40,838 bases of DNA from positions 1 through 40,838 of the forward strand of contig CANDCP010000027.1 in the NCBI GenBank assembly GCA_947383215.1, in the 5' to 3' direction. Below, one piece after another: positions 1 through 40,838 of the stretch. The notes under the pieces were generated by a model that was given only the letters and a program-made list of their open reading frames with translations, was not told the DNA's origin and searched no databases. The position numbers and the translations under genes were made by a program. Source of the DNA: an uncultured Roseburia sp. GTDB taxonomy: Bacteria > Bacillota > Clostridia > Lachnospirales > Lachnospiraceae. How positions within the stretch are numbered: position 1 is the stretch's first letter; each line of letters opens with the position of its first letter.

Positions 1-42
1 TAAAGTGCGTAAGTTTTTGTTACCGGTAACTTACACACTTTA
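1..42. repeat. Imperfect inverted repeat at window edge
   Basis: TAAAGTGCGTAAG at 1-13 pairs with CTTACACACTTTA at 30-42 (12 of 13 positions). The segment between them includes most of a 12-bp palindrome, GTTACCGGTAAC (19-30). No gene is visible on either side within it. It could be an operator or the edge of a larger element cut by the window boundary. It is not a terminator, because no T-run follows. Confidence 0.45.
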
Positions 43-60
43 TCTTACACTCCCTAAAGC

Positions 61-100
61 GGCTGTACCGGGACTTACCATCCCGGCGCAGCCATTTTAT
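61..100 (+). terminator. Terminator-like hairpin downstream of the MerR-type gene
   Basis: GGCTGTACCGGGA (61-73) pairs with TCCCGGCGCAGCC (81-93), with one mismatch, around a 7-nt loop, and is followed by ATTTTATTTT on the plus strand. The T-rich tract lies on the plus side, so it best terminates transcripts entering from the left. It may also stop the minus-strand gene ending at 106, though the minus-side tail is not T-rich. Confidence 0.6.
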
Positions 101-105
101 TTTCT

Positions 106-879
106 CTACGCCTCATTCGGCTTTAATTCGCGCTTTTTGCCAAACAATTTTCCTTTCTTGTCCTTCCTCTTATGCATGCTCCGGATTGCCTCGTCCAGCT
201 TGCGATAGCGCTCTTCTTCCTGCTCGTCCGCCTCGCGCATCAGATAATTCATTTCCTTCAAAACGCGCTCCCCCACCTGTTCGCCAACCTCTTTGCCCAG
301 CGCGCCATTGTTTTCATGAATTGCCTGTTTGACAATCTGAGTCATCATGTCCTGGAACTGATCAAGCTTTGTCTGCCCCTGATATGTACTGCCTGCGACT
401 TTAGCCGAGCTCTGCTGCATATAAGTCTGCTGTGCCGGCTGTATCTGCGTCGGCTGCGGCTGCATCTGTGTTTCCTGCAAAACATTCTGCATCTGTATCT
501 GTCCTCCCTGCTGTATCATTCTCTCCGATTGCATTGGCATCTCCTGTCTTATACTTCCACCCATCTGCACTCCCCTCGGCAAACTATGAGACTGACTCTG
601 AATTCTGGCGTTTAGCTGCTCCGGCGGTATCTGTCCGACATCCATACCTTCCACATTTTCATTGTGCAGAATCATCTTGATTGCCTTAAGCTGGTATCCC
701 AGCTCCTTTAGTTCTTTTATCTTTAAAAATTCACTTATATTTTCTTTGGTATAATAACGGTGCCCCATCTCATTTCGCGGTACCGTAAGCTCCAGCTCTT
801 CTTCCCAGTAGCGCAGAACATGCGATTCCACATTTACTGCCGCTGCCGCATCACTTATCATATAACGCTGCTTTTCCAC
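106..879 (-). CDS. MerR-family-like transcriptional regulator with Gln/Met-rich linker
   Basis: A 257-residue protein with a MerR-type winged helix-turn-helix at residues 7-75 (MISDAAAAVNVESHVLRYWE, then RYYTKENISEFLKIKELKELGY). A Gln/Met/Pro-rich low-complexity stretch follows at about residues 90-190, then a charged coiled coil (EADEQEEERYRKLDEAIRSM) and a Lys-rich tail. The GTG start at 879 is chosen because AGGAGG (886-891) lies 6 nt upstream and a consensus-like promoter (910-939) lies inside the longer reading frame that could begin at 966. Only the DNA-binding domain resembles MerR, and no effector-binding domain is recognisable. It follows the dnaB terminator, so it is a separate transcription unit. 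The HTH assignment is firm; its targets are unknown. Confidence 0.75.
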   Translation of the reverse strand: MEKQRYMISDAAAAVNVESHVLRYWEEELELTVPRNEMGHRYYTKENISEFLKIKELKELGYQLKAIKMILHNENVEGMDVGQIPPEQLNARIQSQSHSLPRGVQMGGSIRQEMPMQSERMIQQGGQIQMQNVLQETQMQPQPTQIQPAQQTYMQQSSAKVAGSTYQGQTKLDQFQDMMTQIVKQAIHENNGALGKEVGEQVGERVLKEMNYLMREADEQEEERYRKLDEAIRSMHKRKDKKGKLFGKKRELKPNEA

Positions 880-909
880 CAAATTCCTCCTTTTCTCCTG
901 TTTAACCAA

Positions 910-939
910 ATTATATACGATTTGTAACCGCCCTTGCAA
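910..939 (-). promoter_or_regulatory. Sigma-A promoter of the MerR-like gene
   Basis: On the minus strand, -35 TTGCAA (934-939) and -10 TATAAT (910-915) are 18 bp apart. The transcript would start near 903, about 25 nt before the GTG start at 879. This excludes the upstream ATG at 966 as the start. Confidence 0.75.
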
Positions 940-964
940 CGCATTTTCATCGCGGAAATCTGAC

Positions 965-1003
965 ACAAAAAAACAGATACAGTCTCTATTTTAACTGTAT
1001 CTG
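965..1003 (-). terminator. Rho-independent terminator of the gdpP-rplI-dnaB operon
   Basis: CAGATACAGT (974-983) pairs perfectly with ACTGTATCTG (994-1003). Read on the minus strand, the 10-bp stem is followed by seven T residues. It lies about 90 nt past the dnaB stop and before the MerR-like gene's promoter. Confidence 0.9.
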
Positions 1004-1092
1004 CATATGTTTGTTTTTTTCGCCAGTTTCCACGATCTTCCTTCGATTTTCTTTTTACTTTTTTGAAAAAATAATCTTAAATATATGACGCG

Positions 1093-2424
1093 TCACTTCT
1101 CCATATTCGCAAATTTTGTATACTGCGGCAGCCAGACAAGATTGACGGTTCCAATCGGACCGTTCCTCTGCTTTGCGATAATAATTTCGGCAATATTTTT
1201 CATATCCGTATCCTTATTATAGTAATCGTCCCGGTAAATAAACATAATTACATCCGCATCCTGCTCGATGGCTCCCGACTCTCTGAGATCCGACATCATC
1301 GGCCTTTTGTCCGGCCGCTGCTCCACGGCGCGGCTCAGCTGGGACAGGGCCACAACCGGCACGCCAAGCTCCCTCGCCAAAGATTTAAGAGAACGCGAAA
1401 TCTCCGATATCTCCTGCTGTCTGGACTCATTCGATTTCCCTCCGCCCGTCATCAGCTGCAGATAATCTATGATAATCAGCTTGAGATCATACTCCAGCTT
1501 ATATTTTCTGCACTTGCTGCGAAGCTCGGAAATAGAGATTCCCGGCGTATCGTCGATAATCAGATTGGAACGCCCCACTACGCCGGCTCCCTCGATCAGT
1601 TTTTCCCAGTCCTCGTCAGAGAGATTTCCGCTGCGCAAAGTCTGGGCGTCTACTCTGGATTCCAGCGAAAACAATCTGTTTACAAGCTGCTCCTTCGACA
1701 TTTCCAGTGAGAAAATCGCGGTAGTGATATTGCTGCGAAACGCCGCATATTGCGCAATATTTAAGACAAACGCCGTCTTTCCCATCGAAGGTCTCGCCGC
1801 AACAAGGATCAAGTCCGAAGGCTGCAAACCGGAGGTCTTGTAATCCAAATCCACAAACCCGGTCGCTATCCCGGTTACATTCCCTTTAAACTTAGAAGCC
1901 TGCTCAATTTTATCCAGCGCATTGATAACAATCTGCTTGATCGGGACAAAATCTCCGCCGCTGCGGTTTTGAAGCAGATGGAACACGCTTTTCTCCGTAT
2001 CCGCCAAAATATTCTCCAACGGCTCTTTTCCCAGATAGCACTGATTTTCAATCTCCTCCGTTACCTTGATCAGGCTTCTTAGAACAGACTTTTCTTTTAC
2101 AATATTGGCGTAATACTTGACATTTGCAGAAGTCGGCACTGCCGCGACCAACTCGCCCACATATTCCAGGCTGCTGACCTCCGGAGGGACATCCTTTTCT
2201 CTCAGTTTATTCTGCAGCGTAACCAGATCTACCGGCTCCGCAGCGTTAAAAATCTCTAACATTGCGTCAAAAAGCACGCCGTACTGCTTATGATAAAAAT
2301 CCTCCGCCATTAAAATCTCGCTCGCGGCCACGATCGCATCCTTATCCATTATCATAGAACCGATTACCGACTGCTCCGCCTCTAAGCTGTTTGGCATAAT
2401 CCGTTTTATCAGCGCTTCTTCCAT
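1093..2424 (-). CDS. dnaB: Replicative DNA helicase DnaB
   Basis: A 443-residue protein of normal length for hexameric replicative helicase, which unwinds DNA 5'-3' at the fork using ATP and recruits primase. The N-terminal helical domain has the typical PNSLEAEQSVIGSM opening (residues 11-24). The RecA-like C-terminal domain carries Walker A RPSMGKT (211-217), Walker B LIIIDYLQL (316-324), and the conserved SQLSRAVEQR and LRESGAIEQDAD motifs (361-391), with the arginine-rich region intact. No intein is present. It starts 13 nt after the rplI stop and is the last gene of the gdpP-rplI-dnaB unit, ending at a strong hairpin. Annotation is secure. Confidence 0.98.
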   Translation of the reverse strand: MEEALIKRIMPNSLEAEQSVIGSMIMDKDAIVAASEILMAEDFYHKQYGVLFDAMLEIFNAAEPVDLVTLQNKLREKDVPPEVSSLEYVGELVAAVPTSANVKYYANIVKEKSVLRSLIKVTEEIENQCYLGKEPLENILADTEKSVFHLLQNRSGGDFVPIKQIVINALDKIEQASKFKGNVTGIATGFVDLDYKTSGLQPSDLILVAARPSMGKTAFVLNIAQYAAFRSNITTAIFSLEMSKEQLVNRLFSLESRVDAQTLRSGNLSDEDWEKLIEGAGVVGRSNLIIDDTPGISISELRSKCRKYKLEYDLKLIIIDYLQLMTGGGKSNESRQQEISEISRSLKSLARELGVPVVALSQLSRAVEQRPDKRPMMSDLRESGAIEQDADVIMFIYRDDYYNKDTDMKNIAEIIIAKQRNGPIGTVNLVWLPQYTKFANMEK

Positions 2425-2437
2425 AAAATGCCTCCTG

Positions 2438-2884
2438 CTATTCTCCGGTCACCTTCACTCTCAAGACTGCGGTTACCTTCGGATGAAGCTTTACAGAAAC
2501 CTCATAGACGCCGAGCGCCTTGATACTGTCCTTCAACTGCATTTTCTTTTTATCAATCTCCACGTCTAACTGCTGCTTTGCAGCCGCCGATATTTCCTTT
2601 GTAGAAACGGATCCGAAGGTCCTTCCGCCTTCCCCTGCCTTAATCTTTACTTCCACGCTTTTATCTTCCAAAAATGCGGCAAGCTCCTTTGCCTTTTCTA
2701 AATTTTCCTCGGCCACTTTATCTGCATGTTGATTCTGCAGCTTTAAATCGTTCAAATTTTTTCCATTGGCCTCTACCGCTTTTTTCTTCGGAATTAATAC
2801 ATTTCTGGCATACGCATCGCTTGCCTCCACGATCTGACCCTTTTTCCCCAATGTCTTTATATCTTCTAATAAGATTACTTTCAT
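2438..2884 (-). CDS. rplI: Large ribosomal subunit protein bL9
   Basis: A 148-residue protein of family-typical length. The N-terminal rRNA-binding domain ([20 protein letters not shown], then [17 protein letters not shown]) is textbook bL9. A Lys/Glu-rich central helix (about residues 45-77) joins it to the C-terminal domain with [13 protein letters not shown]. The ATG overlaps the gdpP stop in an ATGA arrangement, so translation is probably coupled to gdpP. It sits directly upstream of dnaB, a conserved Firmicutes gene order. Confidence 0.98.
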
Positions 2885-4935
2885 AATTTGATATCTCCTT
2901 CCTCTAACATCTCATCCAGCGTACTGCGAATGATTCTCTTCGCCTGCTCTATCGTGCAGTCTCTGAGCTGACATCCCGCCATATTCAGATGGCCTCCGCC
3001 GCCTAACCGTTCCATAATTAACTGGACGTTAATCTCATCAATAGAACGGGAACTTACGTAAATCTTATCGCCATACTCCGTCAAAACAAAGGATGCTTTG
3101 ATCCCTACGATATTTAAAAGCTCGTTCGCCGCCTGCGCCCCTACAATCGTAGGACTTGCAATGTTGGAACCCGCATGAAAAACGGATATGGCAAACGCCC
3201 CCCTATACACATCGGCATGCCTTACCACTTCGGCCCTCGACTTATACGTCGCCATATCTTCCCGCAGCAGCTTGCGGACACGCGTCACCTCCGCGCCGCA
3301 TCTTCTCAGATATGCCGCCGCCTCAAATGTCCTGACTCCCGTCTTGGACATGAAGTTATTGGTATCGATCAAAATTCCGGCATATATACAATCCGCCTCA
3401 TGTGATTCCAGCTTAATATTTTCCGTAAAATACTGAAGCACCTCCGCAACCATCTCGCAGGTCGAGGAAGCGTAAGGTTCAATATAGGAAAGAATCGGAT
3501 TCTCTACGACCTCTGCTCCTTGTCTGTGATGGTCGAATACGACAATATTTCTTGTCCTTTTAAGAAGCCCCGGACATTCCGTATAACTCGGACGGTTCGT
3601 ATCCACCACCATCACCAGCGTTCCTCCGTCTACAATCTCCAAAGCCTGCTCGCTGTCCACAAACATATCCGCCGGATATCCTTTTTCCTCGCTGAAATTG
3701 TCCTTCAACGGACGAATCGAAGTCGTCACTTCATTGATGACAATCTGGGCTTTCTTATCCAGCACCCGCGCCGCGCAAAAGATACCAACCGCCGCGCCAA
3801 AAGAATCTACATCGCTGATACTGTGCCCCATAATCAGCAGACGATCATGGCTTTCTATAATTTCACGCAGCGCATGCGCCTTCACCCGCGCCTTCACTCT
3901 TGTATTTTTCTCTACCTGCTTTGATTTTCCGCCATAATAAAAAATATCCTCCCCCTCTTTTATCACAACCTGATCTCCGCCCCGCCCGAGAGCAATATCG
4001 ATCGCCATACGGGCATATTCATAATTTTGATTGTAGGTAGACCCTGTATTTCCGATCCCGACGCTCAAAGTCACCGACATCTCGTTTCCCACTTTCACAG
4101 TCTTAACATCCTCAATCAAACTAAACTTATCCTTTTTTAATTGCTCCAAATACTTATGCTTAACCGCAATAAAATACTTATCTTTTTCGATTTTGCGCAC
4201 AAGCCCGTCAACCTGAGCAAAATATTTATTTACTTTACGGTCGATCAACGCCGCCAAAAGAGAACGCTTCACATCTTCAATGCTGTCTAAAGCCTCGTCG
4301 TAATTATCGATGTATACAAGTCCGGCAACCAGCTTTTGCTCTTCATTTTCCCGCATATAATGTTTCAGATCCGTCTCGTCAAACAAGTACAGCGCCGTCA
4401 AAAACTGCTCGGTCTCCTCCATGGACAAAATCTCGCTCTCCGCAGTCATATCCTCAAAATAAATTTTGCTTAAAGAAACTCTGTAATCCCTGTCATTATA
4501 GATCACATCCACATTTTTGATCTCTTCATCCCGCTGAACGATTTCTTTCGTTATCGCCGGAAAAATCGACGCGATCGATTTATGATAATTTTTATCCTTC
4601 CCGGTCAGCGCTAAAAACGCTTTATTTACCCAAAGAACCTTCCCGCTGTAATCAAGCAGCGCATACGGAATTTCAAACTCATTGAGCAACTTTTTCTGCA
4701 CCGTCCCGTACTGGGTGGCAAAATTAATCAATTCGCTCACCAGCACCGGCTTATTAAAATTGTAGGCAAACACAACCACAATAAAATAAACCACCGTAAA
4801 TATCGTGACCATTGCCCCGGCTCTTTTGCTCACCCAATAGAGCGGTATGTTCATGGCGACAAGTAAAATTGTCAACATCAGAGGCCAGTACATGTAGTTC
4901 TTTAAATGCCCCTTTAACCTTATGTTTTTTTTCAT
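2881..4935 (-). CDS. gdpP: Cyclic-di-AMP phosphodiesterase GdpP (DHH/DHHA1 family)
   Basis: A membrane-bound 684-residue enzyme that hydrolyses c-di-AMP to pApA. Two N-terminal membrane helices (about residues 15-33 and 41-58) precede a PAS-like segment (80-165), a degenerate GGDEF domain (about 190-335) and a DHH/DHHA1 catalytic domain (about 350-680). Metal-site residues are visible: GHSISDVDS (370-378), VVDTN (444-448), FDHH (467-470) and ILIDTN further on, then the GGGGH motif of DHHA1. Length matches the family. It has its own promoter upstream and is translationally coupled to rplI. In Firmicutes its substrate level affects cell-wall stress tolerance and potassium transport. A divergent diadenylate cyclase-like protein is also encoded in this window (39553-40590), so an interaction between the two is conceivable but unproven. 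Confidence 0.96.
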
Positions 4936-5015
4936 TGCATTCTCCTTTTACAAAAAGCCCGTTTTTGTCACGAAACTTTCTGCATATGCATCCAATGCGC
5001 ATATATACAGAGTAT

Positions 5016-5021
5016 ATTATA
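5016..5021 (-). promoter_or_regulatory. Extended -10 promoter element for gdpP operon
   Basis: On the minus strand the sequence TGCTATAAT places a consensus TATAAT at 5016-5021 with the TG extension. The -35 is poor (TTTAAA at 17 bp). The transcript would start near 5009, about 75 nt upstream of the gdpP ATG. Confidence 0.6.
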
Positions 5022-5089
5022 GCATTCTTTACGCTCTTTTTAAAGGATATTCTTTTAATTTGTCGACGAACCTTGCGCGGCAAAATCCC

Positions 5090-5109
5090 CTATGCCGGCC
5101 CGCGCATAG
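5090..5109. other. Small hairpin between rpsR terminator and gdpP promoter
   Basis: CTATGC (5090-5095) pairs with GCATAG (5104-5109) around an 8-nt GC-rich loop. There is no T-tract on either side. Function is unclear; it lies upstream of the gdpP -10. Confidence 0.3.
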
Positions 5110-5129
5110 CTCGACGGCGCCGTTGAACG

Positions 5130-5162
5130 AAAAAAGCCGATTACCCCAAAGGATAATCGGCC
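5130..5162 (-). terminator. Terminator of the rpsF-ssb-rpsR operon
   Basis: GCCGATTA (5136-5143) pairs with TAATCGGC (5154-5161), and two further inner pairs form around the loop. Minus-strand reading is followed by TTTTTTCG and plus-strand reading by TTTCTTTTTT, so it can act in both directions. It lies 26 nt past the rpsR stop. Confidence 0.9.
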
Positions 5163-5187
5163 GTTTCTTTTTTCTCTCTGTAATTAC

Positions 5188-5451
5188 TTAATCCTGAACA
5201 TACGGCATTAAAGCGATATGACGCGCTCTCTTGATTGCCGCTGTAAGCGCTCTCTGATGCTTTGCACAGTTGCCGGTAATTCTTCGCGGAAGAATTTTTC
5301 CTCTCTCAGAGATATATCTTTTTAATTTGTTCGTATCTTTGTAGTCAATTACGTTATCTTTCCCGCAGAATACACATACTTTCTTTCTTCTGTGCACACC
5401 GCCTCTTCTTCTCATCGGCGCGTCGCCTTTATCTGTTTTATTAAAAGCCAT
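5188..5451 (-). CDS. rpsR: Small ribosomal subunit protein bS18
   Basis: An 87-residue protein with the core [33 protein letters not shown] of bS18. It retains four putative zinc ligands, C26, C29, C62 and H65 (CVFC and CAKH), so it is the zinc-binding form. It binds 16S rRNA as a heterodimer with bS6, encoded two genes upstream. It is the last gene of the rpsF-ssb-rpsR operon. Confidence 0.98.
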
Positions 5452-5468
5452 GATTATTACCTCCTGTT

Positions 5469-5909
5469 TTAGTTAAATGGTAACTCTTCATCTATTCCGT
5501 CCGGAATATTCATAAACCCGTCTCCGGCAGCGCTGCTCGGCGACGGACGATCCGCCGGGACAAAGCCCGCATTTTCACCGGAAGCATTTTTGCTCTCCGC
5601 GAATTCCTGTTCCTCTATCACAACATCAGTGGTATATACTTTCTGACCATCCTTGTTTGTATAGCTTCCGGTCTGAATTCTTCCGGTCGCCGCAATCTTG
5701 ATTCCTTTGCGCAGATACTTTTCCGCAAATTCTGCCTGACGCCCAAACGCAACGCATCCTATAAAATCCGCCGTCTGCGAATCTCCGTCGCGGCGGAATC
5801 TTCTGTCTACCGCCAGCGTATAACGCGCAACCGCCGTCTGGCTGTCTCCGCTGGAATAACGGACTTCCGGATCTCTTGTCAAACGTCCCATAAGAATAAC
5901 TTTATTCAT
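5469..5909 (-). CDS. ssb: Single-stranded DNA-binding protein
   Basis: A 146-residue protein. An OB-fold fills residues 1-105, opening [20 protein letters not shown] and containing [22 protein letters not shown] Ser/Pro-rich flexible linker follows, then an acidic tail ending DEELPFN, which is the protein-interaction tip (usually ending LPF; here one extra Asn). It lies between rpsF and rpsR, as in most Firmicutes, so this is the housekeeping SSB. Confidence 0.97.
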
Positions 5910-5931
5910 ACCACTTTCTCCTTTGCTCTAT

Positions 5932-6222
5932 CTATGCCTCGTCTTTTCTAACGCATAAGAAACGAAGTACGTTGTCCATGATACGAACATTCTGCTCCAA
6001 CTGAGCCGGCACGTCAGACGCCGCCTCGAACTGAATAAAGTAGTAGAAACCGTCGCTCATCTTCTGAATTTCATAAGCCAGCTTCTTCTTGCCCCACTCT
6101 TCCACCTCTGTTACAGTACCGCCAAAACGTGCAATATACTCTTTTGCCTTCTCTACCGTCGCTGTTCTGGCATCGTCTTCGATCTTGGCGTTAACAATAA
6201 GCGCTAATTCATATTTGTTCAT
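5932..6222 (-). CDS. rpsF: Small ribosomal subunit protein bS6
   Basis: A 96-residue protein of normal length with the bS6 ferredoxin-like fold sequence MNKYELALIVNAKI, then GGTVTEVEEWGKKKLAYEIQ and YYFIQFEA, followed by NVLRFLCVRKDE. An AGGAGG ribosome site lies 9 nt before the ATG. It is the first gene of the rpsF-ssb-rpsR operon, transcribed from an extended -10 promoter near 6281. A short TCCTG/CAGGA stem (6253-6266) lies in the leader. Confidence 0.97.
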   Translation of the reverse strand: MNKYELALIVNAKIEDDARTATVEKAKEYIARFGGTVTEVEEWGKKKLAYEIQKMSDGFYYFIQFEAASDVPAQLEQNVRIMDNVLRFLCVRKDEA

Positions 6223-6280
6223 GCTCGATTTACCTCCTTTTGGTCTCTGGCCTCCTGTCTGCAGGAAGCAAGGAATTTAT

Positions 6281-6290
6281 AATATATCAC
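6281..6290 (-). promoter_or_regulatory. Probable promoter of rpsF-ssb-rpsR
   Basis: The minus strand reads TGATATATT, an extended -10 (hexamer at 6281-6286). No good -35 is seen at 17-18 bp (TATGTT or TTATGT). The 5' leader would be about 50 nt. Confidence 0.45.
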
Positions 6291-6486
6291 GAAATAAGAT
6301 GATAACATAATTTTATCGGATAGGCAAGCCTTTTTTCTGCCTTACGGCGGATTTTTCATTCGTTTTTCCCCTTCTGTTTTCCGCGGCCGGAGACGGCCGC
6401 TCTCCCATTTTCCCGATAATTTCTAAATTTTTTCTCCATTTTTCAAAATTATTTTACCTTTTCTCGCTCAATTCCCGCGTTATTCA

Positions 6487-6495
6487 TGATATAAT
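6487..6495 (+). promoter_or_regulatory. Extended -10 promoter for the LacI-GGDEF gene
   Basis: TGATATAAT gives a TG-extended consensus -10 (TATAAT 6490-6495). No recognisable -35 is present at 17 bp. The transcript would begin near 6502, about 65 nt before the ATG. Confidence 0.55.
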
Positions 6496-6567
6496 TAAGA
6501 AGATATAACCTTAAGGCCGACGGCAGAATTTGAAATATTTATTCCATACAAAGAGGAGTTGTTCATT

Positions 6568-8901
6568 ATGGCAGACACACATCCAAAACGCAATACCATC
6601 GCGATTATGATCGGCGACACCCAGTCAGACTATTCCGAGGAGCTGCTCCGCGGCTTTTACACCTGCGCCAAAGAGGAAAATGTTAATATTATTTTTATGA
6701 TGGGTCCCCAGATGCCTCCTTATTGTATGGACATCCTCAACTGCAGTATTGAGGGCGATTATAATTACCAGTTTGATACAATCTATGATTATGCGCATTT
6801 TATCCGTCCGGACGCTCTGATTATCACATACGGCTCCCTGTCAAGTTTTCACAATACGCAGGACAAACAAAAATTTCTGGACACGTACGCGGACATCCCG
6901 TATCTGCTGCTTGAAGACAAACCGGTTTCCTGCGACGCTCCCTATCTGATTGCCGACAATTACAACGGTATGTATATGTGTATCGAGCACCTTGTCGCGG
7001 ACCACGGATATACCAGGATTGCTTTTCTCGGAGGACCTAAAAACAACAGAGACGCCTGCGAACGCCTGGACGCGTACTTAGACGTTATGCAAAACTATCA
7101 CATTAAGGTCACGGAAACGATGATTGCTTACGGAGACTATACAGAACAGGTCAGCGAACAGATCGCATACCTGCTTGACAACAACCCGGGGCTTGAGGCT
7201 ATCGCATGCGCAAACGACAGTATGGCCAAAGCGTGTTACAGTGTCTGCGGGGCAAGAGATCTGATTGTCGGCAGCGATATCGCCATCACCGGATTCGACG
7301 ACGTGGAGCCTGCGCGCTCAATGGAACCGCCGCTGACAAGTATCTCGCACAATATTTTTAACTTCAGTTACACAGCGCTCAAACACGCGATCGCACTGTG
7401 TAACGGACAGACGCCGGATTCAAGGCGGATGCCCGTTACCTTCCGCAAACGCGCTTCCTGCGGATGCAGCTTCGGCCTCGTCTCGAATCAGCCGGAAAAC
7501 ATTTCACAGGATATGAACGCCATGCTTGCCCAGTGTATTTTAGATATTTCCGGCGAACTGATTTCCGATATCCCATATAAAAAAGACCGGGACCGCCTCA
7601 GCAGATTAGTGTCAAGTTTTTTTAACTATATATACGATACGGTTTTCCAAAACAGCGACTCCTCCTTTCACATGGGGCATTTGCTTGGAATTTTAAAACA
7701 ATTTACCTCATATCCGCATGTCTCCAGCGATCTCGTTTTAGAGCACTTTACAAAGCTGCTGCGCCTTATGACGTTGAAGACGGAAGACGACAACACGAGG
7801 AAGCTCCTTACGTCGATCCTGACCACGACGCAGCAGTATATTCACACTGCGGATATTATAAAGCTTGAACATGAAATTATGGATTCCACCAGAAAGGCAT
7901 GGTTCGTCCCTTCCTTTACGAGAGATTTGACGACGCTGACTTTCAACAACGACTTAAATCAGACTATGATGCATATTATGAAACGCCTTCAAATGATGAA
8001 AGTGAGCAGCGCTTATTTTTATCTGTTTGCGGCGCCTGTCTTTCATAAAATTCATTCTCCGCACTGCTATCCCAAGCAAATATATCTGACTGCCTATTTC
8101 ACCGAGACAGAAATGATTTATTATGACGCGCCCAACCGCCCCTGCATCACGTCGGACAGCGGCTGCTGTAATCTTCTTTCACAGTCCCACCCTGCCCGCC
8201 TTACGTCCTTTATACTCTTTTCCGGCGAAAAACAGTACGGCCTCATGCTGTGCGAGGTTGAACAGAGCGATATCTCCTTTCTGCAAATATGCAGTATGCA
8301 GCTCGGTTCCCTTTTGCACCTTCAGGAACTTAACCTGTTAGAGCAGGAGTATCAGCTCGAGCTTAAAAACTCATTAAAGGTTATTCAGGAACAAAACCAT
8401 ATACTCAGCTTTATTTCCGAATATGATGAAATGAGCCAGCTTCTGAACCGGCGCGGTTTTATGGAGCGGGCCCTGCAGATATGCAGCCAGAACACCGGAA
8501 AACAGGCGTATCTTATCTTCTGCGACCTCGATCACCTAAAAGAAATCAACGACTGTTTCGGGCACGCCGCCGGTGATTTTGCAATCCGTACCGCTGCAAA
8601 CCGCCTGAGAGATACGCTTCCAAAAGACGCCATCACCGCAAGAATCGGCGGCGACGAGTTTATCTCTCTCATTCTCTCTCCGCAGGCAGACTTTAAACAT
8701 CAGATCGTACAGGCATTAAAAAACGCCGGCAGCACTTTCAATGCTTCCAGCGGCAAACCTTTTTATGTAGAATTATCCATCGGCATATACGGCTTCACCT
8801 GCGATCCGCATGTGGAATTAAACGACATTATTCAGCAGTCGGACCGGCTCTTGTACGAAGCCAAACTTAACCGGCGTTCCAGCATTAAACGGACCCCCTA
8901 A
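6568..8901 (+). CDS. Diguanylate cyclase with LacI-type ligand-binding sensor domain
   Basis: A 777-residue protein predicted to make c-di-GMP. Residues about 10-300 form a periplasmic-binding-protein-like fold of the LacI type (IAIMIGDTQSDYSEELLRGF, DHGYTRIAFLGG, AIACANDSMAKACY, IAITGFDDVEPARSMEPPLTSI), ending in the RKRASCGC motif seen at the end of such sensors. There is no N-terminal DNA-binding domain, no signal peptide and no membrane helix, so it should act in the cytosol. A middle helical region leads to a coiled coil (about 590-615) and a GGDEF domain with intact GGDEF (residues 694-698) and FCDLDHLKEINDCFGH. No RxxD inhibitory site is evident. ATG at 6568 is preferred over TTG at 6559 because AGAGGAG (6552-6558) is 9 nt from it. 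Its ligand is unknown. Its 3' end overlaps the convergent gene by 4 bp. Confidence 0.88.
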   Translation: MADTHPKRNTIAIMIGDTQSDYSEELLRGFYTCAKEENVNIIFMMGPQMPPYCMDILNCSIEGDYNYQFDTIYDYAHFIRPDALIITYGSLSSFHNTQDKQKFLDTYADIPYLLLEDKPVSCDAPYLIADNYNGMYMCIEHLVADHGYTRIAFLGGPKNNRDACERLDAYLDVMQNYHIKVTETMIAYGDYTEQVSEQIAYLLDNNPGLEAIACANDSMAKACYSVCGARDLIVGSDIAITGFDDVEPARSMEPPLTSISHNIFNFSYTALKHAIALCNGQTPDSRRMPVTFRKRASCGCSFGLVSNQPENISQDMNAMLAQCILDISGELISDIPYKKDRDRLSRLVSSFFNYIYDTVFQNSDSSFHMGHLLGILKQFTSYPHVSSDLVLEHFTKLLRLMTLKTEDDNTRKLLTSILTTTQQYIHTADIIKLEHEIMDSTRKAWFVPSFTRDLTTLTFNNDLNQTMMHIMKRLQMMKVSSAYFYLFAAPVFHKIHSPHCYPKQIYLTAYFTETEMIYYDAPNRPCITSDSGCCNLLSQSHPARLTSFILFSGEKQYGLMLCEVEQSDISFLQICSMQLGSLLHLQELNLLEQEYQLELKNSLKVIQEQNHILSFISEYDEMSQLLNRRGFMERALQICSQNTGKQAYLIFCDLDHLKEINDCFGHAAGDFAIRTAANRLRDTLPKDAITARIGGDEFISLILSPQADFKHQIVQALKNAGSTFNASSGKPFYVELSIGIYGFTCDPHVELNDIIQQSDRLLYEAKLNRRSSIKRTP

Positions 8902-9158
8902 TTTGTGCGAACAAAACAGAAAAACGCCGTAACCGACAGCATCGCGAGAAACGCCCCGAAAACAAACCGCCTTTTTTGCTTTCTACGTCCCTTTATCAAT
9001 GACAGCGCTCCCGCCGCAAACAAACCAAGAAACGTATACGCAACGCCTTTTGCATTCAGAAATACCATAAAAGCTGAAAATGCCGCGCTTGCGATCAGTC
9101 TCGCTAAAACATCCGCCGTCTCATCAAAATATTCGCCGGGAAACGCAAACCGAATCAT
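8898..9158 (-). CDS. Small membrane protein of unknown function
   Basis: An 86-residue product starting MIRFAFPGEYFDETADVLARL. Two or three hydrophobic segments are visible (about residues 22-57, including FSAFMVFLNAKGVAYTFLGLFAAGALSLI, and about 67-83, FVFGAFLAMLSVTAFFCFV), separated by the basic loop KGRRKQKRR. I chose ATG 9158 because it overlaps the stop of a 20-codon ORF (9155-9217) in an ATGA coupling. The frame is open upstream to 9242, but no internal upstream ATG has a properly spaced ribosome site. It ends convergent with and overlapping the GGDEF gene. I recognise no family. Confidence 0.6.
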   Translation of the reverse strand: MIRFAFPGEYFDETADVLARLIASAAFSAFMVFLNAKGVAYTFLGLFAAGALSLIKGRRKQKRRFVFGAFLAMLSVTAFFCFVRTN

Positions 9159-9217
9159 CTGCCAGCCCCCGCCATGTACACGGCCATTAAACATAAAAAC
9201 CATTCTCTGCCTATCAT
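9155..9217 (-). CDS. 20-codon hydrophobic ORF coupled to the downstream membrane protein
   Basis: The ORF encodes MIGREWFLCLMAVYMAGAGR. Its ATG at 9217 has the only well-placed ribosome site in this stretch (GGGAGG at 9223-9228, 5 nt away). Its TGA overlaps the ATG of the 8898-9158 gene as ATGA. It could be a small membrane peptide, a translational coupler, or the true N-terminus of the downstream protein separated by a frameshift. It starts just past the Mor-like gene stop (9229). Confidence 0.5.
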   Translation of the reverse strand: MIGREWFLCLMAVYMAGAGR

Positions 9218-9228
9218 ACTTTCCTCCC

Positions 9229-9444
9229 TCATTTTTGCACATTTTCTTTCAACATTTCCCGTATTCTTCTCTCTGAATACCCAAATTGAAACGACAGCTC
9301 CTTTAAATTCTTTCCGTTATAGTGATCTTTAACGTACCCCGTAACATATTCGCGGTCATAAAGCCGCTGCGGAAAAGTCACCTGCTGCCCCCTGAAGTTT
9401 TCAAAAATCAATTTCGTCTTTTCCACACCGACAATCTCCGCCAT
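9229..9444 (-). CDS. Mor-like small HTH protein (CD3324-like family)
   Basis: A product of about 71 residues ending in a helix-turn-helix (NLKELSFQFGYSERRIREMLKEN). It is preceded by MAEIVGVEKTKLIFENFRGQQVTFPQRLY, a layout typical of the small Mor transcription-activator-like family common in Clostridia. The start is uncertain. The ATG at 9444 has GGGAG immediately adjacent with no spacer. The coding frame continues upstream with family-like residues (KYASVYRE), but no ATG/GTG/TTG is available before an in-frame stop. A -10 at 9530-9535 and AAGGGAG near 9500 suggest the true start is upstream, possibly at a non-standard codon. It heads a small minus-strand cluster. Regulatory role inferred only. 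Confidence 0.65.
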   Translation of the reverse strand: MAEIVGVEKTKLIFENFRGQQVTFPQRLYDREYVTGYVKDHYNGKNLKELSFQFGYSERRIREMLKENVQK

Positions 9445-9529
9445 CTCCCGATAAACGGATGCATATTTTACTGGATTCTCACTGATAACTCACCACTCCC
9501 TTTCCTTTTTTGCCAAATTTTGTCACAGA

Positions 9530-9535
9530 ATTATA
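9530..9535 (-). promoter_or_regulatory. -10 element upstream of the Mor-like gene
   Basis: TATAAT is read on the minus strand. No good -35 is visible at 16-18 bp. The position fits a transcript beginning near 9523 and covering the Mor-like gene and the two small ORFs. Confidence 0.4.
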
Positions 9536-9596
9536 GTAGCCTTTTCGCAGCGAATTATCACTATGCATTTTTCATTATATTTTTCACTTCTTCCCG

Positions 9597-9640
9597 ATAA
9601 AATAAAAAACAGACGTAAATTCTGTAAGAATTTACGTCTG
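9597..9640 (-). terminator. Terminator of the ROK glucokinase gene
   Basis: A perfect 14-bp stem: CAGACGTAAATTCT (9610-9623) pairs with 9627-9640 around a 3-nt loop. On the minus strand it is followed by TTTTTTATTTTA. It lies about 30 nt past the glk stop. Confidence 0.93.
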
Positions 9641-9671
9641 CCGTTAAACAGTCCCGACTCCCCTTTCATTG

Positions 9672-10610
9672 TCAATCCAGTATCATCTGCACGCACCCGT
9701 ACATGCCGGCGTCGTTTCCGAGCGAGGCCAGCGCAAACTTCGTGTCGCGGCAGACATGGAACGTACGATCTTTATAATATTTCTCGGTCACATCCAAAAG
9801 GATCTGACCCGCCTTCGATACGCCGCCGCCAATCACGAACACCTGAGGATTTGTCACACAGGCGACGGTTGCGAGCGCGGTTCCAAGGACTTTTCCGAGC
9901 TCTTCCACTAACTCTAACGCAAACGAATCGCCCTCCTTCGCCTTGTCAAATATATCCTTGGCCGTAAGCGGCTCCACGCTGCGAAGCGCCGTATCCCGTC
10001 CGTCTTTCTCCAGCTTGTGCCTTGCCATGCGCACGATCCCCGTCGCGGACGTATACTGTTCCAGACAGCCCTTTTTACCGCAGTTACAGGTATCCGTCTC
10101 CTCCTCGTTCATCATCATATGTCCGATCTCTCCGCCGGCTCCCTTAGCCCCCGCAACAATCTTGCCGTCCACAATAATTCCGCCGCCAACGCCTGTTCCA
10201 AGCGTTACCATCACGACATCGGTATAGCCCTTACCTCCGCCCTGCCACATTTCTCCCAGCGCCGCGACATTGGCATCGTTCCCGGCTTTTACGGCAAACC
10301 CGGTTTTTTCTCCAAGCTCCTTTGCGACATTCAGCACACCCCATCCAAGATTGACGCACTGGAGCACGGTTCCGTCTGATGTGACAGGCCCCGGCACTCC
10401 CACGCCGACGCCCTGCACGTCGTCTCTGCTGATATTCTCCTTTGCGAGCTTATCGTTGATGGAACTCGTCACGTCGTCCAGAATCGACGCTCCGCCGTTT
10501 TGCGTATTGGTTTTAATCTCCCATTTGTCCAACAGCGTCCCGCTCGTCTCAAAAAAGCCGATCTTACATGTTGTTCCCCCTATGTCCACACCAAAACCGT
10601 ATTTCTTCAT
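9672..10610 (-). CDS. glk: ROK-family glucokinase
   Basis: A 312-residue sugar kinase predicted to phosphorylate glucose to glucose 6-phosphate with ATP. The N-terminal phosphate loop is VDIGGTTCK (residues 8-16) and the catalytic Asp is D112 in GNDANVAALGE. The ROK zinc site is complete: H164 in EIGHM and C175, C177 and C182 in CNCGKKGC, followed by LEQYTSATG. The ATG at 10610 is 7 nt from AAGGAG; the longer frame to 10658 lacks a ribosome site. It has its own strong promoter (10688-10716) and a terminator, so it is monocistronic. Glucokinase is the usual name for this subgroup, but other hexoses cannot be excluded. It fits with the GH31 glucosidase and sugar importer elsewhere in the window. 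Confidence 0.93.
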   Translation of the reverse strand: MKKYGFGVDIGGTTCKIGFFETSGTLLDKWEIKTNTQNGGASILDDVTSSINDKLAKENISRDDVQGVGVGVPGPVTSDGTVLQCVNLGWGVLNVAKELGEKTGFAVKAGNDANVAALGEMWQGGGKGYTDVVMVTLGTGVGGGIIVDGKIVAGAKGAGGEIGHMMMNEEETDTCNCGKKGCLEQYTSATGIVRMARHKLEKDGRDTALRSVEPLTAKDIFDKAKEGDSFALELVEELGKVLGTALATVACVTNPQVFVIGGGVSKAGQILLDVTEKYYKDRTFHVCRDTKFALASLGNDAGMYGCVQMILD

Positions 10611-10687
10611 ACCTTTTCTCCTTCTCTCTCTTTTGCCCCCGGACTCATACACCGTCAATACTTGTGCCGGACGGGCTTCTTATAACC

Positions 10688-10716
10688 AGTATATGAAACT
10701 TCCCATTCGATGTCAA
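10688..10716 (-). promoter_or_regulatory. Sigma-A promoter of glk
   Basis: Minus strand TTGACA (10711-10716), 17-bp spacer, TATACT (10688-10693). The -35 begins 7 nt past the stop of the preceding gene (10723). The leader is about 70 nt. Confidence 0.85.
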
Positions 10717-10722
10717 TGAGAA

Positions 10723-11394
10723 TCAACGGTCCGTCTCCTCTTCTCCAAGTATATAAAAAAGCATTCTTTTTGACGCTTCGTCCTTCGTACTCCCGTTCCC
10801 GAATCCTATGATACAGTCGTCTGTATCGTAAAATTTATTTTTCATCATAAAATCGTTGTCCGGTATCCGGATTCCCGCCGGATAGATCTCCCCGGTATCC
10901 GGATTCGGCAGGTACACAATCGCGTCTTTATATTTTTCCAGAAACTCTTCCGACAGATGCTCCTCTAAACTGTCCACGGAGTTACACTCCGCCATAAATT
11001 CATACGCCTCCTCGTCTGCCGTCAGCAAATCGACGCCGCCCGCGGTGATAAGCGCAACCAGCGACTGAAACTGATACATATCCGAATTTCTGTTCGACTT
11101 CAGGTCGACGGTAAAATTCGTATGAAGCGTTACCTTCTCTCTTTTCGTATTATATCCGTACCGTTCGAAAAAATCTGTAAAATCCGGCTCGCCCTCCTTC
11201 TCCATATATCCCGTGTCACAATTGAGCAGCGCAATCTGCACGATGGGTTTCTGATAGTTCATATAATGGCGTACCAGGCTGACAACAAAGACGATCACAA
11301 CCAGGCCCACAATAATAGGGCCTTTATAGTAATCCCAGATGAATCCCGCAATCTCCCGCTTATTCATGGCTTTAAAATCCGCTTTCTTTTCCAT
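10723..11394 (-). CDS. Single-pass membrane protein of unknown function, downstream of PBP1
   Basis: A 223-residue product from the ATG at 11394 (AAAGGGA 5 nt upstream), one base after the PBP stop, so translation is likely coupled to it. A short cytosolic head (MEKKADFKAMNKREIAGFIWDYYKG) precedes one membrane helix (IIVGLVVIVFVVSLV, about residues 27-42) and a 180-residue extracellular domain. That domain contains IVQIALLNCDTGY, an acidic helix region (TADEEAYEFMAE) and DDCIIGFGNGSTKDEA. I do not recognise a family. Operon position suggests a cell-wall-linked role, by inference only. Confidence 0.8.
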   Translation of the reverse strand: MEKKADFKAMNKREIAGFIWDYYKGPIIVGLVVIVFVVSLVRHYMNYQKPIVQIALLNCDTGYMEKEGEPDFTDFFERYGYNTKREKVTLHTNFTVDLKSNRNSDMYQFQSLVALITAGGVDLLTADEEAYEFMAECNSVDSLEEHLSEEFLEKYKDAIVYLPNPDTGEIYPAGIRIPDNDFMMKNKFYDTDDCIIGFGNGSTKDEASKRMLFYILGEEETDR

Positions 11395-11395
11395 T

Positions 11396-13450
11396 TTATT
11401 CCCTTTCACCTTCCTTTTCTTCCCTCTCTGTCAAGCCGTCCCCCTCGGTCGCCGTCTCGGGCATCATATTTTCGCCCGCCGGCGCGACGAACGCGGCATA
11501 CGGCAAATCGCTGTGCAGCTGCTCCATAAACGTATGCCAGATCTGAGCCGGATATCCCGAACCCGTCAGCCCCGGAAGCTCCTTTGGCATATCGTAGCCG
11601 ACCCAGACGCTCGTGGTATAATATTTCGTATAACCCACGAACCAGCCGTCTTTATTCGAATTGGTAGTTCCCGTCTTTCCGGCGCTCGCCGTCTGTTCCA
11701 GCGAAAGTCCCGCCGCCGTCCCCTTCGTCAAAACGCCCTGCAAAATATCCGTCATCGTCCGCGCCGCATTCTCCTTGTATATAACTTTTTCCTGCTGTCC
11801 CGATAAATAAACATCCTCCCCCTGCGCGTTTTGTATTTTTGTAATACAAGTCGGTATTCGATATTTTCCGTCGTTTTCAATCGCCGCATAACCGGCCGCC
11901 ATCTCAACCGGAGACACGCCGTTTGTGAAACCGCCCAGCGCCGCGCTCAAATTCGCATCCCCTCTGTCAAGCTTTGCAAAATTCATCTCTCTTAGATAAG
12001 ACAGCCCGACAGACGGCGTCAGCGTCTCAAACAGCCTCCACGCAATCGTATTGATCGACTTTTCCACGGCATAGCGCAGCGTTACGTCGCCGGCGTAGCC
12101 TCCGCCCGCATTTACAGGCCCTCCCTCAATCGGCTCGTCCCGAACGATTGTATCCGGCGTATACTCCCGCTCCAGCAACGGCGTATACACCAGCAGCGGT
12201 TTTATCGCGCTCCCGGGCTGCCTGTAACTTTGGAAGGCCCGGTTTAGCGTATATCCGTGGTACTCCTGTTCCCTTCCCCCCACAATCGCGGCGACGCGTC
12301 CGCTCTGATTGTCAATGCATACCGCCGCTCCCTGCAGAGTATAAATTCCCTCGCCGTTTTGCTCCGTATAATCGGAAAGCCTCTCATCCACCGCTTTCTG
12401 CAGCATATTTTGCATATCGGGATCGATCGACGTGTATATCCGGTATCCCCCCGTATAAAGGCTTCGTTCGCATTCCTGATACAGCTCGCCGTAAGCCTTT
12501 TCATACTCTTCTCTCCCGGCATTTGTCTCAAACTCATATTGAAATACAAAGCCCCGGCTCTCCATCAACGCCCGGGCCGCACAGTAATAAACGTATGTCT
12601 CGACATAATTGTTCCTCGACGTCTTCGACGGATTCAACGTGATATCCTCCGCCTTCGCAAGCTGACAGGCCGCATGCGTAATTTTACCGTCTTTTTCCAT
12701 ATTGTCCAGGATTCTGTTGCGGCGCTTTATCGTATTATCGGAATTGGTATACGGATCGTACAGCGTGGGATTGTTGGGAATCGCGCACAGATACGCAATC
12801 TGCGAGAGATTCAGATTTTGCGCATCCGCGCTGAAATAACCGCGGCTTGCCGCCTGTATCCCATAGAAACCGTTTCCGAAATAAATATTATTGAGATAAA
12901 ACTCCAGAATTTGATCTTTGCTGTATTTTTTTTCCAGCTCGGTCGCAATAAAAATTTCTTCCATCTTTCTCTGCCAGGTCTTTTCCTGGCTTAAAAAAAC
13001 GCATCTCGCAAGCTGCTGCGTGATCGTGCTCCCCCCCTGCGTGGCCTCTCCGTTCCTAAGCATCGCGAGCCCGGCGCGTACGATAGCCTTATAATCGACC
13101 CCGCTGTGCGTATAAAATTTCTTATCCTCAATGCTGACCATAGCCGCAGTCACATTCTTCGGAATTTCCTCTATGCTCAGATAATAAACGTCTTTTTCCC
13201 CTTTCAATACGGAAATCTGTCCGCCGCGCGCATCATAAACAACCCCCGTTAAAACTGCCCGAAACGTCTCCTCATCCGACGCGCGAACCAGCTGCCTTGC
13301 CTCCCTTGACAATTCGTTTACCTGCCCGGCATACCCGCCCAAAAAATAATAGGCAAGTCCGCCCGCCGCCAACAGCATAAAGAACATCTGTATTCGAATA
13401 AAAATCCTTAAACCGCGATATTTCTTTTTCCTTTTTCTACTTCGGGACAT
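11396..13450 (-). CDS. Class A penicillin-binding protein (bifunctional transglycosylase/transpeptidase)
   Basis: A 684-residue peptidoglycan synthase. A very basic cytosolic tail (residues 1-20) precedes one membrane anchor (about 20-38). A GT51 domain follows, with catalytic E108 in IEDKKFYTHSGVD and the motifs TQGGSTITQQLARC (137-150), RKMEEI and EFYLNNIYFGNGFYGIQAA. The transpeptidase domain has SxxK at S414-K417 (GSAIK), SIN (465-467) and KTG (592-594). All catalytic motifs are intact. ATG 13450 is chosen because GGGGGAGG lies 6 nt upstream; the frame is open to 13504 without a ribosome site. It overlaps the tcdA 3' end by 14 nt and is followed after one base by the one-TM gene. It builds and crosslinks glycan strands outside the membrane. 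Confidence 0.95.
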   Translation of the reverse strand: MSRSRKRKKKYRGLRIFIRIQMFFMLLAAGGLAYYFLGGYAGQVNELSREARQLVRASDEETFRAVLTGVVYDARGGQISVLKGEKDVYYLSIEEIPKNVTAAMVSIEDKKFYTHSGVDYKAIVRAGLAMLRNGEATQGGSTITQQLARCVFLSQEKTWQRKMEEIFIATELEKKYSKDQILEFYLNNIYFGNGFYGIQAASRGYFSADAQNLNLSQIAYLCAIPNNPTLYDPYTNSDNTIKRRNRILDNMEKDGKITHAACQLAKAEDITLNPSKTSRNNYVETYVYYCAARALMESRGFVFQYEFETNAGREEYEKAYGELYQECERSLYTGGYRIYTSIDPDMQNMLQKAVDERLSDYTEQNGEGIYTLQGAAVCIDNQSGRVAAIVGGREQEYHGYTLNRAFQSYRQPGSAIKPLLVYTPLLEREYTPDTIVRDEPIEGGPVNAGGGYAGDVTLRYAVEKSINTIAWRLFETLTPSVGLSYLREMNFAKLDRGDANLSAALGGFTNGVSPVEMAAGYAAIENDGKYRIPTCITKIQNAQGEDVYLSGQQEKVIYKENAARTMTDILQGVLTKGTAAGLSLEQTASAGKTGTTNSNKDGWFVGYTKYYTTSVWVGYDMPKELPGLTGSGYPAQIWHTFMEQLHSDLPYAAFVAPAGENMMPETATEGDGLTEREEKEGERE

Positions 13451-14195
13451 TGCCTGCCTCCCCCGGCCGCGCGGCCGCTCTGATACGTGCCGCCCCCGCG
13501 GCAATCTCTTTTACCACTTCTCCCGCTATCATAAGCCCCGCCGCTCCCGGTACAAACGCGGCGCTCCCCGGCGTCCCCCTCCGTCCGTTCTCTTCGGAGA
13601 CGAAACGTTTCAACGGCTCCTCCTTCGAATAAACCACCTTCAAACTCTTCACACCGCGCTTTTTTAACTCGCGGCGCACAACCCTTGCCAGCGGATCGAC
13701 AGACGTCTCATAAATATCCGCCACCTCGAATCCGGCCGCGTTCAGCTTATTTCCGGTTCCCATACTGGAAATAATCGGCGTTCCCGCTTCCCCCGCCCTC
13801 AAAACCAGCTCAATCTTAGCCGTAACGTTATCCACGGCGTCGACAATATAATCGTATCCCGAAAAATCAAACGCATCCGCCGTCTCCGGCAAATAAAAGC
13901 AGTGAAAAACCTCCACGGCGGCCTGGGGATTAATCTCATGTATCCGCTCCGCCATCACATCTGTTTTTGCCCTTCCGACCGTCGCCACCGTCGCAATAAT
14001 CTGCCGGTTAATATTCGACACACTGACGACATCCTTATCCACCAGGGCTATATGACCCACACCGCTTCTGGCAAGCGCCTCGGCGACATACCCGCCCACG
14101 CCGCCCACGCCAAATATTATCACACGGGACATCTTTAAACGCAAAAGCCCGTCCTCGCCGAGCAATAGCCCGGTCCGGACAAATTTCTCATCCAT
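13437..14195 (-). CDS. tcdA: tRNA threonylcarbamoyladenosine dehydratase (TcdA/CsdL, ThiF-E1 family)
   Basis: A 252-residue E1-like adenylating enzyme predicted to cyclise t6A37 to ct6A37 in tRNA using ATP. The Rossmann ATP-binding motif is GVGGVGGYVAEALARSGVG (29-47), followed by LVDKDVVSVSNINRQIIA and TVGRAKTDVMAERI, characteristic of the TcdA branch. DAVDNVTAK contains the conserved aspartate. The tail after about residue 235 is Ala/Arg-rich and overlaps the PBP start. The pairing with a PBP gene is probably positional convenience. ThiF/MoeB alternatives are unlikely because the sequence follows the TcdA pattern. Confidence 0.92.
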   Translation of the reverse strand: MDEKFVRTGLLLGEDGLLRLKMSRVIIFGVGGVGGYVAEALARSGVGHIALVDKDVVSVSNINRQIIATVATVGRAKTDVMAERIHEINPQAAVEVFHCFYLPETADAFDFSGYDYIVDAVDNVTAKIELVLRAGEAGTPIISSMGTGNKLNAAGFEVADIYETSVDPLARVVRRELKKRGVKSLKVVYSKEEPLKRFVSEENGRRGTPGSAAFVPGAAGLMIAGEVVKEIAAGAARIRAAARPGEAGNVPK

Positions 14196-14286
14196 ACATT
14201 CTTCCTCTGCAAAATAGATTATGTAACGCTGTCAAAAATAAAAGATTTGTATCTACATCGCGTGTTTTTTAGTATATCATTTGATC

Positions 14287-14328
14287 AAACAAAATGGAAG
14301 GCTTTTGAAATTTCTTCCAAAAGCCTCC
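14287..14328 (-). terminator. Terminator of the LytTR-kinase-surface protein operon
   Basis: GGAAGGCTTTTG (14296-14307) pairs with CAAAAGCCTCC (14318-14328) with one mismatch. Minus-strand reading ends in ATTTTGTTTG. It lies 40 nt past the stop at 14368. Confidence 0.85.
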
Positions 14329-14367
14329 AAATTCATATCTTTATTTCTTTCTTACTATCAGAGATCG

Positions 14368-17300
14368 CTATTTCACGGTAACCTTTATCTTCTTATACAG
14401 ACCGTTTTGCGCATAGACGTAAATCGTGGCGCTTCCTTTTGCCTGCGCTTTGATCACGCCTTTCTTTGTCGCGGCTGCAACCCCTGTGTTGCTCGACTCA
14501 TAACAGACGGCTCTGTGCTTGCCCAGCGGTTTATTTTTTCTGATCTCCTTCGCCTTTATCTTAAAGGTTTTTCCTTTTTTCAGGCTGACCTTCGTCTTGT
14601 TGACTTTAACCGCCTTTGAATTTCCCTTTTTGCCGCCCTCCGTATAAGAATGTACCGTCTTAGACGCCGCAATCGTAATTTTTTTGCCGTCAATTATCTT
14701 ATAGGCGCGCACAATAAACTTATAGGAAGTTCCCTTTTTTAATTTCTTGTGTACGTACTTTACCGTACTGTTTTTGGAAATTGTCTTTACCAGCTTGCAC
14801 TTTGTCTTCTTACCGCACTTACTTGCATAGATATCGTATCCGTCCGCCGCCTTCATCTTTTTCCACGTCAGAGTGATCTGCTTTGACGTGACCTTCTTAA
14901 TTCTCGCCTGAAGAAGCGAGAATACCGAACCTTCCACATCCTTCTCGGAGCTTAACCCCGTAATCGTATCGTCGCTGATTAAAAGCGTCGACGCCGGCAC
15001 GCCGAGCTGTTGCGCCATAATCCGTATCTTTCCGGCAACTGCCTCCGAAACGCCCAACTGCTTTGCGAGCGTTCTTATCTGCTCTCTCTCTTCGTCCGTC
15101 AATTGTCCGTCGCCCGGCTTTTCACCGCCGGCAGCCAGCTTGTCATACGCCGTCTTCGCATCGGCCAAAATCTTCTTTGCCTCAGCGGAAACCAGATTCT
15201 TCTGTTCGCTTGTCAGCTTTTCATAAGCTGCCGCCGCCGCGTCAATCTGATCCTTGCACTCTTTGGTATTTGTCACCGGAAGCTTAATCGCGCGAATCTT
15301 CTTTTCCACTTCCTCTGCCGCCGCCGTATCCGCCGCAAGCTTTGCAAAAACTGCCACCGCTTCCGTTAAACTTACGAGCTTCTCGGCGTCCACCATGTCT
15401 TTTTGCGTACCCGTCAGCTTTTCGTACGCTTCCCTGGCTTCCTCAATCTGCCTCTTACATCCGTCGGTATTGGTAATCGGAAATTTTATGGCGTCTATCT
15501 TGCTCTCAACCCCGGCTGCCGCGGTCTGGTTCTTCCCGTCATTGATTTCATCATCATACCGCTTTTCCGCCTCTGTGAGAATTTCCTTCGTCTCAGGTAA
15601 AACGAGATTTTTTTGTCCGTCGCTCAACTTATCATAAGCTTCCCTGGCTTCCGTAAGCTTTTCTTCCCAGGCGCCGCTTCCCGGCTCTTCCTCTAAAATC
15701 TCATTCACCTTTTCCGTCGCCTGCGCAACCGCAAACTTATCATATGTCCCCTGCGCCTCGGACAGCTTATTTCGCTTCTCCCCGTCTACCATATCCTTCT
15801 GCGCGCCCGTCAGCTTTTCATACGCTTCCCGCGCTTCCTCAATCTGCTGTCTGCACGCCTCTGTATAGGTTATCGGAAGCGCAATCGCGTCTATTTTTTT
15901 CTCGACCTCTTCGGCCGCCGCCTGGTTCCCTTTATTATTTTTCTCATCATCATAAAGCTTCTCGGCATCTGTCAGAATCTTCTTCACATCAGACGCAATC
16001 AGCTCTTTTTGTTCGTCGTTTAAGCCGTCATAAGCCTCTCTTGCATCCGCAAGCTTCTGTTCCCACTCCGGGCTTCCCGGCTTCTCGCCACAAACCGCCT
16101 GAATCTTCTCTGTCACAGAATCTGTCACGAGCTTATCGTAGGCGTCCTTTGCATCTTTCAGTTTTTCAAGCTTTTTTGCGTCCACCATCTCTTTCTGCGC
16201 TTCGGTCAGACTGTCGTACGCGTCTTTTGCATATGCAATCTGCCTTTTGCACTCATCGGCATCCGTTATCGGAAGCGAAATCGCATCGATTCTATATTCG
16301 GCTTTGTCGGCCGCATTTTTATTTTTCTTATAAATCTCCGCCTCCAAGAGCGTCTCCTTAAGCTCAGCCGGAACAAGCTCCTGCTGTTCCTTCGTCAGCT
16401 TATTTAACGCGTCTTTTGCATCCTCTACCAATTCCTGCCACGTAAGGCTTCCCTTCTCCTCGCCTGACAGCGCCTGAATCTTCTCAATCACAAGATCGGC
16501 CTTAAGCTTATGATAGTCCGCCTCGGCCTTAACCAGCTTGTCGCGCTTCGCCTCGTCTATCATATCCCTCTGCGCCCCGGTCAGCTCATTTACGGCGTCC
16601 TTTGCCTCGCATATCTTTTGCCAGCATGTATCCGTGGCCGTTACGGGCAATTCGATCGCATCGATCTTTGCCTCCGCCTCTGAGACCGTCTTTTGATTCT
16701 CTCCTCCATTGTAATTTTCGTCGTACTGTTTTTCCGCTTCGGTCAAAATCTTCTTTATCTCGGATGAAACCAGCTCCTTTTGACTGTCATTCAGATTGTC
16801 ATACGCTTCTCTGGCGTCTGTAAGCTTCTGTCTGCATTCGTCCGTATCCTCCACTTTGCCGATCGCGTTTATCTTTTTTATGACTTCAGAAACAGCGGCG
16901 CTCACCGCAACCGTCAATGTAACCGAATGCCCTTTCGCGTCCGTCGCCACAATCGTCTGCCACCCGTCGGCTTCCTCCAACGTAAACGCTCCGTCTGTCA
17001 GCGTTATCTCTTTTCCGTCCACCGTAACAGACGCGAGATTGCCGTCCGTCACCTTCACCTGCTTTGGCGCGTCATAAACCTGCCCGTCCGTCACGCCTGA
17101 AACAGACGGCGCCATATCGAACACCAGGCCGCCGGTAGAAAGATAGGATACATTTCCAAAAGCATCCTCTATTTTCACGTACACGACGCACTTCTTATCT
17201 CCGCTTATCGTAAACGTCGTCGTATCCGGATATCCCTCCGTCCACCTGTCGATCGTCTTCACCTCGTCTTGCGTAAGCGCCTTTCCGGACAGATAATAAG

Positions 17301-19110
17301 ATACGGACTCCACATAAGAATCGTCATCTGAGGCGGTAATCGTCACCTGCGTTTCCTCCTCAAAAGAGCTGTCAAAATGAATCTCATCGACGTCTCCAAG
17401 CTTATCCCATGTCTGTTCTCCGATCCGAATCGTTCCTACCGGCGCCTGCGTATCGGGTTCAGACGCCGTTGTTGGCGCAGACAGGTAAACGAGATTCGTC
17501 GTTACGCTGTTTCTGTTTTGATCCGTAATTTTACAGTAGTAAAACTGATCTCCCGATAAGCCCTTCGGAAGCGTATAGCCCGGGTCGCCTGACGGCCCCG
17601 TCACCGCGGTATACTGTTCCTTCCTCTCGTTATACCGATACCACTGATATGACAGCCCCGTGCCGGACGCCTTCAACTCCAACCGCCTGTCCTCCGGATA
17701 ATTATCCGGGGCCTTCGGCTGCGCCAAAATCTTAATCGCCCCCGGCTCCGTTCCCTTTTTCAGGCAAAGGCCTCTTGGATTCGTAGTAACATATTGATTA
17801 TAAAAATCACCGATATAATACTCCGGATCATCGCTGAAAAAGCAGCTTTTATATTCCTTTATTTTATCCCCTACGTAAATAACAAGTAAATCGGAATATA
17901 AAATGTTTTTGAATATACTTACGCCGATTTTTGCATCTTTCGACAAATCATACTGATATTCATCACTGTAAGACGGCTGGTATATATGTAAATTCGAATT
18001 GTTCAACTCACCGGTATCCGCATCAAGTCCTGTATTTCCCACAATCATAACAGAATCAGATATCTTCACATCACCGCTGCTGATGCCATCTGCCGCCACT
18101 CCGCCTGCATGAGACACATAATTGTATGTAATCCCCTCAACCCGGTTGCCCAATACTTTTGTTGTTCCTGACAGAAACAGCTTTCCGGTACCGACAGAGG
18201 TCTGCGCATAAATACCGCCGCCGTGAGAGCCGGCGCTGTTATTTTTGATCGTACCGCCTGATATACGAAACGTAATCGTCGTATCGCTGTAATCCTGACT
18301 TTGACACAATCCGCCGCCAGTTTTCGTCGCGTAATTTCCGCTGATCTCTCCGTCCGTCATCTCAACCTCACAGTCTCCCATTGCCGCAACCGCTCCCCCT
18401 TTATCCGCCTGATTATTGCGCAGCGTCGCGCCATGTATAAAAAGATTAGAAAACCAAAGAAAAACTGCTCCCCCCCTGGTGTCAAAGTCGCCAGCTTGTT
18501 CCTTCATCTCTTCCGAATACTCACTGCAATTATTCTGTAAAATAACGCCCCGGTACAGCGTAACCGTAGCGATATCTGCAGCAATTATCGGCGCAGGATG
18601 TGAGCCCCCGATTCCCTCATCCGCCGACGGCACGATAGAACGTCCCAGAACACTGTATGCCGATCCGTCGCTCCAGACCGTTCCGCCGTCTAAGGTCAAA
18701 GAATTCCCCTCCCCCATTCCCTCGGGAGCGCCTATCGTCAAACTTCCGCTCAGCTCCAAAGACGGCCCCCATTCCCCGACTTTAAACAAAGCGTTTTCTT
18801 CATTTTCTCTTGTCAGCGTACAATCTCCCTCTGCCAGAAGCGTAATGTCCTTTAATCCGATCTCTATCTCTTCTTCCATCCCAAACGATTCGGTAATTAT
18901 AATCACCGCGGACTGATCCGCCTGCTCTACTGCCGCCTTCAGCCCGGCAAAATCAGAGACTCTGACCGCATTCGCCGTCTCCGTCTCCTCGGCGGCCAAA
19001 ACATATGACGACAACGCGCCAAACGCCGGCTGGGACAACAACGCTACGCTAAGCGCTACTGAAACTCCTCTTCGAACCCAATTATTTATGTTTCTCACTT
19101 TTCTCCTCAT
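14368..19110 (-). CDS. Large secreted repeat protein (beta-helix, alternating helical repeats, FN3, Ig-like)
   Basis: A 1580-residue product with an N-terminal signal peptide (basic head, hydrophobic VSVALSVALLSQPAFGALSS, cleavage near residue 39). The start at 19110 is set by GGAGG 6 nt upstream. Domains in order: a right-handed beta-helix-like region (about 60-330; repeated G-G-A/G-I/V motifs such as DKGGAVAAMGDCEVEMTDGEISGN); Ig-like segments (about 440-735, with VSYYLSG and VTDGNLASVTVDGKEITL); nine tandem about-65-residue helical repeats (740-1327); a LTDEEREQIRTLAKQLGVSE segment; an FN3-like domain (about 1390-1480); and a C-terminal bacterial Ig-like domain ending YKKIKVTVK. No LPXTG motif or SLH domain is seen, so attachment is unclear. 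It sits 36 nt downstream of the histidine kinase and shares its terminator. Role: probably cell-surface adhesion or matrix; inferred. Confidence 0.85.
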   Translation of the reverse strand: MRRKVRNINNWVRRGVSVALSVALLSQPAFGALSSYVLAAEETETANAVRVSDFAGLKAAVEQADQSAVIIITESFGMEEEIEIGLKDITLLAEGDCTLTRENEENALFKVGEWGPSLELSGSLTIGAPEGMGEGNSLTLDGGTVWSDGSAYSVLGRSIVPSADEGIGGSHPAPIIAADIATVTLYRGVILQNNCSEYSEEMKEQAGDFDTRGGAVFLWFSNLFIHGATLRNNQADKGGAVAAMGDCEVEMTDGEISGNYATKTGGGLCQSQDYSDTTITFRISGGTIKNNSAGSHGGGIYAQTSVGTGKLFLSGTTKVLGNRVEGITYNYVSHAGGVAADGISSGDVKISDSVMIVGNTGLDADTGELNNSNLHIYQPSYSDEYQYDLSKDAKIGVSIFKNILYSDLLVIYVGDKIKEYKSCFFSDDPEYYIGDFYNQYVTTNPRGLCLKKGTEPGAIKILAQPKAPDNYPEDRRLELKASGTGLSYQWYRYNERKEQYTAVTGPSGDPGYTLPKGLSGDQFYYCKITDQNRNSVTTNLVYLSAPTTASEPDTQAPVGTIRIGEQTWDKLGDVDEIHFDSSFEEETQVTITASDDDSYVESVSYYLSGKALTQDEVKTIDRWTEGYPDTTTFTISGDKKCVVYVKIEDAFGNVSYLSTGGLVFDMAPSVSGVTDGQVYDAPKQVKVTDGNLASVTVDGKEITLTDGAFTLEEADGWQTIVATDAKGHSVTLTVAVSAAVSEVIKKINAIGKVEDTDECRQKLTDAREAYDNLNDSQKELVSSEIKKILTEAEKQYDENYNGGENQKTVSEAEAKIDAIELPVTATDTCWQKICEAKDAVNELTGAQRDMIDEAKRDKLVKAEADYHKLKADLVIEKIQALSGEEKGSLTWQELVEDAKDALNKLTKEQQELVPAELKETLLEAEIYKKNKNAADKAEYRIDAISLPITDADECKRQIAYAKDAYDSLTEAQKEMVDAKKLEKLKDAKDAYDKLVTDSVTEKIQAVCGEKPGSPEWEQKLADAREAYDGLNDEQKELIASDVKKILTDAEKLYDDEKNNKGNQAAAEEVEKKIDAIALPITYTEACRQQIEEAREAYEKLTGAQKDMVDGEKRNKLSEAQGTYDKFAVAQATEKVNEILEEEPGSGAWEEKLTEAREAYDKLSDGQKNLVLPETKEILTEAEKRYDDEINDGKNQTAAAGVESKIDAIKFPITNTDGCKRQIEEAREAYEKLTGTQKDMVDAEKLVSLTEAVAVFAKLAADTAAAEEVEKKIRAIKLPVTNTKECKDQIDAAAAAYEKLTSEQKNLVSAEAKKILADAKTAYDKLAAGGEKPGDGQLTDEEREQIRTLAKQLGVSEAVAGKIRIMAQQLGVPASTLLISDDTITGLSSEKDVEGSVFSLLQARIKKVTSKQITLTWKKMKAADGYDIYASKCGKKTKCKLVKTISKNSTVKYVHKKLKKGTSYKFIVRAYKIIDGKKITIAASKTVHSYTEGGKKGNSKAVKVNKTKVSLKKGKTFKIKAKEIRKNKPLGKHRAVCYESSNTGVAAATKKGVIKAQAKGSATIYVYAQNGLYKKIKVTVK
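15130..16890 (-). repeat. Nine tandem helical repeats of two alternating types
   Basis: Type A units read like EKIQAVCGEKPGSPEWEQKL then ADAREAYDGLNDEQKELI. Type B units read like KKIDAIALPITYTEACRQQI then EEAREAYEKLTGAQKDMV. They alternate A-B four times, with a ninth unit at the end that is type-B-like with an A-like second half. Each unit is about 65 residues and has the three-helix pattern of FIVAR/albumin-binding-like modules. Confidence 0.85.
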
Positions 19111-19145
19111 ATTTTTCCTCCATCTACAAAATGCGCCAAAATCCT

Positions 19146-20423
19146 CTATCCCCTGAGCCGAATCATGGCGTCCAATATAAAGTTTCCGTCCTCCGTATAA
19201 CAAACCATATCACCCCCCAATCTTTCCGACGCTTCCTTCACCGTAAGCAGGCCAAACCCGTGCCCCGCTTTCCCCTTGCTGCTGTCCGGAAGCGTTCCCC
19301 TGTCCACCTGAAGCTCCTTTTGACAGCGATTCTTCATTCTGATAATCAGATAGTCCTTATTATACTTCATGCGCACAGACGCCTCCCGCATTTCCTGCGG
19401 AAGCTTAACCAACGCGTCGCAGATATTCTCCAGTCCGTTGGAAAGAATCTGGCACAATTCCATATAGGGCAGCTCCTCGTCTCCGATCTGGATATCCGCC
19501 TGAAATTCGGCGCCCAGCCCCCGAAGCCTCTGAACATACTGTCCGACCACTGCGTTTATGTACGGGTTCGCACAAAACTGCCCGACGGCATCTTCCAAAT
19601 CTGATTCCATATTCTTCAAATACTTTGACGCCTCCGCCATCTTCCCCGCCGAAAGCAGTCCCGACAACGTGACGGCGTGCCCCTTCATGTCATGTTTCAT
19701 TTTTCGAATGTACTGCTGATTCTCCAGCTGTATCTTAAGAGAATACGTCTGTTCCTGTAACAAACGTTCGCTCTGCTGCCTCTGATAAAGCAGGAGCTGT
19801 CTGTACAGCGCGGAAAAAACCGTGGCATAGTTAAAAAACATCAAAATCAGGACTAAAACACAGACAAAAACGTCTTCCGGCCGGTTCGTAATATTCGTAG
19901 GATAATTTACAATCACAACTAAAAGCACATAGTACAAAACCGTCATGCCCGCAAAAACTCCCCAGCCTTTTTTGACCGCATCCTGCAGCATAAGGTAGGG
20001 CTTCCTTAAAAAGCGGTATGCGCAGTACTCTAACAGCGGAAACGCAGCCAGGCGGCTGATAAACATCAATATATACTTTCCTCCCCCCAGATAATAATCC
20101 AGAAGGTTTGTAGCCGCCATAATCCAAATACACGTCGTATCCGCCAGACAAAACGTAAAGAGGAACCGAAACCGTTTGTCCGCCGAGAGCACATAAAATA
20201 ACAGGAAGCTGGGCACGGAACACGTAAAGAGAAACGCCTTTCCAAGCGCTTCAAGCCCAAATATCACCAGTCCCGCTCCGTTTATAACCATCAACAGCCC
20301 CATACCGATACATCCGATCAGCATTGTCTTTTTCTTTGTATAACGCGACCGAAACAACATTAAAAAGAGAAAAATGACATGAATCATCCCCCAAAAAACA
20401 GATAACTCCATAAGCAATGTCAT
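19146..20423 (-). CDS. GHKL-family sensor histidine kinase (AgrC-like)
   Basis: A 425-residue membrane kinase. About six hydrophobic segments fill residues 1-205, followed by a coiled coil (205-240) and a GHKL kinase core. The phospho-acceptor is likely H244 in KMKHDMKGH. The N-box is NGLENICDAL (329-338) and the G-box GHGFGL (388-393). This is the class that senses cyclic peptides or other ligands through the membrane domain and partners with LytTR regulators. Its ATG is 5 nt past the response-regulator stop. No agrD-like peptide or agrB-like processing gene is adjacent, so the signal is unknown. Confidence 0.92.
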   Translation of the reverse strand: MTLLMELSVFWGMIHVIFLFLMLFRSRYTKKKTMLIGCIGMGLLMVINGAGLVIFGLEALGKAFLFTCSVPSFLLFYVLSADKRFRFLFTFCLADTTCIWIMAATNLLDYYLGGGKYILMFISRLAAFPLLEYCAYRFLRKPYLMLQDAVKKGWGVFAGMTVLYYVLLVVIVNYPTNITNRPEDVFVCVLVLILMFFNYATVFSALYRQLLLYQRQQSERLLQEQTYSLKIQLENQQYIRKMKHDMKGHAVTLSGLLSAGKMAEASKYLKNMESDLEDAVGQFCANPYINAVVGQYVQRLRGLGAEFQADIQIGDEELPYMELCQILSNGLENICDALVKLPQEMREASVRMKYNKDYLIIRMKNRCQKELQVDRGTLPDSSKGKAGHGFGLLTVKEASERLGGDMVCYTEDGNFILDAMIRLRG

Positions 20424-20428
20424 CGGCC

Positions 20429-21127
20429 TTAATCCACCCCCTCAAACAGAATTTCCCAGTAACGGCTTTTTATCTCGGCGTAATACCGTCTGGATACGGG
20501 GACGCGGTAACCGCCGGCTACCAGCTCATTCCCCTCTAAACCGTCCACCTGGTACATGTTGACGAGAAAGCTCTGATGACAGCGCCAAAACATATCTCCG
20601 CAAATTTGCTGTTCAATCTCGCTTAGCTTCCCCTTGCACTCCTGCACCGTCCCATCCTTACACTGAATAACAAGCATATGCCCCCTGCTGCTGATAAACA
20701 GAATCTTGCTGTACGGAATCGTCCTTGCCTGTCCCCGCCACTTAAAGTTAAAGCTCTGTTCTTTCTTTTTCGCAAGACCGTTTGACACCCGCCCAATAAG
20801 CTGATTTAACGCGTCCTCCTGTACCGGCTTTATCAGATACTGCAGCGCGTAAAGGTCATATGCCTCCCGATAAAAGGCGTCGCTGGAAGATACAAAACAG
20901 ATGGCCACCTCCTCATCCCCGGCGCGCAGCTTTTCAGCCAGCTGAATCCCGTCTAAAGAATGATCCATATAAATATCCAGCAAATATAAGTTATAACAAA
21001 TGCCATCGTCCCCAATATCCGCCAAAAGACTGTCAGCGTCAGCGTAAATCTTCGTATCATGCCCCTTCAACAGGGATTTCAGATGTAAAGCGTCCTCATA
21101 ACAATCGTCATAAATTGCTATTTTCAT
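20429..21127 (-). CDS. LytTR-family response regulator
   Basis: A 232-residue regulator from the ATG at 21127 (another in-frame ATG lies 6 codons upstream; both ribosome sites are weak). The receiver domain has acidic pocket D7-D8 (IYDDCYED), phospho-acceptor D51 (YLLDIYMD) and K100 (YLIKPVQ). The C-terminal LytTR DNA-binding domain (about 130-228) contains ILFISSRGHMLVIQCKDG and FWRCHQSFLVNMYQVDGLEGNELV, with VPVSRRYYAEIKSRY. It partners with the downstream GHKL kinase. The likely target is its own operon, which includes the large surface protein. Confidence 0.93.
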   Translation of the reverse strand: MKIAIYDDCYEDALHLKSLLKGHDTKIYADADSLLADIGDDGICYNLYLLDIYMDHSLDGIQLAEKLRAGDEEVAICFVSSSDAFYREAYDLYALQYLIKPVQEDALNQLIGRVSNGLAKKKEQSFNFKWRGQARTIPYSKILFISSRGHMLVIQCKDGTVQECKGKLSEIEQQICGDMFWRCHQSFLVNMYQVDGLEGNELVAGGYRVPVSRRYYAEIKSRYWEILFEGVD

Positions 21128-21154
21128 ATCTATTTCCACTTTCATTTTTCTATT

Positions 21155-21183
21155 AGTTTAACATAAAAGATACCTTTTTTAAA
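21155..21183 (-). promoter_or_regulatory. Possible promoter of the LytTR operon
   Basis: Minus strand TTTAAA (21178-21183), 17-bp spacer, TG-extended TAAACT (21155-21160). Both hexamers are weak. The start would lie about 20 nt before the ATG at 21127. Confidence 0.4.
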
Positions 21184-21227
21184 ACGCTAATTTCGCCATA
21201 AATCCTGTTATTTTTGTTATTTTTTTC

Positions 21228-21256
21228 TTGACAATCTTGTTCTGTTGTATTATTGT
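21228..21256 (+). promoter_or_regulatory. Sigma-A promoter of the BcrA-like ABC pair
   Basis: TTGACA (21228-21233), 17-bp spacer, TATTGT (21251-21256). The -10 lies wholly inside a perfect inverted repeat (21245-21266), implying repression. Confidence 0.85.
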
Positions 21257-21266
21257 AATAATACAA
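21245..21266. promoter_or_regulatory. Perfect 22-bp palindromic operator over the -10
   Basis: TTGTATTATT (21245-21254) and AATAATACAA (21257-21266) are exact reverse complements separated by GT. The site covers the -10 and the expected start point. The TGTA...TACA form is like operators of YtrA-type GntR repressors, but no such regulator is encoded next to it. Confidence 0.8.
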
Positions 21267-21288
21267 AATGTTTTAGAAAGGATTTGCT

Positions 21289-22182
21289 ATGGATACAATA
21301 TTAAAAACCACCGGTCTTACCAAACAATTTGGCAGGAAATTAGCGGTAAATGATGTAAGCATGACCATCAAACGCGGCGATATATACGGTTTCATCGGAA
21401 AAAACGGAGCCGGAAAGACCACCTTTATGCGCATGGCGCTCGGAACGGCCTTCCCGACAAGAGGAGAAATTTCCTTATTTGACGGTATGCCGGCCGAAAA
21501 AGCCAGACGCCGCATCGGCTCCCTGATTGAAAGCCCCGGTCTCTATCGGAACTGTACGGCGTACGAAAATCTGAAACAATTTTCATTGATCTACGGAGGT
21601 TCCGAGGATGAAATTCACGAAATCTTAAAACTTGTAGGTTTAGACGGCGTCGGAAAAAAGAAGGCCGGCAGATTTTCCCTCGGCATGAGACAGCGCCTCG
21701 GAATTGCCATCGCGCTTTTGGGCAACCCTGAATTTTTAATTTTAGACGAGCCGGTCAACGGACTTGATCCTGCCGGAATGAAAGAAGTGCGGGATTTAAT
21801 TTTAAAACTGAACCACGAAAAAAACGTAACCATCCTGATTTCCAGCCACCTGCTGGACGAATTATCCAAAATTGTCACAAAATACGGGATCATCAACGAC
21901 GGAGTTCTTGTGGAGGAGGTGTCCGCGGATAATTTGCAGGAGCGGTGCCGGCAGAAGCTCACCTTCACCGTGGATGACGTGACAAGAGCCGCATCTGTTC
22001 TTTCCGCCGCGCTGCCCTCCTGTGACATTCAGTCTGACGAGGAACAGATTGTACTTTCTTCCCACCTGGACGAAGCGGCTTCGCTAAACCGCCTTCTGGT
22101 ACAAAATGATATTGCAGTCAGCGGCATTCAGTTACAGACAGACGGTCTGGAACAATATTTTATGAAACGGATAGGTGATTAA
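21289..22182 (+). CDS. ABC transporter ATP-binding protein, BcrA-like
   Basis: A 297-residue ATPase with Walker A GKNGAGKT (37-44), signature FSLGMRQR (129-136), Walker B LILDEP (150-155) and the DPAG loop, then ILISSHLLDE. The C-terminal extra domain (about 215-297) is typical of the bacitracin/lantibiotic exporter (BcrA) group. It pairs with the permease starting two bases after its stop. Expression should depend on the palindromic operator upstream. The substrate cannot be read from sequence; antimicrobial peptide resistance is the usual role. Confidence 0.92.
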   Translation: MDTILKTTGLTKQFGRKLAVNDVSMTIKRGDIYGFIGKNGAGKTTFMRMALGTAFPTRGEISLFDGMPAEKARRRIGSLIESPGLYRNCTAYENLKQFSLIYGGSEDEIHEILKLVGLDGVGKKKAGRFSLGMRQRLGIAIALLGNPEFLILDEPVNGLDPAGMKEVRDLILKLNHEKNVTILISSHLLDELSKIVTKYGIINDGVLVEEVSADNLQERCRQKLTFTVDDVTRAASVLSAALPSCDIQSDEEQIVLSSHLDEAASLNRLLVQNDIAVSGIQLQTDGLEQYFMKRIGD

Positions 22183-22183
22183 T

Positions 22184-22987
22184 ATGAATCGGTTATTTAA
22201 ATTTGAATTTCGAAAATTATTTCGTCAAAAAAGCTTTTATATCTGCGGAGGAATCGCAGTCGGTCTGATTCTCCTCTCCGCATTCACTATGAACCTTCTT
22301 CTCTCATTCAGCCAGAATGCAACGGTAAGTGCGGACGGTGTCGCCGTTGCGGTGGTTGCGGACGATACCGCGTTTTCAGGCCTGTATATGCTTGCGTCGG
22401 CGCTCTCGGGAAGCGATTTCTCCATTATCCTGGCGGTTTTTGTCGCGCTGTTTGTCTGCGGCGACTACAACAACGGCACCCTGAAAAACATCATTGCAAA
22501 GGGCTACAACCGTTCTTCTATCTATGTTTCCAAATACATGGTGTCCCTGATTGCCTCCACCATGCTTGCATGCGTCTGCTGGCTGGCCGGTCTTCTCTCC
22601 GGAACGGCCTTCTGGGGCATAGGCGAGCTTCCGGCAGACGGCTCCGTCTGCAATTTTGTTATTATTTTGCTGCTTCAGCTGTTGTCAATATACGCCTATA
22701 CCTCCCTGTTCTTCATGATTTCCGCCCTGCTCAAAAAAGCGGGGGGCGCAATCGCGGTAGGAATCATCGCCCCGCTTGTCGTCGTGATGATTATTTCCAT
22801 GGCAGACGCCTTTATCAACAGCGAGACCTTTTCTCTGTCCAAATACTGGCTGGATAACTGCTATTCCGATCTGGCAGTCACATCCTTGCCGTCTGATACG
22901 GCAGTCCGCTGCCTTGTCTGCTTCGCAATTTATATCGTCGTCTTTACGACCGTCGGACATCTCGCCTACCGCAGACATGAAGTGTAG
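22184..22987 (+). CDS. ABC-2 type permease, BcrB-like
   Basis: A 267-residue membrane protein with about six hydrophobic segments. It opens MNRLFKFEFRKLFRQKSFYI, followed by a first TM (VGLILLSAFTMNLLLSF), an extracytoplasmic stretch, and FVCGDYNNGTLKNIIAKGYNRSSIYVSKY, a hallmark of the ABC-2 membrane family. The ATG at 22184 is preferred over the GTG at 22175 because AGGTG lies just upstream. Its partner is the ATPase directly before it. It is followed by a strong bidirectional terminator. Confidence 0.88.
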   Translation: MNRLFKFEFRKLFRQKSFYICGGIAVGLILLSAFTMNLLLSFSQNATVSADGVAVAVVADDTAFSGLYMLASALSGSDFSIILAVFVALFVCGDYNNGTLKNIIAKGYNRSSIYVSKYMVSLIASTMLACVCWLAGLLSGTAFWGIGELPADGSVCNFVIILLLQLLSIYAYTSLFFMISALLKKAGGAIAVGIIAPLVVVMIISMADAFINSETFSLSKYWLDNCYSDLAVTSLPSDTAVRCLVCFAIYIVVFTTVGHLAYRRHEV

Positions 22988-23021
22988 GATTCCCGCCTCG
23001 CTTATATTACGGGAACTAAAA

Positions 23022-23058
23022 CCGCAGGCGCACCTTCGCGGTACGCCTGCGGTAAATT
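23022..23058. terminator. Bidirectional terminator between ABC pair and LacI gene
   Basis: CCGCAGGCG (23022-23030) pairs perfectly with CGCCTGCGG (23044-23052). Plus-strand reading is followed by TAAATTTTTT and minus-strand reading by TTTTAG. It separates two convergent units. Confidence 0.88.
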
Positions 23059-23065
23059 TTTTGCT

Positions 23066-24094
23066 TTAAAGTTGTTTTACGGATTCCCTCTCTACAAGCT
23101 TGGGCTTTAACACAACTGTCTTTCCCTCGCTTCTCCCATGCTGAATATCCTCCAGAATCATCTCGGCCGAAATGCTTCCCTTTTGCATACTGTTCTGATG
23201 CATGGTAGTCAATCCCGGCGTCACATACTCGTCAAACTGAATATCGTCAAACCCTATGATCGAATAATCCCCCGGCACGTCTTTTCCGTTTTCACGAAAC
23301 GCCTTTAACATGCCGATCGCCATAATATCCGCAATTGCAAAAATCGCCGTGGCATCGCACCCTTTCTCGATCATATCCATGGCCGCGCGGTAACCGCCCT
23401 GAAAACTAACCGGATATTCAAAGTAATCATCCGGCCGCTCTTTTAGTCCGGCCTCCTTTAACGCCCGTTGGTAACCCTGATACCGTCTGTAATTGAGCCG
23501 GCTGTGCTTTATGGAACCCGTAACGAAGGCAATTTTTTCGTGTCCCTTTTCGATCAGATACCGCGTCGCCTGATAGCCCCCGGCTTCATCTTCGAGCATG
23601 ACGCGGTGAAACTCCTTCGCATAATCCTCATAAGCATCAATAAGTACAATCGGCACGCCAAGCTTTTTTACTTCTACAAAAAAACTTTTGGGATACACGC
23701 CAAGCATAATGATACCGTCCAGCTTCCGCCGCTGGATCCAATCCCGGCACTGCTCGTCCGTCTCCACTCCCGTAAACAAAATGTCGTACCCCTGGTTCCT
23801 TGTAACGCTCTCTACTCCGCTGATAAACTCCCCAAAAAACGGGTTCTTTAACAACGAGCCCGGAATGTCCCCGACCTCCGTCAGAGGAAGCGTAATTCCG
23901 ATTAACTTTGAGTTCCCGTTAGACAGGCATCTTGCCATAAGAGACGGCTTATAATCCAGTTCCTTAATTACTTTCAAAATCCTCGTTCTCGTCTCCGGAT
24001 TAATTTTGTCTACATTATTAATTGCATAAGATACGGATGCAACCGACACCCCCGCCTGCTTCGCGACATCCCTGATCGTCACTTTCTGCGCCAT
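23066..24094 (-). CDS. LacI-family transcriptional repressor of the carbohydrate regulon
   Basis: A 342-residue repressor of standard length. The N-terminal LacI HTH is VTIRDVAKQAGVSVASVSYA (residues 5-24), with a hinge helix near KPSLMARCLSNGNS. The sugar-binding core includes VSFQGGYRAAMDMIEKGCDATAIFA and DYSIIGFDDIQFDEYVTPGLTTM. The start is supported by GGAGGTGGGTT before the ATG. Its own promoter (24133-24161) is followed at once by a GTTAACCGTTTAAA site (24110-24123), so it should repress itself. The same motif occurs downstream of the malE-like and GH31 promoters, which makes this protein the obvious binder. The effector is probably a maltose- or glucoside-like sugar; inferred from neighbours. 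Confidence 0.93.
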   Translation of the reverse strand: MAQKVTIRDVAKQAGVSVASVSYAINNVDKINPETRTRILKVIKELDYKPSLMARCLSNGNSKLIGITLPLTEVGDIPGSLLKNPFFGEFISGVESVTRNQGYDILFTGVETDEQCRDWIQRRKLDGIIMLGVYPKSFFVEVKKLGVPIVLIDAYEDYAKEFHRVMLEDEAGGYQATRYLIEKGHEKIAFVTGSIKHSRLNYRRYQGYQRALKEAGLKERPDDYFEYPVSFQGGYRAAMDMIEKGCDATAIFAIADIMAIGMLKAFRENGKDVPGDYSIIGFDDIQFDEYVTPGLTTMHQNSMQKGSISAEMILEDIQHGRSEGKTVVLKPKLVERESVKQL

Positions 24095-24109
24095 AACCCA
24101 CCTCCATAT

Positions 24110-24123
24110 GTTAACCGTTTAAA
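24110..24123. promoter_or_regulatory. LacI-type operator in the repressor's own leader
   Basis: GTTAACCGTTTAAA is a variant of the GTTAACCGGTTAAC palindrome seen upstream of the importer operon. It begins 10 bp past the -10, at the expected start point. Confidence 0.75.
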
Positions 24124-24132
24124 TACAGGCAT

Positions 24133-24161
24133 ATTATAGCGTTTTTCAGCTGTTTATTCAA
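24133..24161 (-). promoter_or_regulatory. Sigma-A promoter of the LacI gene
   Basis: Minus strand TTGAAT (24156-24161), 17-bp spacer, TATAAT (24133-24138). It lies between the MalG stop and the repressor start. No terminator is visible before it, so read-through from the importer operon is also possible. Confidence 0.85.
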
Positions 24162-24192
24162 ATGTTTTATTATTAAATTTTTGTAAACGCGA

Positions 24193-25464
24193 TTAGCCTT
24201 TAACGGAACCCGCCAATCCTTCTACATAATACTTCTGCAAACAGATAAAGAGAATACAAATCGGAATCGATACCAGAACCGCGCCCGCCGCGAATCTTGT
24301 ATACCAGGTCTCGATATTTTCCCTGCTTAACATCGTATACAGCCCGATTGCAACCGTATAATGTTCTACGTCATCCCCAAGGATAACTTTTGCGTAAATA
24401 AAGTCCGCCCACGGCCCTATAAAAGACATCAGCACCGTATATATTATAATCGGCTTAGACAGCGGTATTGTAATCCTCGTAAATATCTGAAATCTTGTGG
24501 CGCCGTCTATAATCGCCGCCTCATCCAACGCCCTCGGTATCGTATCAAAAAATCCCTTTGAAATATAATATCCCATTCCGGCGCTTGCCGAGTATACCAT
24601 CACGAGCGCCACAAGCGTCTGCGACAGACCCATACCTTTTAAAATGTAATACACGGCGATCATCGACATGAAGCCCGGAAACATTCCAAGAACCAACATA
24701 ACGTTCATCAACGGCTTTCGCGCCGCAAACCGGATCCTTGAAAGCGTATAGGATGTCGACAACACCAGAAACGTCGATATGATACACGAACAAACCGCAA
24801 CCAACAGCGTATTCATAAACCACCGCATAAACTGAAACCGGCTCGTGTCCGTAATCAGCTTCACGTAATTTTTAACGGTAAACGTCTTCGGGAAGAAATA
24901 CGCCGTATAAGAGCCGCTCTCCTCGCGGAACGATATCATAATCAGCCACGCAATCGGGAACAGCCAGATCACGACCATAATTACCAGCACAATATATCCG
25001 GTATCAATTTTCATTGTCCGCATAGACTGCGCCAGGCCGACGAATGCAAGAATCAAATACAGCCAGTAGGCCGCGCCGAAATACTTTACAAGAAAGCCGC
25101 CCGTGATTGCAAGAGACGACGCGTCCATAACCATTTTCCCGGTGAAAAGGATCACAGTCGCCGCTATCGCATGAAACAGATAGACGCCCAACGACACTCT
25201 CACGGCCGCGCGGCTCGGAAGCTTCCACAGAAGAACCGCAAGCGCCGCCATCGTTATCAATAACGCCAGATAAACCGCGCCGATAACGACAGGCAGCCTA
25301 TGGTCCCAGTACCGGTGCATAGACGCTAAGAAGCGATAGCCGGAAATCTTTCCGGTTCCCGGCAGATCTACAAAGGGGAAAAGGAGGATTAGCATCATTA
25401 ACAAATTGATCACCGGAAGTCTTTTCAATGCTTTTTCGTTTAAACCCATAATTCTCTTCATCAT
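24193..25464 (-). CDS. Carbohydrate ABC transporter permease, MalG-like with long N-terminal membrane extension
   Basis: A 423-residue inner-membrane permease. The C-terminal part (about residue 155 on) is a standard MalG-type unit with the ATPase-coupling loop EAAIIDGATRFQIFTRITIP (315-334) and a periplasmic-loop motif FPKTFTVKNY. The first 150 residues add about four hydrophobic segments, making it well over 100 residues longer than ordinary MalG. Its ATG overlaps the MalF-like stop (ATGA). No ATPase gene is adjacent, so a shared MsmX-type ATPase encoded elsewhere is expected. With the next two genes it forms a sugar importer. Confidence 0.9.
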   Translation of the reverse strand: MMKRIMGLNEKALKRLPVINLLMMLILLFPFVDLPGTGKISGYRFLASMHRYWDHRLPVVIGAVYLALLITMAALAVLLWKLPSRAAVRVSLGVYLFHAIAATVILFTGKMVMDASSLAITGGFLVKYFGAAYWLYLILAFVGLAQSMRTMKIDTGYIVLVIMVVIWLFPIAWLIMISFREESGSYTAYFFPKTFTVKNYVKLITDTSRFQFMRWFMNTLLVAVCSCIISTFLVLSTSYTLSRIRFAARKPLMNVMLVLGMFPGFMSMIAVYYILKGMGLSQTLVALVMVYSASAGMGYYISKGFFDTIPRALDEAAIIDGATRFQIFTRITIPLSKPIIIYTVLMSFIGPWADFIYAKVILGDDVEHYTVAIGLYTMLSRENIETWYTRFAAGAVLVSIPICILFICLQKYYVEGLAGSVKG

Positions 25465-26825
25465 TGAAATCCCTCCTCATTTTTGTATGCACCAGTATTT
25501 CGGTAAACAATCAGCGATAATACCGCCGACATGATAAATATTACAATACCGATCGCGGACGCATAACAATAATCTCTGCTGTCCATCGTCAGTTTGTAAA
25601 GCCAGGTTACAAGAATATCCGTCTTTCCCGCGCCCTTAAAATAATCAAGAGTCGCCGGACCTCCGTCGTTTAACAGGTAAATTGCGTTAAAGTTATTGAT
25701 ATTGCTGATAAAATTCGTTACCAGATACGGCGTCGTCACAAACAGCATATACGGCAGCGTTATTTTCACAAACGCCTGAAGCTTATTCGCACCGTCTATC
25801 GCCGCGCTTTCATACAAATCCGGCGGTATATTCGTCAGAATCCCTGTCGTTATCAGCATGGTAACCGGTATTCCAATCCACATGTTCACAATGATAATTG
25901 TAATCTTCGCCCAGGTCCCCTCCGTCAAAAACGGGAGCGGCGAAGTGATAAAACCAAGATCCTCCAGAAGGATATTGATCGCTCCCGACTTCGCCAGCAT
26001 AACGCGCACAATCATCAAGGTGACAAAAGACGGAACCGCAATCGTAATGACAAACATCGTCCGAAAGAACGCCTTTCCCTTAATTCCTTTACGGTTAATC
26101 ACAATCGCGAGAATCATTCCGCCGAAGTAACAGGTAAAGGTAGAGAACACCGCCCATATAAGCGTCCAACCCAGGACATGCCAGAACGTATACGACATCC
26201 CGTTATTGGAGGTAAACAGCTTCACGAATGTTCCGAAACCCACCCAGTCAAACAGATTTCCCGGCGGCTGATGCTCCATATCATAATTCGTAAACGCCAT
26301 CAGTATCATATACGCCAGCGGCACAACCGTAAAAATTACGATTCCGATAAGCGGAAGCGCCAAAAGTAATTTATGTATTTTAGAATCGAATAACGATTTT
26401 ATATCCCAGATAAATCCCGGTATCATGGCGCCGCTTTCCTTCAGGCGCTGAACCTCAAACGCGGAATAAAGATTTGAAATCCAAATCAGGATGAACCCGG
26501 CAATCACAAAAAGCGTTACGACTCCGCCAAGCAGCATTAGCATGGAGTTATCGCCCATCGATACGTCGTAAATTCCGGTTTCCTCATTAAAAACCATTCC
26601 CTGCTGATTCGTTCCCAGCGTAACAAAATTTACAAGATTGGCGCCGCCTTTTACAACCATAAACGCGATAAAGGCCGCTTCAAATAACAGATAAATCAAT
26701 CCTTTTACGAATCTCCCGCGCGCCATATCCGAAAAACCCATAATAAAACAGGAAAGTCTCGTCTTTGTGTCGCCTTCTCTGAAAATGCGGACAATAGAAT
26801 TTTTCTTTTCTTTACTTTTCTTCAT
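25461..26825 (-). CDS. Carbohydrate ABC transporter permease, MalF-like
   Basis: A 454-residue permease. It has hydrophobic segments at about 43-60 and 98-120, a soluble stretch, then the conserved transport unit from about residue 155 (LALPLIGIVIFTVVPLAYMILMAFTNY). The coupling loop is YESAAIDGANKLQAFVKITLP. The motif FISNINNFNAIYLLNDGGP matches maltose-type MalF proteins. A GGAGGG ribosome site precedes the ATG. It lies 93 bp past the MalE-like gene, after two RNA hairpins. It forms the channel with the MalG-like partner. Confidence 0.93.
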   Translation of the reverse strand: MKKSKEKKNSIVRIFREGDTKTRLSCFIMGFSDMARGRFVKGLIYLLFEAAFIAFMVVKGGANLVNFVTLGTNQQGMVFNEETGIYDVSMGDNSMLMLLGGVVTLFVIAGFILIWISNLYSAFEVQRLKESGAMIPGFIWDIKSLFDSKIHKLLLALPLIGIVIFTVVPLAYMILMAFTNYDMEHQPPGNLFDWVGFGTFVKLFTSNNGMSYTFWHVLGWTLIWAVFSTFTCYFGGMILAIVINRKGIKGKAFFRTMFVITIAVPSFVTLMIVRVMLAKSGAINILLEDLGFITSPLPFLTEGTWAKITIIIVNMWIGIPVTMLITTGILTNIPPDLYESAAIDGANKLQAFVKITLPYMLFVTTPYLVTNFISNINNFNAIYLLNDGGPATLDYFKGAGKTDILVTWLYKLTMDSRDYCYASAIGIVIFIMSAVLSLIVYRNTGAYKNEEGFQ

Positions 26826-26854
26826 ATTTGTCCCTCCGGACGAAGTTTTTATGA

Positions 26855-26884
26855 GGGGCGGAAAGAAAACCTCCCTCCCGCCCC
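26855..26884 (-). other. GC-rich hairpin in the malE-malF intergenic RNA
   Basis: GGGGCGG (26855-26861) pairs with CCGCCCC (26878-26884). Minus-strand reading is followed by TCATAAAAA, not a T-tract, so it is not a clear terminator. It likely blocks exonucleases or partially attenuates transcription. Confidence 0.55.
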
Positions 26885-26899
26885 GTATCTCATTGCTGC

Positions 26900-26919
26900 A
26901 TCCGGGCCATTACCCGGAT
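26900..26919 (-). other. Hairpin at the 3' end of the MalE-like gene
   Basis: ATCCGGG (26900-26906) pairs perfectly with CCCGGAT (26913-26919), touching the stop codon of the binding-protein gene. Together with the hairpin at 26855 it is a plausible 3' mRNA stabiliser giving excess binding protein. Confidence 0.55.
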
Positions 26920-28241
26920 TATTCTGTCGTAACCGTTGCCAGAAATCCTTCAACCATTGCATCTAAGCTTTCCTGAAGGTTTGCCTCTGTAATATCCTTA
27001 TTGATAATTCCGGCGCCGAAAGCTGCCGCCGGATCCCAATAAGCGTTCAACTGGGAAGTCGTCGGATTCGGCGTAGAATAATTTGTCTGTAATACCAGCG
27101 CCGCCACTGCTTTGTTTGCCGCGACATCCGCATTTTCCGTCAATGCCGGAATTGTCGGAGCCGTAGAGTTTACCTTCTGGAATCTTAATAACTGACACTC
27201 TTCTCCGCCGAGCCACTCCGCCAGCTCCTGCGCGGCCTTCGGCTGGGCGGTTGCGCTGTTTACGCCGTACGCCTTATAATCCGCAAAGTTGCTAAGCTGA
27301 TAATCCGTCCCGTCAATATTAATTGTCGGAAGCTTACATGCCGCATAATTTTCACCGTAATACTCCTGCGCGGACTCTGCGGACCATGTACCGGAACAGA
27401 AAGCGGCGAGCTTGCCCTCGGAAGCGAGGGAACCGGCCAGACCGTCGGAATCCTCGACATACTTCGGATTATTTGCAAGATTTAACACATACTGAGCCGC
27501 TTTTAATCCCTTTTCGTCATTCCAGGAACAAGCCGTCGGGTCATCTCCGTTCTCCCCGTAAAGCGTTCCGCCGTTCGCGTAGAAGAATGCCTCTATATAC
27601 CAGGAATTTGATATCGTACAGGAGAAGTTGTATATGTCATCCCCCAGATCCTTGGCCATCATCGCATCCAAAGATTTTACATCATCCTCGGTATATTTGC
27701 TGCTGTCATAATACATAAACCAGGAGTTTGGTGTTACCGGAATCCCGTACAGCTCATCTCCCAGCGTACACGCCTTGACGGCGCCTTCGCCGTGAAGCGA
27801 CTTCACCGCGTCCGCGTCCACGGTAATCGGATAGATTAAGCCCGCCTCAACCAGCTCCGCAATACCGCCCGACGGATAGAGAAATACGTCCGCGGCCACC
27901 GTATTATCCTTTTTCATCGCATCGATCGAATCGTCCACGCCCATCACGGAAACATCGAACGTGAGATTATACTCCGGATGCTTTTCGGCAAACAGATCGC
28001 ACATCTCTTTCGTAACATCCTGCTCCTCCTCCGGCGTCCAAACTTTTAAAGATATATCTGACGACTCCGCGTCCTCCCCGCCGGCATTCTCGGTTGCCGC
28101 CGTATTCTCCTTGTTATCGCTTCCCGATTTGGCGCCGCCGTTTGTCTTTGCGCCGCTCCCACCGTTATTTCCGCATCCGGCAAACGCGGCAGCAGTCATC
28201 GTCAACGCCATCGTCAATGCTAAAATCTTTTTCTTCATCAT
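26919..28241 (-). CDS. Maltose-type sugar-binding lipoprotein (extracellular solute-binding protein family 1)
   Basis: A 440-residue secreted lipoprotein. The signal peptide ends in the lipobox AFAGC, so C23 is the lipidated residue, followed by a Gly/Asn/Ser/Glu-rich tether to about residue 60. The mature fold resembles MalE (ISLKVWTPEEEQDVTKEMCDLF, DVFLYPSGGIAELVEAGLIYPI, LYGIPVTPNSWFMYYD, GKLAAFCSGTWSAESA). AAGGAGG lies 6 nt before the ATG. It is the first gene of the importer operon, behind a consensus promoter and three LacI-type operators. It captures the sugar outside the membrane for the MalFG-like permease. Maltodextrin is the best guess; other alpha-glucosides are possible. Confidence 0.93.
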   Translation of the reverse strand: MMKKKILALTMALTMTAAAFAGCGNNGGSGAKTNGGAKSGSDNKENTAATENAGGEDAESSDISLKVWTPEEEQDVTKEMCDLFAEKHPEYNLTFDVSVMGVDDSIDAMKKDNTVAADVFLYPSGGIAELVEAGLIYPITVDADAVKSLHGEGAVKACTLGDELYGIPVTPNSWFMYYDSSKYTEDDVKSLDAMMAKDLGDDIYNFSCTISNSWYIEAFFYANGGTLYGENGDDPTACSWNDEKGLKAAQYVLNLANNPKYVEDSDGLAGSLASEGKLAAFCSGTWSAESAQEYYGENYAACKLPTINIDGTDYQLSNFADYKAYGVNSATAQPKAAQELAEWLGGEECQLLRFQKVNSTAPTIPALTENADVAANKAVAALVLQTNYSTPNPTTSQLNAYWDPAAAFGAGIINKDITEANLQESLDAMVEGFLATVTTE

Positions 28242-28286
28242 AAAGTTCCTCCTTCATTTTACTATATCATATTTTACGGACTTCCT

Positions 28287-28300
28287 GTTAACCGGTTTAA
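28287..28300. promoter_or_regulatory. LacI-type operator O3 of the importer operon
   Basis: GTTAACCGGTTTAA, 12 of 14 bp as in the perfect palindrome, in the 5' leader 46 nt before the malE-like ATG. Confidence 0.65.
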
Positions 28301-28329
28301 GTTTATGACTCTTAGTTCCATCTCCGTTG

Positions 28330-28343
28330 GTTAATCGGTTAAC
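28330..28343. promoter_or_regulatory. LacI-type operator O2 of the importer operon
   Basis: GTTAATCGGTTAAC, one base from the perfect palindrome. Its centre is 45 bp from O1 and 43 bp from O3. Confidence 0.7.
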
Positions 28344-28374
28344 TAAAAGTGGTAAAATAATCCGGTTATTCTTT

Positions 28375-28388
28375 GTTAACCGGTTAAC
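28375..28388. promoter_or_regulatory. LacI-type operator O1 of the importer operon (perfect palindrome)
   Basis: GTTAACCGGTTAAC is a perfect 14-bp palindrome beginning 7 bp downstream of the -10, covering the expected start point. Confidence 0.8.
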
Positions 28389-28395
28389 TATATTC

Positions 28396-28424
28396 ATCAT
28401 ACCTAAATCTGCTTTATATGTCAA
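28396..28424 (-). promoter_or_regulatory. Sigma-A promoter of the sugar importer operon
   Basis: Minus strand TTGACA (28419-28424), 17-bp spacer, TATGAT (28396-28401). Three operators follow within 110 bp. The untranslated leader is about 150 nt. Confidence 0.9.
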
Positions 28425-28493
28425 CCGATTTTGACACTTTCGTTAATTTGCGAAAATATTTTTGTTTCTTTTTGTATATATTTACATACAGCC

Positions 28494-30548
28494 TCATTCA
28501 GCCTCCACAACAAACCTGCCGATCGCAGCATTTAGCTTCTGCGCCTGCGCAAGCATTTCTTCCGACGCTTCATGCAAGACCTTTGCCTCCGCGGACTGAT
28601 TCTCGGTCGTCTGATAAACCTCCGAGGAGGACGCGCTCGTCTGCTCGGACACGGAGGATATGCTTATAATTGCCTCTTCCGTCGTATTGCGCGCATTTTC
28701 CATACTCTCTATGTAACCTAAAATCTCCTTTACCTTCGCCATCAGAATCCCGGTCTGGCGGTCCATCTGCCGGAACGAATCCGCCGTCTTTCGAACCGCC
28801 TCCTGCTGTTGTGACACGCTCTCGCACGCCTGATCCACTGACGCGCCCGCCTGCGTCGTCTTGGCCGTAATCTCCTCAATAATACCGCGAATCTCTCCCG
28901 CCGACTGCATCGACTGGTCCGCAAGCTTGCGGATCTCATCCGCCACTACCGCAAATCCCTTTCCGGCTTCCCCTGCGCGCGCCGCCTCAATAGACGCATT
29001 TAACGACAATAAATTTGTCTGTCCCGCAATATCGTCGATGGTATCAATAATCAGTCCGATATCCCCGATTTTCTCCTGCAAAATCTGCATCGTCGTCGTA
29101 ACCTGGTTCATCATCTGCGTCGTCTCGCCCGTCCGGTCATTTAAGCTTTGCATCGTTTTAATTCCGGCATTGATCGCGCCCATCGTGCAATCCGTAGCGT
29201 CTCCGATACTCGCGGTGTTCTCATTGACGCTCTCAAATTTACCGGACAAAATCTGCATTTGCGAAAGGCTGTTGCTGGAGTTCTCATCTAAAAGCTCTAC
29301 CCCCGCCTCGATCTCTTTGATCGAAAACCGGATGCTCTCCGTAGAATCGACAAATCTTCCAGCCGCGCTTGTCACATTGTTTACATCGCGAAGCAGCTCG
29401 TCGCCCACATTGCGCGCCTCCTCGATCAGGCCGCGCACGTTTTGCGTCATATGATTCAGCTCCTCTGCAAGCATTCCCAGTTCGTCTCTCCGCCTGCTCT
29501 TCAGATAGATGGTCAGGTCCCCGGCGGCAATTTTTTGCAGCTGCCGGTTGATACGAAAAACGCCGGCTCCTATGCTTCTCGCAAAGATGCTGCCGATAAG
29601 AATCGCCAGTATACAGGCAATACAGACCAGTACAAGCGTAACATTTCTTATTATGTTCGTCTGACTTGTCAAATTGTCCCTTGGAATCAGCGCGCAGACA
29701 CGAAACCCGAGTTCTTCTACCGGAGCCGTAAGGGCAAGGCATGTCTCTCCCCGGTACTCGCGATATACGACTTCGTCCCTGCTCTCAATGATCTCTGCAA
29801 AAACGCCGCTGTCTTCCACAAAATTCTCTCCGTCATAGACAAGCTCCGTTTTGTCCGCCGATACGATCCCCACGAGACTTCCCGGCCCGAAATCAAGTCT
29901 CCCAAGGACGGAAGACACTGTTTTTTTACTGATATCCGCAATCACAACGGTTTCGCTGTCTTTAAACGCCCTTCCAACCCGAAATATATATTCTTTTTCT
30001 TTATCGCCAAGCAGCGCGTCGCTCTCTTTGTCCACTCCGAACCAATGATACGTTTCCTTATCGCCGAGCAGCGTCTGGCCTTCGCGCGTGCCCGCAAACG
30101 CCTCATATACGCTTTCCTCCGCCAGTTCGGCCGTAGAAATCGACCGGTTATCTCCGGAAATAATATACATATCGTTTAAGCGCTCGTCCGTCCAAACTTT
30201 CTTTTTCGTCTCTGTCACTTTGGCATTGAAATACTGCACTTCCTTTGTCTTTGAAAGCGCGTAGATTCCTCCCAGGTAGTCTGCAAGATCTCCGTCCGTA
30301 TAATATTCGTCTACCAACGACTCTACCGCGCCAAACTCCGACTGGTAATATGCCGACATCATATCCAATGTCTGGTGCATATTATTCTCGCTGTTTTGAA
30401 TTACGATCGCCGACGCCCTCGTATAACTGATAATTCCGAGCAATACCATACAAATTACAGGAACCATAAATGCGGCGAGCATTTTAAACTGTATCCCGTG
30501 AACGCCAAGACGGCTTCTCCCGCTTGTTTTCTTTTCTCTTTTCTTCAT
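28494..30548 (-). CDS. Methyl-accepting chemotaxis protein
   Basis: A 684-residue chemoreceptor from the ATG at 30548 (AGAGAGG 8 nt upstream). First membrane helix about residues 24-45 ([20 protein letters not shown]), an extracellular Cache-type ligand domain (about 46-290), second membrane helix ([21 protein letters not shown]), HAMP ([17 protein letters not shown]) and the cytoplasmic signalling hairpin with [16 protein letters not shown] at its tip. It starts 24 nt after the GH31 stop, so it is probably cotranscribed with the glucosidase and controlled by the same operator. It may sense the imported sugar. No other chemotaxis or flagellar genes are in the window. Confidence 0.93.
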
Positions 30549-30572
30549 ATTCAACGCCTCTCTCTCCGGAAT

Positions 30573-32951
30573 TTAATCCACGAGTATCTCCAAAAGCGCT
30601 CCCGTCAATTCCCTTCTTAATCCGAGAGTATGTATTTCCCCCAGAATAACCGACGCCTTGTCTTTCCCGCTTACAAATTCATATATCTGCTTTTTCAGGT
30701 CGTACGCAATCTGCGCTCTGTCCAGAATATCAAATAGTTTTTCCGAAACTTCATTTGCGGGAACTTTCCCCGATGTCGAAAAACGCACTTCCACTTCGTC
30801 GGCCCCTGTATCCTCCTCAAGAACCACCGTAAGTATATGCCTTTTTGCGCTGTACTCCTGATGGAATGCAATTTCTCTTTCCCCCGAGACAACCGAAACC
30901 GAAACCGGTTCTTCCGTCCCGTAAAAATGCAAGATATACCCGCGCTCCCGCGGCAAAATATGATCCCTGTCCTCCGGCGCAATGAGCAGCCTTGCATCCG
31001 CGCCTCCCTCAAACAGAAATTTTGTAAACGCGGCGCCGGATTCCGAAGTTTTGGCCGTAAGCAGATTGTCCTCATACATCGCAAACTCGCCGGACGCTCC
31101 GTTAAACACGCACACCTCAAGCTTGTCGGGATTTTCGGTACTATTTTCAACGCTCTCCCCCGCCGTAAGCGGAAGTATGCTCCCCGCCGCCGCAAACACC
31201 GGTATATTTTCCAGCCCCCGGTAAACGCTCAGACTGCGATTTCCCGTATATACATCTCCGGTAAATAAATCGTACCAAAGCCCCTGCGGCAGCCAGGCCG
31301 CAAATTCCGCAAGGCGCGTCTCTTCATCCCTTGGCTTCGTAATCGGACACACAATGAGATTTGTACCAAAATAATACTCATTTTTTACCTGATAAGCCGT
31401 CTCACAATCCGGATTCCTGTAATACATTGGCTCTATCAAAAGCTCCCCCTCATGGAAGCAGCGATAATTCATTGTATACAGATACGGAATCAACTGATGC
31501 CTGAGGCGAAGATAACGCGTTAATATTTCCTTTATATAGGAATCATACGCCCATGGCTCCTTGACAAAGAACGGATTGTCCGAACTGTGAATACGCATAA
31601 TCGGTGAAAACACGCCAAACTGCACCCAGCGCACAAACATCTCGTCGCTTTTCGTCCCGTGCATATGCCCGCCGATGTCATGACTCCACCAGCCGTATCC
31701 CGCATTGCTCGCCGTCGCCGTAAAATATGGCTGAAAATCAAGAGACTCCCACGTTGCAAAGGTATCCCCGGAAAAACCGACGGGATAACGGTGGCTTCCA
31801 AGACCCGCGTAGCGCGAAAAGGTTAACGGTACCTTCTGCTCCCTTCCGCTGTCAAGATAATGGCTGTGATTTAAAATAAACAAAGGATCGTAGCCTTCCT
31901 TCTTGCTTCCCCCCTTTTGCTGCCAGTCTATCCACCAGAAATCGACGCCGATTTCCTCGTTCGGATGGTGCAGATATTTAAAATACGCCTCCATAAATTT
32001 CGGATCGGAAACGTCAAAATCTATTTTCTCTTCCTGCTCTACGTCCGCCCCGAGCTCCCTTGCCATCTCTTCATACGCCTCCTCACAGGCGCGGACGCCC
32101 TCCGCCGGATGCACATTTAACGTAACATGCATTCCGTTTTCATGAAGATACTTTAAAAAACGTTCCGGATCTTCAAAATAATTTTTATTCCACGTGTAGC
32201 CGGTCCAACCGCTGCCGTACTTCGGGTCGATCTGCGTCACATGCCATTCCATATCTAAAACCGCCACGGAAAACGGGATCCGCTCCGCCGCAAAACGCCC
32301 TAACAGTGCATGATAACTTTCCTCCGTATACGGATGAAACCTGCTCCACCAGTTTCCAAGAGCATATCTTGGAAGCAGAGGCGTTCTTCCGCTTAAATGG
32401 AAAAAATCTTTCAGACAGCTCCTGTACTCACGGCCGTAACCAAAATAATACAAATCCACGCCGCCCTCCAAGCGCGGCTCTATCCATCCGTTTTCCAAGA
32501 GAATACAAGATTTACTGTCGTCCACTACCGAAAACCCGTTTGTAGAAACGAGCCCCTCCTCCAACTGAATTTCTCCGTCGGCCTCATCGAGCGTCCGGGC
32601 CGTCCCTCCCAGCGTACAGACTTTATCTCCGTAATGCCAGACGCTGTGGTATGCGCTGAAATTACCGCGCAGATAAATACTTAAACTGTTCTCATTAAAT
32701 TTCCCCCCAAGATAGATAAGCCTGAGATGTTCGGTAATAATTTCAACGCCATCCCCGTTTTTTACCACACGGTAAGGCGGCACGTCAAAGCTCCGGTTCA
32801 CTGCCATCTGTGTCGCCCGGTCTTCAAAATTTTTATCTTCCCTGTACTCTATACGGATAAGTCTGGAAGTCAGTACGCTAAAACGGTAATTCTCCCCCAG
32901 GCAGACCGCACCCGCATTTGCTTTGGGCTGCATTCTTAATTTATAATTCAT
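30573..32951 (-). CDS. Glycoside hydrolase family 31 (alpha-glucosidase-like)
   Basis: A 792-residue enzyme with no signal peptide, so it acts in the cytosol on imported sugars. An N-terminal beta-sandwich (about 20-185) precedes the catalytic barrel. The nucleophile is D342 in DFWWIDWQQ, and the likely acid/base is D396 in GFSGDTFATWESL, with GWWSHDIGGHM (420-430) and FSPIMRIHSS following. The nucleophile motif differs from the common GH31 W-x-D-M-N-E and matches a bacterial subgroup with DWQQ. A C-terminal beta domain and an extra helical tail (about 715-792) follow. It is the first gene of the operon with the chemoreceptor, behind its own promoter and LacI-type operator. Linkage specificity (alpha-1,4, 1,6 or other) cannot be read from the sequence. 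Confidence 0.92.
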   Translation of the reverse strand: MNYKLRMQPKANAGAVCLGENYRFSVLTSRLIRIEYREDKNFEDRATQMAVNRSFDVPPYRVVKNGDGVEIITEHLRLIYLGGKFNENSLSIYLRGNFSAYHSVWHYGDKVCTLGGTARTLDEADGEIQLEEGLVSTNGFSVVDDSKSCILLENGWIEPRLEGGVDLYYFGYGREYRSCLKDFFHLSGRTPLLPRYALGNWWSRFHPYTEESYHALLGRFAAERIPFSVAVLDMEWHVTQIDPKYGSGWTGYTWNKNYFEDPERFLKYLHENGMHVTLNVHPAEGVRACEEAYEEMARELGADVEQEEKIDFDVSDPKFMEAYFKYLHHPNEEIGVDFWWIDWQQKGGSKKEGYDPLFILNHSHYLDSGREQKVPLTFSRYAGLGSHRYPVGFSGDTFATWESLDFQPYFTATASNAGYGWWSHDIGGHMHGTKSDEMFVRWVQFGVFSPIMRIHSSDNPFFVKEPWAYDSYIKEILTRYLRLRHQLIPYLYTMNYRCFHEGELLIEPMYYRNPDCETAYQVKNEYYFGTNLIVCPITKPRDEETRLAEFAAWLPQGLWYDLFTGDVYTGNRSLSVYRGLENIPVFAAAGSILPLTAGESVENSTENPDKLEVCVFNGASGEFAMYEDNLLTAKTSESGAAFTKFLFEGGADARLLIAPEDRDHILPRERGYILHFYGTEEPVSVSVVSGEREIAFHQEYSAKRHILTVVLEEDTGADEVEVRFSTSGKVPANEVSEKLFDILDRAQIAYDLKKQIYEFVSGKDKASVILGEIHTLGLRRELTGALLEILVD

Positions 32952-32991
32952 ACTCTTCTCTTCCTTCTATGCATTCTAACAAGCGCTTAAA

Positions 32992-33005
32992 GTTAACCGT
33001 TTAAC
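32992..33005. promoter_or_regulatory. LacI-type operator of the GH31-chemoreceptor operon
   Basis: GTTAACCGTTTAAC (12 of 14 bp symmetric) starts 7 bp downstream of the -10, the same relative place as O1 in the importer promoter. Confidence 0.75.
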
Positions 33006-33012
33006 CAATTTG

Positions 33013-33041
33013 AGCGTAACATGAACGCATAAAAAAGTCAA
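33013..33041 (-). promoter_or_regulatory. Sigma-A promoter of the GH31-chemoreceptor operon
   Basis: Minus strand TTGACT (33036-33041), 17-bp spacer, TACGCT (33013-33018). The -10 is weak but the spacing and operator placement fit. Confidence 0.7.
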
Positions 33042-33059
33042 GTAGACCGGCAGCCACAA

Positions 33060-33088
33060 TTGATATTTTTTACATTTCTATATATAAT
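33060..33088 (+). promoter_or_regulatory. Sigma-A promoter of the OmpR-type regulator
   Basis: TTGATA (33060-33065), 17-bp spacer, TATAAT (33083-33088). It is divergent from the GH31 promoter. The leader is about 65 nt. Confidence 0.8.
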
Positions 33089-33160
33089 ATCTTTGAAATA
33101 CATCGGCCCGATTACCTTAGCTTAACGGCATTTGCGGGCACAAACTACACGAGGTACAAA

Positions 33161-33823
33161 ATGAAAACAATCGCAATTATCGATGACGATATTCATATCG
33201 GAAATATATTAGAAGAACTCCTTAGGCAGGAGGGCTACCGCACTCTGCGCGCCTACTCCGGCACGGAAGCGCTATACCTCCTCTCTGAAAACAGACCGGA
33301 TCTTATTTTACTTGACCTGATGCTCCCGGGTCTATCCGGTGAAGACGTTTTGGCAAAAATTTCCGGTATTCCCGTTATCATTCTCAGCGCCAAAATAGAT
33401 ATTGAAAACAAAGTTCATCTGCTCCTTGACGGCGCCGCCGACTATATCACCAAGCCGTTCAACACCAAAGAACTTCTTGCCAGGATCACGGTACAGCTTA
33501 GGAATTCGGCTCCGAAAGCTTCTTCCGTTTTTTCTGCCGGCGGTCTGCGCCTGAATTGTCTTTCGCACGAGGTCACTGTCTCAAATGAGCCGGTCCGGCT
33601 GACGAAAACAGAATATGCCATCTTAAAGCTTTTGATCCAAAATCCGAACCAGGTCATTTCCAAATCCGTAATCCTCGAGCGCATCAGCGGCGATACACCC
33701 GACTGCACAGACAGCTCTCTCAAGCAGCATGTCAGCAATCTGAGAAAAAAACTGCGGGATAAAGGCGGCAAAGATTACATTGAAGCGGTATGGGGAATCG
33801 GTTTTAAACTTACGGAATCATAA
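33161..33823 (+). CDS. OmpR/PhoB-family response regulator
   Basis: A 220-residue regulator. The receiver domain has acidic pocket D8-D10 (IIDDDIHIG), phospho-acceptor D52 (LLDLMLPG) and K98 (ITKPF). The C-terminal winged helix (about 125-218) contains VRLTKTEYAILKLLIQNPNQVISK and SLKQHVSNLRKKL, ending YIEAVWGIGFKL. GAGGT precedes the ATG. It is the first gene of the module and would be phosphorylated by the kinase at 35692. Direct repeats just past its stop (33824-33841) are a likely binding site for it. Confidence 0.94.
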   Translation: MKTIAIIDDDIHIGNILEELLRQEGYRTLRAYSGTEALYLLSENRPDLILLDLMLPGLSGEDVLAKISGIPVIILSAKIDIENKVHLLLDGAADYITKPFNTKELLARITVQLRNSAPKASSVFSAGGLRLNCLSHEVTVSNEPVRLTKTEYAILKLLIQNPNQVISKSVILERISGDTPDCTDSSLKQHVSNLRKKLRDKGGKDYIEAVWGIGFKLTES

Positions 33824-33841
33824 TCTTTACGAATTCTTTAC
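33824..33841 (+). promoter_or_regulatory. Direct-repeat response-regulator site upstream of the ABC promoter
   Basis: TCTTTAC at 33824-33830 and again at 33835-33841, an 11-bp period, ends 7 bp before the -35 at 33849. An 11-bp direct-repeat spacing is the usual layout for OmpR-family activators. Confidence 0.55.
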
Positions 33842-33848
33842 CCTCTTC

Positions 33849-33876
33849 TTGACCGCTGCCTTTACTTTTTTATGGT
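33849..33876 (+). promoter_or_regulatory. Promoter of the ABC-kinase part of the module
   Basis: TTGACC (33849-33854), 16-bp spacer, TATGGT (33871-33876). The start falls near 33882, which excludes the GTG at 33882 as the ABC gene start. Confidence 0.65.
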
Positions 33877-33914
33877 AAGCTGTGCGCAGAAAGAATAAGG
33901 AGGCAATGATAATT

Positions 33915-34829
33915 ATGGATTATGTTTTGACTACCGACGCGCTGACAAAACGATACAAGCACTTTACAGCGCTCTCAGGTGTTTCCATGCATGTCCCAAA
34001 AGGGGCGATTTACGGGTTTGTCGGCAAAAACGGCGCCGGCAAAACCACTCTGATACGCTTAATCTGCGGTCTTTCACAGCCCGATTGCGGCTCGTACTCT
34101 CTTTACGGGATAGAAAACAGCCAAAAAGAAATTGTTAAATCCCGGCGCAGAATGGGCGCCGTCGTAGAAACTCCGTCCATCTATCTTCATATGAGCGCAG
34201 AGGATAACATAAAAGAACAGTACCGAATCCTGGGGCTTCCGTCCTTCGACGAAATCCCGGCTCTCTTAAAGCTTGTCGGATTGGAAGACACAGGGAAAAA
34301 GAAGGCCAAAAACTTCTCCCTCGGTATGCGCCAGCGACTCGGCATCGCCATCGCATTGGCGGGAGATCCCGATTTTCTTGTTCTCGACGAACCGATCAAC
34401 GGGCTTGATCCTCAGGGTATTGTGGAAATACGCGAGCTGATCCTAAAGCTCAACAGAGAACGCCAGATTACGGTATTAATCTCCAGCCATATTCTGGATG
34501 AGCTTTCCCGGCTGGCCACTCATTACGGATTTATTGACAGCGGTCAGATTGTCCGGGAAATCAGCGCGAAATCTTTGGAAAACGCCTGTCAAAAGTGCGT
34601 GCGCCTGACCGTGACGGATACGAAAGCTCTCGCCCGCACGCTCGACAGTCTGGAACTGGAATACCAGATTGTTTCGAATACGCAGGCCGATATTTACGCC
34701 AAAATAAATATCACAAAACTGGCGCTGGAGCTTAATCGGGAAAGCTGCGACATCCTCTCTGTACAGGAACATGACGAAAGTCTGGAAAGCTATTATATTA
34801 ATCTGATTGGAGGCGCCCACTATGAATAG
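33915..34829 (+). CDS. ABC transporter ATP-binding protein, BcrA-like (second copy)
   Basis: A 304-residue ATPase, clearly paralogous to the one at 21289. It has Walker A GKNGAGKT at 37-44, the same place, a signature FSLGMRQR, FLVLDEPINGLDP and VLISSHILDE, then a C-terminal accessory domain. Two ATGs are possible: 33906 lies 2 nt from AAGGAGG and 33915 lies 11 nt away. I prefer 33915 because the protein then begins like its paralog. It overlaps the permease start by 8 nt. It powers the partner permease, probably in export of or defence against antimicrobial peptides. Confidence 0.92.
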   Translation: MDYVLTTDALTKRYKHFTALSGVSMHVPKGAIYGFVGKNGAGKTTLIRLICGLSQPDCGSYSLYGIENSQKEIVKSRRRMGAVVETPSIYLHMSAEDNIKEQYRILGLPSFDEIPALLKLVGLEDTGKKKAKNFSLGMRQRLGIAIALAGDPDFLVLDEPINGLDPQGIVEIRELILKLNRERQITVLISSHILDELSRLATHYGFIDSGQIVREISAKSLENACQKCVRLTVTDTKALARTLDSLELEYQIVSNTQADIYAKINITKLALELNRESCDILSVQEHDESLESYYINLIGGAHYE

Positions 34830-35652
34830 ATTGTTATCCGCTAATTTTACACGTCTGATCAAAGATAAAATTTTTTGGCTCAGTATGATTTTTATGTCTT
34901 TAATGAGCGTTTACATGATCGTGATGCGCTACATCACGACAAAGCAACACGGATACCGCCTCTACCTGGATTATGGGTTTTTCAACTACTCGATTTACGC
35001 CGTAATTGTTTTATCCGTCTTCGTCAGCTTGTTTGTAGGCACGGAATACAGCGACGGCGCCATCCGCAATAAAATTATTGTCGGGCACAAGCGGTCAGAT
35101 ATTTATCTGTCAAACTTTCTCGTCTGTACCGCGGTCGGATTTTTAATCTGCATCGCTTATATTGTGCCTACCCTGATTATCGGCATACCGTTAGTCGGTT
35201 TTTTTGAAACGGAAATTCAGACGATACTGCTTACGGGCCTTTGCGTGTTCGCAATGACGATTGCATTTTCCGCAATCTTTACTGCAATTTCCATGCTAAA
35301 CCAGAGCAAAGCAATCGCCGCGGTTATCACGATTTTAGGCGTGTTCCTTCTGCTCTTTATCGGCATCTACATTCAAACGCGGCTGGACGAACCGGAAGTG
35401 TACGACGGGTACTCTTACAGCGTCGGCGGAGAAGTCGTGTCCGTTGAGGAAGAACCCAATCCTCTCTATTTAAGCGGAACCAAACGAGACGTCTACGAAT
35501 TTTTATATGACTTTCTGCCCGGCTGTCAGAGCGTACGGCTGTCAAACATGATTGCGCCGGATCCGCTGACGATGTCTGTCTATTCGATCGGCATTGCGAC
35601 GGCCGCCACCGGACTCGGACTGATCTTCTTTCGAAAAAAAGATTTAAAATAG
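34822..35652 (+). CDS. ABC-2 type permease (bacitracin-type module)
   Basis: A 276-residue membrane protein with about six hydrophobic segments. The cytosolic start MNRLLSANFTRLIKDKIFWLSM and FVGTEYSDGAIRNKIIVGHKRSDIYLSNF match the ABC-2 pattern of the first pair (compare DYNNGTLKNIIAKGYNRSSIY). An extracytoplasmic loop (about residues 188-245, acidic) separates the last helices. The ATG at 34822 lies 8 nt from GGAGG. The overlap with the ATPase gene implies coupled translation. Confidence 0.88.
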   Translation: MNRLLSANFTRLIKDKIFWLSMIFMSLMSVYMIVMRYITTKQHGYRLYLDYGFFNYSIYAVIVLSVFVSLFVGTEYSDGAIRNKIIVGHKRSDIYLSNFLVCTAVGFLICIAYIVPTLIIGIPLVGFFETEIQTILLTGLCVFAMTIAFSAIFTAISMLNQSKAIAAVITILGVFLLLFIGIYIQTRLDEPEVYDGYSYSVGGEVVSVEEEPNPLYLSGTKRDVYEFLYDFLPGCQSVRLSNMIAPDPLTMSVYSIGIATAATGLGLIFFRKKDLK

Positions 35653-35691
35653 AAGCAGGCAGATTACGGGGCGGCGCCCAAAGGAGGCTGT

Positions 35692-36579
35692 ATGAAATTG
35701 GAATTATGGATAATCATCGGTATTCTTGGCATCACGGTTCTCATCCTTTCGCTCAAGCTATTTCTTATGCGCAAATCCGCAAGAGAAATCGAATCCACGC
35801 TTGTCGACTGGCTTGCGGCCGAGACAAATACGCTGATTCACATTTCAAGCCGCGACGGCTGTATGCGCAAGCTTGCGGCAGGGCTTAACATACATTTGCG
35901 TATGCTCCGCCGTGAGCGCCGCCGTTTCCTGCACGGCGATCTGGAGCTTAAAGAGGCAATCACTAACATCTCGCACGACCTTCGCACCCCTTTAACTGCA
36001 ATCTGCGGATATCTCGATCTGCTGGAGCGCGAAGAAAAAACTGCGACCGTAAAACGCTATCTTTCTATGATCCAAAACCGCACAGAGGTCTTAAAACAAC
36101 TGACCGAGGAGCTTTTTGTCTATTCTATGGCCTCATCCGTACCGGAATCGAAACCGGAAACCGTGAATCTCTCGAGAATTTTAGAAGAAAGCCTGCTTTC
36201 CTTTTACGGCGCGATGAAACAGCGATCCATTATACCCGATATCTCCATTCCCCAGGCAAAAATAGAGCGCACTCTGGATCCAAACGCCGCAAACCGCATT
36301 TTCAGTAATATTATCGGCAACGCTTTAAAATACAGCGACGGCGACTTTTCGGTGCAAATGTACGAAAACGGAACCATTATTTTTTCCAACAGCGCCGAAA
36401 CCTTAAACGCGGTAACCGCCGGAAGACTTTTTGACCGCTTCTATACCGTGGATTCCGCTCAAAACGGTACCGGCCTTGGCCTCTCTATCGCCAGACTGTT
36501 AACGCAGCGGATGGGCGGAACCATCACGGCGGATTACAGCGAGGGAAGGCTTTATATTACGGTGCGCTTTCCGGCATAG
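35692..36579 (+). CDS. Sensor histidine kinase (HisKA/HATPase)
   Basis: A 295-residue kinase. One N-terminal membrane helix (about 6-26) is followed by a short linker, then the H-box with H95 (NISHDLRTPLTAICGYLDL), the N-box SNIIGNALKYSDGD and the G-box NGTGLGLSIARLLTQRMGG. There is almost no extracellular domain, so it probably senses through the adjacent transporter or within the membrane, as known for bacitracin-type intramembrane kinases. AAGGAGG precedes the ATG. It is the last gene of the RR-ABC-ABC-HK module. No clear terminator is seen before the convergent operon. Confidence 0.93.
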   Translation: MKLELWIIIGILGITVLILSLKLFLMRKSAREIESTLVDWLAAETNTLIHISSRDGCMRKLAAGLNIHLRMLRRERRRFLHGDLELKEAITNISHDLRTPLTAICGYLDLLEREEKTATVKRYLSMIQNRTEVLKQLTEELFVYSMASSVPESKPETVNLSRILEESLLSFYGAMKQRSIIPDISIPQAKIERTLDPNAANRIFSNIIGNALKYSDGDFSVQMYENGTIIFSNSAETLNAVTAGRLFDRFYTVDSAQNGTGLGLSIARLLTQRMGGTITADYSEGRLYITVRFPA

Positions 36580-36650
36580 GGGAAACGCCGCCCTTTTAAC
36601 TCTCTAACTCAGCAAAACAGGATACGAAAAAACACGATATCCCGCCAAAA

Positions 36651-38219
36651 TCAGACGACGGCTTCTATAATCGTCTTGCTGCCCACCAAAATCTGCTTTA
36701 CGCCGCGCTCTTTATTTTTATTAAAATTAAAGCTCAACATATACCCTTTTTGCTTATGATAAAAATCCAGATAATCTACAAGCTGTCTCTCTCCTCTTTC
36801 GTTATATTCCTTTCCGTGCCATATCTTCAATTCCACAATAAACTGCTCTCCGAAATAATCGATTATCACGTCTGTCCGTCTTGCATCTCTTGTCTGCGCC
36901 TCAATATAATAATTCCCCGCACCATTGATAATTGGTTTTAAATATAACAAAAAAAACTTTCTTCCATTGCGTTCAACATATTTCTCATCATTTCCATCAT
37001 AAATATCCGAAAAATATTCAACAAATTTTTCTAACACCAAATCCATATCAAGCCTTCCATCTTTAAGGAACTGATTCTTATCACGCTGCCCATATTGAAA
37101 CGCTTTACTTTCAACGGCCTCTTCCGTAATAAACATATTCAGCAAGCCCATTTCAAATACACGATTTGCAACTGCGACATGTCCGTTTTCTTCCTTTAAA
37201 AAACCAAACATTACACCTAAATTAACCGACTTTACAAGCGGGCTGAACGGAATTTGTTTTCCTTGATATAAAATCTCCTCTATCATACTGCGCAAGTCCT
37301 TATAGGTATCCAGCTGCTTTACCATACTGTCAAACAATGAAGTATTTTCTTTCAGAATATACTTTACCGCCTCTGCAATTCCTTCGCTGCTCCATACGGC
37401 AATCTCTTCGTCAAGTAATTTACAAATTGCAGACACCAAATATGGATACCCGCACGTATATTCATAAATACATTTTGAAACAATATATATGTCCATTCCC
37501 GTATGATGATCTTCCTCATATTCGCTGAGCATACCTGCAATCTGATCTGCGGAAAAACTCATCTCCAGACTAAATTTCGCCGCTATATTCCACGGACTGT
37601 TATACTTTCGTTCTTCATTAGGGCGTAGCTTTAACTTTAGATTTTTAATGTCGTAAACGCCGGCTAGAATTACCGACCAAAAAGTCGGCTTATTTTTCCG
37701 TTCAAGATAATACCCCCGCAATAATGCAAGAAAGTCAACAAACACCTGATAATTGGAAGCGCTGTCTACTTCATCGATCATAAGTACAAGCGGACGACCC
37801 TGCCTTAAACATTCCCCACATAACTTGCAAAACAATACAAACATTTCATTCAAATCAAATTTTTCATTTTCTACGCAACGCATCAGGTCCTGTAACGGAA
37901 TCGCCTCTGTTTTACCGTAACTTTCCCGCAATTCGCGCACAAAATAGTTTGTAAACGAAACTGCAAATTTGTGCTCATTTTCAAAAACAGATGTACTCAT
38001 TTTCTGAAAATCCATGAACAAAACGAAATAATCTTTTTTTAAATATTCTGCCAATGCCAGAAGTGTCGTCGTTTTTCCATACTGCCTGCCGCGGTTTATA
38101 ACAAAATACTTTCCTCGGTCTACATAGCGCTGCCGCATTTCTCTTAATCTCTCATCAAGCCTTACCATGTAATGTTCGTCCGGCTCACATTGACCTTCCG
38201 TGTTGAAATACCGCCGCAT
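36651..38219 (-). CDS. AAA-like ATPase with C-terminal PD-(D/E)XK nuclease-like domain
   Basis: A 522-residue protein from the ATG at 38219 (GGAGGG 7 nt upstream). The N-terminal P-loop ATPase has Walker A GRQYGKTT (44-51) and Walker B LVLMIDEVD (144-152). A helical middle contains a winged-helix-like stretch (about 300-360). The C-terminal part has the PD-(D/E)XK pattern: D450 in RTDVIIDYFG, then E463-L-K465 in FIVELKIW, followed by QLVDYLDF. The family (AAA-ATPase-like plus nuclease-like domain) is widespread, often multicopy, in gut anaerobes, and its role is not established. It starts 20 nt after the preceding gene on the same strand and is likely in the same operon. Codon use is AT-rich relative to neighbours to the left. 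Confidence 0.82.
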   Translation of the reverse strand: MRRYFNTEGQCEPDEHYMVRLDERLREMRQRYVDRGKYFVINRGRQYGKTTTLLALAEYLKKDYFVLFMDFQKMSTSVFENEHKFAVSFTNYFVRELRESYGKTEAIPLQDLMRCVENEKFDLNEMFVLFCKLCGECLRQGRPLVLMIDEVDSASNYQVFVDFLALLRGYYLERKNKPTFWSVILAGVYDIKNLKLKLRPNEERKYNSPWNIAAKFSLEMSFSADQIAGMLSEYEEDHHTGMDIYIVSKCIYEYTCGYPYLVSAICKLLDEEIAVWSSEGIAEAVKYILKENTSLFDSMVKQLDTYKDLRSMIEEILYQGKQIPFSPLVKSVNLGVMFGFLKEENGHVAVANRVFEMGLLNMFITEEAVESKAFQYGQRDKNQFLKDGRLDMDLVLEKFVEYFSDIYDGNDEKYVERNGRKFFLLYLKPIINGAGNYYIEAQTRDARRTDVIIDYFGEQFIVELKIWHGKEYNERGERQLVDYLDFYHKQKGYMLSFNFNKNKERGVKQILVGSKTIIEAVV

Positions 38220-38239
38220 TTTTCTACCCTCCATATATA

Positions 38240-39553
38240 TTATCCCTGAATCTGGTCATAACGCTCCCTGGCAAGCCTTCTAACTGCTCTATAATTAGAA
38301 TCAGATGACTGCAATAAAAACTGATTTATCCAGGTTTCGTTAAATCTCAATTTATGCAAACCTCTTTTTTCTATCTCATCGCACCATCTCTTGACATTCC
38401 TCCCCTCCGTGCCTACATAAGCGATCTGAAACAATAATTCCGAATTTCTTGATAAATCACGCAGATACAGCTCCCACTTCACAGTGGTTACTCCATCTAA
38501 AATCTGTTGTAAATATTCCTGCGCATCCCATGAATGTTCGTATTCATTTCCCATGACACAGATTAACGTGGCATTCAGACATTCATACACGGCTGGATCC
38601 GGTATCATTGTCCCCATTGACGCTAACATTTTTGCCGCCAATGGTTCGTTATAAAAATTATTAATTCCATTATGTGTATTTAACAAATTTTTGGCAGAAC
38701 TTATAAATGAATTTGATTTCAAATTTTCCGGAACATAATCAAAGCCATGTACATTAAACAAAATTGTTTTCATCGCTTTAATATAATCCCTTTTATCGGA
38801 ACTAGAAATCTCTGCATAAACAGTTCCAAAATTGTATTTATCAACCTCGGCAAGCGAATCCCATATTACAGGAACGATGGTACTCATATTATGGAATACA
38901 ACATCTTTTTCTTCTTGCTTTTCAGTCCGTGCCATATTAAGTAATGAGCGCAAAATTGTCCTCTTTTGAAAATACTGCTCTTGCGAAAGCCTGACTATTT
39001 CCTCCGATGTAGGCGTTAACAATTTGCTTTTTAGCATTTCTCTTATATTCGTAAAGCTAAGTGTTTTGCATTCCGTCATATCTGAAAGAACATAACGAAT
39101 ACAATCATCAATAAGAGTTCGCGCCTGATTCTTATTTATGTTAATCTTTTCAATCATTTGATACTCTCTTGACGAATACATCTTTATCTGTTCCGCATGA
39201 TGAAGCAATTCCAGCTTTTCATTCTTTTTTAAAAATCCTATATCACAATTTAATTCAATAATCTCCTGTTCCGAAATTCTATCTATGGACACTTCTTTAT
39301 CGTATCCTAACATATCGGCTATAAATTCTTTCCCAAAAAATTCTAATCTATCCTTTAGTATAGATATTGTTCTGCGCCATACAAACTCTGCCGCCATATC
39401 AAACAGACCGCTCTCGAAATTCACAAGAACTGCCTTTTGTTCTCTTTCGTTCAGCTGAATATTTGACACGGAACAATCAAAACAAGTATTGATCTCGGGA
39501 ACCACTTCGCAAGAAACCACTTGCGTATTATTAATCGTCATCAATTCATTCAT
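38240..39553 (-). CDS. Unrecognised 437-residue protein in the DAC-like operon
   Basis: I do not recognise this family. The sequence looks soluble and mostly helical, without signal peptide or membrane helices. Short Cys-containing segments lie near the N-terminus (VSCEVVPEINTCFDCSVSN), and the C-terminal third is Trp/Arg-rich (WCDEIEKRGLHKLRF, WINQFLL, YRAVRRLARERYDQ). It starts in a TAATG overlap with the stop of the DAC-like gene, so production is tightly coupled to that protein and physical partnership is plausible. Composition is AT-rich like its two neighbours. It could be an effector, adaptor or regulator of the system; nothing in the sequence decides. Confidence 0.8.
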   Translation of the reverse strand: MNELMTINNTQVVSCEVVPEINTCFDCSVSNIQLNEREQKAVLVNFESGLFDMAAEFVWRRTISILKDRLEFFGKEFIADMLGYDKEVSIDRISEQEIIELNCDIGFLKKNEKLELLHHAEQIKMYSSREYQMIEKININKNQARTLIDDCIRYVLSDMTECKTLSFTNIREMLKSKLLTPTSEEIVRLSQEQYFQKRTILRSLLNMARTEKQEEKDVVFHNMSTIVPVIWDSLAEVDKYNFGTVYAEISSSDKRDYIKAMKTILFNVHGFDYVPENLKSNSFISSAKNLLNTHNGINNFYNEPLAAKMLASMGTMIPDPAVYECLNATLICVMGNEYEHSWDAQEYLQQILDGVTTVKWELYLRDLSRNSELLFQIAYVGTEGRNVKRWCDEIEKRGLHKLRFNETWINQFLLQSSDSNYRAVRRLARERYDQIQG

Positions 39554-40590
39554 TATATATCTTCCCTCCTTTTATAAAATATTTCACCGTCTTGTGACTG
39601 AAAATAAACAGCCGTCAATCTCTCCATTTCAATATTTTTATATATTCCTTCCGCTGTTCTTTTCCTAGCTCCACCTTTAATGTCTCTGGGAATATCCCCT
39701 TTATAAAACGCATTATACCCAATGATTCTCCCTTGATCCGTAATAACTGTAATTCCGTCCGTATTCAGCATTTCATAAAAAGCGCCGGTGATTGAATAAA
39801 ATTTTTCAGCTTCAGAATAGCTTTCAATCATTTCCTTATCTAAAAAAAGCTCATATAAATTTATATCCGGCGTTAATCTTATACCGTCTAAATATTTGTT
39901 TGGATAATCAAAAGAACTACTTACAACTATCATAATTGTTCCATGTACCTTTATTGGTAAATTTCTTAGTACCTTTAACATACAGCTCTGCGCGTAAATG
40001 GATTTATCCTTTCGAGGGTTAATCGAGATAATATCTTTACTCATCTGAGAAAAAATTTCGTTATTATCGTTCTTTTCGTCATAAAATTTTATACTTATAA
40101 TTTCTTTTTCTTTATTAGGTCTTGTTATACAAAGCTCAAAATTATTAACCGCTTTTATAACCATAACTTTACACTCGGGGTTCAAATCGAACAAATCTGT
40201 CTGTTCATGTAAATATTCTTCAAAATTGTTTCCATTAATTTCTGTATATCGCCTAAAAATACCATATTCCATCCCGTCTTCTTTAACATTTACATAAATA
40301 AACCATCCGTTTTTGCAAAACGGAGCCAGTGCCTTATAATATCTCAAAAATTTACTCCCCTCAAATTTATCTTTAAACATACAAAATGAACTCTTTGACG
40401 GTATTGCTTCAAAAAAAGATTCTATCTTAGTTCCTATAATTATTTGAGAGAATATTTTACAGTCCTCCTCACTATAATTATACATTTCTGACATTACAAC
40501 CAACAGTGTATGATAAAAGTCATCCGTCAACCTTATCTTCTCTTCCTCAAATATTCTTTTGATTTTATCTTCAGCTAAACTATAATACAT
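39553..40590 (-). CDS. Divergent DisA_N (diadenylate cyclase-like) domain protein with N-terminal sensor-like region
   Basis: A 345-residue soluble protein. Residues about 200-340 follow the order of DisA_N/DAC motifs: a hydrophobic strand VHGTIMIVVSS (compare GALIVV), DGIRLTPDINLYEL, then TDGITVITDQGRIIGYNAF (277-295; compare DGAIVI...G.I), GGARKRTAE (306-314; compare GTRHRAA) and FQSQDGEIFY (330-339). The catalytic-type DGA is DGI here and RHR is RKR. About 25 extra residues split the domain. Residues 1-195 are of unknown fold and sit where DACN-type sensor domains occur in related conflict-system proteins. Activity may be altered or lost. It heads the three-gene operon; GAGGAG lies 8 nt before the ATG. 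The assignment is by motif order only. Confidence 0.65.
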   Translation of the reverse strand: MYYSLAEDKIKRIFEEEKIRLTDDFYHTLLVVMSEMYNYSEEDCKIFSQIIIGTKIESFFEAIPSKSSFCMFKDKFEGSKFLRYYKALAPFCKNGWFIYVNVKEDGMEYGIFRRYTEINGNNFEEYLHEQTDLFDLNPECKVMVIKAVNNFELCITRPNKEKEIISIKFYDEKNDNNEIFSQMSKDIISINPRKDKSIYAQSCMLKVLRNLPIKVHGTIMIVVSSSFDYPNKYLDGIRLTPDINLYELFLDKEMIESYSEAEKFYSITGAFYEMLNTDGITVITDQGRIIGYNAFYKGDIPRDIKGGARKRTAEGIYKNIEMERLTAVYFQSQDGEIFYKRREDI

Positions 40591-40675
40591 CTTTCATACT
40601 CCTCTGTCGTCTATTCTTAACTTATTTTCTATATATGTCTTTTTTATTCTCATCGAAAATATTTTCTATCTGTAA

Positions 40676-40704
40676 ATTGTACAGCATCCTTTTCGTATTG
40701 TAAA
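40676..40704 (-). promoter_or_regulatory. Sigma-A promoter of the DAC-like operon
   Basis: Minus strand TTTACA (40699-40704), 17-bp spacer, TACAAT (40676-40681). Each hexamer is one base from consensus. No operator-like repeat overlaps it. Confidence 0.85.
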
Positions 40705-40711
40705 CAAATTA

Positions 40712-40739
40712 GAAAAAAAGGAACCTATCTCAAGGTTCC
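40712..40739 (-). terminator. Terminator of the gene entering from the right edge
   Basis: GGAACC (40720-40725) pairs with GGTTCC (40734-40739). Minus-strand reading is followed by seven T residues. It isolates the DAC operon from upstream transcription. Confidence 0.82.
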
Positions 40740-40770
40740 GCTTATTATTGACTATTTACATATAAAATAA

Positions 40771-40838
40771 TTAACTCCTCCCTAGTTCCCCGGCAAAGTA
40801 TTCCCCGATCTTAGCGATCATCCCAAGCGCCTCCATCT
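40771..40838 (-). CDS. C-terminal end of a gene running off the window
   Basis: The minus-strand frame ending in TAA at 40771 encodes EALGMIAKIGEYFAGELGRS at its end and remains open to the window edge. The terminator 30 nt downstream supports it as a real 3' end. Only about 22 residues are visible, so no family can be given; a start inside the window at 40837 cannot be excluded. Confidence 0.45.
   Translation of the reverse strand, partial: MEALGMIAKIGEYFAGELGRS

What the first reader, a model, noticed from the sequence alone, without database searches (positions are those of the whole stretch)
36651..40590. Three-gene operon: DAC-like protein, unknown protein and AAA/PD-(D/E)XK protein
The sequence shows three minus-strand genes with a one-base TAATG overlap and a 20-nt gap, a near-consensus promoter directly after a foreign terminator, and AT-rich composition unlike the rest of the window. 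From family knowledge, DisA_N-like proteins fused to DACN-type sensors occur in predicted nucleotide-based conflict systems, and ATPase plus nuclease-like proteins are common effectors. I infer a signal-plus-effector immunity or stress system: the first gene would make or sense a nucleotide, the third would act on nucleic acid, and the 437-residue protein would link them. The nuclease gene may be an independent passenger.
Basis: partly seen in the sequence, partly recalled or inferred. Interest (0 to 1): 0.8.

Follow-up and report, generated by a model that had tools for sequence, protein, structure and literature searches.

The report
Diverged cyclase plus pseudo-HEPN partner cassette
A mobile two-gene cassette, found in bacteria of several phyla, pairs a very diverged relative of cyclic-di-AMP synthases with a helical protein whose relatives carry a ribonuclease-like motif that this branch lacks; it is probably an undescribed anti-phage or stress switch.

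Summary
The three genes are real and intact, in a 4,187-base insertion missing from a same-genus genome. The conserved system is genes 1 and 2 only.

P2 (38240-39553) directly follows P1 in 45 of 45 loci found with P1 (eight phyla). In seven relatives without P1, the P2 domain is fused to a caspase (4) or a Ser/Thr kinase (3). Relatives with none of these partners keep a HEPN-like RN-x5-H motif (44 of 45); partner-linked ones do not (0 of 53, one locus counted twice).

P3 (AAA_35 plus PD-(D/E)XK) looks like an independent passenger: absent from 101 related loci, standing alone in four inspected genomes.

Best reading: P2 is a sensor/regulator that lost its nuclease and drives exchangeable enzymes, here a diverged DAC. 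SIR2-pAgo, CBASS and restriction neighbours in some loci suggest phage defence. No function was tested; P1's activity is unknown. I found no description in the papers and family libraries searched.

The parts
39553..40590 (-). P1, 345 aa: conserved N-terminal domain plus C-terminal diverged DAC domain
39556..40062 (-). DAC-fold domain of P1 (residues 177-345); motifs D278-G279-I280 (39759-39751), G306-G307-A308-R309-K310-R311 (39675-39658), S332-Q333-D334-G335 (39597-39586)
38240..39553 (-). P2, 437 aa, all-helical partner; matches PHROG 27609 (unknown function)
39140..39205 (-). Stretch of P2 (approximate) aligned with the HEPN-like RN-x5-H motif of partnerless relatives; motif absent here
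38645..38662 (-). NNFYNE motif of P2; N299, F300 and E303 invariant in alignments A5, A7 and A12
40676..40704 (-). Promoter-like TTTACA-17-TACAAT upstream of P1
   Evidence: 10 of 12; such sites not enriched over shuffles
40720..40739 (-). Terminator-like hairpin followed by a T run, behind the end of the upstream gene
36651..38234 (-). P3, AAA_35 ATPase plus PD-(D/E)XK; judged an independent passenger
   Evidence: AAA_35 55.1 bits against cut-off 27, PDDEXK_3 22.3 against 22; independent occurrence
36578..40764 (.). Insertion between a histidine-kinase gene and the end of a TIM-barrel-like sugar isomerase/epimerase gene (the latter named by eye)
   Evidence: blastn of the window against same-genus L129

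Best explanation
P1-P2 is a mobile two-gene immunity or stress module. Shown here by computation: P1 ends in a diverged diadenylate-cyclase fold; P2 is homologous to proteins that carry a HEPN-like RN-x5-H motif; P2's branch lacks that motif; in part of that branch there is no P1 and P2 is fused to a caspase or a protein kinase. Inferred: P2 is the sensor and regulator (a dead HEPN-like region plus a helical solenoid); on sensing phage or stress it activates its enzyme partner. Here that partner is P1, which uses ATP or another nucleotide to make a cyclic or linear dinucleotide; the product halts growth or acts on other host proteins. P3 is not part of it.
For: P1 directly precedes P2 in 45 of 45 distinct loci with a P1 ORF, the window included. 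Of 49 close-clade loci from the genome scan (L024-L072), 41 have P1, 4 a caspase (3 fused, 1 adjacent), 3 a fused kinase, and 1 is a P2 fragment without a partner. P1-first searches gave two plasmids and one new viral contig (L113), all with P2 directly behind. The nearest relative is similar over P1+P2 only (77.6% over 2,385 bases, window 38230-40590). DAC fold. RN-x5-H: 0 of 53 partner-linked against 44 of 45 partnerless, on homologous proteins (hhalign E 5e-45). Caspase and kinase forms make one clade (SH-aLRT 99), and the P1 profile found no P1 in those loci, so P2 can work without P1. SIR2-pAgo genes lie 28-49 bases from P1-P2 in three loci and 38 bases from caspase-P2 in one. CBASS genes are adjacent in L007.
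Confidence: 0.5

Rival explanations
1. CBASS-like order: P1 senses infection through its N-terminal domain and makes a nucleotide; P2 is the nucleotide receptor and effector.
For: Two-gene synthase-plus-partner layout; conserved P1 N-terminal domain with E41, E42 (39 of 40, one gap), K86 and G110 (40 of 40); P2's relatives carry a ribonuclease-like motif; P1 and P2 distances correlate (r 0.91, 32 pairs), which linkage alone also gives.
Against: RN-x5-H is missing in 45 of 45 P1-linked P2; caspase- and kinase-fused P2 occur without P1 in the loci held.
Confidence: 0.28
2. P1 is a nucleotide-binding pseudo-enzyme: the DAC fold reads a host or phage nucleotide and gates P2.
For: Changes of the Thr and His of the GTRHR motif.
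Against: D278, G279, R309, S332, D334 and G335 are invariant in 40 of 40 sequences, more than I would expect for binding alone; P1 takes the place that caspases and kinases hold in relatives.
Confidence: 0.15
3. A toxin-antitoxin or element-maintenance pair without a phage trigger.
For: Two overlapping genes on plasmids and in phage-like contigs.
Against: Large, enzyme-like first gene; partner swap with caspase and kinase; no small antitoxin.
Confidence: 0.1
4. A three-gene operon as first proposed, with P3 as nuclease effector.
For: P3 follows P2 by 5-20 bases and lies in the same insertion; it may well be co-transcribed.
Against: 0 of 101 related loci carry P3 in the DNA held; P3 relatives in 6 other genomes without a P1 match, four of them inspected.
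Confidence: 0.05

Closest known systems
Diadenylate cyclases DisA / CdaA (Pfam DAC, PF02457)
   Same: Fold of P1 residues 177-345; DG motif, the first Arg of the RHR motif, and a Ser..Gly at the last motif
   Different: Below Pfam's cut-off (12.8 against 27 bits); GGAR-x-R in place of GTRHR; SQDG in place of a SEETG-type motif (the latter recalled); own N-terminal domain; P2 partner. The host has one canonical DAC elsewhere
DS-2 of DefensePredictor (phospholipase, cGAS, DAC), PMC13092281
   Same: A DAC needed for phage defence; its homologues sit beside CBASS (15 of 30 in the paper). One locus here (L007) has CBASS genes beside P1-P2
   Different: No P2-type partner is mentioned in the passages read; a relative of the L007 cyclase was found in no other locus held (one blastp query). 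Whether the DS-2 DAC is a relative of P1 could not be tested: no sequence or accession was found in the main text
PHROG 27609 (unknown function), partnerless P2 relatives
   Same: Homologous to P2 over 377 columns; P2 matches the PHROG at E 3.9e-15
   Different: 44 of 45 keep RN-x5-H and none has P1 in the loci held
PD-T4-6 kinases and caspase effectors of PADLOC
   Same: The enzyme halves of two P2 fusions match these models: L003 kinase, L013 caspase
   Different: P1, a separate gene, takes the place of that enzyme half in the window
CBASS and Panoptes (nucleotide-based immunity)
   Same: Small operons built round a nucleotide-making enzyme and a partner (recalled; Panoptes papers seen only in a search listing)
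   Different: P1 is a DAC fold; no PADLOC cyclase model matches P1-P3

Membership tests
Diadenylate cyclase (DAC) fold | DAC three-dimensional fold | tested here: met
Pfam DAC (PF02457) | Score over the curated cut-off | tested here: not met
   12.8 bits against 27, E 0.09
Canonical diadenylate cyclase | DGA and GTRHR motifs (canonical form seen; catalytic role recalled) | tested here: not met
   DGI 39, DGM 1 of 40; Ala for Thr in 37 of 40; His 0 of 40; first Arg 40 of 40, second 34 of 40
Canonical diadenylate cyclase | Makes c-di-AMP from ATP | not testable with these tools
   Needs purified protein
HEPN ribonuclease | R-x4-6-H motif (definition recalled) | tested here: not met
   At the aligned place P2 and the other 44 P1-linked relatives lack RN-x4/5-H; 1 of the 45 has a looser R-x4-6-H (L048). 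44 of 45 partnerless relatives have RN-x5-H
HEPN ribonuclease | HEPN fold or profile match | tested here: inconclusive
   Sub-threshold Pfam hits only; no row named HEPN among those shown for P2
CBASS | CD-NTase | tested here: not met
   No cyclase model matches P1-P3. The rest of the window was not scanned with PADLOC
Any system in PADLOC-DB 2.0.0 | A model match for P1 or P2 | tested here: not met
   0 families at E<=1 for both
DS-2 | DAC homologous to the DS-2 DAC, with phospholipase and cGAS | not testable with these tools
   No sequence or accession in the main text; none of P1-P3 matches a cyclase model
AAA_35 plus PD-(D/E)XK ATPases (P3) | Pfam cut-offs | tested here: met
   55.1 against 27 and 22.3 against 22 bits

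The most novel reading that the evidence does not exclude
P2 is a sensor built on a dead HEPN-like nuclease that handed its killing function to exchangeable enzymes (DAC, caspase, kinase). In the P1 branch the output is a nucleotide made by an altered DAC active site, so probably not ordinary c-di-AMP, and it acts without a dedicated receptor gene.
Probability: 0.33. Interest if true: 0.86.

Novelty: new variant of a known kind. Interest (0 to 1): 0.7.

Why it matters
According to PMC13092281 (2026), DACs had not been validated in phage defence before its DS-2 system, which pairs one with CBASS. If P1-P2 works as proposed, it is a separate DAC-based system in at least eight phyla, with a changed active site that may make a new nucleotide. 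It would also show one regulator used with three kinds of enzyme output, a direct way to ask which part of an immune protein senses and which part acts.

Tried and rejected
The N-terminal domain of P1 as a second, degenerate DAC copy: hhalign of the two halves gave probability 0.4%, and of the N-terminal half against canonical DACs 0.3%; dropped. P1, P2 and P3 by sequence in the PDB: no significant match. P1 in phages, P2 in phages and one Vibrio P1-P2 DNA query in E. coli genomes: none. P1 in a phylum sample: 1 of 398, the window itself; family sample 1 of 397, the window itself (single-protein query). P2 in the family sample: 4 of 397 with the window, one of them a cut-off copy (L004). P1-first viral scans with P0001, A2, A10 and A11 found nothing; A9 found L113 and L114, but L114 is the contig of L012, which was in the query, so only L113 counts as new. 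The genome scan kept the best 80 of 172 relatives, so all locus counts are of that capped list plus the other fetched loci.

PADLOC scan of 137 of 144 near neighbours (seven of 936-1335 aa left out to fit the size limit; ORFs of 150-1400 aa within 2.5 kb of 41 P1-P2 loci) gave 321 matched models but not the number of proteins hit, so I quote only named hits. In some searches I scanned 20 neighbours chosen by hand; 10 had at least one hit at E<=1e-5, two of them weak (L041, L048). Several hits are to helicases, which match many models.

Rows dropped: from the P1 alignment three short P1 rows (L031, L044, L063) and the plasmid rows L006 and L007 (and L035 from the P2 alignment among others); from the motif count L001 (duplicate of the window), L004 and P2 matches under 330 residues (so L020, L027, L070). 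The tree used 67 of 98 rows (every third partnerless row). 'Partnerless' means no P1 in the locus and no fused kinase or caspase known to me; 34 of the 45 were scanned with Pfam and showed neither. Separate kinase or caspase genes beside them were not looked for.

Literature: searches (spoiled, as the underscore is passed over) listed no paper on this pair. PMC13092281 was seen as section 7 plus found passages; the other papers only as listings. Galperin 2023 is not held. A 2015 comparative-genomics paper on nucleotide-based conflict systems, which I recall, was not looked up.
Full report
Observation. The window's last 4.2 kb hold three intact minus-strand ORFs as described. P1 and P2 overlap by one base. 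The stretch is AT-rich. Compared with a same-genus genome (L129), window 32989-36577 matches up to the end of the histidine-kinase gene, and 40765-40838 matches the end of the next gene, while 36578-40764 is missing there (77 bases instead). So all three genes lie in one insertion. I saw no integrase among its ORFs. The right flank rests on 74 bases, because the contig ends at 40838.

P1 and P2 form a unit. The genome-contig scan with the P2 alignment found 172 relatives, of which the best 80 were kept. A P1 profile then found 46 P1 ORFs in the 103 loci held at that point; two of these are the window itself, held twice, so there are 45 distinct loci. In all 45 a P2 ORF follows directly; in 35 of the 45 the two overlap by 4-38 bases when the first possible start is used. 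In 41 of the 49 close-clade loci of the scan (L024-L072) P1 is present. Because that scan started from P2, I also searched from P1: four P1 queries hit the same two plasmids, both with P2, and one of five viral scans found one new contig, again with P2. That is three P1 records found without P2, a small number. The tree labels give eight phyla for P1-P2: Bacillota, Bacteroidota, Pseudomonadota, Thermodesulfobacteriota, Campylobacterota, Nitrospirota, Planctomycetota and Gemmatimonadota. The nearest relative, a Lachnospiraceae MAG (L024), aligns with the window from the P1 start codon to 10 bases past the P2 stop and, by blastn, nowhere else. P1-P2 is nevertheless rare: 1 of 397 genomes of the family sample and 1 of 398 of the phylum sample have P1, each the window's own.

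P2. Its model is all-helical (pLDDT 85.8); residues about 161-422 resemble HEAT/ARM solenoids, but at a Z (9) that is not safe for helical proteins. It matches PHROG 27609, of unknown function. Relatives without P1 or a fused enzyme carry RN-x5-H (mostly RNWASAAHP or alike), a HEPN-like pattern: 44 of 45, L101 being the exception. P1-linked, kinase-fused and caspase-fused P2 do not: 0 of 45, 0 of 4, 0 of 4. L003 and L068 are the same locus, so there are three distinct kinase forms and 52 distinct partner-linked rows. The two groups are clear homologues and fall on two sides of one branch, so the loss may be a single event. Caspase and kinase forms make up one clade (SH-aLRT 99) that lies among P1-linked ones if the tree is rooted with the partnerless group, at forks with support 83 and 90. 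The tree is a quick one, warns of long branches meeting at the split of the two groups, and flags odd letter make-up in four rows. The P1 profile found no P1 in the caspase and kinase loci. In L027 the caspase is a separate adjacent gene and P2 is split; it was left out of the count.

P3 is separate. It matches AAA_35 and, just over cut-off, PDDEXK_3. tblastn at E<=1 found it in 0 of 101 related loci, 44 of them P1-P2 loci. It occurs in 7 of 61 sampled genomes including this one; none of the other six has a P1 match, though some are incomplete. In the four with near-full copies, no P1 or P2 lay in the loci searched, and ORFs that look like housekeeping genes, read by eye from their first residues, flank it.

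Surroundings. Named defence neighbours: a CBASS cyclase and patatin (L007); a BsuBI/PstI restriction system (L006); SIR2-pAgo at L043 and L051 (downstream, 49 and 28 bases; for L043, for L051, whose protein is 77% identical, so perhaps one event), at L055 (upstream, 31 bases) and at L013 (beside caspase-P2); HmaB (L049) and a type IIG enzyme (L057); DrmD-like, DpdJ/SngC-like helicases and an IetS-like gene (L046, L053, L032). There is no background control, and 10 of the 20 neighbours scanned one by one had no hit.

Mechanism. Because P2 pairs with three unrelated enzymes and lacks the motif its partnerless relatives keep, I read P2 as sensor/regulator and the partner enzyme as output. The exchange of partners and the missing motif are shown; the roles are inferred. 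The main rival, P2 as receptor of P1's product, is not excluded. Phage-like and plasmid locations and defence neighbours make phage defence the most likely use.

Known or new. Neither P1 nor P2 matches PADLOC, Pfam or NCBIfam above threshold. DACs in defence are known from DS-2 (PMC13092281, section 7 read), there with CBASS and without mention of a P2-like partner in that section. Searches listed no paper on the pair; most subscription journals and bioRxiv are outside that library. I rate it a new variant of nucleotide-based immunity rather than a new category, since function is untested.

Noticed in passing
L043:2865-6023, L051:9364-12522, L055:3703-6834, L013:3949-7086: SIR2-pAgo genes stand within 28-49 bases of P1-P2 (three loci, on either side) or of caspase-P2 (one locus), a recurrent association that might be functional.
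   Followed up: partly
L013, L028, L029, L030 (caspase); L003/L068, L056, L064 (kinase): P2-like domains fused behind caspase or protein-kinase domains, without P1.
   Followed up: partly
L005, L008-L011, L014-L023, L073-L103: A broad family (PHROG 27609 where tested) of proteins of about 430-530 aa, mostly with RN-x5-H and an NNFYNE-like motif, in phage-like contigs, plasmids and chromosomes, of unknown function; one (L008) sits behind a DUF4297-HerA pair.
   Followed up: partly
L012, L113 (IMG/VR contigs): P1-P2 carried in phage-like contigs, between an HTH/ImmA-like gene and regulator- and integrase-like genes (read by eye).
   Followed up: no
L006:3225-3839, L032:9299-9913, L035:9299-9913: A 204-aa ORF follows P2 in three Vibrio loci; in L006 it looks like a membrane protein by eye. 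A possible lineage-specific third gene; the three were not compared.
   Followed up: no
window 14368-19203: ORF of 1611 aa on the minus strand, not examined.
   Followed up: no
L004: A P2 fragment appears to be cut off and to run into transposase-like sequence near a contig end (read by eye).
   Followed up: no
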